Below, piece after piece: positions 1 to 64,000 of a stretch of 64,000 nt of DNA. Under the pieces are notes generated by a model that searched no databases, was not told where the DNA came from, and saw nothing but the letters and a program-made list of their open reading frames with translations. Position 1 is the first letter of the stretch. Each line of letters opens with the position of its first letter. This DNA is from Norana najaformis. Taxonomy: Eukaryota; Annelida; Clitellata; Crassiclitellata; Hormogastridae. Location: NCBI GenBank assembly GCA_964023275.1, contig OZ029913.1, forward strand, positions 47,123,976 through 47,187,975, read 5' to 3'. A program made the translations under genes and the position numbers.

Positions 1-211
1 GCAAATAGGCAGGGACAGGATGGGATGGATGGATGCAATGGGGGCAGAGGCGGATGGAGAGAGAAACGACAACGGGGAGAGGATGCTTAGCTACTGCATT
101 AGTAACAAACTGAAAGTCGGAGGCAGCATGTTCAAGCACAGAAACATTCACAAGGATACCTGGAGATCACCTGATGGAAGACCCACAAACCAAATCGACC
201 ATTTGTGCATC
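1..211 (+). mobile_element. RTE-type LINE fragment: apurinic endonuclease domain, first part
   Basis: A reading frame from about position 20 translates to the C-terminal half of an APE-type endonuclease of the kind found at the N-terminus of non-LTR retrotransposon proteins. Visible signatures are GERNDNGERML, GGSMFKHRNIHK, TWRSPDG and NQIDH, the last being part of the catalytic core of this family. The frame is cut at about 211, where BovB-like RTE sequence begins, and resumes at about 1097. The window edge truncates its 5' side. The domain would nick target DNA to prime reverse transcription; here it is a non-functional relic. Confidence 0.75.
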
Positions 212-1096
212 TCCGACTCTGTTTAACCTGTATGCAGAAAGAATAATGCGGCTGGCGGAATTGGATGGGGCGGAGGAAGGAATGAGGATAGCAGGGAGGA
301 TATTAAACAACTTAAGATACGCAGATGATACAACACTTCTGGCAGGGAAAAAGGATGATCTTGGTGAGCTTATACGTCGACTAAGGAGGGAAAGTGAAAA
401 GGCAGGGCTATACTTCAACATCAAAAAGACTAAGATCATGACGACGGCAGAATGGGATACTTTTGAGATGGATGGAGAAAACATAGAAGTTGTATCAAGT
501 TTCTCATTTCTGGGATCATTAATTGAGAGAGAGGGCAGGTGTGATGGAGAGGTGAGAAGGAGAATTGCACTAGGCAAAACTGCAATGCAGGGAATGGCAA
601 AGATATGGAAGGACAGACATGTGAGCATGAAGACAAAGACAGGTCTTGTCAAAGCAATGATCTTCCCCATAGTATTATATGGAAGCGAGACATGGACAAA
701 AACGAAAGGCTTGGAGGATAAAATCGCTGCGTGTGAAATGTGGATATGGAGGAAACTGTTGAGGATATCGTGGAGGGAAAAGAGAACAAATGAATCAGTA
801 CTACAGGAGATTGGTGACCTAAGAGGTGATCTGACATTGAATCAAAGAGCCAGCAGGCAGAAGATGATGTACTTTGGACATGTGATGCGCGCTGATGGAC
901 TAGAAAAGACGATGATGTTGGCGTGTGGAGAGGGAAAGAGGAGAAGAGGACGACCGAGAACTAGATGGATAGAAGAGGTACAGAGGAAGACAGCGATGAA
1001 TCTTGCACAGCTGAGGGATGTGGCAATGGACAGAAGAGCATGGAGAAGTCTGGTCATGACGGTCGCTAGGGTTCCAAGAACCGACGGCACAAGGTG
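212..1096 (+). mobile_element. BovB-like RTE LINE, 5'-truncated (RT C-terminal half)
   Basis: The fragment encodes the back half of a non-LTR reverse transcriptase. It starts inside the motif preceding LFNLYAERIM, carries the catalytic YADD at 318-329, then the thumb and C-terminal region with LYGSETWT, WRKLLRISW and RRGRPRTRW, and stops at 1095-1097. It ends in a short direct repeat, acaaggtg twice, which looks like the element's 3' tail. It is inserted in the endonuclease domain of another LINE. A near-identical copy lies at 52796-54023 on the other strand, with only two residue differences seen over about 300. This suggests a recently active family. The 5' truncation is typical of LINE integration. 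Confidence 0.8.
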
Positions 1097-1224
1097 ACAA
1101 GGTGAAGAGATGGGCGTCGTCTCTCCAGGACGTGCGCGTGTATAGAGGGGCCGATGCTGCTTCGGACCACTATCTGGTGGTCGCAACGATAAGACTGAAG
1201 CTGAAGAAACTGGCCAATAAATCT
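1097..1224 (+). mobile_element. RTE-type LINE fragment: endonuclease domain, continued
   Basis: This stretch reads as the end of the APE endonuclease interrupted at position 211: a KRWASSLQDVRVYRGAD stretch, then SDHYLVVA and RLKLKK. SDH followed by hydrophobics is the last conserved motif of these nucleases. Sequence similar to this LINE ends near 1224. The reverse transcriptase of a similar LINE resumes only at 4363, after 0.5 kb of unrelated sequence and the CMC-like transposon. Whether both halves come from one original copy is inference. Confidence 0.65.
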
Positions 1225-1739
1225 GACTACCAGACCATTGTCCGTTTGCGTGCGTGGGTGTGTTTGTCTGCTCGTATTTGCATACCTCTGCGTGTCCGCG
1301 TGTCAGTATAAGTTTAATCAGAGTGCCAGCTATTGAAGTCGCCATCGCTTCAGAACAATGAAATCTATACAACTTTAAATCTACTGGAAATCGATTCTTC
1401 TTAGCATATATGTAATGCGGAGATATATAAATATATACATATAATCGTATTGGTAAATATGCCTGCTCGTGTGGTCGCCTGTGTGTGTGTGAGTGCGTGT
1501 GCGTTTGTGTGGCTAAGAATGAATGTTTCTTGAACGGCAAAACAAATAGCCGATGGTCAATCAAGTGTAATTATAATCGCTACATTGTAATTGAACCTCT
1601 GACGATGACGGTGAGTGGGTGAGAATCGACTGCACCTGTTAAACAGCTGCCTTTGCAACAAGTTTCAACTGGACCTTATTTCATTTGATCTATGAGCTGG
1701 AACTTATTTCATTTGATCTATGTATATATATATAAATAT
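1225..1739. other. No gene; AT-rich sequence with TG-rich and TA-rich simple sequence
   Basis: I see no convincing coding signal. A purine/pyrimidine alternating TG-rich stretch lies near 1466-1512 and a short (TA)n run at 1722-1735, directly next to the left end of the CMC-like transposon. An imperfect duplication of a phrase reading ttatttcatttgatctatg occurs near 1678-1722. Confidence 0.5.
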
Positions 1740-4362
1740 CACTGGCCGACACATAATTTGTTGCCTCAAATGTTAGAACTGTTTCTGGGTATATTTGACC
1801 TGCTGATTCCAGAAAAGGCACCAGTTTTCTCCCAGCAGGTCTAGTTCTCGAGATATAGAACATTATGCCATATACCAGTCCTTGCCTCTGCTCGCACATA
1901 AAACATAAGGCTATAGCTATAATTATGTAGTGCTCAATTTATTATGTGATACACTAAATAAACATAATAATACAAATACTTAAAAGAAAATGGTAGTACC
2001 TGAAACTGTACTTATATGATACCAAACAGAACAAGTTTGTTATAAAAATTTCAAGTCATTCGACACCGAAGAAGCTCCTTTTGTACGATTTCCGAGTGTG
2101 GCATCTGCCCGAACAATCGCGCATAATATTCCAGCAATAGTCTGCCATCATGTGTGCATCCCATCTTCCTTGATATCGATTTTCCATTGTTTTGATGTCT
2201 TGGTGAAATCTTTCACCTTGCTCTTCGCTGAAGTCACCAAGATTCTCTGGAAAGCGATCTAAGTGACTGTGGAGATAATGGACTTTAATGCTCATGTTGC
2301 AGCCAAGCTTGTTGAAATGAAGAAGCATATCCTCTACTAGTTGTGCATAATTGTCTGCCTTCTTGTTGCCAAGAAAATTTTTAGTTACAAGAACAAAGGA
2401 AGACCAGGCACAAGATTCGATTTCATTCATTGATGGTATGAAAAGTGGGTCATTCATAAGTTGCCTGATCTGTGGACCATCGAAGATTCCAGCCTTCAAT
2501 TTTTCCATTGTAATTCCTGGTAACTTGTGTACTATGTATTCGAAGCATGAACCTTCTTTATTCAAAGCCCTGACAAATTGTTTCATCAGGCCTAGCTTTA
2601 TATGTAGTGGTGGCAGTATGATCCTATCTCGTGCCACCAAAGATTCCTTGATTACATTTTGAGCTCCAACCACCATGTCTTTCCTCGAAGGCCAATCTTT
2701 TCTTGTCCAATGTTCATGCTTGGCTCTACTGTCCCAAAGACACAAAAAGCAGGGATACTTTGTGTAGCCACTTTGTTGACCAAGGAGGAAATTTACCATC
2801 TTCAAGTCTACACAAATTACCCATTGATGTTCTTTGTATTTTATCTTTTCCAGTACTAAAGAGATGGCATTGTACTCTTCCTTCATCCTGGTGGAGTGAC
2901 CGATTGGAATAGAACCAAATTTGTTGCCGTTATTTAAAAGCACACATTTCAGACTACGTTTTGAACTGTCGATAAAAAGACGCCACTCATCTGGGCTGTA
3001 ATCCGACAGACCAATTTTCTTCAATAAGTTGCTGATGTCATTACAGAATACTAGGTTGTTGTCTTCGGTAAAAAATGGCAGCAAATCCTTTTCTCTGTTT
3101 CTATAAATTGTAATTTTCGTTCCAGGCTGAAGTGCATTCTTTTCCTTTAGTCTGGACGCAAGCAATTCAGAGGACTCTTTGGAAAGATTTAAGTCCCTGA
3201 TCAGATCACTCAACTCTTTTTGGTCAAAACGTTCACTGTGTGAAGTTGATTGGAAATCACTGTCACTGCCCCCACTTTCTTCACTTTCGTCATCTTGTCC
3301 GATATTGGACATGCAAGTCTCATCGTCTGAGAGCTGAGGTAGTTCGCGAAAAGGTGGAACTGGTACAATATCCGAATGCGGAACAGGTCTCCTGGCTGAA
3401 GGTATATCAGGGTAAGACAACTTGTGACGATTATTTCGATTGATGCCTATGATATTAACCATACAAAAGTAACAGTCGTCGAAGTGGTTTATCTGTTCCC
3501 TCCAAACCATCGGTACACCAAATTTCAGGCAGCTTCTCTTTCCAATTGTCCAGTGGCGCAATTGTTCAATACAAGTTTTGCATACTGTATGAGGAGCCCA
3601 TTGCTTATCTTGATCTCCAAGTTTGACACCAAAATAACCTACATATGCTCTTTTTACAAACTCAGAAATCGGTTTCCTGTTTGCTTTTAGTGTGTATTCC
3701 CCACAAATGTAGCAGAATATGTCTGGATGGTTAATGCAGCTCCGTCTGGAAGTAGCCATAACCTTAAGGATGTTCGCATCTGAGGAATTAAATGACTAAC
3801 CTAAAAAATAGTAAGAACATGTAGTTATTTAATGCTCACATTCACAGATTGTTCTTGCGACCAACTCTTAATATGCCCTAAGACGACTGCGGCTGCTCTA
3901 GCTTTCAGGAGGCGGTTTATATAGGCTATAAATGCTGACTTCAGCATAATCTATTTACATAGTTCGAAACCATGAAACGCTGTATAAGCACAAATAAATT
4001 CTAAATGAGGCCATGAATTTAGTGCTGAGTAAGCTGTAGGCTACGGAATAGTTATTTCGTTGAATCAGCAATATCTCAGCACGCGGCAAGATATGCTGAT
4101 TTTACATTATAAGGATGTAGCCATTATATGAATCAGCAAGAATTAAATTAGCCATAAATAAAGCTTATTATGACATTTTAGTTTTGCCAAAGACATCGTT
4201 TAAAGAGTGGACTGGGTTTTCTTTACAAAATCGACGATATCTCAGAAACTAGACCTGATGCACTCAATCCAATGACATTTTCTGAATCAGCGCCCAAAAT
4301 TACCCCAAGAACAGGTCTAAAACCGAAGGCAACAAGAAAAAAATTTTTTCTGTTGGCCAGTG
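1740..4362 (-). mobile_element. CMC-like (CACTA-type) DNA transposon, copy 1
   Basis: The element is bounded by CACTGGCCGACA at 1740-1751 and the inverted TGTTGGCCAGTG at 4351-4362, 11 of 12 bases pairing as terminal inverted repeats. Both ends also carry subterminal copies of a GGTCTAGTT, then CGAGATAT or TGAGATAT phrase next to CTGATTC. It contains one full-length gene at 2056-3759 on minus. It is the mirror image of the element at 13439-16061 and differs from it at only a few flanking positions, so both moved recently. The ends begin with CACTG, as in CACTA/CMC elements. Its outer flanks, tat on the left and tta on the right, do not match as a target duplication, unlike copy 2. Confidence 0.8.
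2056..3759 (-). CDS. CMC-like transposase, 567 aa, copy 1
   Basis: An uninterrupted 567-residue protein. The N-terminus has paired cysteines C16-x2-C19 and C60-x2-C63, a spacing like ZAD-type treble-clef zinc fingers, then a further CYFC at 96-99. An acidic, serine-rich linker follows at 145-175. The rest fits the RNase H-like pattern described for CMC transposases: a first aspartate in FIDSSK (D264), a second in VDLK (D318), the CxxC insertion PCFLC (C337, C340), LH at 385-386, and a glutamate in SEEQGERFHQD (E513 or E516). It would cut and join the element's ends in the nucleus. The translation is identical to 14042-15745. Family assignment comes from motif order, not a search. The start is the first ATG, followed by MATSRRSC. 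Confidence 0.75.
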   Translation of the reverse strand: MATSRRSCINHPDIFCYICGEYTLKANRKPISEFVKRAYVGYFGVKLGDQDKQWAPHTVCKTCIEQLRHWTIGKRSCLKFGVPMVWREQINHFDDCYFCMVNIIGINRNNRHKLSYPDIPSARRPVPHSDIVPVPPFRELPQLSDDETCMSNIGQDDESEESGGSDSDFQSTSHSERFDQKELSDLIRDLNLSKESSELLASRLKEKNALQPGTKITIYRNREKDLLPFFTEDNNLVFCNDISNLLKKIGLSDYSPDEWRLFIDSSKRSLKCVLLNNGNKFGSIPIGHSTRMKEEYNAISLVLEKIKYKEHQWVICVDLKMVNFLLGQQSGYTKYPCFLCLWDSRAKHEHWTRKDWPSRKDMVVGAQNVIKESLVARDRIILPPLHIKLGLMKQFVRALNKEGSCFEYIVHKLPGITMEKLKAGIFDGPQIRQLMNDPLFIPSMNEIESCAWSSFVLVTKNFLGNKKADNYAQLVEDMLLHFNKLGCNMSIKVHYLHSHLDRFPENLGDFSEEQGERFHQDIKTMENRYQGRWDAHMMADYCWNIMRDCSGRCHTRKSYKRSFFGVE

Positions 4363-5185
4363 TTATCCGGCAAGGTCACGCAACGGGCGCCTATCCGAGA
4401 TGACAACGGAAATTCACTCAGAACGTACGAGGAGCAGGCAAGGAGATGGAAGGAACACTTCAGCGCTGTGCTCAACTGCCAATAACCAGAAACAGTGCAC
4501 GACTTCAGCCTAGACGCGCCCCTACAAACAATAGATGCCGATTTAGGAGAGATCACGGAAGGTGAAGTTGAAGGAGTAATAAACAGGCTAAGAAATGGAA
4601 AATCTGCAGGCATAGACGGCATACAGGCGGAGTTACTGAAGAATGGAGGAAGGGAGATGGTCACCAGGATCACAAGCTGTGCAACATGGTATGGAACACA
4701 GAAGAGGTACCACGAGACTGGCGAGATGGAATAATTATACCTATTCCCAAAAAGGGTGATGCCAGAGATTGTAATAACTGGAGGGGGATAACATTACTCT
4801 CGGTACCTGGAAAGGTGATGGCAACAATAATACTAAACAGGGTTCAGGAAGCAGTTGACAACATGCTGAGACAACAGCAGGGAGGATTTAGAAAGAATAG
4901 ATCATGCTGTGACCAAATTTTTGCGCTACGACAAATCATCGAAAAGTGTGTGGCGGGAAATACCAGGATGCTTGTCAACTTCATAGACTTCAGGAAGGCC
5001 TTCGACAGTGTGCACAGGCCGACAGTATGGAGCATACTCAGACACTATGGCATACCAGAAAAAATCATCGACATAATAAAAAACATGTACCAAGAAAGCA
5101 GATGCACAGTAAGGTCAGATGGGAAACTAGGGGACTGGTTCCATATTGTCACCGGGGTGCGCCAAGGGTGTGTACTGTCACCGCT
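4363..5185 (+). mobile_element. RTE-type LINE fragment: linker and reverse transcriptase N-terminal half
   Basis: Sequence next to the transposon end reads as the linker between endonuclease and RT, with EEQARRWKEHFSAVLN, then RT motifs: GKSAGIDGIQAELLK, a PIPKKGDARDCNNWRGI phrase, GGFRKNRSCCDQI, and motif A in FIDFRKAFDSVHR. It ends abruptly after GVRQGCVLSPL, just before the YxDD region, where Polinton sequence begins. Two frame breaks are visible, a stop near 4483 and a shift near 4690. The reading frame runs on by chance into the Polinton polymerase. A LINE 3' part of related sequence on the far side of the Polinton (25711-26464) could be the other half. Confidence 0.75.
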
Positions 5186-8100
5186 GAACAAGGCAGGAAA
5201 TCGTATACACATTCATGGTTTTCGTAAAGAAACTCTTCCAGCCAGCATCAGCCGCGAGGGAGAGAACCTCTTAAATACCATCATCCCAAAAGAGAGTGAA
5301 GAGAAAGGCCGCCGTACCATCACCTGGAAATTCTTTCGAGATCTCGATCAGTCAACCGTTGAACGCTTCATGACTAAGATCGAGCGGCTGCAAACGGCAT
5401 TCTATCTGTACTTCAGTTACACCCACCGGATCAAGCACCAGACCGATAAATTTATGTTATGGCAAAAAAATCTCGGTCGCAGTGAGGGAGAGATAACAAA
5501 TCTGAACGCTGCAGCCACATTCTTGACTCAAAAGGAGGCAATCCGCCTAGAGGGTGAGGACTTCGATATGGCTAACAGCGAATGGAACTTTACCGCTTGG
5601 GTTCAGGTAGAAGTGAAGGCCGTCCTGTCGAACCAACCACTGTTGGGCAACGGGCAACTGCCGGACTGGCTGCGCAAGAAGAAGGGTATACGCGCCCTAG
5701 ATGGCTTCGATGACAACCTCTGCTTATTCCGATGTCTAGCCGTCTTTCGAAGAACGCATCCAGAGCGTTGTACAGGAAAAGCCATACAACTGGCCCGGGA
5801 ATATTACACAGTCGATGTAAAAGAATGCCCAAAATTCGCTTTGGAGCAGCTCAAGACGTCGAAGACACTTTCAAGCTCGGTGTCCGCGTTTACGAGCCAA
5901 ACGAGGAAGGTACCTGGCGCCTATTGAGACAGCCCGCCCACTATGACGTCTTTGGAGGTCAGCCGATGACGATCGGGTTCTACAACGATCACGCCTTCCT
6001 CATAACCAACATCACCAAAGTAGCTCAACAATACGCTTGCGCCCAGTGCAATCAACAGTTCACTAAGGCTACAAATCTTCAGCGTCATGCAGACCGCTGC
6101 ACGAAGGGGATAACTAAAATATGTTGTCCCGGAGAAGTCGTTGAGAGGCCTCAGTCAGCATATGAAAAGGCCTTCTTTCCCAAGGACAATGCGAGCAAAA
6201 GTTCGATCGACTGGCCCGAGTACGAAGCCGAAAAAGGGGCTTCACATTCATCACGCTTACTGCGGGCACGGTGGTGAGCGCTGGATCGTCGGTGCACCTG
6301 TGGATGGTTACGAACCAACAACCAGAATGGTCTTCCAATATCACGGCTGTCACTTCCACGGCTGTCCGGAGCATTGTAAACAGCAGAACGCGCGAGAGTT
6401 GTTGAAGACGCGGGCTAGAGACCGTAAAATCCGCGAAGCCGGTTGTACCCTGGTTGTGGCCTGGCAATGTAAGTGTCCCGGTTACAAACCAACACAACTC
6501 GAGATATTGTCAATTTGTCTATCCACACGCCCTCGTATTCGATTTCGAAGCCTACATCGATAAGACGAAGGCTTATAAGCCGACCGCCGATCTCACTTTC
6601 GAAAACACTCACGTGCCGATCTCGGTCTCGATCGGTGACACCCTCGACGCTAAACCGACCCATCTCTGCGACAGAGAACCAAAAGCCTTGATAGCCGCCT
6701 TTGTGATAGAACTCCAGCGAAGAGCCGCCGTCTTACAAGCAGATGTTCAGAAGCGTTTCCTCCACACCGACATTCACTTGTTGCATAAGAAGCAACAAAA
6801 GAAAATCCGTGACTGGTGTAGTCAAGTACCCGTGATAGGTTTCAACTCGGGCAAGTATGACCTAAACCTCATCAAGGAGCGCTTCGTGGAACAGCTTGCA
6901 GATACCTGTACAAAGGTGAAGGTCGGCGCCAACGGGTCGAAGACCATGTTCATAGTAACGCCGGATTTTAAGTTCCTCGATGTGATGAACTATTTATCAC
7001 CAGGCACTTCTTATGATTAGTGGGTGAAAGCCTATGATTGTAAGCAGAGCAAGTCCTGGTTCCCTTACGAATGGTTCGACCGGCCAGACAAGCTCGACTA
7101 TCCAGGGCTGCCAGACTATAACGCATGGTAATCGCGGCAGAAGGCCAGCTATCTGCTAACGCTGCAGGAATGGAGGGCGTGCAGGCTCTTCCGTGCAAAG
7201 GGCATGTCAACCTTTGCCGACTGGCTGCGCCACTACAACGACCTAAATGTCGGTCCCTTCCTCGAGGCATTGCAGAAAATGAAAACATTCTATGGCGACC
7301 GAGGTATCGACATCTGTAAGGATGCGGCGAGTCTGCCCGGAGTCTCCATACAGTACCTCCTTCGGGGTACCGTCCAAAACAAGTTATATGCGCCAGGCAA
7401 AGCGGCTTATACACTACTGAAAGCAGCGGTAACTGGCGGGCCCTCCATCGTGTTCACCCGTTATCACGAAGCCGGGGTCACGAATATCAGGTCGCACCAG
7501 TATGTGGACCCGAAACCCTGCAAACGAGTCTTGGGGTATGACGCCAACGCCCTATACCTCAGTACCATGCTACAGGATATGCCGTGTGGTAAAGAGCAGG
7601 TGCTCGATTACAATGACCCCGTGAAGGCCGCGAGTATGGTATGACGAGCAGTCCTAAATGGTAGACTGTTTGGCTTCGTGAAGTGTAAGATCACCACACC
7701 GAAACACCTGTGGGAAAAATTCGAAGAAATGGCGCCGATCTTTCTCAATAGGGTGGTACCTGAAAAGGCTATCCCGTTCGATATGCAGGATTATCTGAAG
7801 CGTACTGGACGGAAACGCACCGCAGCTCCTAAGCTGATGGGGGTGCTCGAGGCCGACGAGATCTTGCTCTATACCCCACTGCTGCGGTGGTACCTCGAAC
7901 ATGGGCTAGAGTTGCAGGCCGTCTACACCACAATCGCGTACAGCCCCGAAAAATGTATGGAGTGGTTCGTCCACGAAGTTACCGGGGCGCGGCGCACGGG
8001 CGATGTTGACAAAACTAAGGCCCTGCTCGCGGAGATATTCAAGCTCCTCGGCACCAGTGGCTACGGCAAGCTGATCGAGACGCTGGAACGCCACACCAAC

Positions 8101-8828
8101 GTTAGTTATACCAAGAACGAGAAAGCCGTCGACAAGGCATTACGATCGGCCTGGTTCGATAACCTCACCGAAATCGGGAGTGCGTACGAGATCTCGAGCC
8201 GAAAACCCCGCGTAGCTATAAACAGGCCCTTCCAGGTAGGTATTGCTGTCTACCAACTGGCAAAGCTGAGGATACTGGAGTTCTACCACGACTTCCTCGA
8301 CCGCTTTGTCGACCGCCGAGACTTCGAGCTTATACAGATGGACACCGACAGTCTGTACTTGGCCCTGAGCGCTAACAAGCTCTATGATGTTATAAGGCCC
8401 GAGCTAGCCGCCGAGTTCGCGAACTGTAGGCAAGACTGGCTGGCGTGGACACCTTCAGCAATCGAACGCCGGGCCTGTTCAAGCTCGAGTTCGAAGGGCA
8501 CCGCGCTATCGCGCTCTGCAGCAAGAGTTACTTCGTAGACAGTGATAAAAAGAGCAAAAACTCAAGCAAGGGTATGTCGGCGAGTCTCAATAATCTATTG
8601 TGGGGCAGGTACAAGGCGACACTGGAAGGTGATATAGACCATGCCGAGAATCGTGGGTTCAGACTACGAGATGGTAAGATGACTATGTACGCTCAAGCTA
8701 AACTAGGGTTGAGTGCCTATTACGACAAGCGGCGTGTCTTGCCGGATGGAATACACACCGAGCCTATCGAATACGCCACGATGACAATGGACGAGTATCG
8801 CGACATACTATTCAACGACAGCGAATAA
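5186..8828 (+). pseudogene. PolB: Polinton protein-primed DNA polymerase B, broken
   Basis: About 1,210 codons, the usual size, which would copy the element by protein priming. In order: an N-terminal region with LPDWLRKKKG and a DDNLCLFRC motif; a C2HC zinc finger from YACAQC (6032-6100); a CGHGGERW to FQYHGCHFHGCP region resembling Vsr-like nucleases; exonuclease motif I FDFEAY (6538-6555) and motif II GFNSGKYDLN (6838-6867); polymerase motif A GYDANALYL (7534-7560), motif B KLLGTSGYGK (8041-8070) and motif C MDTDS (8338-8352). It is inactive as read: frame changes near 5880, 6232, 6500 and 8440, and stops at 7018-7020, 7129-7131 and 7642-7644. Motif B has TSGYG where NSxYG is common. It converges on the integrase with a 17-base overlap. 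The frame upstream of 5186 belongs to a LINE. Confidence 0.9.
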
Positions 8829-9813
8829 GAACTCGATCGGGTGGTAGCTCTGTCCCAGTAGGTACAATAAGTAGCTCTTCATGCACGAATCCGCGAGTCG
8901 GCCCGTCGACTAACTGGTAGAGAGCAGGATGTCCTGGCTGTCGGACCCCATCTCGAATGCTGTGCACAGTCAGCGACCAAACAGGGTCGGTGGCGCGACG
9001 GCGGCCACCTTCAAGCTCGCCAGGTTGATATAGATAGCGAACAAGATCGGACGACGAAAGCAAAGGCTCTTCGAGACCAATAACTCGGCCAGCTGGAAGA
9101 GAGGGCTTATGCGCAACAGAAACCGACTTGATGGCATCAGCAGGTTTTTTGCCAGTCAACCGAGTCGGCTCATCGTTCAGCGCAGCCACAACATCAAGCA
9201 AAGCGCGCACCCACTCTGCGCTACGCTCTGAAGAAGCCATCAGAAGTTCTTGAGCATACTGCGCCCCAAATAGCCTTTCGGCCAGAGTTCGGTTAAAGCG
9301 CTCAACGATACCTTGTTCACGATGGACGTCCACGCGACCGCGCCGCACCTGCACGTTGTGCTTGGCCAGCTGCTGATTCACAGCGCCCATAAATTCGCGC
9401 CCAGGATCAACCTGCAGAAGATGAGGCCAAGTGAGAGGACCCTGTTTATAGATGCGGCCAAGAGCAGCAGCCACTTCAGCTGCACTCTTGTCTGTCAAAG
9501 GCTCGGCCTCCTTGTAGCGCGAGGCGACATCAACCACAGTTAAAGTATATTTATAGATCTTATGGCCAACCCGATCGTGCTGTAGAAATAGTAAATCGGC
9601 CTGGTGCACCGCATTCGGCCTATCTTCATCGAACATCGGCCGCGGAATATGGTGAGGCGCGGACAAGTAGATCTGCCACACAGCCTGCATCTTAAGCCAA
9701 GAGCGAACATCTGCCTCCGAAACATTCGCGGCTGCGGCCAGCTTCTTAACCGCTGCTTGTCCGCGCCAGTAGCCGCGAGGCGAGAAGTAGATAGATGCTA
9801 GCTTACCGTCCAT
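8812..9813 (-). CDS. INT: Polinton integrase (retroviral-type, rve), 333 aa
   Basis: An open frame with no stops or shifts, unusual in this element. It encodes an RNase H-fold integrase that would insert the element's DNA. Catalytic residues are D73 in HQADLLF, D136 in LQVDPGREFMG and E171 in QGIVERFNRTL, with 34 residues between the last two, close to the D-35-E of the family. The stretch DVASRYKEAEPL matches the core beta strand region. A helical N-terminal region precedes the core, and about 130 residues follow, ending in a basic, beta-rich tail where Polinton integrases often carry a chromodomain-like fold. I cannot confirm that domain. It starts at an ATG followed by DGKLASIYF. It converges with the polymerase and is followed upstream by a non-coding gap. 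Confidence 0.88.
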   Translation of the reverse strand: MDGKLASIYFSPRGYWRGQAAVKKLAAAANVSEADVRSWLKMQAVWQIYLSAPHHIPRPMFDEDRPNAVHQADLLFLQHDRVGHKIYKYTLTVVDVASRYKEAEPLTDKSAAEVAAALGRIYKQGPLTWPHLLQVDPGREFMGAVNQQLAKHNVQVRRGRVDVHREQGIVERFNRTLAERLFGAQYAQELLMASSERSAEWVRALLDVVAALNDEPTRLTGKKPADAIKSVSVAHKPSLPAGRVIGLEEPLLSSSDLVRYLYQPGELEGGRRRATDPVWSLTVHSIRDGVRQPGHPALYQLVDGPTRGFVHEELLIVPTGTELPPDRVLIRCR

Positions 9814-11158
9814 CTCGAATACATTCTAGAAGTGAAATAAATCTCCAGCAGGCTTCAGCTGTACTGTAGACTGAATCTATATATGTTCTCGCTATGTTAA
9901 TCAATTTCTGTTGATTTTGCTATTGTATGAACTGTGCGTATAATTGACATGGTTATGCGTATATTAGAATAAGCGTTTGTGTTGACTAACGTGATTACTC
10001 ACTTAAAATACATGGCCGGCTTAGGGCGTTTAAACTAATAAAAATAGCGAGGCCAGCATAGGCTCTAAAAATATACTAATTACGGGGAACAATGAATGGG
10101 TTTCTGAACTAATTTTACGTGTGCTCAACGTGGATGTTGATGGATTGTTTTATTCGCAATCTGCCAAAGTTTGCGAGTCACTACGAAGGAAATTTCAAAC
10201 TGATGCTTCGATTGCCAGCCAATCGGGATTTTACTTGGGGGATTTTCGACCAATGGCGACACGTTGCCATTGGAAGTCGTCAGCCAATGAGGGGGCGCAG
10301 TGGACGTAACTCCTTATCCTTAGTAAACAAGCGAGCAGACGACGATGTCAACGATGGACTCTGAAATCGCTGCAAATGTTGGTGAAAGTTGCAGACGACA
10401 CTTTCGGCCAACCGTTTGACGATGTCGATTCGCGGTGAAAACCGTTGAAGAAGTTCAGTTCACGGCTGGATTTTAGGCAGGAAGGTACTCGTTACGATTC
10501 AGCGTGACTCCGAGAAATAAGTGATCAGTTGCGGACTTGTCAAGTCGAACTGTATTCTCGAATAGTGAGCATATAAAGGCTCATGTATTGCGGGTTCTTC
10601 ACCTGTGTTTCGGTTGCGAACTGACAAAGTGTTCGTCAAGAAACTAACGTCAGGAAGTTGTGGATTAATTCCATGTAAGTACGTTGAAACGGACTTAGCG
10701 GCGCGAGTTGAAAGTCTTCGACTATACAGTGCAACCACATCTCGTCAAGGAACATTCCTTCGGACGATTACGATCGAATCGCGTGGATTCTAATCCTTGA
10801 ACTGCAAGGAACTCGCTAAAGTACATACAACGAGAGACATTCAACCGATGGTCTACTAGGTATGTGGGCGTGGTGAAAAGAATCGTTTGTGCAGAGACAA
10901 CTAGTGGTGAGTGACAATCCAACCATACTACGTCGATGCAAACTCACTGCAACTCACAGTGAAACTGTTTCAGACTTCATCAGAGTCAGTACACAGAGGT
11001 AAAATGGCCATCCAAGCTGGTGGGTGGGTAGAACTATAGATTTAGGCTCGATAAGAAGCTGGCCTTAATTAAGCATATATAAACTATATATAATACATTG
11101 ATTGATTTGTAACAAATGACTTTGTTCATTCTTATTCAATTAGACATTATAATACAAG
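9814..11158. other. Non-coding gap inside the Polinton
   Basis: About 1.3 kb with no frame I trust; the two overlapping frames near 10119-10364 show no family signature. The sequence is AT-rich at its left and right ends. A TATA-like cataTAAAggc at about 10569 is followed some 100 bases later by a splice-donor-like ATGTAAGTA at 10671, but no downstream exon can be recognised. It may be an unrelated insertion in the Polinton, a regulatory region, or an internalised terminal repeat. No inverted match to it was found at the right edge by eye. Confidence 0.4.
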
Positions 11159-11215
11159 ATGGTAGTGGAAAAGTACGAGCTATCATTACAATTTCCGCTA
11201 GATATTGCATGTTGA
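11159..11215 (+). pseudogene. Short start of a decayed Polinton gene
   Basis: An ATG at 11159 opens an 18-codon frame beginning MVVEKYELSLQF and ending in TGA at about 11213-11215. It lies directly after attaTAATAcaag, the same type of box seen before two other Polinton genes, which is the main reason to list it. No continuation is convincing in other frames. It may be the remnant of a longer gene. Confidence 0.25.
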
Positions 11216-11364
11216 TTTGAGTCTGACCTATAATTATCATATCAGGAGACTAAACCCCAATTAACATGTGTATCTACCTACAGCCTAAACACAAGCTTGT
11301 AGGTACCATGAGGTAATGTAAAGTGACTGCCATCTATAGTCACCAGATCTAGACAAGGGAGCAT

Positions 11365-11625
11365 TTAGAAAAAGGGGTTACATGTACAAGCTGGAAGCTG
11401 TCCGGTTATCGGCCGGAAATCAGTAGGCCCGGAAAGGACTCTACATGCAAAGTCATTCAAAGCGCCTGGTGTTACGAGCCAGAACTCGAAACAGCGGCTC
11501 GCGATATTACCAAAGTCCCATAGAGGATGTTCCTTAGAGACTACTTCCTCTCGTCGTGTGTGGTTTTGTATCGCCCACATCGCGGACCAAACGTCCTTCA
11601 CTAGCTCTTCGGGTGGTAGTGTCAT
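11365..11625 (-). CDS. Small hypothetical Polinton protein, 86 aa
   Basis: An open frame starting at an ATG (MTLPPEELVKDVWSAM) and rich in tryptophan and phenylalanine, with WDFGNIASRCFEFW in the middle and a cysteine-containing end. No membrane segment or known motif is visible. It is divergent from the gene at 11686, with about 60 bases between them that contain TATAATA at 11643-11651. That arrangement, and codon use like the neighbouring genes, support a real small gene. I do not recognise its family. Confidence 0.45.
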   Translation of the reverse strand: MTLPPEELVKDVWSAMWAIQNHTRREEVVSKEHPLWDFGNIASRCFEFWLVTPGALNDFACRVLSGPTDFRPITGQLPACTCNPFF

Positions 11626-11685
11626 CGTCTCGCGAACGAAGTCTATAATACCCGATTAAAGATTTGGAATATAATTCCTAAAACA
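11626..11685. promoter_or_regulatory. Divergent intergenic region with TATAATA box
   Basis: Sixty bases between two divergently transcribed Polinton genes contain tcTATAATAcccg and ggaaTATAATtcc. The same core occurs in the 44-base divergent gap at 20220-20263 and just before 11159. Promoter function is inferred from position and recurrence. Confidence 0.4.
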
Positions 11686-13018
11686 ATGCCAATTCCACAG
11701 CATTTGAAGTACAACGCAACAGCATACTACCGCCTCGGCACCGCCTTCGACTACACGAAGGTCGCGACCGCGCTTCAGTCGCAGGACGTGTATGTAAGCG
11801 ATACAAGCTCCTTCAAGACGACTTAGTTTGATCTAACGCAGAGCTACATTCTTCCGCACATCACGACTCAAGCCATCATCGACGCTTGGAACAGTAACCC
11901 CATGCAGTTTTGGCAGAACCAGCTGCAGTTCGCACTTTGGTGCGCCACGGCGGGTTGTGGTGTATCGGTGAAAGAGCACCTTTTACCTGACGAAACAATG
12001 CCGGTGCTGGCTCGTTCGTTGTTTCACTTCCATATCTACTATCAGACCAGACGTATTCTTGCCGAGATGAAGTGTCCGCTTCCGACCCGCGACACCTGGA
12101 ATGCCTTCGATAATGGTATCGACCATCATGCATATCAAGCAATCTGTGGTGAATTTGGAGTCGACTATAATCAGGCAGCGACCGCGTGTCACCTCAGCGA
12201 CATGCAGATGCCGTCAAACGGTCTGGGTAATACATTCGTGGAATGGGACCGAAGCGGCAACAATGGTAACCGCTACTGGACTACATATGGAAGCTACAGA
12301 CCTGGTATTGACTCATTCAGCGACAACTTGGATAGCGAGCGCGGCCGGCTCGATTATCTCAGTCAAGACTACAACGGTGACACAATCCCCCGGTCAGACA
12401 TCTCATATGGTTTTGTCTGGAGCATGCTCGACAGAAGTCAAGGGTTCACGCGTGCAGGTGTGGAACGGATCAACGACTCGGTGCGCGCATACGCTTGGGC
12501 AATCCTTGGCGCGCAGGGTCAGACCCGCACCTCGGTGCTAGGCGTGGGGCCCGCATTCGACGCCCAGAAGCAGTTCGCAGCTAACGTGGAAACGAAGATT
12601 TATGCCTCCGACGACCTCCCGAAAAGCATATCGCAGTATCAGGATGTTTTACAATACGCTAGGTCAAAACTCGACTATGTGTTGGGTGGTGAGTTGTATA
12701 TGGTCCCAAGCAACACGGATCTGCGAGTTGGTACGATTGCGGGGTACAACAATGAGATCGTGGTTGCCACAGACGACATGAACATCGGCACGAAAGATGG
12801 TATTAACACCACAAAACTGCCGCCTGCGCCACCAGTAGAAAAAGCGAAGGTAGATCCACCATCCACCAAAAACGAGGACCCAGGCTTCGCACCACCCCCA
12901 AAAAAGAGGACACCACCAAGAAGGAGTACTCACCACCTGGTGATCATGAAAGCATAAAAACAGCAATCACGTTCGCGGCTATTGGTGCAGGTCTGGTGTA
13001 TTATATGTATTATTATTA
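11686..13018 (+). pseudogene. Conserved Polinton virion-type protein with C-terminal membrane segment, broken
   Basis: The gene starts at ATG 11686 (MPIPQHLKYN) and would give about 440 residues. A TAG interrupts it near 11824, after FKTT. The long middle part reads HFHIYYQTRRILAEM, GLGNTFVEWD and VRAYAWAILGAQGQTRTS, a layout I associate with a conserved but poorly characterised Polinton gene. It is followed by a proline- and lysine-rich linker. A shift in the C/A runs near 12896-12906 moves the true C-terminus to another frame, which ends in a hydrophobic ITFAAIGAGLVYYMYYY segment. A virion or assembly role is inference from its place among capsid genes. It converges on the minus-strand gene at 13022 with 3 bases between. 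Confidence 0.6.
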
Positions 13019-13435
13019 AAACTAAAGATACTTGAAAGCGAGCCATCCGCTGAGGCCGATGCCACCAGCGAGGAAGATGAGCTCGTACTTTTTTTGCTCC
13101 TCGCTGGGCTGATAGAAATTGGCGAGCGTCGGCTCGTCCCCAACATCTGGAACGCCTTTCTGCTTCTGTTCGTCGCCGCCGGTTACCGAGTAGTATAGGC
13201 GCATCGCCTCGTTCACGTCGGAATACACCTTATCTACATGTATTGCCCGGCGCAGCTGCTCGTTGAGGTAGTCTAGTCTAGCCTGTCGCCGTTGTGCCAA
13301 CTCAGCCGAAGCGCGCTAAGCTCCTCTATAGCTCTATTGTGTCGAGCCGTCTCCTCCGACGCCCCTGCTTGTTAACGACACCGTAGATCGCATTCCCTCC
13401 AATAAAGGCAACCGCATTGGCTACAGCGGAGCCGA

Positions 13436-13438
13436 TAA
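13436..13438. repeat. Target site duplication TAA (left copy)
   Basis: TAA directly precedes the transposon end CACTGGCC and is repeated at 16062-16064 after the other end. Restoring a single copy leaves the interrupted Polinton gene in frame, which supports a 3-bp duplication, as in CACTA/CMC elements. Confidence 0.75.
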
Positions 13439-16061
13439 CACTGGCCAACAGAAAATTTTTTTTTTCTTGTTGCCTTCGGTTTTAGACCTGTTCTTGGGGT
13501 AATTTTGGGCGCTGATTCAGAAATGTCATTGGATTGAGTGCATCAGGTCTAGTTTCTGAGATATCGTCGATTTTGTAAAGAAAACCCAGTCCACTCTTTA
13601 AACGATGTCTTTGGCAAAACTAAAATGTCATAATAAGCTTTATTTATGGCTAATTTAATTCTTGCTGATTCATATAATGCCTACATCCTTATAATGTAAA
13701 ATCAGCATATCTTGCCGCGTGCTGAGATATTGCTGATTCAACGAAATAACTATTCCGTAGCCTACAGCTTACTCAGCACTAAATTCATGGCCTCATTTAG
13801 AATTTATTTGTGCTTATACAGCGTTTCATGGTTTCGAACTATGTAAATAGATTATGCTGAAGTCAGCATTTATAGCCTATATAAACCGCCTCCTGAAAGC
13901 TAGAGCAGCCGCAGTCGTCTTAGGGCATATTAAGAGTTGGTCGCAAGAACAATCTGTGAATGTGAGCATTAAATAACTACATGTTCTTACTATTTTTTAG
14001 GTTAGTCATTTAATTCCTCAGATGCGAACATCCTTAAGGTTATGGCTACTTCCAGACGGAGCTGCATTAACCATCCAGACATATTCTGCTACATTTGTGG
14101 GGAATACACACTAAAAGCAAACAGGAAACCGATTTCTGAGTTTGTAAAAAGAGCATATGTAGGTTATTTTGGTGTCAAACTTGGAGATCAAGATAAGCAA
14201 TGGGCTCCTCATACAGTATGCAAAACTTGTATTGAACAATTGCGCCACTGGACAATTGGAAAGAGAAGCTGCCTGAAATTTGGTGTACCGATGGTTTGGA
14301 GGGAACAGATAAACCACTTCGACGACTGTTACTTTTGTATGGTTAATATCATAGGCATCAATCGAAATAATCGTCACAAGTTGTCTTACCCTGATATACC
14401 TTCAGCCAGGAGACCTGTTCCGCATTCGGATATTGTACCAGTTCCACCTTTTCGCGAACTACCTCAGCTCTCAGACGATGAGACTTGCATGTCCAATATC
14501 GGACAAGATGACGAAAGTGAAGAAAGTGGGGGCAGTGACAGTGATTTCCAATCAACTTCACACAGTGAACGTTTTGACCAAAAAGAGTTGAGTGATCTGA
14601 TCAGGGACTTAAATCTTTCCAAAGAGTCCTCTGAATTGCTTGCGTCCAGACTAAAGGAAAAGAATGCACTTCAGCCTGGAACGAAAATTACAATTTATAG
14701 AAACAGAGAAAAGGATTTGCTGCCATTTTTTACCGAAGACAACAACCTAGTATTCTGTAATGACATCAGCAACTTATTGAAGAAAATTGGTCTGTCGGAT
14801 TACAGCCCAGATGAGTGGCGTCTTTTTATCGACAGTTCAAAACGTAGTCTGAAATGTGTGCTTTTAAATAACGGCAACAAATTTGGTTCTATTCCAATCG
14901 GTCACTCCACCAGGATGAAGGAAGAGTACAATGCCATCTCTTTAGTACTGGAAAAGATAAAATACAAAGAACATCAATGGGTAATTTGTGTAGACTTGAA
15001 GATGGTAAATTTCCTCCTTGGTCAACAAAGTGGCTACACAAAGTATCCCTGCTTTTTGTGTCTTTGGGACAGTAGAGCCAAGCATGAACATTGGACAAGA
15101 AAAGATTGGCCTTCGAGGAAAGACATGGTGGTTGGAGCTCAAAATGTAATCAAGGAATCTTTGGTGGCACGAGATAGGATCATACTGCCACCACTACATA
15201 TAAAGCTAGGCCTGATGAAACAATTTGTCAGGGCTTTGAATAAAGAAGGTTCATGCTTCGAATACATAGTACACAAGTTACCAGGAATTACAATGGAAAA
15301 ATTGAAGGCTGGAATCTTCGATGGTCCACAGATCAGGCAACTTATGAATGACCCACTTTTCATACCATCAATGAATGAAATCGAATCTTGTGCCTGGTCT
15401 TCCTTTGTTCTTGTAACTAAAAATTTTCTTGGCAACAAGAAGGCAGACAATTATGCACAACTAGTAGAGGATATGCTTCTTCATTTCAACAAGCTTGGCT
15501 GCAACATGAGCATTAAAGTCCATTATCTCCACAGTCACTTAGATCGCTTTCCAGAGAATCTTGGTGACTTCAGCGAAGAGCAAGGTGAAAGATTTCACCA
15601 AGACATCAAAACAATGGAAAATCGATATCAAGGAAGATGGGATGCACACATGATGGCAGACTATTGCTGGAATATTATGCGCGATTGTTCGGGCAGATGC
15701 CACACTCGGAAATCGTACAAAAGGAGCTTCTTCGGTGTCGAATGACTTGAAATTTTTATAACAAACTTGTTCTGTTTGGTATCATATAAGTACAGTTTCA
15801 GGTACTACCATTTTCTTTTAAGTATTTGTATTATTATGTTTATTTAGTGTATCACATAATAAATTGAGCACTACATAATTATAGCTATAGCCTTATGTTT
15901 TATGGGCGAGCAGAGGCAAGGACTGGTATATGGCATAATGTTCTATATCTCGAAAACTAGACCTGCTGGGAGAAAACTGGTGCCTTTTCTGGAATCAGCA
16001 GGTCAAATATACCAAGAAACAGTTCTAACATTTGAGGCAACAAATTATGTGTTGGCCAGTG
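13439..16061 (+). mobile_element. CMC-like (CACTA-type) DNA transposon, copy 2
   Basis: Bounded by CACTGGCCAACA at 13439-13450 and TGTTGGCCAGTG at 16050-16061, a perfect 12-base terminal inverted repeat, with TAA duplicated on both sides. Long AT-rich flanks inside the ends carry repeated GCTGATTCA phrases near 13663-13740 and shared subterminal phrases GGTCTAGTT with GAGATAT at both ends, probable transposase binding sites. One intact gene lies at 14042-15745. It is the inverted twin of 1740-4362. It is inserted inside a small membrane gene of the Polinton. Confidence 0.85.
14042..15745 (+). CDS. CMC-like transposase, 567 aa, copy 2
   Basis: Residue-for-residue identical to the protein at 2056-3759, where its domains are described: N-terminal cysteine pairs (C16/C19, C60/C63), acidic linker, D264, D318, C337-x2-C340, L385-H386 and E513 or E516. 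The gene starts 603 bases inside the left end and stops 316 bases before the right end. It has no intron and no interruption, so this copy could be autonomous. Identity to copy 1 over 1.7 kb of coding sequence points to very recent duplication, gene conversion between the two copies, or an assembly artefact. Confidence 0.78.
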   Translation: MATSRRSCINHPDIFCYICGEYTLKANRKPISEFVKRAYVGYFGVKLGDQDKQWAPHTVCKTCIEQLRHWTIGKRSCLKFGVPMVWREQINHFDDCYFCMVNIIGINRNNRHKLSYPDIPSARRPVPHSDIVPVPPFRELPQLSDDETCMSNIGQDDESEESGGSDSDFQSTSHSERFDQKELSDLIRDLNLSKESSELLASRLKEKNALQPGTKITIYRNREKDLLPFFTEDNNLVFCNDISNLLKKIGLSDYSPDEWRLFIDSSKRSLKCVLLNNGNKFGSIPIGHSTRMKEEYNAISLVLEKIKYKEHQWVICVDLKMVNFLLGQQSGYTKYPCFLCLWDSRAKHEHWTRKDWPSRKDMVVGAQNVIKESLVARDRIILPPLHIKLGLMKQFVRALNKEGSCFEYIVHKLPGITMEKLKAGIFDGPQIRQLMNDPLFIPSMNEIESCAWSSFVLVTKNFLGNKKADNYAQLVEDMLLHFNKLGCNMSIKVHYLHSHLDRFPENLGDFSEEQGERFHQDIKTMENRYQGRWDAHMMADYCWNIMRDCSGRCHTRKSYKRSFFGVE

Positions 16062-16117
16062 TAATCATACCCACAGCTGCAGCCATTTTACATATACACT
16101 TAGTGTGGGCATTCAAC

Positions 16118-17189
16118 TTACCGCGCTGGTGGTGGTGCATCAGAATTGATGATACTGGCGGGGAGAAGGCCCTGTTTCACGAGCATGTCCTGCGACCACA
16201 AAACCAGAGCGACAGTCCCAACGACCTTAACTCCGTCTTCCAAGTCAAGTCGAGCAAGGTCTGCCGGGTTCATCTTCAACACCTTCTTAAGAATCATGCT
16301 GTAGCCCACGCTGAACCCACCAATAACGGCCGCGTGGTAAAATAGGTTACCAAGATCTTTTGCATAAGGAGATGGAGTTGCCATATTATCAAGTCGCTCG
16401 TATATATGATTTCCAACCACGTTTGTTGCGACAGCGGTAACGAAGCCAAGTGCCATTATTACTAAAAAAATGAATAGCTCTAATAGACGGTCACTCCATG
16501 TCGAAGACACTGCGCCCTTGACGTGGCGCCACGTTCGCGCCCGTGCTGACGGGTGGCGGGGAGGGCTGCCCCGCGCGAGCGGTGTGGCTGACGTGCAGTT
16601 AGTATAAGGTTTAAACCATATAACCCCTGCAAGAAAAAGAACCAGACCAATAGCCGCAAACCAATCATTTTTGCCAAGGTTGTGCTTCGCCTTGGCTGCG
16701 TCGTTGGCACCTTTGGTCGACGGCACGTCTGTGTTTGGCTGCGGCGCAGCTGATGGTCCATCACCCACTTTAGCCTCATTGTACACTTTCTCTTTTACAA
16801 CAGCTAGTTCTTCTAGCAGGCGCTTCTCCTTTGGCTTGCGTGCCGCGGCGCCCAAGCGGCCGGCTTCCTGCTTTTTAGGGTCCTTCGTCTTAGCCGACGG
16901 AAGAGCCTGGGGCGGCTTCTCCGAAGGCTCCTGTATGCTCGGGCTGTGTGGCTCTATCGTCTCCATTTGGGGGTCCATCAGCTGTAACGTATGCCTCCCG
17001 TGACGTGTCTTTAATAGCCCAATCACAATACTTCGCGGTAGTGATGGCAGCGGTTAGCGGTGCTAGGTACATGCCATAGCGGTAGTATAGCTCACAGCAA
17101 GCGCTGCTTAAAGCCGCCGAGACGAACGGGTCCTCTTCGAGGTCGGCTACAAGGGTAGGTTGACGCTTGACCGGCAGGGGTAATACCAT
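16118..17189 (-). pseudogene. Polinton multi-pass or two-span membrane protein, broken
   Basis: The gene begins at ATG 17189 (MVLPLPVKRQPTLVADLEED) with a short hydrophobic stretch containing YGMYLAPLTAAITTA. A shift near 16980 passes it to the frame with PQMETIEPHSP, a long Lys/Ala/Pro-rich charged linker, then a hydrophobic span (WFAAIGLVLFLAGVIWF), a second (LLELFIFLVIMALGFV), a third (LFYHAAVIGGFSVGYSMI) and a fourth near VVGTVALVLW. It ends in PPPAR. About 355 codons in all. No enzymatic motif is visible. Being next to the other small membrane genes and the ATPase suggests a virion membrane role, which is inference. An RTE fragment is inserted 60 bases upstream of its start. Confidence 0.55.
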
Positions 17190-17245
17190 TGCGGCTGCGG
17201 AGGCATAAAGGCGGAGAAGGCTACTACCCTAAGACTTTGACATTG

Positions 17246-17252
17246 CCGTGCC
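17246..17252. repeat. Target site duplication CCGTGCC (left copy)
   Basis: CCGTGCC at 17246-17252 recurs at 18005-18011, flanking the RTE fragment exactly. A 7-base duplication is in the range for LINE insertion. Confidence 0.6.
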
Positions 17253-18004
17253 TTCTTCTTTATGTTCTCTGCCCCCCCCCCCGGCAGGTTCGTATGTCGC
17301 CATTTTTCTCTGTTCTGTGCCTCTCTCTTCAGTCCACTGTATCCCTCCTCTGTCATCATCCAGTCCAGCATCATTGCTCTTGGTCTGCCTCTTGTTCTCT
17401 TTCCTTCCATTCTTCCCTCGATGATGTCTTTTAGTAGGGTTTCACTTCTCAGGATGTGGCCTATCCATTTCCTCTGTCTTCCGCGTATAGTGCCTATCAA
17501 GGATCTTTTTTCCTCTACCAGTTGTAATATCTCTTCATTGGTTCTTCTCTCTTTCCAGCTGACTCTCTCCATTTTACGCCAAATCCACATCTCGAAGGCC
17601 TCCAGTCTTCTAATGTCGTCCTTCCGCATTGTCCACGTCTCTGAGCCATACTGGACGACACTCCATACCAGTGTTTTAATCATTCTCTTTTTGAGCTTCC
17701 TGCTTAGACTGCCTCTGAGCAGCTCTCCTCTTTTATAAAATGCATCCTTTCCCATTGCTATTCTTCTTTTTATTTCCACTTGGCACCTTGCATCGTCCAT
17801 AACCATACTTCCCAGATAGCAGAACTTCTCCACCCGTTCCAATTCTTCTCCGTTTAATGTAATCTTTACTTCCTTTTCATTTCCTTTGCTTACCCTCATG
17901 ACCTTTGTTTTATTTACGTTTATTTTCATGTCATAGTTCGATGATATCCTGTTTAATCGGTCCATCATCGTTTGTAGTCCCTCTTGACTACAAAGGATGA
18001 TGGA
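17253..18004 (-). mobile_element. RTE-type LINE 3' fragment inserted in the Polinton
   Basis: On minus it encodes the part of the reverse transcriptase after the catalytic YxDD: SQEGLQTMMDRLNRI, KINVNKTKVMRV, FCYLGSMVMD, the thumb with QYGSETWTMRKDD and FEMWIWRKM, and the C-terminal GRQRKWIGHILR and GKRTRGRPR. The open frame runs beyond the insertion on both sides only by chance. The 3' end is a short untranslated stretch with a C-run at 17272-17283. The 5' end is a fold-back: about 19 bases before the LINE homology are nearly the inverse of the bases just after it. The same LINE family is seen at 56235-58280. Confidence 0.8.
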
Positions 18005-18058
18005 CCGTGCCAAGACGCGCTTAATATCGGGCGTGCGCCTCATTGATTTCGTCGGCCG

Positions 18059-18340
18059 TCATCTGAAGATCATCTTTAGCTGCCCTCCAGCCGCTAAAGC
18101 GGCCAGCCGTGCGAGCTTTTTAGCGACATCATCCGAGCTTTGTCCCGCAGCCGGCGATGGTATACCTCCGGTATGTCCACGCTCCGAAGGTGTCTCCTGT
18201 AGAAGTTGCTCCAAAAGATCGTCGCAGTCCATTTTTGTAGCGAGCATGCGCATAACGTGCCTTGCTCTAACATAGAGATACATCCCGTATATCAAGCACC
18301 CCATCGTTAAAACTTGCAGGCAAAAAATCACAATCAGCAT
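18059..18340 (-). CDS. Small single-span Polinton membrane protein
   Basis: An open frame whose first ATG on minus is at about 18340 (MLIVIFCLQVLTM). It opens with a hydrophobic signal-anchor span through GCLIYGMYLYV, then a basic RAR stretch, an acidic helical section (DCDDLLEQLLQE) and an alanine-rich helix ending in KMIFR. About 94 residues. It follows the ATPase gene on the same strand with a short overlap or abutment. I do not recognise the family. Position suggests a virion membrane protein. Confidence 0.5.
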   Translation of the reverse strand: MLIVIFCLQVLTMGCLIYGMYLYVRARHVMRMLATKMDCDDLLEQLLQETPSERGHTGGIPSPAAGQSSDDVAKKLARLAALAAGGQLKMIFR

Positions 18341-18357
18341 AATGGTCTCCACCTCGC

Positions 18358-18961
18358 TCAAAAGATGTGGTATTCAGCTGGTTGGTCTGTCTTTAACAAA
18401 AGCTTAGCGTGCTTAGTTGATGCTAGGCGGATGCGAAGCGATTCGCGAAGCTCGAGAGGGACGACACCGTTCTCGTCAAGTGCTTCTGCAAATGAGAAGC
18501 GGTCCTTGCAGTGGAACAAGCAGGTCCATTTCGTCTGCGTTCGCAGGTCCTTTCCGACAGAATTGTATCTTTGTGTCAACACCCACACGCTCTGCTTCGC
18601 GTGCCTGCCAGAAAAGGCGAGTTCAGAGAGCTTGTCCTTCTTTTTTGTTAGGGCCTTACTCGCGGCAAGATCGTCGAGGACGTACAACGTCGGCGAGTCC
18701 GCAGACAGCTCATAGAGTAGGCGTAGCCATTCGAGCAGCCGCTCTCCGGGGTCGATAAATAAAAAGCGGTGGGTATTGGGGCCGCTCGAGGTAAGTGCTA
18801 TTGCGAATCCAGGTTGGGCATAGGAAGTACACGCGTTCGAAAACTCCGCGATAGTAGCCGGTCTCTGGGTTGAGAAGCGCATCTAGTATGTACTTGGTTT
18901 TTCCACATCCAGTTTGGCCACAAATGATGGCTGCATGCGGATACCGGGGTAGCGCCACCAT
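18358..18961 (-). pseudogene. ATPase: Polinton packaging ATPase (A32/FtsK-like), one frameshift
   Basis: The gene starts at ATG 18961 (MVALPRYPH), one base after the capsid gene's stop. Walker A is GQTGCGKT about 15 residues in, followed by VYFLCPTW. A shift near 18760 moves to the frame with DPGERLLEWL. Walker B is LYVLDD, followed by the AASK sensor-like segment, and SGRHAKQSVWVLTQRYN is the conserved region after Walker B in viral genome-packaging ATPases. About 200 codons, a normal length. The enzyme would pump DNA into the capsid. One frameshift at an A/T-rich run breaks it as read. Confidence 0.85.
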
Positions 18962-18962
18962 G

Positions 18963-20219
18963 TTAGTATACAACCTTCATAAGCCGCCCGTTGCCGATGT
19001 TCAGCTGGGGATCTATGAATATATATTTGTTGCAATAAAGCACGCCAGCCGCTTGTACTGTCTTTTCCAACTGTATCGAGATAGATTTGCTCCCGACGTT
19101 TCTCCCCGATCCGTGGACCGCGTGGTCGTCGCTGGTGCGGAAGTCTAACCAAAAGCCGTATCGGTTATGAAAGTATGTAGTCTGATCAATCGACGGTATT
19201 TGGCCGCGCGCAAAGCCCTTGACGATCTCGTCCCAGTACTGGTATGGATGCATCCCCTCAGAATAAAACTGGCTGGTTTGACCATCCACACACACACTAA
19301 CCCTTTTAATGACCGGATTGTAGAAATTCTCGCTGTTACGTCCAAAGGCTGGTCCCGTCGCGCCAGCGGCGGGATCCTCAAAGAGGAGCAACACGCCCTT
19401 GAGGGATTTTGCAGGCGTATCCACATTGATATTCCAGATTTCTTCTTTTTTTGTTTAGCTCTTCTCTTAGGCCGAGGATCATAGTGAAAAATATTGCTGT
19501 CTCACCCTGAATCTGTCGATTAACTGCAATTGAGAGCCCTTCATGTGTTACCTTCTCAAACTCCAATGCTATGTTGCTGATCTGGTATGTCGCGGTAGTA
19601 TTGGCGCTGACAATGACCTGTCCATACTCGTGGAATGTAAGTTCGAAGGAGAGCTGATCTATAAGACCGTACTGATAGAAGGGCATGTGATCGGTGAGTA
19701 GCTCGATATCTAGAGGTATGAAGAATCTGTTTCCATATGCTGCGGCGATACTCGTGTCTGGTTGGGTAGCTGCAACGGCGTTACTCGCACCAACACGGAT
19801 TTTAGCGGTGTTCGTGTTTAGAATGCCTTGATAAGAAGAGTTTATACGTTCTTTATCCGTTAGCCAGAGATCCCGGAAACAGAGATAGCGGTCGGCGTAG
19901 TTGAGGATGTAAACATCTACTACTTCGAGCTTGACGACGATTTTCTTCACGATGGCGCGTCCGAAATTGTTGACGATTGTTCGGTTAACGTCAGGTGTAG
20001 CGCCCGTGCCGTTGGTTAGTGTGATTGTAAACGCAACTCTTACACTCCCCGGTACAATAACATCGTGCGCCCGAGCTTTGGAAAGCTTACTGTCAGTGGC
20101 TGGTTTTGATCGATTGTCGTAGGCTTGTTTGCTACCACGACAGATGTTCGCAGAGCCTTAGTGCCGTGCGCGCTCCTTGCTGAGCGGTATGGATCTAACT
20201 TGTTGCCGTAAGATGCCAT
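18963..20219 (-). pseudogene. MCP: Polinton major capsid protein (double jelly-roll), frameshifted
   Basis: The gene starts at ATG 20219 (MASYGNKLDPYRSARS) and runs about 418 codons in three frames, with shifts near 20070 and 19440, the latter in an A-rich run. Diagnostic stretches include LCFRDLWL in the first half, FYNPVIKRVSVCVDG, then HGSGRN, and the C-terminal DPQLNIGNGRL, which is characteristic of Polinton and related virus capsid proteins with two jelly-roll folds. It would form the hexons of an icosahedral shell. It ends one base before the ATPase start and is divergent from the gene at 20264 across 44 bases. Length and termini look complete; only the frame shifts break it. Confidence 0.88.
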
Positions 20220-20263
20220 GTTGAAGGTACTATAATATCCTCCTATAATATCTATTCTTCAAC
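20220..20263. promoter_or_regulatory. 44-bp divergent promoter-like gap with two TATAATA boxes
   Basis: Between the divergent capsid and proline-rich genes, TATAATA-type boxes occur near 20231 and 20244. Both genes could be driven from here. The same motif precedes 11686 and 11159. Function is inferred from position only. Confidence 0.45.
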
Positions 20264-21573
20264 ATGGCTGAAGGTGGTGAGTTTGAGATGGGCGAGATGG
20301 CCCGTCATGGCGAAGATGTTAACGCGTTTAAAGAAACTAACGTTGACGAACTGGAGCTTATAGCGCACCAGAGCCTTCTCCGAGCACCGCTGAAGGACTC
20401 CCGGTAGGCTGGACGGTTGGGACAACGGAGGGACATGGTGGTGAGTATACCAAAATGCGCATTACAGTTTTTAAAGAGTATATGCGACAAAGCGGGAGAC
20501 TTTTCCATGAACCTGATAAGAATCTTTTCTTTCGCAGCAACACCGAAACAAAGGACCTCGATGTTTTGTATCAAAATAAGTGGTAACGTTTAACACAAGT
20601 CGCTAATAAAGATAAGTTCTATGCACCGTCGACGATAGATATGCCGGTTGATCTGCAGGTGTCTCTCGGGCTGCGTGAGCCATCAATACCGAAGCCTTCC
20701 GCAAAGCAAAGACAGCAGTTAGCAGAAACGCAAGAACATATACCAGTGGTAGCTGAAAATGCTACGTCTGAAGAAATTCTGCAGGCTACAAATTCCACAC
20801 ACACTGCGCTTAGGAGGCTGTTCGAGTCTGTAGGAACCAACACGGATGGGGTACCAATGCGCGATCTTGAAGGTCTCGACAGTTCGTTGCAACGTTTGGA
20901 GGGTGCGCTTGCTGATAATTTCGCAAAGCTTAAGACGTTGGACGACCATATAGCTCTCGAAGAGCGGAAGCTGGCTGCTGAAGGTATCTCTGAGGAGACG
21001 CGATAAATTATAAATGAGCGGCTGAGGAGCCTGCGTGAAGAGCGAGCCGTTCGGTTTGAAATTACGACCACAAACCATACTGAGGTAAGAAGCCAGGTCA
21101 ATCGCATACGCGCGACGATCAGGCGTATGCTCGATATCGATACAACACTCGCCGAGCGAATAAGAACATTGTTTCGCGAGAAAGGCATCACCATCACGTC
21201 GCTTCTGACTGCTTTAGGCTTCATTGTGTCGACAATTGTTCTCGCCATCACAGGTGGTGTCAAAGTTGTGCCAATTCCGAAACCAACTCCCCCACATCAG
21301 CCACCGCCGCCTCCCCCACCGCCGCCGGGTCCGACCCCTCCACCAGCTCCCAAGCCTCCTGGTGTGGAGCAACTGCAGAAACTGGGTGAGTGGTTGAAGG
21401 CGCTAGCCGGGAAACCCGCTGCAGCTTTACCGAGCATCATTGGTGCTGCCGTGTCTTGGCTCCTAAAAATGGCGGGCAGCGCCGCTGTATGGTTGGCTGG
21501 GAACCTGTGGGCTCTCGTCGTGGCGTTTGTCATCGCCGTTTGTGTGTGGATAAAAGAAAGCCGCTTGCGCTAG
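20264..21573 (+). pseudogene. Polinton proline-rich protein with hydrophobic C-terminus, broken
   Basis: Starts at ATG 20264 (MAEGGEFEMGEM). A shift near 20368 and in-frame stops at about 20585 and 21004 interrupt it. The middle is helical and charged (LEGLDSSLQRLEGAL, LEERKLAAEG), consistent with a coiled coil. Then come TLFREKGITITSLLTALGF with a hydrophobic span, a run of nine prolines in a PPPHQP-type spacer near 21288-21360, and a long hydrophobic end (LAGKPAAALPSIIGAAVSW, WLAGNLWALVVAFVIAV) before TAG. About 435 codons. I associate this layout with a recurrent, uncharacterised Polinton gene. The coiled coil plus membrane end suggest a membrane-remodelling or spike-anchoring part, but that is speculative. 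Confidence 0.6.
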
Positions 21574-21594
21574 TCTATTGGAGCTATTGCGCTG

Positions 21595-22299
21595 TTGTAC
21601 ATCACAGTGGCAGAACTTCATGTGTTGACCGATTTGGATGGTGGACCGGTTGCGTTAGAACACAATATCGACAATGCAGACGGGGATAAGCGTGTGGGCC
21701 TTCGCGAAATCACGTATGTGACGGGCTGGTGCAATGTCTCGGCTGCGCTCGGCAATAATGTCTTCATGACTTTCTCCTCAATCCCTGGCGCACCAACAAA
21801 CGTTACAGTGCCGGACGGGTACTATAATATCGTCACTCTAGGGGCCGATGTTTCAGCATCGGTTCCCGGGTTCAGTGTGAAAGCAAATCACGCGACGGGG
21901 AAAGTTACATTAACTCTAACAGACCCAAACTATTACCTGAACCTGGCGTCAACCGCGGCGATATGGGGCTTCGATGATTGTGGACCGCTACCAGCAGGCA
22001 CGTATGTGGGCGACTCACCGCCGCGCTTCTTCAACAACCGTAATCTGTACGTCCACCTCGGACAGATAAACACGACCGGCAGTGTTCTGAATGGTCGCCA
22101 GATTACGCTTCTCCGTGTGATTCCTACTTCAAGCGAATCATGTGGCGAGTCGCGCACCGTCACTTTCGAGAATCTACAATTCCGTCGGCTTCGTGGTGGA
22201 AGTATTCAAGAATTAACAGTTCGTATATTAGACGCCAACAGCTCAGACATATCAGCGTTCGTGCAGTTGTTCTCTGTCACACTCGAGGTTCAGCAATGA
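21595..22299 (+). CDS. Beta-rich Polinton protein, about 234 aa, candidate minor structural protein
   Basis: An open frame in phase with the preceding gene's frame after its TAG. No ATG stands at the natural start: the likely first codon is TTG at 21595 before YITVAELHVLTD, so an ATG may have mutated, and the next ATG is about 57 residues on. The protein lacks membrane spans and looks beta-rich, with GYYNIVTLGADVSASV, NLYVHLGQINTTGSVL, CGESRTVTFENLQFRRL and TVRILDANSSDI near the end, as in capsid-associated jelly-roll or fibre proteins. It may be the minor capsid (penton-like) protein, but I cannot prove it. Its TGA overlaps the next ATG as ATGA (22296-22299). Confidence 0.55.
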   Translation: MYITVAELHVLTDLDGGPVALEHNIDNADGDKRVGLREITYVTGWCNVSAALGNNVFMTFSSIPGAPTNVTVPDGYYNIVTLGADVSASVPGFSVKANHATGKVTLTLTDPNYYLNLASTAAIWGFDDCGPLPAGTYVGDSPPRFFNNRNLYVHLGQINTTGSVLNGRQITLLRVIPTSSESCGESRTVTFENLQFRRLRGGSIQELTVRILDANSSDISAFVQLFSVTLEVQQ

Positions 22300-22716
22300 G
22301 TCTTTGGGGTCCTGGCTACTTCAGCAATAGTGCTGCCGATTGTAAAATACCTCAAAAGCGTGACGTTTATAATAGTGGTGTCATCTCATCTGTTATACCA
22401 GGTACACCCGCAGTTGTGCGCACCGGTGTGCACGCCTCACATCACATGACCGGGCGACGGTGGTTCTGTCCTAGTACCTCCTGGGCTGTATAGGTTTCTC
22501 GTTGAAGGAAAGCGTGACAGTAGAAATCCTGTTGGCTTATACTTCATCTATGCTCAGTCGTCGGCAGTCATGGGGGGTAGAGGCGTTACAACTCCAGAGT
22601 TTGATTTTACAATGGTAAAACTGTTTGAACGTGAGACTAAGATAGCCATGACGGTCTCACAATCGAAGTTGGTCGATTTAAATATGCAGACCTCGCTCAT
22701 TATAGAAGAAATCTAA
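22296..22716 (+). pseudogene. Small Polinton structural-type protein, frameshifted
   Basis: Starts at ATG 22296, overlapping the upstream stop. The first frame (MSLWGPGYFSNSAADCK) ends at a TAG near 22491. A second frame picks up around 22480 with RFLVEGKRDSRNP, FDFTMVKLF, KIAMTVSQSKLVDL and a final LIIEEI before TAA at 22714-22716. About 140 codons if joined. The beta-rich second half has a faint pattern match to the region before paralogue B at 24407. Two bases separate its stop from the next ATG. Function unknown; the linkage suggests co-expression with the flanking genes. Confidence 0.45.
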
Positions 22717-22718
22717 CG

Positions 22719-23338
22719 ATGGCGCTATACCCACCACTCGAAGACTCTCTAGAGAATTCTGGAGAGGTGACAAAGCACAGCCCGCATGATTTCCGCCTGC
22801 AGAAGATTAATGAGCTCGAGGCTTTCCTTCGTTCTGAAATCGAGAGTCGCGGTCGCCTCCACAAAAAGCATCGCAGAGCGGTCAAAGTGTTTGACTGCTT
22901 GTTGAGCGGTCTTTCCACCGTCTGTGCTGGCATGGGCGCTGGCGGAGTTACCCTGCTAACCACTGGCGTCGGATTTATCCCTGGTCTCACGCTCGGGGGC
23001 GTAGGCATAGCCTTTGGTTTGCTCGAGATTGTCAGCATCGCCACTTCCCGCAAATGTTCGGCTAAAGCCGCGAAACACTCTACTATTCAGACACTGGCCA
23101 TATCGAAACTTGACACGGTCAAGGCTATGGAAGACGGCTTCGTCAGCGACGAAGAGTACAAACTGATCTTCGATGAAGTGGCGAAGTACCGCAAGCTCAA
23201 GGAGGAAAATCGGCGCAAGCTCATTGGTTCGACTTCTATCGTCGATGGCAGGCAAAAAACGAGCTGATCAAGCAGGGGCGCGAGGAAGCCCTTGCTTCGC
23301 TCATGAAAAATATCGCCGGCGCCTCCAAGTCTCCATAG
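22719..23338 (+). pseudogene. Polinton hydrophobic helical protein, paralogue A
   Basis: ATG 22719 opens MALYPPLEDS, then FRLQKINELEAFLRSEIE, LHKKHRRAVKVF, two adjoining glycine-rich hydrophobic stretches (VCAGMGAGGVTLLTTGVGF and LGGVGIAFGLLEIVSI), AKAAKH, and a charged helical end with SDEEYKLIFDEVAKYR. A frame change near 23250, in ggcaaaaaacg, moves the last residues (GREEALASLMK) to another frame, which stops with TAG at 23336-23338. It is clearly homologous to 24611-25243 in the same element. The helical hairpin with a glycine-rich core could insert in membranes, but I cannot name a function. Confidence 0.6.
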
Positions 23339-23346
23339 CGTGTGTG

Positions 23347-23403
23347 ATGGGCTCTTTGGACTCCCTTCCGACCGTGCCGTCTGCACCACCTCCCTACGAA
23401 TAA
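23347..23403 (+). other. Micro-ORF with PSAP and PPPY motifs
   Basis: Eight bases after the paralogue A stop, an ATG opens an 18-codon frame whose product ends in VPSAPPPYE. It contains overlapping PSAP and PPPY, the two classic late-domain motifs that recruit Tsg101 and Nedd4-type ligases. It may be the N-terminus of a gene lost to decay in 23404-24116, or a chance proline-rich end. It is too short to call a gene with confidence. Confidence 0.3.
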
Positions 23404-24116
23404 GACCGAAAAAAGTAGTTTTTTCTGCGTCTATATTCTCCGCAGCAATCGAAACCGTTCTCAGGTCCAGGCACTGATTTTGAGCTCTGCAGGGAGAACC
23501 GGGTACCTACTTTTTGCAACGCCAGATGTACAAGTTGCAGTCTCGTTGGAGCGGCTGTGTCTGTATCGCACCTCGACACACGCACCTATATTGGATTTTT
23601 TGTGGAGGCAACCATGGAATCGTGTTGAGGTTCGCCGTTCTCCCGAACAGGGTGGAACAAGTGGCGCCCGTGGTAACATAGTTGTTCCATATTGTTTCAT
23701 TCTATGTGTCGGGATAATACGGGGTGTATGTCATGCTGGTGGATATACTCGAATTCCCGGTCAGGACGAAGTTGTCGCACGTTCCGTTAAAAGGAGACGA
23801 GCCGACGACAACTATATTGGGGAGCCGTCTACCTTCGACGGTCAGTATGAGCAGCAGTATTAACTCAGAGTGAAAGCCTGCCATTGTGATCCTTCGTAGT
23901 CTGCTCCTGTTTAATTGGGATTCTGTCATGATCAATTCTATGTTAGCCACGATACTTTTAGGTAATTCTCGTTTTACATTATCAAAAGAATACACGGCAA
24001 CAAGAAAACAAGGTGGTGTCGTTTTGCACCCTCGGTGGTTGAAAAGGCTTAGACAAACTATGGTTTTTCGTTGTGGCTGGCTGGTGGTGTCATTTTGACT
24101 CCGCTTATACTACTAC
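23404..24116. pseudogene. Decayed Polinton coding sequence
   Basis: About 0.7 kb between the two paralogue modules. Several partial frames alternate on plus (for example TDFELCRENRVPTFC near 23480-23530 and VYVMLVDILEFPVRTKL near 23732-23790), consistent with one gene carrying many frameshifts. A minus-strand frame at 23702-23995 also exists. None shows a known motif, so I do not assign a product. Confidence 0.3.
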
Positions 24117-24461
24117 ATGAGTCAATATCAGTTGAACTGGACCAACGGGCAGATCACACTGGGCCGTTAGGGCTATGGTAACGTTACAGCTCCTACTACG
24201 CCCGAGCGTTTGGCTGACTTGCTTAAGGAATCCCTGGATTATGAGGACGAGGCCATTCACACGTGTGACTTCTACAAACTCTCATCTGAACGCCAGACTT
24301 GGTGCGTCTGTAACATTTCCGTTGACTACTTTGAGGTACCCATGCATGAGTACTCTCGATCCACCAAACAAGGTTTCAGTGGGCTCTGGTTTCTTGGAGA
24401 TTCAGCATGTCTGGTTATTATGTCAACAAGGCCAGATTCAGTATTGTTCAGGAAGGACTAG
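24117..24461 (+). pseudogene. Small Polinton protein with one internal stop
   Basis: ATG 24117 opens MSQYQLNWTNGQITLGR, then TAG at 24168-24170, then continues in frame through GNVTAPTTPERLADLL, WCVCNISVDYF and SGLWFLGDSACLVIM to TAG at 24459-24461. About 114 codons. The last 55 bases overlap the next gene, which starts at 24407 in another frame. No known motif. The layout (a small beta-rich gene, then a hydrophobic helical gene) repeats that of 22296-23338. Confidence 0.4.
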
Positions 24462-25243
24462 ATAATATCGGTTCCATAGCCGTCGAAATCAGCGATGTTA
24501 ACCGTATATTTTACACGTCATTCCGTCGAGATGTTGAAGTCAAGATGCGCTGGATGCGCGGTCGTTCTGATATTCCTGTAGGCTTTTCCGCTGGTAGAGA
24601 AACTATAGCCATGCCACTGTATCCATCTCTCACCGATCCTGCCTTTCCAACTGAGATGACGCCGTCCATACCACGGACATTCCGCCTGCAGAAAGTCGGA
24701 GAGCTCGAGGCCTTCCTCAGATCGGAGGTGGAAGCCCTCAGCCGTCTGCACAAGAAGTATTGTAGAGCAGTGAATGCGACCCATGGTGCGTCCGCCGCCT
24801 TTGCAATTATCGGTCTTGGGGTGGGTGTTAGAGGCGCAACCTTGCTAGCGACTGGGGTTGGACTCGTACCCAGTCTAAATCTTGAGGGTTTCACCGTGCT
24901 GGCTAGCCTGCTTGATGTCATTGGTGTCGCCATCAGCCGGAGATGTACTGCAAGAGCGGCAAAGCATGAAGCAGTTCGGGTGCTCGCCAGTAGCAAGCTC
25001 AACACCGTCCACAGTCACATCACGAAAGCGTTGGAAGACACCATGATCAGTGATGATGAGTACAAGATGATCCTCGACGAGGTTGAAAAGTACAGGGCCA
25101 TGAAGGCCGAGATCCGGCACAAGTCTGTTGCTGTGGCTGCGATGGACGAAAAGCCAAAAAAAGAGGTGATCGAGCGTGGTCGAGAGGAAGCCCGCGCGGC
25201 ATTCATCAAAAGGCTTGCAGCATTAGAATCACGTTTGGCCTGA
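24407..25243 (+). CDS. Polinton fused protein: small domain plus paralogue B, 278 aa
   Basis: Open from ATG 24407 (MSGYYVNKARFSIVQ). The first 68 residues are a beta-rich segment with IGSIAVEISDVNRIFY. At ATG 24611 the protein continues in frame into MPLYPSLTD and FRLQKVGELEAFLRSEVE, the start of a protein homologous to paralogue A (22719-23338): LHKKYCRAV, a glycine-rich hydrophobic pair (LLATGVGLVPSL, LASLLDVIGVAI), AARAAKH-like ARAAKH, SDDEYKMILDEVEKYR, and an arginine-rich end (GREEARAAFIKRLAAL). In module A the corresponding parts are separate genes. Here no stop divides them, so this is a fusion or read-through. It is intact, unlike paralogue A. Function unknown. Confidence 0.55.
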   Translation: MSGYYVNKARFSIVQEGLDNIGSIAVEISDVNRIFYTSFRRDVEVKMRWMRGRSDIPVGFSAGRETIAMPLYPSLTDPAFPTEMTPSIPRTFRLQKVGELEAFLRSEVEALSRLHKKYCRAVNATHGASAAFAIIGLGVGVRGATLLATGVGLVPSLNLEGFTVLASLLDVIGVAISRRCTARAAKHEAVRVLASSKLNTVHSHITKALEDTMISDDEYKMILDEVEKYRAMKAEIRHKSVAVAAMDEKPKKEVIERGREEARAAFIKRLAALESRLA

Positions 25244-25249
25244 GTTAAG

Positions 25250-25710
25250 TATGTGTTGCGATACTGACACCCGTCCCGGTCGAACCCTCGGCCCCGCCAC
25301 CATGAGTTGGATTAATGCACTGTCTGCGCCACACGCGGCAGACCGTCTGTGCTCAAAGCGGCATGCGCAGCGGGCTGTACTCAAGCGGAACACGCGGCCG
25401 GGTCAGAGCGAGCTGTGTGGCATATCGAGGTCTCGCTACGCCCAAATCGGCACGCGCAGCAGCCACTGCGCTCAAACCGGGCCGTGCTCAGAGCGGCGCA
25501 AGCGGCAGCCACTGCGTCCAGGCCTACGCGCATCAGCCACTGAGTTGGAAGCCTGATATGCCTTGGATGCACGCGTGCCCACTCGCACAAATCCCCATAT
25601 TACATCCGGGGGCCCCGCGCCGCCCACAGCGCCCGTATGCACACCATCCGCCGCACGCCGCCGTCAGATATACACAGACCCACTGCGCCATTGCATCTAC
25701 TTATGTACTA
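25250..25710. other. GC-rich degenerate repeat-like spacer, no gene
   Basis: Between the last Polinton gene and the LINE at 25711 lies a GC-rich stretch in which phrases like ctcaaagcgg, ctcaagcgga, caaatcggca and gctcaaaccg recur every 30-40 bases with cgcgcag or cgcagc. It is rich in CpG. Open frames here are long only because stops are rare. It may be the degraded right end of the Polinton or an old tandem array. Confidence 0.35.
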
Positions 25711-26460
25711 GTGCTGGACTACAAAGAATAATGGATGCGCTGAACAAACAATTGGAAGAATATTGTGTGAAGATAAATAGAAAGAAAAGAAAGGTGTTGA
25801 GATCGAGCAACTGTGAAGGAAAAAGAATGACTACAGTATTGTAATCGATGGTACAAAAATTGAACAAGTCCACCAGTTCTGTTACCTTGGAAGTTTAATA
25901 TAAGATAGCTGCAGATGCACTGTCGAGATCAAGAGAAGAATAGCACTGGAAAAAGAAGCATTCTGGAAGAAAGGAGAACTTCTGAGAGGAAGGCTGAATC
26001 TCGATCTAAACAAAAGAATGGTGAAAAGCCTCATATGGAGTGTAACACTGTGTGGTTCTGAGACATTGGAAAGGCAGCAACTGAGAAACTCGATGCACTT
26101 GAAATGTGGATATGGAGAAGATGGCAAAAATCAGCTGGAAGGATTATAAAATAAACGAGGCACTTGGTACGGGAAGTAGGGACATTGGCTAATGCAATAA
26201 GGAGACAAATGCACTGGATTGGTGTAAATTGGTGTACTACGTGTAAGTTCTCATCTGAGGACAGTGATTGAAGGAAGAATTAATGGAAATAAGGTTCCAG
26301 GAAGACCAAGAAATATGGTGTTGGATTGGATGATGGATAAAGAAAGAAGACAGGGCCACAAAGAAGTTAAAGAACAGCACAGAACATTAAAGAGTGGCAT
26401 CGTTGGATTCTTGGACCTGCTTAAGGGCTGAACACTGAAGTTGAATTGGAGAAAAAAGAC

Positions 26461-26464
<4 letters not shown>
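25711..26464 (+). mobile_element. RTE-type LINE 3' part with (ATC)n tail
   Basis: Decayed reverse transcriptase C-terminus: GLQRIMDALNKQLEEY, HQFCYLGSLI, CTVEIKRRIALEKEAFW, RLNLDLNKRMVKSLIWSV and GSET, followed by an untranslated end and (ATC)n. Several stops and shifts are present. It could be the missing 3' half of the LINE cut at 5185, since it resumes about 90 codons further along the protein. That would make the whole Polinton an insertion in one LINE. Confidence 0.7.
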
Positions 26465-26499
<35 letters not shown>

Positions 26500-26533
26500 C
26501 CACCACCACCACTACTACCACCACCACCACCAT
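26464..26533. repeat. (ATC)n grading into (CAC)n microsatellite
   Basis: Eleven or so ATC units pass into CAC and CTA units. It directly follows the RTE-type LINE end and probably began as its 3' tail. Confidence 0.9.
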
Positions 26534-26542
26534 GCACAAATT

Positions 26543-29413
26543 TTAGACGTTATTTAGTAGCAAACAACTGTCAAGAGAACAGTTCCAGATAGGCAGATGG
26601 CGTTTTCTTGTTGAACACCCACCGAAATCTTCTGGAGCAAGTAAGAAGGTATCCAGCGGATCATAGTTTGCATCCGTTATCCGGCTTCCCAATTCTGAGA
26701 TGAAATCAAGTCCTTCCTTGTTCCAAGCACCGCTGGTTTCTAAGGCCACAACTATAAAGGCTTGAGTTGTGAGTGATGGTGGCGTACTTCACCCTTTTTC
26801 ACGAGGCTGCTCGATCGGCGGCTTCACCTGCTCTGATCAGTGTGTGAGCTAGATGATCACTGTGTGAGCTAGGTGTCCAGTACTGTAACATCCCATGCTA
26901 GACACCTACCACGCGACCAAGAGATGAGTGTCACACCCTCCGGGCGTCTTCCATTTTCCCTTGAAAGGCCAAGACGCTTTCTGAGCAGGAATTTTTGCTC
27001 TGCTTTGCGCTCTCCATATGATGTCGTTCAGCATACTGTGATGCTGTTGTTTGCCTCATCCTCTTATGCAAACCAGGCCGTGAAGTCCACTGGCGTCCAC
27101 TTTTTCCCCGCAGCGGTGGCATAAATGCAGTTCGCAAAGTGTTGCAAAGCGCCAAGTCTCAGCCCAACTGCCAACAGTATCTCCTTGTGTGCAAGGCACA
27201 TACGCACATACCCAAAGCGGATACAGGGGAGCCAACATCTAATCACCAGAATGTGGTGCTTGTGGGGCTAGGAGGCGAGCGCGTTCGCACGGACCACTAG
27301 CGGACTCAAGCAGGCCGTCCAGGCCTTGCTTATCCAACGGATATCCCAATGCTCTTGGCGGCGAGATGCTGCTCCTGTTTGTGGTTCCACACCTGTCAGG
27401 GCCATCTACGCGGTGAGTGCTGAGCTCCCAAAGTCTTATGGCATCTCAATCGACTCTGGTGGCTGAATGCATGCATGAGGTTCACTTGTGCTCGCAGCAG
27501 AAGCCAGGAAGGCGGACAGTGCCAGCGTAGATGCACAGCGAATCCCCAGACCACCATCTCTCTCCGCAACAAAGCCTATGGTCATCGTCAAGATCCACAT
27601 TCAAAATATTTGAAAGACCGTCTCTCAACAAGTGGACGAACCGAGCCACGCTCAGGGAATCACCGCAAGTGGATGTGGGCTTAATGTGTAACAGCTTTGG
27701 ATTGGAACACTTAAACTGTTCTACAGCTGAACCAAAGCGTCATGTGTGCGAAGCAGAGATAATCTTGTAATGGCTCTCTCAAGATCGTCAGACTTCATTC
27801 CAATGGCCCTATCCACAGCTGGACCTGGCATCAATGGTGCGCCCAGCAGTCATTTCTTTGAAAGCCATGCTCTTAAACTTGTGGAACAGTAGGTTCTGAT
27901 CCAATGCCTGGATATCGTGGCAAGCAATCTCGCATTTGTTACGATTCAGGAGTAGTCCCAGGTTCTTAGGGTCTTGCACAATAAGCTAGACGTCGGCAGC
28001 TACTGCCTCCTTGCTACAATCCAATGTAATATCATCCAGATATCCCATTTGAAAATCCGACCTCAGCTTTGTCAGAAGCGGTTGCAGTACGAGACAGAAC
28101 TCTAGAGGGCCCAAAGGATCACCTTGCTGGATCCCCTCCTCCGATCACATGATTTTGGAGCAGAACAGCATCAACGGACGGTTGGAGTAGGCAGCGTGAC
28201 CAAAACGGTAGAGCTCTGGGATGTCTCTGGCCACTGCCTCTAGAAGCGAATCTCTGCGCAGTGTGTCGAAGACGTTGGAAGTCTAACTTTACCAGGACGC
28301 TATCTTCAGCCCTTGTGGTTACCCAACGGCGAGTCACACGAACAGCTGTCTCAGCGCCTCCCGGAATACCCACTTCCAGCTGAAGAGGGGCGAACTGGTG
28401 AGCCAGCCTTGCCACTGCGTACGAATTCATGCACTTCGCCCCAAGGCGGCGCTACGTATAGTCCACCGCAATTGCTCGTATGCCTCCGTCCTTCTTGCTC
28501 AGAGCTATCAAGTTTGCACCATAGATTACTTCATTCACCTCTTCTGAGAGACCTCCCTTCAAAAACAGATTGACAAGGTCGCATAGATGTTGGCCGATGT
28601 TGCTATCCACTCCACAGGCCACGAGGTCCTTTAGGTGCTGCCAGCAGAACCCGCCGGGAAAGAGGAGATCCCATTGGCGACTTGTTTACATGTCTGCATA
28701 TAAACAAGTATATAAGGGGTGCTTACTTTTCAGCGCGGCCAGTGTTTCCAGTGTGTCCAAAGCCGGTTATCAATGCTGCAAATGAGCCGGATAGCAGCTT
28801 TATAGTTGCTTTCTTCGAGCTTACTGGCAACTGCAGACATCAAATATCTGGCCGGGTCGCATTTTGTTAGTCTGGTTTTGCGAGATGTTGGCGAATCCAG
28901 TCCGTCAGTGTTCGAATGGATTAGACCCTTTGACTTTCAATCAGCGATACGGGATAAGATCACATTCGTCATGTTGCATTTCCTTTCCCTCTCCTTTGCT
29001 TCACCAACACCACTTCTCCGAACGACAACAAATTAGACCATTTACCAATGCAGTTCGGTTTTCGTATGATGGCTTGGATTAGATCCCCTTAGAAGAGCAG
29101 TACAAGGTGGTCTTGTCGCTCTTGGGATGCTCTTTATCATAGGACCGAAGAGGGTGAACTAGGATGTGAAATGCAGGGCAACACACTGGGTAGATGTGCT
29201 TCCAACCGGAGAATCGAAACGTTGAGTCGATTTCTCCAGTCGCGGTAAACACTGTGGAAGACGACTGCGATATGGTCGCCTGTATTGCAGAGGCGTCTGC
29301 AGGCGGCTGATCAGACGGCAAGGGGCGGATCGAGGTCCGTGCAGATAAACGGTGCCATCTGAAGCCCAGCGCACTCTGCAGGTGCCTTGTCCCTTGGAGG
29401 GTTTTTGTCTCAT
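26543..29413 (-). pseudogene. Non-LTR retrotransposon of uncertain clade, decayed
   Basis: On minus, from 29413 down: an N-terminal region with a zinc-finger-like CCPAFHILVHPLRSYDKEH; RT sequence SYAVARLAHQFAPLQLEVG and IPGGAETAVRVTRRW; motif A in SVLVKLDFQ (28430-28119); the catalytic GYLDDITLDC near 28015-28050; and a C-terminal end resembling VALETSGAWNKEGLDFIS at 26749-26543. The order and motifs match the LINE at 58850-61455. Many stops and shifts make it dead. The clade cannot be set by eye; the FAPLQLG/GTPGG signature is shared by a group widespread in marine invertebrates. Confidence 0.65.
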
Positions 29414-29564
29414 TCGATTAGTGATACTGGCCGAACCATTAGTTGGTCCCTAATTCATGTTCAGCTCCAGTGAGGATAAATAAGCTTAATATTAATGATG
29501 TTTGACATGGGCGCCAGTTATCTGAAGGATAGCGCTAGCGGTAGGCTTACTCTTTCAGCCGTTC

Positions 29565-29708
29565 GTTAAATTATTATTAAGTTATTATTATTATTCCTCA
29601 TTATTATTAGTAGTAGTATCATTACCATTGATTTACCTGTGATACTTACTTTAGGGGTGTTCTGAAACCTGTTCTCAGTTTAGGGGTGGTCTGAAACCTG
29701 TACTATAG
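29565..29708. repeat. (ATT)n microsatellite and a 30-bp imperfect tandem repeat
   Basis: ATT units with TAG interruptions lie at about 29565-29620. At 29651-29708 a phrase ttaggggtgttctgaaacct is repeated with changes, and a third, more diverged unit follows near 29725. The surrounding 29413-30177 is AT-rich with no gene that I can support. Confidence 0.6.
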
Positions 29709-30177
29709 TACAATGCCAACCTTATTTTAGGAGTGTTGTGGAGCCCAGCCATATTTTACAGGTGGGCCAACACCAGTGCTTACCCACGTTTTAAAAGTAA
29801 CAGCTACTCCTATCCGAGTGTTCCAAGTATATATATATATACTGTTCCAAGTAACAGCATATAATACTACTAATGTTCCATAATTTACTGTTATTCAATG
29901 CAGTGCAAGTACTGTAATGTAGTGTTGGTAATGCAATATAACGCATAAATTTAATGTAATGCAATTGTAGCTTTAACTGCCATCAAATAACCTATTTGTT
30001 TATTTAGATATTTTGTTACATAATTACAATACTTAATTTAATTAAATGGCACCTTTACAATAGTGACTCATCTCTTGCAGCTTGTTTGTTAACCGTAGCC
30101 TAAATACCGGGTTTTCTGAGCTATTGGAATTCAAACTCTTCAGTGGATTATGATTTTTATCACAATTTCACTTGAAG

Positions 30178-30255
30178 CAACCATCGATTCTTGCCTTGGC
30201 CATTATGATAACAGCGTTATAGAAGTCATTAGAATAGATTAGATTAGTTGCCTCT
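30178..30255 (+). mobile_element. CR1-like LINE 3' end with TTAGA-type tail
   Basis: The sequence caaccatcgattcttg to gttatagaagtc, followed by attagaatagattagattag, matches the end of the CR1-like LINE at 54120-54540, which closes with the same phrases and tail. Only the untranslated 3' end is present. Confidence 0.5.
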
Positions 30256-30639
30256 GACAGAAAAGATAAGATAATAGGATATACTTAACTAATCTGTCCA
30301 AAATACATAAATAAGGTCACTGTATAATGTACACTTAAGTTGAATAATAATTTCTTAAACTCTAGCTAAAGATTGGTGTTTTCAAGAATATAATTTCTCA
30401 TGTAGTTTGAACTTTCACTGCCTAGTTAGGCGAAGGCTTAACATATTGCTACAGCAATACTTTATGGCCAGGAGACCAAGGCTTCAGTCTGGAGATTAAA
30501 TAGAACAAGACCCAGACCACCACGGATTGACCGTCTGGCCCCTACTGTCAACGGCTGCGGGTGATATGCTGAAGGGCGCTTTCATCCTACCTATGCAGCC
30601 AAATAGCGCCCAAGGACCCAGTAAGCAGGAGATCAAGTG

Positions 30640-31040
30640 CTGAATTGCCATGGCCAAATCCTGTATGAGCTTCCTCAATAAGAACACGTGGTGTTCTACA
30701 ATAGAACTAGATATCAAGCTGCAGCTACAGATAGACTGCGAGTTGCCGGTGCTCCACTACAGTTGTGAGGCTTTGACGGCCAAAGAGGCTCTGAATATGA
30801 AGCTCGACACCTTCGACATGTGATGCGTCAGATGGATCCTGCGGATTCCCTACAAGGATCATGTCAGGATACTGGCGATTAGAACAGCGACTATATCAAT
30901 ATCTGCCACTGGCTATGCTTCTTTGGGCATGTCCCATAAGACTCTGCTCCATAAGATGACCACCCAAAGTCTCCGAAAGATTGGATAAGATCATGCGATC
31001 GACTTAGGATAACATGGAACAAAGTCGTGGACAAGGTTAA
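30640..31040 (+). mobile_element. LINE reverse transcriptase C-terminal fragment
   Basis: A broken frame reads IAMAKSCMSFLNKNTW, PVLHYSCEALTAKEAL, KLDTFDM, then VRWILRIPYKDHVR. This is the thumb-to-C-terminal layout of RTE-like elements (LYGCETWT, then LRRILRI). A stop lies within the motif and similarity fades toward 31040. It is an old relic. The rest of 30256-31514 shows nothing I can support. Confidence 0.5.
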
Positions 31041-31514
31041 GACAGTTATGATTATCGGCCTACATTTGTATACCAAGGAAGAAGGTCCAGAACAGAAGAG
31101 TTTGGCACTGCATTGTTGACACGGCTATGCTTAGCCGAATTCACCACCAGAGAGATAATGCAATGCAATGTATAAATGTAATGCAAGGATGTCGATACAG
31201 TATTCTGAGTGGAGCAGCAGTCGCGGATTGAGAAGTTTTTGGACATGGGCCGAGTGAACCAAGTCATACACTCCTTTACTAAAAAGAGTTCACTAGGCTA
31301 CTTTTTAGTCATTAGGACTTTTTGTACGACCCCTTCTGGCACAAACTTTTTATGGCTTCTGTCATTATAACATTTCTCTGCTCCTCCCCCAAAGCACATC
31401 TGGCCTCAGATTTTCGAGTGGGGACCAGAGCCACCCTGACCTCTGTGCTATCACCTATGCGCACGAAGCGAGGTTGTTGTTTCTGTGACTAGATGAATAG
31501 TCTTTGATGGTTAC

Positions 31515-31740
31515 CTTTCGACGACAGACGAATTCTGCGATAGGAGGCGTAGACGTGAACGGCGAGCAGGATGCTGTAAAGCGTCGTGATGGTGTAACCC
31601 CAGACTGGAAAGTGCAGTAGATACCGAGCATCTCGTGTTTCAACCAGGTACAGACAGAGCGACGCCACAAGTGAAGTAGACAGGTAGATGGCAGCAAAGC
31701 AGCGATACAATACGTACCACAACGGAACCGACCGGCCAAC
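31515..31740 (-). CDS. Candidate host exon: Rolling-stone-like membrane protein
   Basis: On minus, a 226-base open stretch is bounded by an acceptor-like tttaaatag before 31740 and a donor-like CGAAAG/gtaacc at 31515/31514. It translates to VPLWYVLYRCFAAIYL, LVASLCLYLVET, YLLHFPVWGYTITTLYS and ILLAVHVYASYRRIR, giving three hydrophobic spans. The order WxLYR, then a span, then LxxFxxWGYxxxTLY resembles the Rolling stone family of multi-pass membrane proteins linked to myoblast fusion in flies. Flanking exons are not recognised in the window. Frame and splice sites agree, and no stop falls inside. It is the only host-like coding sequence I can support. Confidence 0.45.
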
Positions 31741-31782
31741 CTATTTAAACAGAAGCAACAAAACACCGATTTATCTATACAA

Positions 31783-32094
31783 GCGGCTCTCAAAGTATGG
31801 TCCGGGAACCCCATTTAAGGGGTTCTCCGAGGTCTAAACTATTTTTATGAAAATACTAAGACGTTACTTTTAGGGGGAAACTATAGTTACTTGACATAAA
31901 AATGTTATTCATGTTAAAATTTAATGGGTTTATTATTGCAATTTTGTTATGACTTTATACACCGATTTCTCAGTTTCAATTTCTAACATGGTAAATATCA
32001 ATAGATATAACCCACGTAGACAAAAGCTCTTTGTGGTCCTCAATAATTTTTAAGAATGTAAAGGAGTCCAGAGACCAAAAAGTTTGAGAACCAC
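31783..32094. mobile_element. hAT-type MITE
   Basis: About 310 bases with imperfect inverted ends: gcggctctcaaagtatggtc at the left and the inverse of gtggttctcaaactttttggtc at the right. The right half reads, on minus, as a ttattgagga, then aaagagcttttgtc, then gggttatatc series that resembles non-autonomous hAT (Charlie-type) families of vertebrates. It encodes nothing. No clear 8-bp duplication was found. It lies in the putative intron upstream of the exon at 31515-31740. Confidence 0.55.
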
Positions 32095-32499
32095 ATTGGA
32101 GAACTGTTGCCTATTAGAGGCACAACAAACTGCAGGTCCCACCATCTACTGACCCACCGACTCAAAAATATGAAAACTGGGGTGGTAAACACGGGGTTTG
32201 GTTTATAATGGGGTAGGTAAGGGTTACCACTCCAACCCTCAGTAATGAAGGAAGGAGGCCCGTGTAACATTGACCTCTTAACTAGTGCTTTAGAAATGTA
32301 GTTTATGATTACGATTACCTTAAGCCGCACAGGTCTCTTTAAGAAACCGGTGCAAATTAAGATACGCTACGTAAATATGTAAGGTATAGGTCTATAAGAT
32401 TATCATTACTATGAACCTATTAGTCTAAAATATAACCAGGCCTATAATTTAATTCCACAGCATTCCATTAACAACCGAATAAAGTATGAGATGGGGTTG

Positions 32500-32703
32500 C
32501 TCGTCTGCAACTGCCTTCAGCATTTGGCCCCAGACTACCTCGTCAGATTATGTACCGATTTCTTCTTTTCACAACCGGTGTCATTTACGCCCGGCAACTC
32601 ACGGCGACCTCCACATTCCAGCACGAGAACTAGATCGTATGGTTCGCGGAATTTCGCAGTTGCTGGACAGACCTACCGCTTGACATCCGTAACCCACCAG
32701 TAG
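32500..32703 (+). mobile_element. CR1-like LINE C-terminal fragment
   Basis: Reads HLAPDYLVRLCTDFFF, then PPHSSTRTRSYGSRNFAVAG, the end of CR1/L2-like reverse transcriptases, where R-x-YG-x-R-x-FAVAGP precedes the last residues. It is short and ends in divergent sequence. 32095-32499 and 32704-33213 hold no supported gene. Confidence 0.5.
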
Positions 32704-33213
32704 TCAATCGATAGATTTAAAATAGGACGTAATCAACAATGTTCCTTGAAGGGCTGCCAAATTTTGATTCCGTCCGCATAGTCACTCGATATGCCGGTAC
32801 CAGTTTATCCTGTCCACATAACCGTATGTAACAAATGTTGCGCCAGCCTAATGTAGGATCTACTGCAAATAGTCGTTGAAAATTACAGTCAAATGAGTTG
32901 ACTCAAGTCATCAAGAGACAAGTGGCCTATATATAAAATTTGAATAAACTTCCAGAGCAAAACGTTTATTAAATACCAGTAACCTACCAGGCTTCAAGTT
33001 CATATATACATACATGATGCATGCAATTTGCAGATGTCATTTATTGGGTCTGTGACGGCAGAGCAGAAGTGCGCTTAAACTGCTGAGATGATGCCGCTTT
33101 AAGCCGTTCCAGATCACTGCGCACAAAGTCGTAGAAATCAGCACGTCACGTTAAAATTTCTTTTTGTCAACAGTTCCGCTTTAACAAGGTCAGTACTCAG
33201 GCTATTGCGAGTG

Positions 33214-33633
33214 TCAGATCATAGGTCGTTCATAATGCTCAACACTCTCTCCCAAAAGCGTTGGAAACTGGAACTGACAGTACATAGGACACAATGCTAA
33301 GCAACTGAGTATCAGTGGGTTGTAAAGTTTGAAGACTTCCATCTGGCTCTGTCCAACATTCGATGTTGAACCAACAATGTCAGGTCTGATAGAGCGCAGA
33401 ACGCAAAATTCATCGTACAACTTGTCAACATCAGTAGTGAGTGCTACTTTGACAACCTCAATAACAGACAAGTCCTGCCTCTGAATGTCGTTATGGAGAG
33501 ACAGTACCGAAAAGCGCTTGAAAATTGATCCATCGTAATCATACCACTTTCGTAAATAGGATAAGCAACGCTCGAAAAATTGATTCAATTCAAGTTCAAA
33601 CTTGTGTCTATCAGCGGAAGTAAGCGGCAGCAT
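33214..33633 (-). pseudogene. hAT transposase relic, C-terminal part
   Basis: A frame on minus reads RHKFELELNQFFERCLSY, KRFSVLSLHND and VLRSIRPDIVGST, compatible with the helical region downstream of the catalytic core in hAT transposases. It is separated from the N-terminal part (34032-35290) by a CR1-like fragment. The final dimerisation segment is not seen before 33214. Confidence 0.45.
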
Positions 33634-33639
33634 CTGACT

Positions 33640-34031
33640 GAAGTAGCTAAGCAGCTGCAGAACCAGAGAACGTTCTTCACTAGCTCCCCGTCCAGCAGCG
33701 TGTCCGCTTTAAGATCCTCTCCCTCATGCGCAATTGTGTTCTTGGCTTTGCTCCCCTTTACCTCATTCACTTCTGCACTTTGATCTCCTCGTCGCCGGGA
33801 CGTAGCACCCTTCGCTCGGCCACTCTAAATCTCCAGTTTGTCCCTCGCATGAGAACAGCTGCGGCCCAGTTCAGAAGCTTTGCCTACGTTGGTCCCACTT
33901 GCTGGAATCGTCTCCCTCGAGAATTGCGACTTGAGCTCCTTTCTCTCCCCCTCTCAGTATTTCGCAGGGGCCTGAAGACTGTACTGTTCAACAGTGATTT
34001 TACTTTTTCGGGTCGGAAGCACCTCTGTTGA
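33640..34031 (+). mobile_element. CR1-like LINE 3' fragment inserted in the hAT relic
   Basis: Reads LHSFC-like STLRSATLNLQFVPRMR, then FRSFAYVGPTCWNRLPREL and ends near FSGRKHLC. The same C-terminus is found at 52270-52775 (FVPRMRIATAQSRSFAYVG). It interrupts the hAT transposase frame on the other strand. No target duplication was identified. Confidence 0.6.
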
Positions 34032-35290
34032 GTTTATCCTCTAAGAGGCGCTTTATAAATCTCAAATTACAATTACAATTGTCGGCCTGACATTGCTCGA
34101 GCTTGCTTTTCGCACCATCCATGATGTCATGCAGTTCAGCTGCCGTTACTGCATTTGACTCCACATGCTTTCTGGCTCCGCCCAAAACTGTCACGTTATG
34201 AATCGGGTTCAGCGTGTGCAAAGAGGAAGAACGTTGTTATCGTCATCGCCGCAAGAGAAACATAGCCAGAATAGTGTTGCCACTTCATCCTCACCTTGGG
34301 AGGTGAAACATGATTTCAGCGCTGGCCAGCAAAACAGCACTCGATCAACTGCCAGTAGTAAGCTAAGGCAGCGTGTAGGTACATGGCGCAGAGTTCCATG
34401 TACTCAATTTGTAAGAAGTCAAAGAAGTTCTTCAGTTTGTATGATTTTTGCTGATGAAAAAAAACGAATTATACGTTTTGATAACAAAAGGTTCCACATC
34501 GAAACTGAGAGCTTTCAATCCAAACTTCACGCAATTGAACAGTATGTGACATTTGCAGTTCGCTCGCATGAAGTTTTGGTTTGCCAACAGTAACTTCTGA
34601 AACACAGGCGAGTGTTTACCGTAGTAGACAGATGCGTTGTCAGCACTGTAAGATGGTATGGAGTTCAAAGTCAGACCAGTTTCGATAATGATCCCCTTAA
34701 TCCTGTCGGCAAATAGCAGCTCTTGTTTCATCGTTATCTTGATAAAATTCTAAGAGCCCATTCTTTACTCCTTCAGTCCTTGAAAAAATCTAACCGTCAG
34801 AGGAAACATTTTTATGTTGCCTTTGTTAGATGCGTCAGTGCCGAATCCTAAAGAAACGGCCAATTTCAGTGCGTTGAAGCGTAACTCTTGTGCTTTTGGG
34901 CTTAGTACATTCTCGACGTAGGAAGAAGCTTTAGTGCGGCCACATGACATTTCAGAAGCGATACTGGAATCCGGGAATAGTTTTGGCAGCATCTTATTTC
35001 CACAAGCTTGACTGGCATTGCTATGGTGATGAATGACTCCATGGTATGTATTAGCTAATTCTGAAGCAGTTACCAGGTTTTCTTCCGCAGTATTTTTCTT
35101 TACAACAATTTTGAAATCGAATGCTGCTGTTTCTGCGTCAAAACTGCAGTATTATGCTTCGCAGATTCACTGTGGGCCGTTACAGCAGCTTTACCTTCGT
35201 ACTTCACAAAAAACGACTGGTGGCACACGCTACATTTGCAGTGAGCCAAGGCTTCGCCATACCATTCCTGTTTAAAAACACAGTAACGTT
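34032..35290 (-). pseudogene. hAT transposase relic, N-terminal and catalytic part
   Basis: On minus, from about 35290: a BED-like zinc finger stretch (CSVCHQSFFVKY, later TAHSESAKH); SVLSPKAQ-like VLSPKAQELRFNALKLAVS; the first catalytic aspartate in FGTDASNKGNIKMFPL; the second in SYSADNASVYYGKHS; then CKCHILFNCVKFGLKAL and DVEPFVIKTYNSF. These match the hAT family with a DUF4371-like core. Stops near 35100 and 34770 and several shifts make it inactive. No terminal repeats were located. It is one of at least two hAT relics in the window (see 43900). Confidence 0.65.
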
Positions 35291-35810
35291 TCCTCTTGCG
35301 GTCTCAGTGTTACCCGAGTCAGACTCATTGCCATCGCGACCTGATTGTTGACGTGAACACGACGTCATTAATCAATAATGCAGACTTCGGCGCAGCGGCT
35401 AGTTGATAATGGCGGGTTAAACAATCTGCTAAAAGCTATAATTTGATTCACGCTACACACGGCAAAAAACACTGTTGTTGCCGTGCCATGATTCCACAGA
35501 GGACAGATTACTAACATAACTACCCTCTATTCTATGGTAACTCTACAAAACTTATCTAAGGCCGGCTGTTCGAGTTAGTGTACGAAAAGAAGAACAACAT
35601 TTGGCGAAGTGGATATTTACACCAAGTTCAGACACAATTTGAGATCAATCCGGGACAAGGGACGCACAAGGCCGATTCCGGGACTGTCCAGGTAAATCAG
35701 GGACGGTTGGCAACCTTAGTATCCTTTGACTGAGCAAGTAAGTGACGGCCCAGGCTGTTTTCTTCTTCAGATTCTCTGCCACCGGGCAGGTTCGAACGTC
35801 CAGTGGTACC

Positions 35811-36892
35811 ATCCCTGACGTTGTTGGGCCTTCTCCTTCAGTTTACCGTATAATCTACCTTAAGAGAGTACTAGTCACTCCAGGCCGTTGCCCGGCGCTT
35901 TTTGAATTTCTTCACTATGACATTCAGCTAGCTATGGGCAAAACCTCCTCCCTCTCGGGAGTGGCCCGGAGGCCGACTCGTGCATAAGGCACTCATCCAT
36001 CAAGTGTATCGATACAGTTTCTCTCACCGGTTCAGAGCATGGTGTAGGGCCTTTTCCCTTCGCCCCTGGGTAGGGAGTTCAACGATTTCACCCTGCACGC
36101 AACAGGGCGACCCACTCCGAGTCAACCACTTGCTTTACAGGCGGCCGCTAAGTCACTCTCCAGTTCGAGCAGGGCCATAAACACCCGTCCCTAGACAGGC
36201 ACCACTGCGCGACCCACCGACTATGGTGTGTGACAGTCCTCCGCCCCGCATTACATATTCTGTCCCGATGACGACCAGTGAGAAAGGTGCAATCACTACT
36301 GCACCGATCGGTTGGCAATCGACCCGACTCTTAACATTTCCGCATTAAGTGGGCAGCGGTGGGCCCATTCCCCCTCCATTGTGTACGGCAATTGGTCCCT
36401 CGCAGAACACGGTCCCTTGCGGGGCACAGTACTGCTCAGGACGCCGGTCGCAGGCAAGGCCACACTACGAGCCTATAGCTTCCTGACAAGACAGAAAGAG
36501 CAGACGGGTGTTGTGGCACCCCGCTCAGGGAGTCGAAGCTGATCTCACCACTCGTCTCCAAGCTTTTCGCTTTCGCCGCGAAAAGATCACGCAGCTACTG
36601 TACTAACTACTAGGCTCTTCCTCTCATGGTGTGCAACCAATCAGCCTCTGGTGAGGCGGGATGCCCGATCGCCATCTAACATTGACCGACCACCCCAAGC
36701 CGCGAAGCGTACGAAGAGCCAATCGGCTGGAACTCTAGGATAGCCACTATGTATATGAGTGGTATCGTTAAAGTCCGTGTAGCTGCCGCTAGATATTACT
36801 GCAGCGACTTTAGCTCTCATAGGTCACCACTCGTACAGCTAAGCATTGCTCAGCGGGGTAGACTCACCGGGAAAAGACTAACGGACTCACAT

Positions 36893-36925
<33 letters not shown>

Positions 36926-36965
36926 ATTCCTGACGTTGTTGGGTCTCCTCCTTCAGTTTACCGTA
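35811..36965. repeat. GC-rich segment between 40-bp direct repeats
   Basis: A 40-base phrase ending cttcagtttaccgta occurs at 35811-35850 and 36926-36965 with three differences. The roughly 1.1 kb between them is GC-rich, has no plausible protein, and includes many restriction-like palindromes. It looks like an element with terminal direct repeats or a repeat of unknown class. A decayed RTE end follows. 35291-35810 holds nothing I can support. Confidence 0.4.
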
Positions 36966-37372
36966 AACCGTATGTATAGGTCTTCATCTTCCTTTCTTTC
37001 CATCCATTCTTCCCTCTATGGTATTTCTCAGAAGGGAATCACCTATCAGTATGTGCCCAATCCATTTCCTCTGTCTCGTTCTTATTGTAGCCAACAGAGA
37101 TCTTTTCTCTTTCCCGGTTGAAGCACCTCCTCGATTATTTTGTGTTCAGTCCAGCCAACCTTCTCCATCCTGCACGATACCCATAACTCAAAAGCCTCCA
37201 GTCTTCTGGTGTCTTCTTTTCTGATGGTCCATGGTTCCGATCCATATAAGACCACGTTCCATAACAATGTTTTGACCATTCTCTTCTTTAGGTTCCTGTT
37301 TAGTCCTATTCTCATTATTTCTTTCCTCTTCATAAAAGCATCTTTTCTCATTGCTATCCTTTTTATTTCATT
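36966..37372 (-). mobile_element. RTE-type LINE C-terminal fragment
   Basis: On minus: NEIKRIAMRKDAFMKR, LNRNLKKRMVKTLLWNVV, LYGSEPWTIRKED and RRLEAFELWVSCRMEKVGW. This matches the thumb region of the RTE family at 17253-18004 and 56235-58280. The next LINE's 3' tail abuts it at 37373. Confidence 0.7.
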
Positions 37373-40260
37373 AGTCGTAATCGTAATCGTAATCTCAATA
37401 TTTTTTACAGCGCCCAACGAAGGCTAAATCGCGGGAACCAGCTTATTCACAGGCGCTCAGTCAAAATAAAATCGATAGGCAAAAGGGTTCGGTTCCAGGT
37501 CAAGATCCAAGAATCACGCAGGCAGGCAGTCAGAAGGCTAAGGTGGGTGGTGTTTGCAATCGGATCTGCAAGATAGATAAGGAGAAGAAGAGGAATCAGG
37601 ACAGGATCTGTGAAACAGGACTGCTTCCAATTTTGAGTGGAAGACCTGCGGAGAGATTGCACGAGCTGAAGTGATGGTGAGTTCTTAGATAATTGTCGTA
37701 ATTGTGGCGGGAGTTCATTCCAGAGAGATGGAGCAGCTATGGCTACGGAGCGATTTCCAAATTTTAAGGCTGAAGTGACAGGAGGGCGGAGAAGTGTTAG
37801 GGCAGACGAGGAGCGGGTTGAACGGAGCGAAGATAGAAGTCTGGGAGGATTGAAGTCTGTTATAGGTAAGCGATAGGACTTTGTACTCTATTCGTTCAGG
37901 TATTTTAAGCCAGTGAAGTGATTTGAGAACAGCAGTGATGTGATGGTATTTTGGAGATTTGGTGACGGCACGAGCAAGAGCATCCTGAATTGCTTGAAAG
38001 CGATTTATCTGGGTTTTATCAGGAAAAGTGAATTACAGTAATCAAGTTTTGCATGGACTATGGATGTGGCGATGGTAGATGCAGTTTACAAGTCAAGCAC
38101 AAAGCGGATTCTGTGGATATGAATGAAGCAAGAGCGAGAAAGATAGGTGATATGATCAGAAAAGGAGAGGTTTTGGTCGAATATTACACCTAAACTGCGG
38201 ACATGAGAGTTAGTATTAAATGTGTTGGTGGAGGCAGACTCCAGGATGAGGGAGATAGAGGGGTCAGAAATTTTCTTCAGCTTGTCACGTAGGCCAATAA
38301 GTATGAATTCCGTCTTAGACACAGGCACAAGAGATTAGATGTAATCCACGAGGAGATTTGTTTAACCGCACGAAGAAGATGACCTACACACTCGTTGAAA
38401 CAATTCGGAGAGGAGATGAATAGTGGGGTGTCGTCAGCATAGACGTGATAGTCAACTGAGGATGCTTTAATGAGTGAACTGATTGGGGTAATGTAAAGAA
38501 TAAACAGAGGAGGTACAAGAACAGTCTCGTGGAACTCCACAAGTGAGACGGAATGATTGAGAAGAGGCTTCCGATGTTTTAACAGAGAAAGAGCGGGAGG
38601 AGAGATAGGACTATACCCAGAGGAAAGCAGTGCCAGTAAAACCAAACCAGGTCGACAGACTCTGGAGTAAGATGTTGTGATCAATAGTATCAAAGGCTGC
38701 TGAAATATCAAGGAGACAGAGGCAAAAACTGTTGATGAGAGACGGCGGAAACAAGCTTGTCGTATAGAGAAATGAGAAGAGTTTCAGTTGAGTGACGTTT
38801 GATGAAAGCAGACTGGTGTTGATTAAGTTGTGAGTTACGAGCTAGATAATCATTGATCCGAGAGAGTACAATCCGTTCAGTTAATCTGGAGATTAAAGAC
38901 AGGTTAGAAACAGGTAAGTAGTTCGAAAGGATTTCTTTGTCAAGTGATGGTTTCTTGAGAAGTGGGGTAACAATAGAATGTTTGAAAAGGAGGGGGAAGT
39001 TACCAGTAGACAAGGAGAGGTTAACTACTTTGGTAATGATTAGAACAAGAACAGATGCACAGTCTTTCAGTAAGGAGGCGGGTGTAGGGTCAAGTTCGCA
39101 CTGTTTCTGTGGAAGTGATTTTAACAGATACTTCAGATTCTGATGTGAGTTGAAAGATGTGAGTTGAAAGACAGATAATGAGGATCATGATGGGGAGGGT
39201 GGGGAGCCATGAGTGGGGACGGAGCATCATCAAGTTGGTTATTGATGGTTTTGAGAAGGAAAGATTGAAGATAAAGACTCAGAGTACTAATTTTGTTCGA
39301 AAAGAAAGAACAGAACGAGTCGGCTATTGAAGAAGATGGAAGAGAATTTGGAAGTGGGCTGGATGAGTTTCGATGGAGAAGTTGGTTTATGGTTTTCCAG
39401 AGAAGGCGAGGGCTAGAGGGTCGTGAACGAACTAGTGAGGAGTAAAAACTCTGTTTAGCTGCAGTAAGAAGGTGATGGTAGGCCTATTTAATTGCGGTAC
39501 GTGACGCTTTGGCGCCGCCGTTTTGGCTGGCTCGACAAAAGGGCTTACTTACGTGCTAACATACGGCAGTTCAAAAAGAGCGCGACCTAGTATACGAGCA
39601 ATTCGTTCGCGGAGACCAGCCGCCGGTAAAGAGCAGAAAATACGTCGACGCAGATCTCAGAATCAGGACAATTGTTGAGAGTTATAACGAACGAAACATC
39701 ATCGAGTACCTTAGAGGAGTATCGCATAATTTTTTTGATGGACTCGTGAACTGATGGACTGTACAGCTTACCAAAACGTAACGCATTGACCAATATTCAT
39801 TGAACATTCCTTGACAACTTTGATATGTTACGTTTATTTCAAAATGTATTGAAGCTTTGATATACTGTGTTTATTTCTAAATGCATTAAAACAAAGTAAC
39901 AAAGATAGTGTTTACGGCATTGAACAATACAACTTTGCATGAAAAAACAAATAAACGTTTATTGTCAACTGTTATATACTACGTTTACTACGCTGACTGA
40001 GAAATGCGTTTATGTTTATAAGCGCCAAAACGGACGCACCAAAACTGTGGCGCCAAAACGTCCTGCTTCGATTTATTTATGGCAGATTTAAGGGCAGATA
40101 GTTCAGGAACCCTGGTGCGTTTGTAAGCGCGGTCAAGGCGTCGCCGGAAAGATTTGAAGGCCTGGATATAGGAATTGTACCAAGGATTGTTAGAGTGAGA
40201 TCAGGATTTGGTAATAATAGAAGCATGCTTGTCAAGGATAGTGGAAAGAGTGGTGTTGTA
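37373..40260 (-). pseudogene. CR1/L2-like LINE with (ATTACG)n tail, decayed
   Basis: On minus the element ends in CGTAAT hexamers (seen on plus as cgtaatcgtaatcgtaatc at 37378-37396), then a long untranslated region with tggagcagctatggct. RT parts are LSNYLPVSNLSLISRLTERIV, QLNQHQSAFIKRHSTETLL, VDYHVYADDTPLF with the catalytic YADD (38277-38711), and FILIGLRDKLKKI. Upstream parts reach about 40260. A 0.6 kb insertion with inverted GGCGCC-containing ends interrupts it near 39489-40080. Stops and shifts throughout. The same family occurs at 40441-43215, inside the P element and at 57394-57690. Confidence 0.7.
39489..40080. mobile_element. Candidate MITE with GGCGCC-containing inverted ends
   Basis: Inside the CR1/L2-like LINE, the left boundary reads gacgctttggcgccgccgttttgg and the right boundary is the near inverse, ccaaaactgtggcgccaaaacgtc. 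LINE sequence resumes on both sides. The middle is AT-rich with aaaacaaataaacgtttattg phrases and no convincing gene. Exact ends and a target duplication were not fixed. Confidence 0.45.
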
Positions 40261-40440
40261 GGAAGAGGGAAGGCAACCGATTGCTTTGCACATAGTCAAG
40301 CCACCCAGAAGGGTGATATCTCATAACATAGTCATGCCACGCCAGTCCGGTCAATTACAACCTACCTTAGAACGACCTAATAAAGCCAACAGAGTGTGTG
40401 GCTGTTGTTTAACGGTTCGACGGTTGCGCATTTGGGATGG

Positions 40441-40518
40441 TACCGTTCGTAATTGTAATCTCGAGATTTCTACAGCGTCCAACGAAAGCGAAGTCGCGGG
40501 AACCAGCCTATTCATAGG
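40441..40518 (-). mobile_element. CR1/L2-like LINE 3' end, part 1 (split by the P element)
   Basis: The sequence gttcgtaattgtaatctcgagatttctacagcgtccaacg and the following ccagcctattcatagg match the start of this LINE's 3' end on plus (compare 37378-37460). It stops exactly at the P element and continues at 42792. Confidence 0.7.
40511..40518. repeat. 8-bp target site duplication TTCATAGG (left)
   Basis: TTCATAGG lies directly outside both ends of the P element, at 40511-40518 and 42792-42799. Related LINE copies have a single ttcacagg or similar phrase at this place. Confidence 0.9.
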
Positions 40519-40864
40519 CATAGATATAATAACACTGGATACAGCATACAGCCCGATTTCTATGCTACACAGTGAAGATACTGGATACAGATATAATAAC
40601 ACTGGATACAGTGTTATTATATCTATGCATACAACCAGATTTGTGAAGCCAACATCTAATTTTAGCCGGTGACGTCATGGGTGGCAGAAAGCAGCCTTGT
40701 ACGGTGGAAATGCATGAAAAGAACTGCAAGTTCGTGTTGGGAATCGTCTTTACAGAGACATTTATGTACACAAATATTTTAACAAATAAATTTAATAATG
40801 CAATATGTTTTGGCTAATGGCGGAAATGGAGATAATGAGGCTTTTAAAATCATAATAAAAATAT

Positions 40865-41865
40865 ACAACTGGTTTCTTAAGATCTAGGAATCAGGCAGGC
40901 CGACAGTCAGATGGGTACGGCAGATGGTGTTTCGGATTGGAGGCCGAGAGAGAGAGAAAGAGAGAGACAGAGAGAGAGACAGAGACAGAGACAGAGACAG
41001 AAAAAGCAGTTTAAGATTTTTGGAAAAGTAATATTTTGAGTTTTGAGTGAAAGACCAGCCAGAAATTGCCAGATGTGAAGTGTTGGTGAGTTCTTTTGAT
41101 GAGTCAGATAACTGCATAGCCATAGCTGCTCCACCCCTCTGGAATAAATTCTGGTGGGAGTTTATTCCAGAGCGGTGGAGCAGCTATGGCTATATAGCGA
41201 CTTCCAAATTTTAAGGATGAAATGATGGGGGGGAAGAAGTGTTAGGACAGAATAGGATTGGGTTGAACGGAGTGGTTGGAATGCAAATAAATGACAAAAA
41301 TAGGAGGATTGGGAAGATTGAACTGTGTTATAGGTAAGCGAAAGGATTTTATACTCTCTGTGTTCAGGTACTGTATTTTTAATCCAGTGAAATGATTTGA
41401 GAACAGGACCAATGTGATAGGGTGTGGGAGTTTTGGTGACTGCATGAGCAAGAGCATTTTGGATAGCCTGAAGGCGGTTTATTTGAGTGGTATCTACACT
41501 GATAAAAAGTGAATTGAATTGGACTATGGATGTGGCAATGGTAGATGCAGTTTTGAAGTCAAGCATATGTAAGGCAAATTGTGTAAAGGTCATGGATATG
41601 CATAAAGCAAGAATGGGAAAGATGGGTGATATGATCAGAAAAGGTGAATATTTGGTAGAATATTACACCTAATTTGCAGACAGGAGTCAGCGTTAATGGT
41701 ATTGGTAGAGGTAGAATCCGGGCTGAGGCAGAGAGAAGGATTAGGAATTTTCTTGAGGTTGTCACATAGGCCAACAAGTTTGAATTTGGTTTTAGATGGG
41801 TTCAGGCACAAGAGATCAGAAGGTGGAATTGTGAAAATGAATAGAAAGAATTCAGTCTCTACAGC
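40865..41865 (-). mobile_element. CR1/L2-like LINE fragment nested in the P element
   Basis: On plus it shows the same series as other copies: agatctaggaatcaggcagg, gtgaaagaccagcc, gagcagctatggct, gcgacttccaaattttaagg. On minus, the end of the RT reads FTQFALHMLDFKTASTIATS, INRLQAIQNALAHAVTKTP and LKSFHWIK. A GA/CAGA-rich low-complexity run at 40947-41005 and a fold-back at 41116-41193 lie within. It is dead. Confidence 0.65.
41116..41193. repeat. 33-bp fold-back (inverted repeat, 12-nt loop)
   Basis: Arms at 41116-41148 and 41161-41193 pair with one mismatch. The right arm is normal LINE sequence also seen in sister copies; the left arm is its inverse and replaces the sequence expected there. 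Confidence 0.85.
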
Positions 41866-42212
41866 AAAGTTTATATTGGGGCCAAATGGTACTATTCCCA
41901 TGTGGGGCCCCTGCATTTTGGACCTATCAAATGTTCATGGGCATGCTGGCAGGGCTATAGTAATACAACTGTAATATTACTGTGAATTCATAATTTATAC
42001 TAAAATAGTTTCAACGCGCACACACACACAGTAAACTAATTTTAATATGAATTTTTAAAATTATGAATTTGTGTCAAATTGGCATGCCTTTCCCCAAACA
42101 GCATCATATGTAGGGCGTATTTAGCTATATGACAATATTCGCAGATAGGCTTCATATTTCCTGTACATGGTATGGAAGGATGGTAACATTGCAAACATAG
42201 GATTCATATAAC

Positions 42213-42572
42213 CTAGGGTATGTCATATATCTTACATATGACGTTGCTAATGGAATGCTGGAACCGTGCAATCACTGTAGCCCTATTTATACCTCTGTAC
42301 TCTTCAGCATATAAATCATTTAGTGTGCTCATGAGATGACATACAAAATTAGCTGTATCTTCAATAAATAATTTTTTCCAGTAAATGAAATATAACTTGT
42401 GCTGCTGCTGGCATTTTGAAGTTAGTTTTATGAAACCAGGTTGGCCTTTCACACTGCAAAACCACCGCCTCAATGTATTTTGGTGAGGGAGACATGTGTT
42501 AATAGTTTTCCTCACATATTCGTAGGCCTTTGCTGAATGAACATGCAAAGTGAGGGCAGATGTACGCAACAC
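42213..42572 (-). pseudogene. P-element (THAP9-like) transposase fragment
   Basis: A frame on minus reads SALTLHVHSAKAYEYVRKT, CLPHQNTLRRWFCSVKGQPGF and a helical tail. The phrase ALTLHFxSxKAYxYVR followed by LPHxxTLRxW is a hallmark of P-element and THAP9 transposases, located between the THAP DNA-binding domain and the catalytic core. No catalytic residues and no THAP domain remain here, so the element is non-autonomous. Orientation relative to the terminal repeats is minus. Confidence 0.75.
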
Positions 42573-42791
42573 GGACTTGACTTTATTCTTTCATCTCACT
42601 TGGCATATGATTTAGTCATTTTCAGAAATGTATACTTCGACAGCGCTCAACTTTCCTCTAGGGCGCATACGACGACCGTGCGAAGCTCAGCTTTCTGCCA
42701 CCCATGACGTCATTTGACCCAGGATATGTTGGCTTCACTGTGTAGCATAGAAATCGGGCTGTATGCTGTATCCAGTGTTATTATATCTATG

Positions 42792-43215
42792 TTCATAGGC
42801 GCTTAGTCAAAACAAAATAGACAGGAAAAAGGGTTCGTTCGGTTCCAGGTCAAGATCCAGGCGTCAGCAGTCAGACAGTCGGACGGCTACGGTGGATGGT
42901 GCTTGAAATTGAAGCGAGGAAAAAGATAAGGGGAAGAGGAAGACTCAGGATAAAATTTTTGAAATAGTAATTTTTTTCAGTTTTGAGTGAAAGACCAGCA
43001 CAGAAATTCCAAGAGGTGAAGTGTTGGGGAGTTCGTAAGATGGATCAGATAATTGCCGTAACTCTGGCTGGAGGTTATTCCAGAGGGGAGGGGCAGCTAT
43101 GGCTATGGAGCGATTTCCAAATTTTAAGGATGAGGTGACGGGAGGGCGAAGAAGTGTTCGGACAGACGAGGAGCCTTCGGAGCAACGCCCCATTGTGCTG
43201 AAACACAGTTAAAAG
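42792..43215 (-). mobile_element. CR1/L2-like LINE 3' end, part 2
   Basis: Continues from 40518: cgcttagtcaaaac, ggttccaggtcaagatccag, then gtgaaagaccagcac, gaggggcagctatggctatgg and gcgatttccaaattttaagg. It ends near 43190-43215. It lacks RT motifs. Confidence 0.65.
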
Positions 43216-43439
43216 GGTGCTCGCTTCGCTTGCTCTTAGGCCTTAACTGCAATTTCTTGTGCCATTATTGATAAACCGGAAATTACTGAGTCATGGCGTC
43301 AATTTTTGCAGTTTGCCTCAAACATCTTAATACAACCACCACATGTAGGGCGCAGACGAAACTCGGTCCATGTGGTGAAAAAACGAACAGACAGGCAGGA
43401 CTACCTTCTAAGAGATGTGGATGAGGATACAGGTGTCAA

Positions 43440-43620
43440 ATAGCACAAACCATAAAGAAAACTCCTGGCGGCAGTCACATCCAAGCTGGAAGAGGGTAAC
43501 ATCCGAGCTGCCACACGCATTTTGTGTAAGCAGGATCTGGTTACAAAGCAAAACTTCACGGCATTGAAGGAAAAACATCCAAATTATATCTTGGCTGGCA
43601 ACATTTTTTACTACCAGATC
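43440..43620 (+). mobile_element. LINE fragment (same clade as 58850-61455)
   Basis: Reads TSKLEEGNIRAATRILCKQD and FTALKEKHPN, matching SSKLEEGNIRAAFRIL and LEELRNKHPL in the N-terminal region of the LINE at 58850-61455. Only this short stretch is recognisable. Confidence 0.6.
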
Positions 43621-43899
43621 CACTATCTGTCTCTTCCAGTGGCGGTAATCACTGGGGGACAGAGAGGGACTGCCCCCCAAAGTTTTGACAGAGATTATCC
43701 TTCAAAATTAGAACTTATAATGGGAGGGACAGCAAAGTGGGTCAGTGCTAAACCAAGAACTGTCCCCTGTGCTTTCTTCAACTTTTATGCACTGTCCCAA
43801 TTTCTTTGCGTTGTTCAACAACCATTTTTGAGTTTAATAATTCATGTCGGTTGGAATCATTAAAGCATCGACAGGTTCAGCAAATTAAACTACTGTGTT

Positions 43900-44310
43900 C
43901 TACATGATGGCTGGTGAGAAGTAAAGGGCTTGTTTCACTTGTGACTCAGTACTCTTCAGTTTTGGAATGTCTGGATGAAATATCGCATGATAAATTATCA
44001 TCTTCCAATGTGGCAGCTCGCGTATCTAGTTTATATGTAAGTTTGCAGAAAGGATATGTGCCGTTTGAATTAAAGATGGCTCGAAAAATTCTTGCACCAC
44101 TGGAAAGCCTCAATTGTTCATTGCAGTCAATGTATCAGACTGTATCTAGAATGCATATCATTGAAGAACTGATTCTTTTCACAATGATGCTGTAGTTGAT
44201 GGTCTGATGCAAGAATGTTATGACATCATAAAAAAGCTTGACTTGGAACTCATTGTTGTACCGGGACAACGAAGTGTGCCACCAATACAGAAACATTTGT
44301 AGCTCAGACA
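43900..44310 (+). pseudogene. hAT-type (ZMYM1/DUF4371-like) transposase fragment
   Basis: The frame reads LVTQYSSVLECLDEIS, NVAARVSSLYVSLQKGY, RKILAPLESLNCSLQ, then in another frame DAVVDGLMQECYDIIKKLDL and VPGQRSVPPIQKHL. This is the helical region after the catalytic core of hAT-like transposases. Start and catalytic residues are missing. 44311-44730 is AT-rich and holds nothing I can support. Confidence 0.5.
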
Positions 44311-44734
44311 TGTACAGAACATTACCAACATGCCTATTTCATGTTAACTGATACTGCGATCTTAAATCATTTTGAAGATAGTGCTGGGCTTTGTGCCTAC
44401 AAGGCACTTGAAAACGTTTTATTTTCCGGCATTATTGATGAGTATTACCGGACTTGTTACCCTAACATATCAATATCAAAACTGTGAAACCAATGTGATC
44501 ACTTGTAAAAATATAATTGCAACATATCTAAGTATTTTTTTATTAAAATTGCAGTTAATAAACATTTCTTTATCATAATTAAAGTGAATTTATGAACAAA
44601 ATTTTGTGTTAATTGGTAGTCTATCAAAGTACATATGATGAAATATTCTGTGGAACTACCAAACATCTAACAGTATCAAGATAATGTCATTTATGCATAC
44701 ATCATTATATATTTTGACAGATTTTCTGTTCATA

Positions 44735-45085
44735 AGATGAAAATTTTGTTGTTACAGTCTTCCATACTGAATCGTCCAGCTGGTACTGACGTGCACTATC
44801 ACTGTGTGTCGAAGTGCGGGCACAAAATGAAGGGCATGTTGGAATGGAACCCAGCATATGTCATCATGTCTTGGCCAAGTCAGACGATAGCTTCCTCTTC
44901 TCTGCGTACTTGTCATGAGTTTTACGACTATATCTTCTCCTTCGTCTGACCGGTCTGTTGTCACCCCAGTGTACCACATTTGGTCATGTACAGTGTATAT
45001 TACTGCCACAAACTGCCCTGGTTTATAGGTAGTGGCATCCAGTCTGTCCTCAGTTGCTTGCTGTGATTCCTCTGTCACATCCATC
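44735..45085 (-). pseudogene. Transposase-like C-terminal domain, inverted copy 1
   Basis: Reads EESQQATEDRLDATTY, PGQFVAVIYTVHDQMWYTG, DIVVKLMTSTQRRGSY and WPRHDDICWVPFQHAL. The pattern GxFVAVxY, then WYxGxV, then CWV, suggests a small SH3/Tudor-like barrel at the end of a larger protein. Its inverted twin is at 46055-46412, about 95% alike at protein level. Upstream on minus, separated by a SINE, lies another part of the same kind of protein (45360-45688). Confidence 0.55.
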
Positions 45086-45159
45086 AGAAAAGTAAATTAC
45101 TTTCTTCACAGAAAGATGTTCAGTCTTCAGATAATCCAAAATTAATTTCTGAAAGGTTA

Positions 45160-45352
45160 TTATTATTTCTGCATTTATTAGGCGCCACTTTCTAATGGCC
45201 TAGCATCAATCGATGGCACCGAGCAATTGTAAGTGAAGGACTTGCTCAAGGTCCCTACACAGTAACCGTCTCGGAGAAGACTCAAACTCGTACTCTCCAC
45301 ATCACAAGCTGAGCGCTCTATCCAATACGCTACCGTGCCCCCCCACAAGGTG
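45160..45352 (-). mobile_element. tRNA-derived SINE
   Basis: On minus the head reads as a tRNA-like pol III promoter: A-box-like tagcgtattggatagagcgc (45313-45332) and B-box-like gagtttgagtc (45279-45289). A conserved body follows with ccttgagcaagtcc, cacttacaattgctc and ggcgcctaa near the tail, then an AT-rich (ATA)n end. This layout is common in deuterostome and mollusc SINEs. It is not a functional tRNA: the acceptor stem cannot pair. Confidence 0.65.
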
Positions 45353-45359
45353 TGCACTG

Positions 45360-45688
45360 TTGACATTGCATGAATCATGCAGTTGCTTATTACACACAGA
45401 CTAATGCTGATCATGTTCTCGCCACTGTTGCGATAATATACAACAGATGGATGAAGAGTGGCCTGTGAATTGTTCCAGTGGTGTCCTTGCACAACATCTT
45501 GGATAATAAATTAATAATTTTCTGTAGTCACCAAGAACGATGCACTGCTCAGGTTCAAGATTTTCCTTGAGTCTGCCAATATATGCTGTTTGTGATTTAC
45601 TGATGAAGAACTTTTCTGATGGAACTACAAGAAGTTTGTTGATCTGACCCACCAATAACTTTACTTTGATTACAATACAGAATGGCAC
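45360..45688 (-). pseudogene. Transposase-like protein, central fragment (minus)
   Basis: Frames on minus read RLKENLEPEQCIVLGDY, then GHHWNNSQATLHPSVVYYR, then SLCVISNC. They match a widespread, poorly annotated family in which a first aspartate sits in VxxDFAENY-like sequence before HWNxxQxTLHP. I read it as an RNase H-fold transposase-like protein, but the family name is unknown to me. It belongs upstream of the domain at 44735-45085. Confidence 0.45.
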
Positions 45689-45689
45689 T

Positions 45690-46412
45690 TCTTTGCAACA
45701 TCACATCGGAAAAGTCTCCATGATGGTATTGGGGGAAACTGTGAAGCACCTGGCTACATGTGCTAGTCGGCAAGCCACCATCGAGAATCAGATTTAAACC
45801 AACATGCTTTATATGATTGTAAATGAAAACATTAAAGGTATCCGTTTCTTCAGGATTACAAAAGCCTCAAGTGAACAGCATGTAGAGGACTTCAAGTTGG
45901 AAAAATGGTACAGTGCAGCCAAGACAATTTCTGGAACCCCTAGCCAACATGCGTTTTTCCAAGTGTCAGAGTTTGATAATGATGTGAAGAATATCTTTGG
46001 ACTCATTTAGAACTGTTGCAACAGTTACTGACATTGACGATTGTAACGAACTGGAATATGTCATAGAGGAATCACAGCAAGCAACTGAGGACAGACTGGA
46101 TGCCACTACCTATGAAACAGGGCAGTTTGTGGCAGTAATATACACTGTACATGACCAAATGTGGTACACTGGGGTGACAACAGACCGGTCAGACGAAGGA
46201 GAAGATATAGTTGTCAAATTCATGACAAGTACACAGAGAAGGGGAAGCTGTCGTCTGACTTGGCCAAGACATGATGACATATGCTGGGTTCCATTCCAAC
46301 ATGCCCTTCATTTTGTGCCCGCACTACGAATACACAGTGATAGTGCACGTCAGTACCAGTTGGACGATTCAGTATGGAAGACAAAATTTTCATCTTATGA
46401 ACAGAAAATCTG
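45690..46412 (+). pseudogene. Transposase-like protein, C-terminal half, inverted copy 2
   Basis: On plus: HFFATSHRKS and DGIGG (a conserved catalytic-site-like stretch), then IKGIRFFRITKASSEQH, then YSAAKTISGTPSQHAFF, and the SH3-like end GQFVAVIYTVHDQMWYTG to DDICWVPFQHAL. Stops near 45795 and 46007 interrupt it. It is the inverse of 44735-45085 over its last 350 bases. Together the two arms form a long inverted repeat around unlike centres, probably two copies of one element in opposite orientations. Confidence 0.5.
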
Positions 46413-46630
46413 AATAATAGTAAATGATGAAGAGCTGGAACAGATCAGGCAGTTCTGCTACTTAGGAAGCATGAATGATTACAAAATGTCAAAATGAAAT
46501 TTAAAAAGCATAGTGTTGGGGAAAGATGCCTTCATAAAGAGGAAAGAATTAATGAGTGGAGGACTGAACAGGAAACTAAAGAAGAGAATGGTCAAAACAT
46601 CGATATGAAGCGTGGTCTTATGTGGATCGG
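46405..46630 (+). mobile_element. RTE-type LINE C-terminal fragment
   Basis: Reads VNDEELEQIRQFCYLGSM, LGKDAFIKRKELMSG, LNRKLKKRMVKT. Short and with stops. It directly follows the transposase-like arm. Confidence 0.6.
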
Positions 46631-46639
46631 TGTATCATG

Positions 46640-47990
46640 AGTAACTGATAATTATAATACGCACCCTAGACACGTGTGTAGCAACGCATGGTACAAGGCC
46701 AACAGTCTGACAATATACATGAAGCTGAATACACACGCGTTAATATATCTATAGGCTAACCTGGTATATGGCGTCAGAAGTAAAGTATCACAAAGACAAA
46801 CTAACCGAAAATCGATAGGCTAAGTAATCAATATGGCGACGACGACTTTACCGGCGCCTCTGAAAGTAACGATCTGGCTGTAGACTGGAAACGCTTCAGA
46901 TGGCAATGGAGTAATTATGTGAAAGCGGCGAAACTAGATCGCGAAGACGGAGACCGACAGGCAGCTATCTTTCTAGCGTGCTTCATAAAGCACGAAAAGC
47001 ATGAAGCATGAGATCTAAATAGAAAGCATATGAGATTTTTATCTAGCGTAAAGATCTCATTAAGCTCGGACGCATATGAGATCTTTACAACGATGGAATT
47101 CGCCCGCGAGCAGCACAAAGAAGACCCTGCAAAGCTCCTCGAAGCTTTCGAATCCTATTGCACTGGCAAAATCAATGAAGGGTACGAGCACTACATTTTT
47201 CACCGCCGACAACAGGAGCCCGGTGAGACTTTTGACTCATTTCTTGGCGATCTGCGTCGACTCGTCAGAACTTGTGATTAAGGGACAGTTGAAGAATCAG
47301 CGATCCGCGATAGAATTGTCCTTGGCGTTAAGGATGACGCCACGTGGAAGAAACTCCTCCAGATGCAGAAACTCAACCTAGCTCAAGCTATCGACATATG
47401 TCGAGCGTCTGAGGCGACTATGCGGCAGCTGAAGAGCATTAGGCCTACTACGCCAGACGAAGTCCAGTCCATGACGACGCCCACCAGGTTCTTATGCACA
47501 ACGGCAGACACGAAATTGGGAAAGCCCGGACAAGCACAAAACGCACAACAGCCATCCAAAGGATTCCCCGGGTCAGTCCTGCCAGAAATGTGGGGGATTG
47601 CACAATCCGTCAAAGAGCGCGTATCCGGCTTAAGGTAGGCCTAAAACCTACAATTTCTGTCTGAATATGCGGCTTTATAGTAGCGTCTGTAGGTCACGGC
47701 GAACCACAACTGATGTCCGAGAACTGCATGAAGGAGAAGAAACATTATTTGCGCTTGACAACGCTGACAACCTGAGTCTACTCGCACATCCTTGTCAATG
47801 GACATAATGGGAGATTCTTATTAGACTGGTTCCTCCGTCGACATCTTTCCGGTAGCCCTCTATACCAAAATCACCACCAATGCCCTTCGCCCGCCTAGAG
47901 CAACATTACGCATGTTTGACCGACAGGGGCTTAAAACCCTTAGAATGTTCACCGCCATAGTCAGACACCCACACACATATATACGGAATT
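46640..47990 (+). pseudogene. gag: Gypsy-type LTR retrotransposon relic: primer site, gag, protease
   Basis: A primer-binding-site-like TGGCGTCAGAAG (46769-46780, tRNA-Leu type in many Gypsy elements) precedes ATG 46833 (MATTTLPAPLK). Gag pieces in shifting frames read DWKRFRWQWSNYVKAAKLD, LLEAFESYCTGKINEGYEH, EPGETFDSFLGDLRRLVRTC, AIRDRIVLGVKDDATWKKL and AQAIDICRASEATMRQLK. A damaged CCHC region follows near 47575-47635. A retropepsin-like stretch near 47800-47960 (VNGHNGRFLLD with the DTGS core broken by a 2-base loss, then VDIFPVALYTKI) follows. The reverse transcriptase is not found. The 5' LTR is only partly visible before 46768. Confidence 0.7.
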
Positions 47991-47999
47991 CGATGTAGA

Positions 48000-48983
48000 T
48001 GCCTATGTTAAACAGCGCGACAACCTGACAATCTTAGGTGGCCTGAGGCCCTTACCAAGTTGGTATGTAGGAAGCATGTGGCGAAATGTATCAGTAGGTA
48101 GGCCTACGCACTGTCCAAGTTATTAGATATTTGTGTTACCATCACAGTGATGGTGTTACCATCATAGAGTGCCTTAATCCTTTTACAATCATCGTTTGGG
48201 TTCCAAAAATCAGCTACTTTCTCCATTGCTCCCCATGCTCCAATCATTATGCACTGAGCAACTGCATCAGCTTATGCAGGGTGGCCTCGGTTTATAGTGA
48301 ACATCTATCAGAATGATGCTCAGTTTTTGCAGGCCAACCTTTCTTTACAAGACGGGCGACTTGGTATAAGAGTGGTGTTGTTGGTTTCTTCAGCCTACTT
48401 AGTCTCAGCTGCGACCACCCTAGAACAACAGTCAGCCATCCTCATGGACCGTATATGTGCCAGAGACTTATTTGAAAGAACTACTAATGGCGCGGCAAGA
48501 CACATTTCCAGCAGTCATGGACCGCCACCAGCAAAACAAAGTGCATGTGACAGACCAATGGTGGAAAGTGAAGAGGCAACGATCTGATAAAGCGCCAGGA
48601 ATCTGGACGAGTGGGCAAGGTTGAGTGCCATATGTAGTCCTTATTCGGTCAAATGGCTAGCCGCTCATCCTACTTCCTCATATGGCCTAAATCTCGGTAA
48701 TGACGCTGTTCGAGTGGCAGTAGCCTTCGTTTAGACTTTGACCTTCGCAGCCCACACCATCGCCGCTGCGTGGATTTGGCTGAGCGAGAAGGTCACCAAG
48801 GCCTCACTTGGAGAATGGCTTTTGGACGCTTCCTTTACCACTATGCAATTAAGGACGTCAGCTGACGTGCCCTCCAATAAGCCGAAGTACCCAGTTCCAA
48901 ACTGCCAGTAAGCCTATTAAAATCTTAGAATAGATGGGCCACAATGGATCCTTGGACTGGAGGTACATAGCTGACATGGGATA
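48000..48983. other. No supported gene
   Basis: Open frames here are short and show no motif. Phrases near 48560-48720 could be remnants of LTR-element pol or integrase, but I cannot support that. Confidence 0.3.
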
Positions 48984-50058
48984 TGTGAACGTAATAACGC
49001 ACTGTTTAATCAGCAAGTTTAAAACGCGTGTCAGTATTGGAAGTTTCCATGACGACACACCGATGCGTCATCTGGTTATTGACGTGTTTGTACACATGTG
49101 GATCACGTGCCTGCGATTACTGGGTGCATCTAGCTCCGACGAATTCATCTCGTGCTTCTGACTGTTGAATGCGTCTAGATGTAACGCATCAAACATCAAA
49201 TGCTGGGTGTGGTATGACATCGACCGGTGCGCAATTTATAATTTGGACGCAAGGAACGTTTAGCTTACGCTTGGATGAGTCAGGGACCGATCTAGACCTA
49301 TCTGAACTAGTTTTCTGTCGTGTCGGGAAAGAGGCTATAGAAAGCACGCGCAAATGCATTGTAGAATAGAGCGCGAAGACCTTCCAGTTATACTTTGTCG
49401 TGTGCTGATTTAATAATAACAAATGTCGTATATAGATTCGTACATGTAGAGACTTGTATGTCGATCTGCTGTCACTGAACTGTTCATTTATTTAATAATA
49501 CATACGAAAATAAAAGACTGCTTGTCTTTCTTCGAATTGGCGCTACGCTACAAACCGTGCGAGTCAATAGTTCGAAGCCCGATCAATTAACAAATCTGGA
49601 AAGTCATCGACATTTAATTGGTAACCAACGCGATAGAATACTTCTCTCCTCTGGTCACGAATAGATTGGCAAGAATCAACGGAAGAGTTCGACATTGATA
49701 GACGATTTCAGTCAAAAACGCAGGTGGAGCGATCGAAGTACTGAGGTTCCAAATTTGAGAAGCAACGCCATTTGCGCCTGACGACCAATTTCTCCATATC
49801 ATAATTTCGGTTGGTGATCGTCAGTTCGATTGGAGTCATCCAAAGAGCATGTAGCCGAGAACAAAGAGAACGTTCGCGCAGGAAGCCAACGTGATGAAGA
49901 GAAGATCCGTACGGAAGAAAAGATAAGCCAGTATACAAGTACTGTACTCTTAAAATATTTTAGTCACGCGGTTAATATTTCTACTTTTATTTCTTCTTTG
50001 TAAATTTTTTTTGCGTACGTTGCAAATGTCATCGTTACTAAAAAGTTAATTAAGTAAT

Positions 50059-50880
50059 ATGAAACGATTGTGGGCAGAACAACAGGCAAAAATTAAGAAG
50101 TTGGGCACAGAGTGGCTAAGGCAGGCCTTTATAAAATATGGCAGGAATGCTGAGTATGTAATAGAATGGAGCGGAGAGAGATTATTAGAAGCGTTTGTGA
50201 AAGACTAGGTGATTGAACAAGCAGCGGAAGCTGGTGCCGGCGCGAAGAGAGTGAGCCAGTGGAGAAACTGTACTCCATTAACTACAAAAGCTATGCTGCA
50301 GATAATCCAAATGCTCAGGTAGCAAACAGAAATGCAAATGCAGCAAAACAAATTGAGACAGAAAGGAGCGAATTAACGGAAGCTAACCGCAGAAGACTAG
50401 AACAGATGGAGACACAAGTGAAGAAAGACGATAAGAAATTGAATTAGGAAACAAAAGGCGATAGCGGCCGCAGACGACTATAACATATAAAAATAGAAAA
50501 CCGAAAACCGAAGTCGAACAAAAACATATAGCACAAGCCGAAGTGCATGTATAAAGAAGATTCGAGGCCAAACAAAGAAGGATCGCACACCTTATAGAAC
50601 TAGAGAGAACAAGGCAGGGTGAACTGCAATAGCAGAAGCAGCAACCCTGAAGCCCAGAGACTACAAGAAGCCGCAGAGAAAACTAGGCGTGCCGAATTAG
50701 AAGCTGCAGAGAAATCCAGACAGGCGAATTGGAAGCCGGAGAGAAAGCAAGGCATGCTAAATTGGAGACAAAGTCTACAAATTGAAATGCAGAAACAGCA
50801 GTGTGCTGCTAACGAGAGACAAAGGCGAATAGAAGCCGAGCAAAAGTTACAAGAAATTAAACAAATATAGCTGAGAGTGA
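50059..50880 (+). pseudogene. Coiled-coil, gag-like frames of the LTR relic
   Basis: Three broken frames in a row: MKRLWAEQQAKIKKLGTEWL with YVIEWSGERLLEAF (50059-50208); a helical, Gln/Asn/Glu-rich stretch with RSELTEANRRRLEQME (50259-50447); and a Glu/Arg/Gln-rich coiled coil with LQEAAEKTRRAELEAAEK (50619-50870). Possibly one gene for a coiled-coil gag-like protein. No zinc knuckle is visible. Confidence 0.4.
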
Positions 50881-51229
50881 TCGCGATAGAACGAGAGGAG
50901 CGGCGAACGCAAATGGGGATCATGGAAAGTTGGAACAGCAGTTGTTTGTGTTTAAATTCTGTTTTGGCTGTAATTCGTTTTGCTGATGATTCATAATGTG
51001 ATAGTGGTGACTTCGCAGTCGGTAATGTGTTAACATAATTTGACAGTGAAGGTAAAGAAACACCTATGTTGCATGCTAGTCTAAAACTGACTGAACCCCA
51101 AATAAAATGTGTAACTATCGAGAAAGCAGCATATTCCCGTATGGGCGCTGTCTAAACTGGAAGACGTTATCTTAGGCTCGCATATTGTTGGAAATACGGA
51201 TCATATTCCATAGACTGTTTAATCTGCAG

Positions 51230-51330
51230 AACTTGCCAGGTTGTGTTTGGTGTTACAAGCCTTTGATCTAGAAGTGAGATATCGCAGGGGCAAATTCAGT
51301 GCGGTGGCAGATTGCCTCTCCCACTTGTAA
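51230..51330 (+). pseudogene. Gypsy-type reverse transcriptase/RNase H end
   Basis: Reads LARLCLVLQAFDLEVRYRRG, then KFSAVADCLSHL. The phrase DLEVRYRPGKxxxVADxLSR is the typical end of the Gypsy RNase H region. Only about 35 codons remain. Confidence 0.65.
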
Positions 51331-52269
51331 TTGACTATTTCCTAGCTAGCTATTGCTTGTGAACAGGGTTTGCGTGTTTGATTGTTAATTACATCACATT
51401 GCAACAAGTCCGTTTAGAAATCATCTGAGGTTGATTTGTAAACTTTAGAAGGGAATGAAGGTAACCGTAGCATTGCGTTGATTAATTAGCAAGTTTCAAC
51501 CGCGTGTTTGATTTGGAAGTATCCATGACCTCACTCCAATGTTGTTGACTTGTTTGTGCACACGTTGATCACGTGCTTGCGGTTACTGAGTGCGTTTATA
51601 GGCCACGCATTCATCACGTGCTTCTGACTGCACGTGCTTTTGACTATTCGATGCCTCTAAATGCCACACATCAAACGTGTGCTGGATGTGGTACGACTTT
51701 GGTTTGCGTGCAATTTACAACGTCAGTGCTTGCGTGGAAACGTTGAGCTTGCGTTACGATGAATCATGACCAGCCTAGACCTGTCCGAACTGATCTGCTG
51801 TCGTGATGGGAAAGAGGCTAAAAAAGCAGCTGCAAATGCATTATAGAATGCATTGTAGAATAGAGCGCAAAATAGGTCTTGTAACGATACTCTACAAAGT
51901 ATCTATACTTTGCTACTTCTGTTTCTCATCGGACTGACTTTCTGGATATTGACCTGACTGCCGATGGATTTGATGCGCCATCGGTTGATGCCTTGTGCAT
52001 TATATACCGGCGCTATAAAAGTTGCTATTTACAATTACAAGTACTCAGTCATTTGCTCAGTTGATAGTTGGAGTTACAAATCTTGATAGATTAGTTTATG
52101 CCGACGATTCAAGGACTAGGCCTATTGACATTGTTCGTATATTGCATTATACATGTACACAAGAAAATCAAAAGACTGCCTTTTCTGAGTTAACGCTGCG
52201 CTACAAAAGGGGCGATTCAACAGTTCGAAGCCCGATTGATTGACAACTTCGGTAGGTCGTCGACAGGAT

Positions 52270-52784
52270 GACAGAGTAGTTCACTTTTGCGCAGCATCCT
52301 CTTTTCACGCTATTTGGACTCTGGTCCACGCTCTCATTTGCACCAGGGTTCACTTTGGTAATGCCATCTTCACCGGCCTATCCCTAGCCAGTACTGCTAA
52401 GCTTCAATCTGTCATGAACCCTGCTGCTCGTCTTATTGGGGGCATTCCCAAATACGATCATATATCGTCCTATATTCGAGACTTCATTGGATTCCCATCC
52501 AACAGCCTGTCCATTTTAAGATTTTCACTCTTATGCGCGACTGTGTTGCTGGCTCAGCTTTACCTCATGGACTTTTGTACTTTAGTATCCTCGTTACCGG
52601 GTCTTAGCACCCTCCATTCGGCCACCCATGATCTCTTATTTGTCCCTCGCATGCGAATTGCTACCGCCCAGTCCAGAAGCTTTGCGTATGTCGGTCCCAC
52701 CTGCAGGAACCGTCTCTCTCGAGATCTGCGACTCGAGCTCCTCCTCTAATTTTATAAAGCTTCAAAGTCCAAACTATATTGGCA
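52270..52784 (+). mobile_element. CR1-like LINE C-terminal part
   Basis: An open stretch reads FHAIWTLVHALICTRVHFGN, SLASTAKLQSVMNPAARLIG, then RFSLLCATVLLAQLYLMDF and FVPRMRIATAQSRSFAYVG with CRNRLSRDLRLELLL. This is the end of a CR1/L2-like reverse transcriptase, sister to 33640-34031. A BovB-like RTE is inserted right after it. CR1-like sequence resumes at 54120, from another copy or a rearranged one. Confidence 0.6.
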
Positions 52785-52795
52785 AGAGCTACCAC
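52785..52795. repeat. 11-bp target site duplication AGAGCTACCAC (left)
   Basis: AGAGCTACCAC at 52785-52795 is repeated at 54024-54034, exactly flanking the BovB-like element. Confidence 0.85.
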
Positions 52796-54023
52796 ACCTT
52801 GTCACCTTGTGCCGTCGGTTCTTGGAACCCTAGCGACCGTCATGACCAGACTTCTCCAAGCTCTTCTGTCCATTGCCACATCCCTCAGCTGTGCAAGATT
52901 CATCGCTGTCTTCCTCTGTACCTCTTCTATCCATCTAATTCTCGGTCGTCCTCTTCTCCTCTTTCCCTCTCCACACGCCAACATCATCGTCTTTTCTAGT
53001 CCATCAGCGCGCATCACATGTCCAAAGTACATCATCTTCTGCCTGCTGGCTCTTTGATTCAATGTCAGATCACCTCTTAGGTCACCAATCTCCTGTAGTA
53101 CTGATTCATTTGTTCTCTTTTCCCTCCACGATATCCTCAAGAGTTTCCTCCATATCCACATTTCACACGCAGCGATTTTATCCTCCAAGCCTTTCGTTTT
53201 TGTCCATGTCTCGCTTCCATATAATACTATGGGGAAGATCATTGCTTTGACAAGACCTGTCTTTGTCTTCATGCTCACATGTCTGTCCTTCCATATCTTT
53301 GCCATTCCCTGCATTGCAGTTTTGCCTAGTGCAATTCTCCTTCTCACCTCTCCATCACACCTGCCCTCTCTCTCAATTAATGATCCCAGAAATGAGAAAC
53401 TTGATACAACTTCTATGTTTTCTCCATCCATCTCAAAAGTATCCCATTCTGCCGTCGTCATGATCTTAGTCTTTTTGATGTTGAAGTATAGCCCTGCCTT
53501 TTCACTTTCCCTCCTTAGTCGACGTATAAGCTCACCAAGATCATCCTTTTTCCCTGCCAGAAGTGTTGTATCATCTGCGTATCTTAAGTTGTTTAATATC
53601 CTCCCTGCTATCCTCACTCCTTCCTCCGCCCCATCCAATTCCGCCAGCCGCATTATTCTTTCTGCATACAGGTTAAACAGAGTCGGAGATAGTATGCAAC
53701 CCTGCCTCACCCCCTTGCCAATTCCAATCTTCTCAGTGTCTCCATGTTCCGTCTTGATTACTGCCTGTTGATTCTCGTATAGGCTCTTGAGAAGCATGAT
53801 GAGATGCTTTGGTATTCCCATCTCTTCCAAGGTTTTCCACATTAGTGAATGATTTATACAATCAAAGGCTTTGCTGTAATCTATGAAACATAAATGTACC
53901 TCCTGCCCATATTCTCGTTGTCTCTCCATCAGCCACCTTACATTCGCAATATGATCTCGTGTTCCTCGCGCCTTCCTAAAGCCTGCCTGATTTACTGGGA
54001 GCTCTCTTTCCACTGTACTCTAC
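52796..54023 (-). mobile_element. BovB-like RTE LINE, 5'-truncated, open RT frame
   Basis: On minus a 403-residue open frame (to 52802) starts inside the RT fingers with a QAGFRKARGTRDHIANVRW stretch, motif A in CFIDYSKAFDCINH, then GVRQGCILSPTLFNLYAE, catalytic NLRYADDTTLL, KTKIMTTAEW, and the C-terminal RRRGRPRIRWIEEV. The endonuclease is missing through 5' truncation. The 3' end repeats acaaggtg. An 11-bp duplication flanks it. It differs from 212-1096 by only two residues in the shared part. RT would work only if supplied with an intact element's N-terminus. Confidence 0.88.
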
Positions 54024-54119
54024 AGAGCTACCACTAAGACTCAAAAATATGAATACATATATCACCAATCCTAAAATCGTGGCATTGTTTACCCATAGAA
54101 AAGCGCATAATGGTCAAGA

Positions 54120-54545
54120 CTGGACTAATTGTGTACAAGACTACATTTCAGCCAACCTCACTATCTTCACTCTGTACTGGCCATCAAGACTTGTCTCTAC
54201 TCGACCAGGTCCTCTGGCTGTCTAAATCTGACTATTCCGTGGACAAGAACAGCTCGCGGCAGGCGTTCCTTTTCTGTCGCTGGCTCTAGACTCTGGAACT
54301 CGCTAGTGTTCGCTCGGCAGTCTGTTATCTCTCTCAGATCTGGATTAAAACTCACTTCTTTTTGTAATCATTTCTTCCATAGGCTGTCTGTTTCTTCTGG
54401 GCTTTCCCTTGGCTTTTCGATAGAAATCACCATGGAATTTGGCTTGGACTACGATTCTGTTTAGCAACAACCATCGACTCATCAGATGCCTTGAGCATTG
54501 TTACAGAGGCGCTATAGAAGTTCTTAGATTATATTAGATTACTAA
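54120..54545 (+). mobile_element. CR1-like LINE C-terminus and 3' end
   Basis: Reads LTIPWTRTARGRRSFSVAGS, then RLWNSL, QSVISLRSGLKLTSFCNHFF, ending at TTTAG, then an untranslated end with caaccatcgactcatcag, gcgctatagaagttctt and attatattagatta. The GRRSFSVAGSRLWNSL stretch is typical of CR1-group ends. 54546-55500 is AT-rich and contains nothing else I can support. Confidence 0.65.
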
Positions 54546-55504
54546 CCGATGGTTCCACAAAACGATGGGGGGCGTCATGATCCAGCTTGAAACTCTGAAG
54601 ATTCAAATCCGACAGTAAAAAGTAGTCGATTCCCATATCACCTATCTGTTCATAAGGCTATAGCCTAATAGTTTTGTAGCCTGCTTATTGTATTCTGTTG
54701 ACTTTCTATCGCTTAAAATTTTCTAAAAGTGCGTTCGTAAACTACACCAATAACTTTATTAAACCATATATTTTGCTCGTCATTCAAAAATCAACGCATC
54801 TAGATAAAGACGTCACAAACACATTCGTTAGATTATGAAGCCATAGCAACGTAAAATATACTGACGTTGAAGATAATCGATTTAGGATGGGCGCCTTTAG
54901 CGTATTCATAAACTCGACAACATCTAAAGCTAGCGCCGGCCACCACTTTATTCATTATGATGTAAATAAAACTGATTCTGTAATTAATATGTTTTAGCCT
55001 GTTTAAAAATTTTATCTGCAAATTTTCTATATGTATATATGTAAAAATATATTGTTCTGTTTTTAATAGTGAAATAATCTGTTACATGGGCCTAGAACTT
55101 ACTTTTCAATAATAATAATAATTTTTAAATCTCTCTAAACAGTTGTTTAGAATTCATTTATAAATATCGGTGCTTACTGATGGATTATACATTAAATTTA
55201 TAGTACAAATACAAACCTGTTATCGGGGCTAAAACATCACTTTATTAGTGTATAATTATTAAAGATAATGTTATGTCATTTATATGACATGGGCCTGTGT
55301 GCCAAACTCAAATTTCTGTATGTTTATCAGTTTTACCTTTTGTAACATTAAGTCTTTTTACTTGATAAAATACACATGGCTATACCAATTTGTTAGGTAT
55401 CCACCATCTTAATAGTAAATGGTATTGTCTGTAAACATTGGCTCCCTGTAATTGTTACACCTACCTAATTTGAATTTAGTCTTTGTTGATTTCGTTAAAG
55501 AAAA

Positions 55505-55650
55505 GAGCCTGATGGCCAAAAAAGAGCCTGATGGCCACAAAAGAGCCTGATGGCAAAAAAACCAGATGGCCACAAAAGAGCCTGATGGCCACAAAAGAGC
55601 CTTAAATGGCCACAAAAGATCCTGACGGCTACAAAAGAGCCGAAATGGCC
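55505..55650. repeat. 19-bp minisatellite, about 8 units
   Basis: Units of GAGCCTGATGGCCACAAAA, with variants of one to four changes and one indel, run head to tail. Confidence 0.85.
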
Positions 55651-56234
55651 AGTGAAAAGAAAAAATTACAGAAAATATATAAATCAGATATTGAAAAAAG
55701 GGTTAATAACAACTGAGAAGACCCTTAATGGACACACAAGAGCCGTAATGGACAGTGGACAGTCTTCCAACAAGAAGAAAACCAACAAGAAGTCGACAAA
55801 GGTGCCATCAACCAGTCAACAAAAACCCCCTTCGCCTGCATTTGGTCTCTCTTCCATGTCGTGCTGCAATCAGTTTTAAAAAAATACATATATTACCTAC
55901 GGAAACAAAATCTTAAAGGAAACGATAAGAAGAAAGAAATGAACTTATGGAAAATGTCAACAACATTTGCATGTCGAAGACGTCAACGGCCTTAGTTGCC
56001 ATAAGATGTCGTTAAACCCATGGACAACAACACCACTTTATTCACGAGCACTGCATCAACTCAGATGAGTTGTCCAAGAGACATCGTGTAAAGAATAAGA
56101 TCCGGTTACCGGGAAACCAGAGAGGGAGGGAGACAGATAAGCTGTTGCGGTGGGTTGTGTTAAAGTTAAGAGAAATGGGAAGGCGCCCCTTGATGATGCC
56201 ATACAAATATTGTTTCCTCTTATGTGAAGATTAA

Positions 56235-57393
56235 ACAACAAATTACGAAGGGCAACAGATAAAGCCAGAGAAAAATGGTGGGGGGAGCAATGTAAAGACC
56301 TAGAATCATCGCAGCAGCGTGGAAGATACGATCTGGTATATGAAAGGGTAAAGCAGATATCAAAGGTATCAAGTGCAGGAGGAGGAATTACAGTCAGAGA
56401 TAGACAAGGCAAAATTCTGCATGAAGCTAATGAAGTCAAAGGCCGAAGGAAAGAATTTGTGGAAGACCTGCACATGAGAGGAAACAGGCCCAAAGACCTG
56501 ACAACATGGGACATTACGGAACACATTGGACCGGAGGTTCTTAAAGACGAGGTGCTGGCTGCCACTGTTGAATTGAAAAACAACAAATCTGAAGGATTAG
56601 ATAGCATACCGGCAGAAAGGCTAAAAATCTGGGTGACAAAGCAATGCTGGAGTTAGTAAGGTTTTGCTAAGATATATACACAACTGGAGTATTGGCCGGA
56701 ATACTTTTTGCAGACCATCATGATTCCACTCAAAAGGAAGCCAAATGCCACGGTTTGCGAGGATCACCGTACTATTAATCTTCTGACTCATGCTTCAAAG
56801 ATTATATTACGAATTCTAACAGAGTGCAGGCAAATTCAGAAGCAATTGATTGCTTAGGTGATGACCAGTTTGGATTCAGAAGGGGCAGAGGAACAAAGGA
56901 TGCTATGGGAGCCTTAAGAGTGCTCACAGAGAGGAGTTGTCAACATGGCCAGGAAGTGCATATATATTTTGTGGACTATGATAAGGCATTTGACAGAGTC
57001 GACTGGCAACAGCTAGTGCAGGCATTCAGAACACTCGGAGTGGATTGGAGGGATAGAAGGCTTATAGGAAATCCATATATAACCCAGAAAATACGGATTA
57101 GAACAGATGGAGAATATTCAGAACCCGGAAAACTAGACAGAGGAGTGAGACGAGGATGCCCATTGTCACCACTGCTCTTCAACATCTACATAGAAGAGCT
57201 TAACCAAGAGGCACTAGAAGATATGGAAGAAGAAATAAAGTTTTAAGGCAGACTGGTAAAGCTGTAAGATTCGCAGATGACCAAGCGATGTTATCGGGTA
57301 GTCAGGAGGGTCTGCAAAGAATGATGGACCGTCTGCACACCATATCAATTGAGTATGGTATGAAAATAAACATCAAAAAGACAAAGATCATGA
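56235..57393 (+). pseudogene. RTE-type LINE: linker and reverse transcriptase, part 1
   Basis: Frames read LRRATDKAREKWWGEQ, YDLVYERVKQISKV, VEDLHMRGNRPKDL, then LKNNKSEGLDSIPAERLK, a damaged TIMIPLKRKPNATVCEDHRT, DQFGFRRGRGTKDAMGALRV, motif A in YFVDYDKAFDRVDW, GVRRGCPLSPLLFNIYIEEL, FADDQAMLSGSQEGLQRMM (catalytic ADD) and KINIKKTKIMR. Several stops and shifts, including TAA at 57244-57246. A CR1/L2-like 3' fragment is inserted after KIMR. The same family as 17253-18004. Confidence 0.75.
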
Positions 57394-57690
57394 GGATCGT
57401 AATCGTAATCGTCATTCCGAGATTTCTACAGCGCCCAAAAAAGCCGCGCCGCGGGGACCAGCTTATTCACAGGCGCACAGTCAAAACAAAATCGATAGGC
57501 AAAAGGGTCCGGTTCCAGGTCAACATCCTAAAGTCAGACAGAGAGACAGTGTGGCAGCTACGGGTGGTGGTGTTTGGGGTTGGAGAGGAGAGAGAGATAA
57601 GAGGAAGAAGGGGTGTCAGGATAGGATCTGTGAAAGAGGAATGTTTTCAGTTTTGAGTGAAAGGCCGATGCAGAAATTGCAAGAGGATAA
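57394..57690 (-). mobile_element. CR1/L2-like LINE 3' fragment inserted in an RTE LINE
   Basis: Begins on plus with tcgtaatcgtaatcgtca, then gagatttctacagcgccc, ccagcttattcacaggcg, ggttccaggtcaacatcc and ttgagtgaaaggccgatgcag. The hexamer tail and series equal those at 37378-37660. The RTE frame resumes directly after it, with gaggat present on both sides as a probable target duplication. Confidence 0.7.
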
Positions 57691-58280
57691 GCAAAGGAGA
57701 AGAAACAACAGTAAGAATAAACATCAATGGAAAGAAAACAGAAGTAAAAGAATTGTGCTACCTGGGGAGTGTTGTCATGCAAGATGCAAAATGCTACAAC
57801 GAAATTAAAAGAATAGCATTGGGCAAAGACGCATTCTCAAAACAAAAATAGTTATTGAGAGGAAAAATGAACAAGAGCTTAAAGAAACGAATGATTAAAC
57901 TCTGATATGCATGGTGCTGTAGGGATCTGAAACATGGACCATGAGAAAGAAGAACGTTAAGAGATTGAAATGTGGATTTGGCGCAGGATGGAAAAAGTTA
58001 GTTGGATGGAGCACATAAGAAACGAGGAGGTGCAGAAAAGAGCTGGGAAAGAAAGATCTCCGATAGTTACAATAAACAGGCGACAGAGAAAATGGATTGG
58101 TCAGATACTGAGAGGGGACTGACTCTTGAGAACCGTAATTGAGGGCAGAATGGAGGAGAGGAGAACAAGAGGAAGACCCACACAGATGATGCTGAATTGG
58201 ATGATGACGGACGGATACAGCAGGCTGAAAGAAGAAGCCCAACACCGAGAGGAGTGGCGTCATCGTAACTTTGAACCTGC
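57691..58280 (+). pseudogene. RTE-type LINE: reverse transcriptase C-terminus, part 2
   Basis: Continues as ISKGEETTVRININGKKTEV, KELCYLGSVVMQDAKC, NEIKRIALGKDAF, LLRGKMNKSLKKRMIK, then with shifts EMWIWRRM-like sequence, RRQRKWIGQILRG and RGRPTQMMLNWMM. Ends near 58280. 58281-58785 holds nothing I can support. Confidence 0.7.
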
Positions 58281-58785
58281 CTGAGGGCAGAGAACCAGAA
58301 GAAGAATATGTGAGGTAAGCTTATACTACGCATGAGATGTACATGAACTCTATTTCCACTCTTTGTTGGCCTACTACCACAGTTTTTGAAAAGCAATTAT
58401 TCTTTCCTCCACCTTTCCATCCAGCATCATTAAATTATTTGAAGCTCTTCACTCCTCAGGCATTCCATTAAACGTAAAGCCACCCCTCTTCTAATTATCT
58501 TACACTGATCCATTCAATCGGTCGCCTTTCCATTTCTCTCAACCTAAGCACAACCCACCGTTAGGGCTGTTCTGTCTCCCCCCTCTCTGGTCTTCGGGCA
58601 GCCGGATAATGGTCTTCATAAAGTATCACAGGACAACCTCTCTGACTTGACGTAGCATTCATGAATACGCTGGTGCCCTAGGCTTAGATTTTAAGTGGTG
58701 CTTACAAGTTTTCGAGTTTGCTATTCTTTATCCTATTATGTTACGCTATCACATTATGTTACGCTATCGCATTTAAATAGTTAAG

Positions 58786-58789
58786 CCAC

Positions 58790-58832
<43 letters not shown>
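58786..58832. repeat. (TAA)n microsatellite
   Basis: About 15 TAA/AAT units directly before a LINE 5' region. Such runs are the 3' tails of the LINE family that follows, so this may be the tail of a copy whose body is gone. Confidence 0.9.
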
Positions 58833-58849
58833 TCAGGACCCCGTTAACG

Positions 58850-61455
58850 AGGACAGTTGGGTCACACTTTTTGGGGGGCCCAAACTATGCTGCCACCTAA
58901 CAGAGGAGGCAAACGACACAATATTTCCCGCATAATAAAGAAAAGGGTAGAGATGGTAACAGGTGATCCTCTTTCTAATCCAGCTATTGGGTCAGGTTCG
59001 ACAAACATACACAAAACCAAGTCGTCGGAAACCATCAGTACAGCTCGGGCGGTCTCCTCAAAGTTAGAGGAAGGTAATATTCGCGCTGCATTTCGCATCC
59101 TCTACTCAGAGTCCCTGGAGGAGCTACGCAACAAACATCCCCTCCAACTGACACGTCAGAACGACCACATCCTCCATCAAATTCACCCGCCCTCTAGATA
59201 ACGGAGGGCGATGTGTCACGCGCAATCCGTTCCTTCCCAGCTGGGTCGGCCGGGGGTCCAGATGGAATACGCCCCCAGCATATACTTGATCTCATAACTT
59301 GCAGGGAGGTTGGGACTGCCCTCCTTACATCCTTAACTGCCCTAATAAACACCATGCTAGCGGGAAATTGCCCGGACACCATTGCACCTCTCTTGTTCGG
59401 TGGCACCCTATTCGCGCTGAGAAAGAAATCTGGGAGTCTCCGTCCCATTGCAATCGGCTACTACTGGCGACGTCTTGCCTCTAAATGCGCAAATACCTAC
59501 GCTTTCTCTCAGCTGTCCAGTTACTTTGCACCTCTGCAGCTTGGTTTTGGCACCCCTGGGGGCTGCAAGACCGCCGCGCATGCTGCCAGACGCTTTTTAG
59601 GAGATCTGCCATCAGGGTCAGTCCTGGTCAAACTGGATTTCACTAACGCATTTAATAGCCTTTGCCGAGTGAAGATGCTGACAGCGGTCTCCGAGCACAT
59701 TCCTGAGCTCCTCCCATACTGTCATCTTGCATATAGCAAGCCCTATGTCCTCAAATACGGAGACTTTTCTCTTCTCTCGCAATTTGGTCCTCAACAAGGA
59801 GACCCACTAGGTCCTCTCCTGTTCTGTCTCCCCAATCAGCCTCTCTTGTCCAGCCTCCACTCTTCTCTCTGTTTAGGCTACTTGGACGACCTGACTTTGG
59901 GGGGCATCGCTTTCGTAGTCTCCTCTGATGTTCAAACAAATCATCAGAGAAGCAGGACATATGGACCTAAAGCTCAACTTCTCCAAATGCGAAATTGTAC
60001 AAACCCATGTGGTTCGCCTGCCGGCACCCCTAGACTCTTTTAAAGTCATATCCCCGGATGACGCTTGTCTACTGGGGGCACCACTCTCCGCGGGTGGAGC
60101 TCTGGAGACAGCTTTGGAGACGCGCTGTTCAGAACTCTCCTTTGGACTCTCCCGCTTGACCACCTTGTCCAAACATGATGCCATAATTCTTCTCAGGAGC
60201 TCCCTTAGTTCATCTGCTCTTCTTCATATTCTCCGCTGATTTCCATGTATGGACCACCCTCTTCTTATCCAATTCGAACAGATAATGCGCAATGGCTTCA
60301 CCAACATTCTAAACATCGCTTTTGCAGATAGAAACTGGATTCAAGCATTCAATTCAATGCCTAAACCCCCATACGGAATGGGGGTTTAGGCATTCGACGC
60401 GCGTCCTCGCTGGCATTACCCGCCTTCTTGGCCTCAGCCGCAAGCACTTCGTCATTGCAAGCCTCCATCCTGTCTCGCTGTAACGTGCCACACGATCGCT
60501 CTCTGACACTGGCCCTGGATCGTTGGTCAGCCGAATTGGGAGTTACTGTACCAGAAATCTCTCTCTTACACAAACAATCCGCTTGGGACCGACCCCTCAT
60601 CCAAAGGGACCTGACAGCCGTAACATCCTGTATAACATCTGAATACCACCAAGCCAGAATAAGAGCTGTCACTTCACCACATTCAGGTGATTGGCTTCTG
60701 GCACTTCCGATCAGTGTCTGCGGCCTGAGACTTGATGATGAGGCCGTCCGCATAGCAACTGGCCTGCGCCTCGGGGTTGACCTCTGTGCCCCAAACAAAT
60801 GCCCTTGCGGCGCGTTGGTCACTTCTGATGGCTCGCATGGCCTTTCTTGCCACTTGGGCCATGGTCGGACAGCAGGCACGCCCTTATAAACGACATCATT
60901 TGGCGTGGCCTCATCAAGGCCGCCTATCCCTCAACAAAAGAGCCGGCGGGTCTTGTCAGGTCAGACTGGAAGCGTCCTGATGGGGCCACTCTGATCCCGT
61001 GGGAGAGCGGAAAATGCCTGGTCTGGGATGCCACTGTCATCGATACCTTGGCAGAATCCTATCGTACCAGGGCTGCCCAGACCGCAGGGGATGCCGCTGA
61101 GATTGCGGCCGAAAGAAAAACAGCCAAATATTCTGCCATTTTACCCGCATACTGTTTTGTGCCCTTGGCCTTATAAACTCTTGGCCCAATAAACCAAGAC
61201 GGCCTGGCTTTCCTCAACAGCCTTGGTCATCGCCTCGCCCAGATAACAGACGACACTAGGGAAACCACTTTTCTCTTCCAACGCTTATCAATAGCTATAC
61301 AACGTTCCAACGCAATTGCTTTTCACAGCACTTTTGACATCGAGCACGATATCACTGAAGATTGGCCATCCCAGAACAATGCAGTCCTTAATTTCTGAAA
61401 TCCTGAGGGATCATAAATACGTCGGGTAAAAATAATAATAATAACAATAACATGA
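58850..61455 (+). pseudogene. Non-LTR retrotransposon (FAPLQLGFGTPGG clade), decayed
   Basis: Frames read SSKLEEGNIRAAFRILYS, SFPAGSAGGPDGIRPQHIL, RKKSGSLRPIAIGYYWRRL, SYFAPLQLGFGTPGGCKTA, motif A in SVLVKLDFTNAFNSL, QFGPQQGDPLGPLLFCL and catalytic LGYLDDLTLGG (59870-59910), then thumb sequence in another frame (LKLNFSKCEIV, DAIILLRSSLS), and an end with CPCGALVTSDGSHGLSC, a zinc-binding-like C/H cluster, and VWDATVIDTLAESY. It closes with gaaatcctgagggatcataaatac and AAT units at 61396-61455. At least five frame breaks. Its kin are at 26543-29413, 43440 and 62250. Confidence 0.75.
60356..60394. repeat. Perfect 17-bp palindrome arms with 5-nt loop
   Basis: Arms 60356-60372 and 60378-60394 pair perfectly. 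It breaks the LINE frame at this point by an extra few bases. Confidence 0.9.
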
Positions 61456-61480
61456 CTTCAGTTATGACAAAGTATTAGCA

Positions 61481-61942
61481 ATGGATAACGGGAGAAAAGA
61501 CGAACGAGATCTGAAGGATTTAGTTCAGAAGAGGCAATCAAACGAATTCATGATCTCAGAACTCGCACTCGATGCAACGAGCGAGAGTATCCAGTCACAA
61601 ATCAAGGTCTTCATCGACAACAATTCAATAAAGAACAAGACGGCGCCTACAGCTGAAATCAAAGAAGGAGAGAAGGCGGTGCCTGAAGCCAAGATTAAAG
61701 AAGCGGAGAGAATCTGGAGCTGGTCGTCGAGACCCAGCCGACGGGCCCCAACCGGTCCTCTGGGTCAAGGAGCCACACCGCCTGACGAAGGTCAGCCGGC
61801 GGGTCGAGGTCGAGGAGACGTCAGTGAAGCCCACGACGCAGGCGCCATCGAAGCAGACGACAACGGTGGTGAAGAGGAGGGAGTTGGTGGTGCTGGATGT
61901 TCGTCCGATCCGCACCGGAAGACCTCGCGCTCCATCGAATAA
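61481..61942 (+). CDS. Hypothetical ORF, 153 aa, between LINE tails
   Basis: An open frame from ATG 61481 (MDNGRKDERDLKDLVQKRQS) with a charged helical first half and a low-complexity second half rich in Gly, Pro, Arg and acidic residues. GC content rises in the second half. A second frame here also lacks stops over 61700-61945 and is rich in Thr, Val and Lys, so I am not sure which frame, if any, is real. It may be a fragment of a gag-like gene. It lies between two copies of the same LINE 3' end. Confidence 0.3.
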   Translation: MDNGRKDERDLKDLVQKRQSNEFMISELALDATSESIQSQIKVFIDNNSIKNKTAPTAEIKEGEKAVPEAKIKEAERIWSWSSRPSRRAPTGPLGQGATPPDEGQPAGRGRGDVSEAHDAGAIEADDNGGEEEGVGGAGCSSDPHRKTSRSIE

Positions 61943-62126
61943 ACGCTGACAGAACGCTCTACACTACCGCGACCACTAATTCAGGGTTGCTTCTTCACCA
62001 TGGCGCTTAAAGAGAAGACCATGAGATTCGGAGGTGCACCTAGTCGACCTGTTTCCAGCATGCCAGCCTGGACGCCACCAGCAGCTCTAGTTGCTCCAGC
62101 ACCAGCACCAGCATCTTCTTCTATAC

Positions 62127-62176
<50 letters not shown>

Positions 62177-62245
62177 CAACAATAATAATAATAATTTTTG
62201 AAATCCTGAGGGATCATAAATACCTCGGGAAAAAAATAATATTTC
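62127..62245 (+). repeat. (TAA)n run and LINE 3' end
   Basis: About 20 TAA units with an AAC interruption at 62127-62192, then gaaatcctgagggatcataaatacctcggg at 62199-62228 and AAT units. This is the 3' end of the same LINE family, without its coding part. A short frame at 62000-62130 (MALKEKTMRFGG, then Ala/Pro-rich) precedes it but has no support. Confidence 0.75.
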
Positions 62246-62249
62246 CGGG

Positions 62250-62775
62250 TTTCCAGGCAGTGAAGGAACCGCCTGGACTCAATACAACAGACGGAAAAAG
62301 ACCTAATGGTTTAACCCTCATTCCGTGGCGGACGGGCCGCGCTTTGATTTTGGATGCCACTATAATAGACACTCTGGCCGCATCTTACCTCCCATTCGCA
62401 TCAACCTCAGCTGCCGGTGCAGCCGAATTGACAGCAGATAGGAAATGCCAAAAATATAACACTCTTGCACAGAATTACCACTTTGTTTCTTTGGCGTTCG
62501 AGACTCTTGACCCAATAAACATCTGTGGCCTACACTTCATAACAGAGTTAGGGCGCTGTCTCTCTCGTATAACCGGTGACACGAGAGAAACCAGTTACCT
62601 TTTCCAGCGCATTGCTGTCTCAATTCAACTCTTCAATTCTGTTGCCTTCCAGGGTACTTTTGCTCCGCCAGATCTTGACGATTTCTAGCCGTCCCAGAAT
62701 CTTTTATTCTCCGGAGAATTTTTTAAATCCTGAGGGATCGTATATACCTCGGGTAAAATAATAATAATAATAATC
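62250..62775 (+). mobile_element. LINE C-terminus and 3' end (FAPLQLGFGTPGG clade)
   Basis: An open stretch reads GLNTTDGKRPNGLTLIPW, RALILDATIIDTLAASYL, QNYHFVSLAFETLDPINI, and YLFQRIAVSIQLFNSVAF, ending in TAG at about 62686. This parallels VWDATVIDTLAESY and FLFQRLSIAIQRSNAIAF in the copy at 58850-61455. It closes with aaatcctgagggatcgtatatacctcggg and AAT units. It is a second, 5'-truncated copy. Confidence 0.7.
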
Positions 62776-62869
62776 CTACAACTTCTATACCGCCCCTGTA
62801 GTCACGCTCAATGCATCAGTCGATGGTCGCTACTACTCAAAATCGTTGTGCAAGCCAAGTTCCAGAGGA

Positions 62870-63745
62870 AGTCCGGTAAGAAACCAAGAAAGGAATCAGA
62901 GAAGACACGCGAGGCAATGAGCCAAGGAAGAGGTGCGTTTTTAGTAGAGTTCTAAAGGCCAAGACAGACTTTGCAGAGCGAACATTTGCCGGAAGAGAGT
63001 TCATGAGAATACCAGCGACAGATAAGGCACGCTTGCAGAGAGCTGTCCTTGTCTACTGAATAATCAGATTAAGACGGAACACCGGATCGACTAGAGACAG
63101 GTCATGAAGTTAGCATAGAATGAAGATAGTAAGGTTGGCTGTAATGTAGAGTCTTATATACGATTAGCCGAGACTACAAAATTATTCGCTTCTCTATGGA
63201 CATCCAATGCAATGATTTTAGGATCTGACATATATCGTCATATTTTGAAGTCTTAATGACAGCTCTGGCCAAGGTATTTTATACTCTGAAGCTTAATCGA
63301 AGTTGTTGTGCCAATTAGAAGCGAGTTGCAGTAGTCAGAACGGCTAGAAACCAGAGCATTGGCCAAACCAAGACAGAAAAGAGAATGTGGCGCCTAATTC
63401 ATCGAATGTCACGAATGTGGGAGTGGACACATCTACATACTGAATTAAGGTGTTCACTGAATTACAGGTTGAAGTCAAATGCAGCTGCGTCATATGACAG
63501 AGATGCTTAGGTGGACACAATTCAAAGAGTTAAGTTTGTTCAGTTGCTGTGAAGTTTCAAAAAGGAGAAACTCAATTTTGGAAAGGTTTTAAAGCAGTCT
63601 ATTTTTGCCATCCAATAGTGACTTCTGCTAAAGACGTCACTCTGAGTGAGAGAGCCGAAAGAAAAGGAATTATGTAAGGATGTGTAGAGTTCAGCGTAGA
63701 GATGTTATTTCTGACCGCTTTGAGTCAGTAAAACACTTCTGACTC
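62870..63745 (-). mobile_element. CR1-like LINE 3' part
   Basis: On minus: CLGLANALVSSRSDYCNSLL with IGTTTSIKLQSIKYL near 63250-63380, a region of decayed coding sequence, and FRTLLKTHLFLG near 62940-62960. The pattern ALVxSRLDYCNSLL is typical of CR1-group reverse transcriptase ends. Many stops. Confidence 0.5.
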
Positions 63746-63754
63746 AAAGTAATC

Positions 63755-64000
63755 GTCGTTTGCCTGCTCTTCAAAATTTGACTTAAAAACTGTATCTACC
63801 ACAGCCATAGTCCATGCAAAAATAGACTACTGCAATTCACTTTTTCTCAATATATTCAAAGAAACCGACTTCAAGCTATCCAAAATTCTCTCTTCCCAAA
63901 ACTCCCAAACACCATCACATAAATTCTATTCTCAGATCACTTCACTTGCTTAAAATACCTGAACGAATAGAGTACAAAGTCTTATCCCTTACGTATAACA
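63755..64000 (+). mobile_element. CR1-like LINE RT fragment, cut by the window edge
   Basis: Reads STTAIVHAKIDYCNSLFLNI, then sequence like RLQAIQNSLFPKLPNTIT and LLKIPERIEYKVLSLTYN, with frame breaks. It matches the LVHxRLDYCNSLY to HWLKIxERIxYKVLSLTYN region of CR1/L2-like LINEs. It faces away from the neighbouring copy on minus. Confidence 0.6.

Follow-up and report, generated by a model that had tools for sequence, protein, structure and literature searches.

The window analysed here (the whole stretch of 64,000 nucleotides, C1:47123976-47187975) carries two almost identical transposons in inverted orientation, and the question it raises is how two neighbouring copies came to be so alike. 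A first-pass annotation had placed the pair at 1740-4362 on the minus strand (copy A) and 13439-16061 on the plus strand (copy B), and had proposed that the family is active now, that gene conversion keeps the copies alike or that the assembly duplicated one copy. We recovered the pair at these coordinates, with a 9,076-bp spacer between two elements of equal length whose open reading frames (ORFs) are identical. The features of the two copies are as follows.

1740..4362, minus strand: copy A, Chapaev3-type element, 2,623 bp
13439..16061, plus strand: copy B, Chapaev3-type element, 2,623 bp
2056..3759, minus strand: putative transposase ORF of A, 567 aa, a single open frame
14042..15745, plus strand: putative transposase ORF of B, 567 aa
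4351..4362, minus strand: 5' terminal inverted repeat of A, CACTGGCCAACA
1740..1751, minus strand: 3' terminal inverted repeat of A, TGTCGGCCAGTG, one mismatch against the family end
13439..13450, plus strand: 5' terminal inverted repeat of B, CACTGGCCAACA
16050..16061, plus strand: 3' terminal inverted repeat of B, TGTTGGCCAGTG
13436..13438, plus strand: left TAA target duplication of B, with A before it
16062..16064, plus strand: right TAA target duplication of B, with T after it
13878..13884, plus strand: TATA-box-like TATATAA, 164 bp upstream of the B ATG, function putative
3917-3923: the same TATA-box-like TATATAA in A, function putative
15858..15863, plus strand: AATAAA polyadenylation-like signal, 113 bp past the B stop, function putative
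1938-1943: the same AATAAA polyadenylation-like signal in A, function putative

Both copies start with CACTGGCCAACA and end with TGTTGGCCAGTG (with one mismatch in copy A), so that the termini read CAC at the 5' end and GTG at the 3' end, and imperfect inverted repeats of ~125 bp that are 68% identical lie at the element ends. Across the genome, a 3-bp target duplication was found in 36 of the 45 copies with both ends aligned (i.e., excluding 18 of 63 copies with one end unaligned). The duplication is TWA in 26 of these 36, an A precedes it in 32 and a T follows it in 33. The family, copy B included, thus shows TWA duplications between A and T, whereas copy A alone of the pair shows none: no 3-bp duplication was found at its flanks, and it belongs to the 9/45 copies with both ends aligned that lack one. 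Transib target duplications are 5 bp long, and no 5-bp target match was found at either copy of the pair. A 28-bp tandem repeat (1669-1722) and an AT-rich run, both within 1669-1739, adjoin the 3' end of copy A from outside; this is the side on which its target duplication is missing.

The 567-aa protein is probably a transposase. Its predicted fold is of the RAG1/Transib type, and its conserved residues comprise D264, D318, C337xxC340, L385H386, H494x4H499 and E513, with presumed catalytic and motif roles. C337/C340, L385/H386 and H499 are invariant in 29 aligned sequences, and H494 is nearly so; L385H386 probably corresponds to the LH motif of PMC4079192, and the invariance of E513 suggests that it is the third catalytic residue. 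In the available text of PMC12730594, the CMC/CMCT group is defined by a D, D, E triad whose second D and E enclose C(2)C and H(3-4)H, by CA..TG ends and by 2-5 bp duplications, and the element has all of these if E513 is taken as the third residue. The available text of PMC4079192 describes Chapaev3 elements (Merrow, Garfield and Conan) as having 5'-CAC/GTG-3' ends, target duplications of the form TWA set within A..T, a DDE-type transposase with C(2)C, LH and H(4)H motifs and relatives in distant animals, and as being mostly single-exon, with Merrow (2,451-2,455 bp, 78 + 484 aa) and Garfield as exceptions. The window element resembles these in its ends, TWA targets, motifs, DDE-type transposase, similar length and relatives in distant animals; unlike Merrow and Garfield as described there, it has one exon (2,623 bp, 567 aa), and most of its 28 aligned relatives are co-linear from the N-terminus. 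The first-pass description of a CMC-like element with an intact transposase therefore stands and can be narrowed by ends, TWA duplications and motifs to the Chapaev3 type within the CMC megafamily, as judged from every signature compared.

No EnSpm/CACTA Pfam model appeared among the 18 families matched by the 29 members, which weighs lightly against that affiliation, and Pfam gave only sub-threshold matches for the window transposase (zf-AD best). A PDB sequence search with the single transposase returned two chance-level rows (E 2.2), and a search with the alignment returned none; the element also differs from RAG1/Transib/ProtoRAG in that its duplications are 3-bp, not 5-bp. No transposase relatives were found among viral contigs, GTDB contigs, phages or PHROGs. 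The Rhineura (a lizard) and Hydra relatives P0032 and P0057 share 77% identity, above the 64% between the Hydra transposase and that of the beetle Onthophagus; the Rhineura-Hydra identity would fit horizontal transfer or contamination.

A search of the genome (608,420,607 bases in 17 contigs) with the window protein revealed that the pair belongs to a large and homogeneous family. Of 6,420 first-look candidates, 77 were scored, and every one of these was full length, stop-free and 99-100% identical in protein, with the ORF of copy A at 100%. When the first 122 bp were used as the query, 40 of 665 first-look candidates were scored, all at 99-100%, and 36 of these 40 were absent from the 77 by coordinates, so the family comprises at least 77 copies, and the 665 candidate 5' ends suggest that it has hundreds. 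We aligned 63 of the 77 (six of them picked by position, as near pairs, and not by sequence), and found that the family majority protein is the window protein and that the mean departure from the majority is 0.229%, a value low enough to suggest that the burst is young. The ORF variants (N/S = 57/64, versus 4.0 expected) are not taken as evidence of selection because the copies were chosen by protein score. These results support recent activity of the family, as first proposed, and contradict the alternative that all other copies are old and divergent; present-day activity is likely given such youth and intactness. The 77 positions are also clustered, with 3 pairs <20 kb apart versus 0.22 and 10 pairs <200 kb apart versus 2.1 (counts that include a segmental duplication on contig C11, with the lengths of five contigs approximated). 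Insertion hot regions alone could cause such clustering.

We next compared copies A and B base by base. The first-pass annotation had them differ at a few flanking bases; the differences instead sit within the element, near its ends. An alignment of 2,624 columns holds 7 difference events (five substitutions and two run-length sites) at columns 18, 83, 243, 2468, 2517, 2577 and 2616, i.e., three within the first 243 columns and four within the last 157, and everything between 243 and 2468 is identical. Polarised by the family majority, four substitutions fall on A (242G, 2467T, 2516G and 2615C) and one on B (2576A, together with a run-length change at 82). Confinement to the ends is improbable under uniform placement of 7 events (P = 4e-5) and also when calibrated on 163 singletons of other copies (P = 0.0034), a pattern that pure descent does not predict. 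Differences occupy 5/400 end sites against 0/711 four-fold and non-coding middle sites (Fisher P = 0.006, with the zones set after the data were seen), and purifying selection was rejected as the cause of the clean middle, as silent and non-coding sites there are clean too.

The clean middle is what would be expected if A and B were separate insertions of which at least 2.2 kb was homogenised by gene conversion between inverted neighbours. This explanation meets a difficulty in the markers that the two copies share.

B 14728, plus strand; A 3073: marker 1290T, silent
B 14920, plus strand; A 2881: marker 1482G, silent
B 15691, plus strand; A 2110: marker 2253G, silent, also in C1:47275786
13655..13656, plus strand (B): 1-bp deletion after element position 217, common to A and B

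The 217 deletion that A and B have in common maps on the far side of the A-only 242G and so not in the clean tract, whose conversion alone therefore cannot account for the sharing. Moreover, copies on contigs C4 (1.27 Mb apart) and C17 (1.3 Mb apart) are also closely matched, and over such distances transposition is the likelier cause. We thus find that conversion is not needed to keep the copies alike, while the clean middle and its calibrated gap speak for it, and we regard homogenisation of separate insertions as unlikely, if less so than the other alternatives considered below.

The 217 deletion, 1290T and 1482G occur jointly in A and B only, among the copies aligned. 1290T was counted genome-wide and 1482G, 2253G and the 217 deletion were scored in aligned copies. 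1482G is present in 2/63 aligned copies and in 0 of three additional copies, and 2253G is also carried by C1:47275786, a copy 138 kb from B. The copy C1:47868561 was rejected as a carrier of the 217 deletion because a 15-bp deletion has removed the site. There are five 1290T loci in the genome, of which the three besides A and B all lack the other markers; it must therefore recur, which makes single shared sites weak (e.g., 327G in a trio of copies on contig C16, or 2253G in C1:47275786). The simplest history would be (C1:47275786, (A, B)).

These markers also bear on whether A and B could be long-range insertions from one source elsewhere that carried all of them. The genome-wide search covers one of the four marker patterns (1290T) and the family is larger than the set of copies aligned, which leaves room for such a source; however, 2253G is present 138 kb away, none of the other three copies with 1290T has the remaining markers, and relatedness still decays with distance when A and B are removed (below). 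We consider a distant source improbable. Duplication of one copy by the assembly, or the use of a single consensus to fill both middles, is very unlikely. Differences confined to the outermost 243 and 157 bp might be expected from flank-anchored short reads, and the same may apply to a C11 pair whose flanks are identical; against this, the assembly has 17 contigs for 608 Mb with no N in the window, the flanks of A and B are unrelated, a target duplication of its own surrounds B, private changes mark each copy, a third copy has one shared marker and other clusters show the same pattern. Least credible of all is the duplication of one element-bearing block in inverted orientation: both inner flanks end in GATAA, but the 600-bp flanks of A and B are dissimilar and just 5 adjoining bases are shared, 3 of them the TAA target.

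We therefore asked how sharing relates to distance across the family, scoring pairs that share variants carried by 2-4 copies among 62 copies (after removal of one C11 member), with the poly-A/T run at element positions 12-26 and the three further 1290T carriers excluded; the test was devised after sharing had been noticed. Sharing was found in 2/2 pairs <20 kb apart, 5/7 at 20-200 kb, 3/28 at 0.2-2 Mb, 3/126 at >2 Mb on one contig and 28/1,728 unlinked pairs. Below 200 kb, 7/9 pairs share, versus 0.19 on average and at most 4 under permutation (0/20,000 permutations as high), and without A and B 4/6 pairs share (P = 5e-5). Several of the sharing near pairs have one variant only in common. Outside C11, no similar flanks were found for sharing near pairs (for the C16 copies, over ~100 bp per side for two and over 98 and 269 bp for the third). 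Some linked pairs do not share, namely those at 85 kb on C11 and at 200 kb on C4 and 25/28 pairs at 0.2-2 Mb, including A and B versus three more C1 copies.

Longer-range sister copies were also found. The two C4 copies have four common variants and no private substitution outside the poly-A/T run. The C17 copies (L073 and L074, 1290T carriers found by pattern) have 14 common departures including 1290T and zero differences over their overlap, with different adjoining bases (12 bp compared), in agreement with the distance test as an unplanned check. Both are more diverged and have single-base indels in the reading frame, which suggests that they moved in trans, i.e., with transposase from another copy. 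The pair C11:17977309/17984201, with 7 common variants, was rejected as the best local pair because its flanks are identical on both sides; it appears to be a segmental duplication, or could be an assembly duplication, and one member was thus dropped from the test. Its members, L069 and L070 (C11:17976890-17979712 and C11:17983782-17986604), are separated by 6.9 kb; their 98- and 100-bp flanks are identical and the elements match at every base outside the poly-A/T run, as in a recent tandem or assembly duplication.

The element ends, the target duplication of B, the identical intact frames, the at least 77 copies and the presence of rare variants mainly in close copies lead us to favour, with reasonable though not strong confidence, that A and B are full-length members of a young, high-copy Chapaev3-type family and that short-range transposition from a single, recent and local source likely produced them. 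The putative transposase would be expected to cleave at the CAC/GTG termini and to target ATWAT sites for insertion. In this region of C1, a copy with 2253G would have given rise to one that gained the 217 deletion, 1290T and 1482G, and this copy would have produced A and B by hops of ~10-140 kb, after which each may have gained its private changes; this account allows for a later conversion of one copy's middle by the other but does not need it. We lean somewhat less firmly, by a narrow balance, towards the broader view that the element is now spreading mainly by local hopping, with nested intact sister lineages from kilobases to ~1.3 Mb apart and even frameshifted copies moved in trans.

The first-pass annotation also proposed that the pair could mobilise or invert the DNA between its copies.

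4363..13438, no strand assigned: inter-copy segment with a LINE fragment, broken PolB frames (plus), an integrase (minus) and a further ORF (plus)

We take this segment to be a probable Polinton remnant; the PolB and Polinton labels draw on a match to L001 and not on Pfam. The PolB part is split across several frames, and the integrase (8812-9813, minus strand) is one open frame of 333 aa whose best homologues cover 99-100%. Eight integrase loci were found in GTDB contigs, of which L001 is the one close match (76%); its convergent integrase/PolB order is the same and supports the order inside the segment, not across B. Integrase relatives at 66-70% occur in MAGs labelled Thiodiazotropha and Sedimenticola, perhaps as host DNA in symbiont bins. 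Viral contigs held no relative of the integrase or of ORF 11902-12957. Vertebrate Mavericks are described, in the available text of PMC8097293, as having their two modules encoded on different strands, with most facing the centre; no relative spanning the position of B was found. Composite transposition finds no support in the outer flanks of the pair (..AAATAT / TAATCA..), which show no direct duplication (TAT/TAA). The swapped-flank comparison does not discriminate, as both inner flanks end in TAA, and an inversion driven by the pair finds no support. Galileo-type inverted copies drive inversions in Drosophila (PMC2775673, in the text available), and A and B are likewise neighbouring inverted DNA-transposon copies; a point of difference is that exchanged target duplications could not be demonstrated for A and B.

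Everything else in the window had been described as old and broken. PolB does lie in several frames and the LINE frames are in pieces; the description fails for the open integrase frame and for an inverted LINE (reverse transcriptase) pair at 209-1104 (plus) and 52795-53690 (minus), which is 99.55% identical over 896 bp with 4 differences spread along its length and appears to be a second young element in the window. A further inverted pair (44700-45080 / 46058-46429) is 92% identical over 382 bp.

Compared with the Chapaev3 elements in the available text of PMC4079192, what stands out here is the set of at least 77 intact near-identical copies whose relatedness falls with distance. The term 'local hopping' is absent from that text, and no report of local hopping of Chapaev was found in titles and abstract openings (in the text available, PMC7913693 and PMC12239620 hold both words once each). 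The element itself is of a known kind, and the record of local spread is what is interesting. So many intact near-identical copies in one genome would offer a ready Chapaev3 test system, and the small differences among the copies suffice to mark them, which lets a single assembly reveal in what order and over what distances the hops took place. If local hopping is true, this genome would record how such elements spread.
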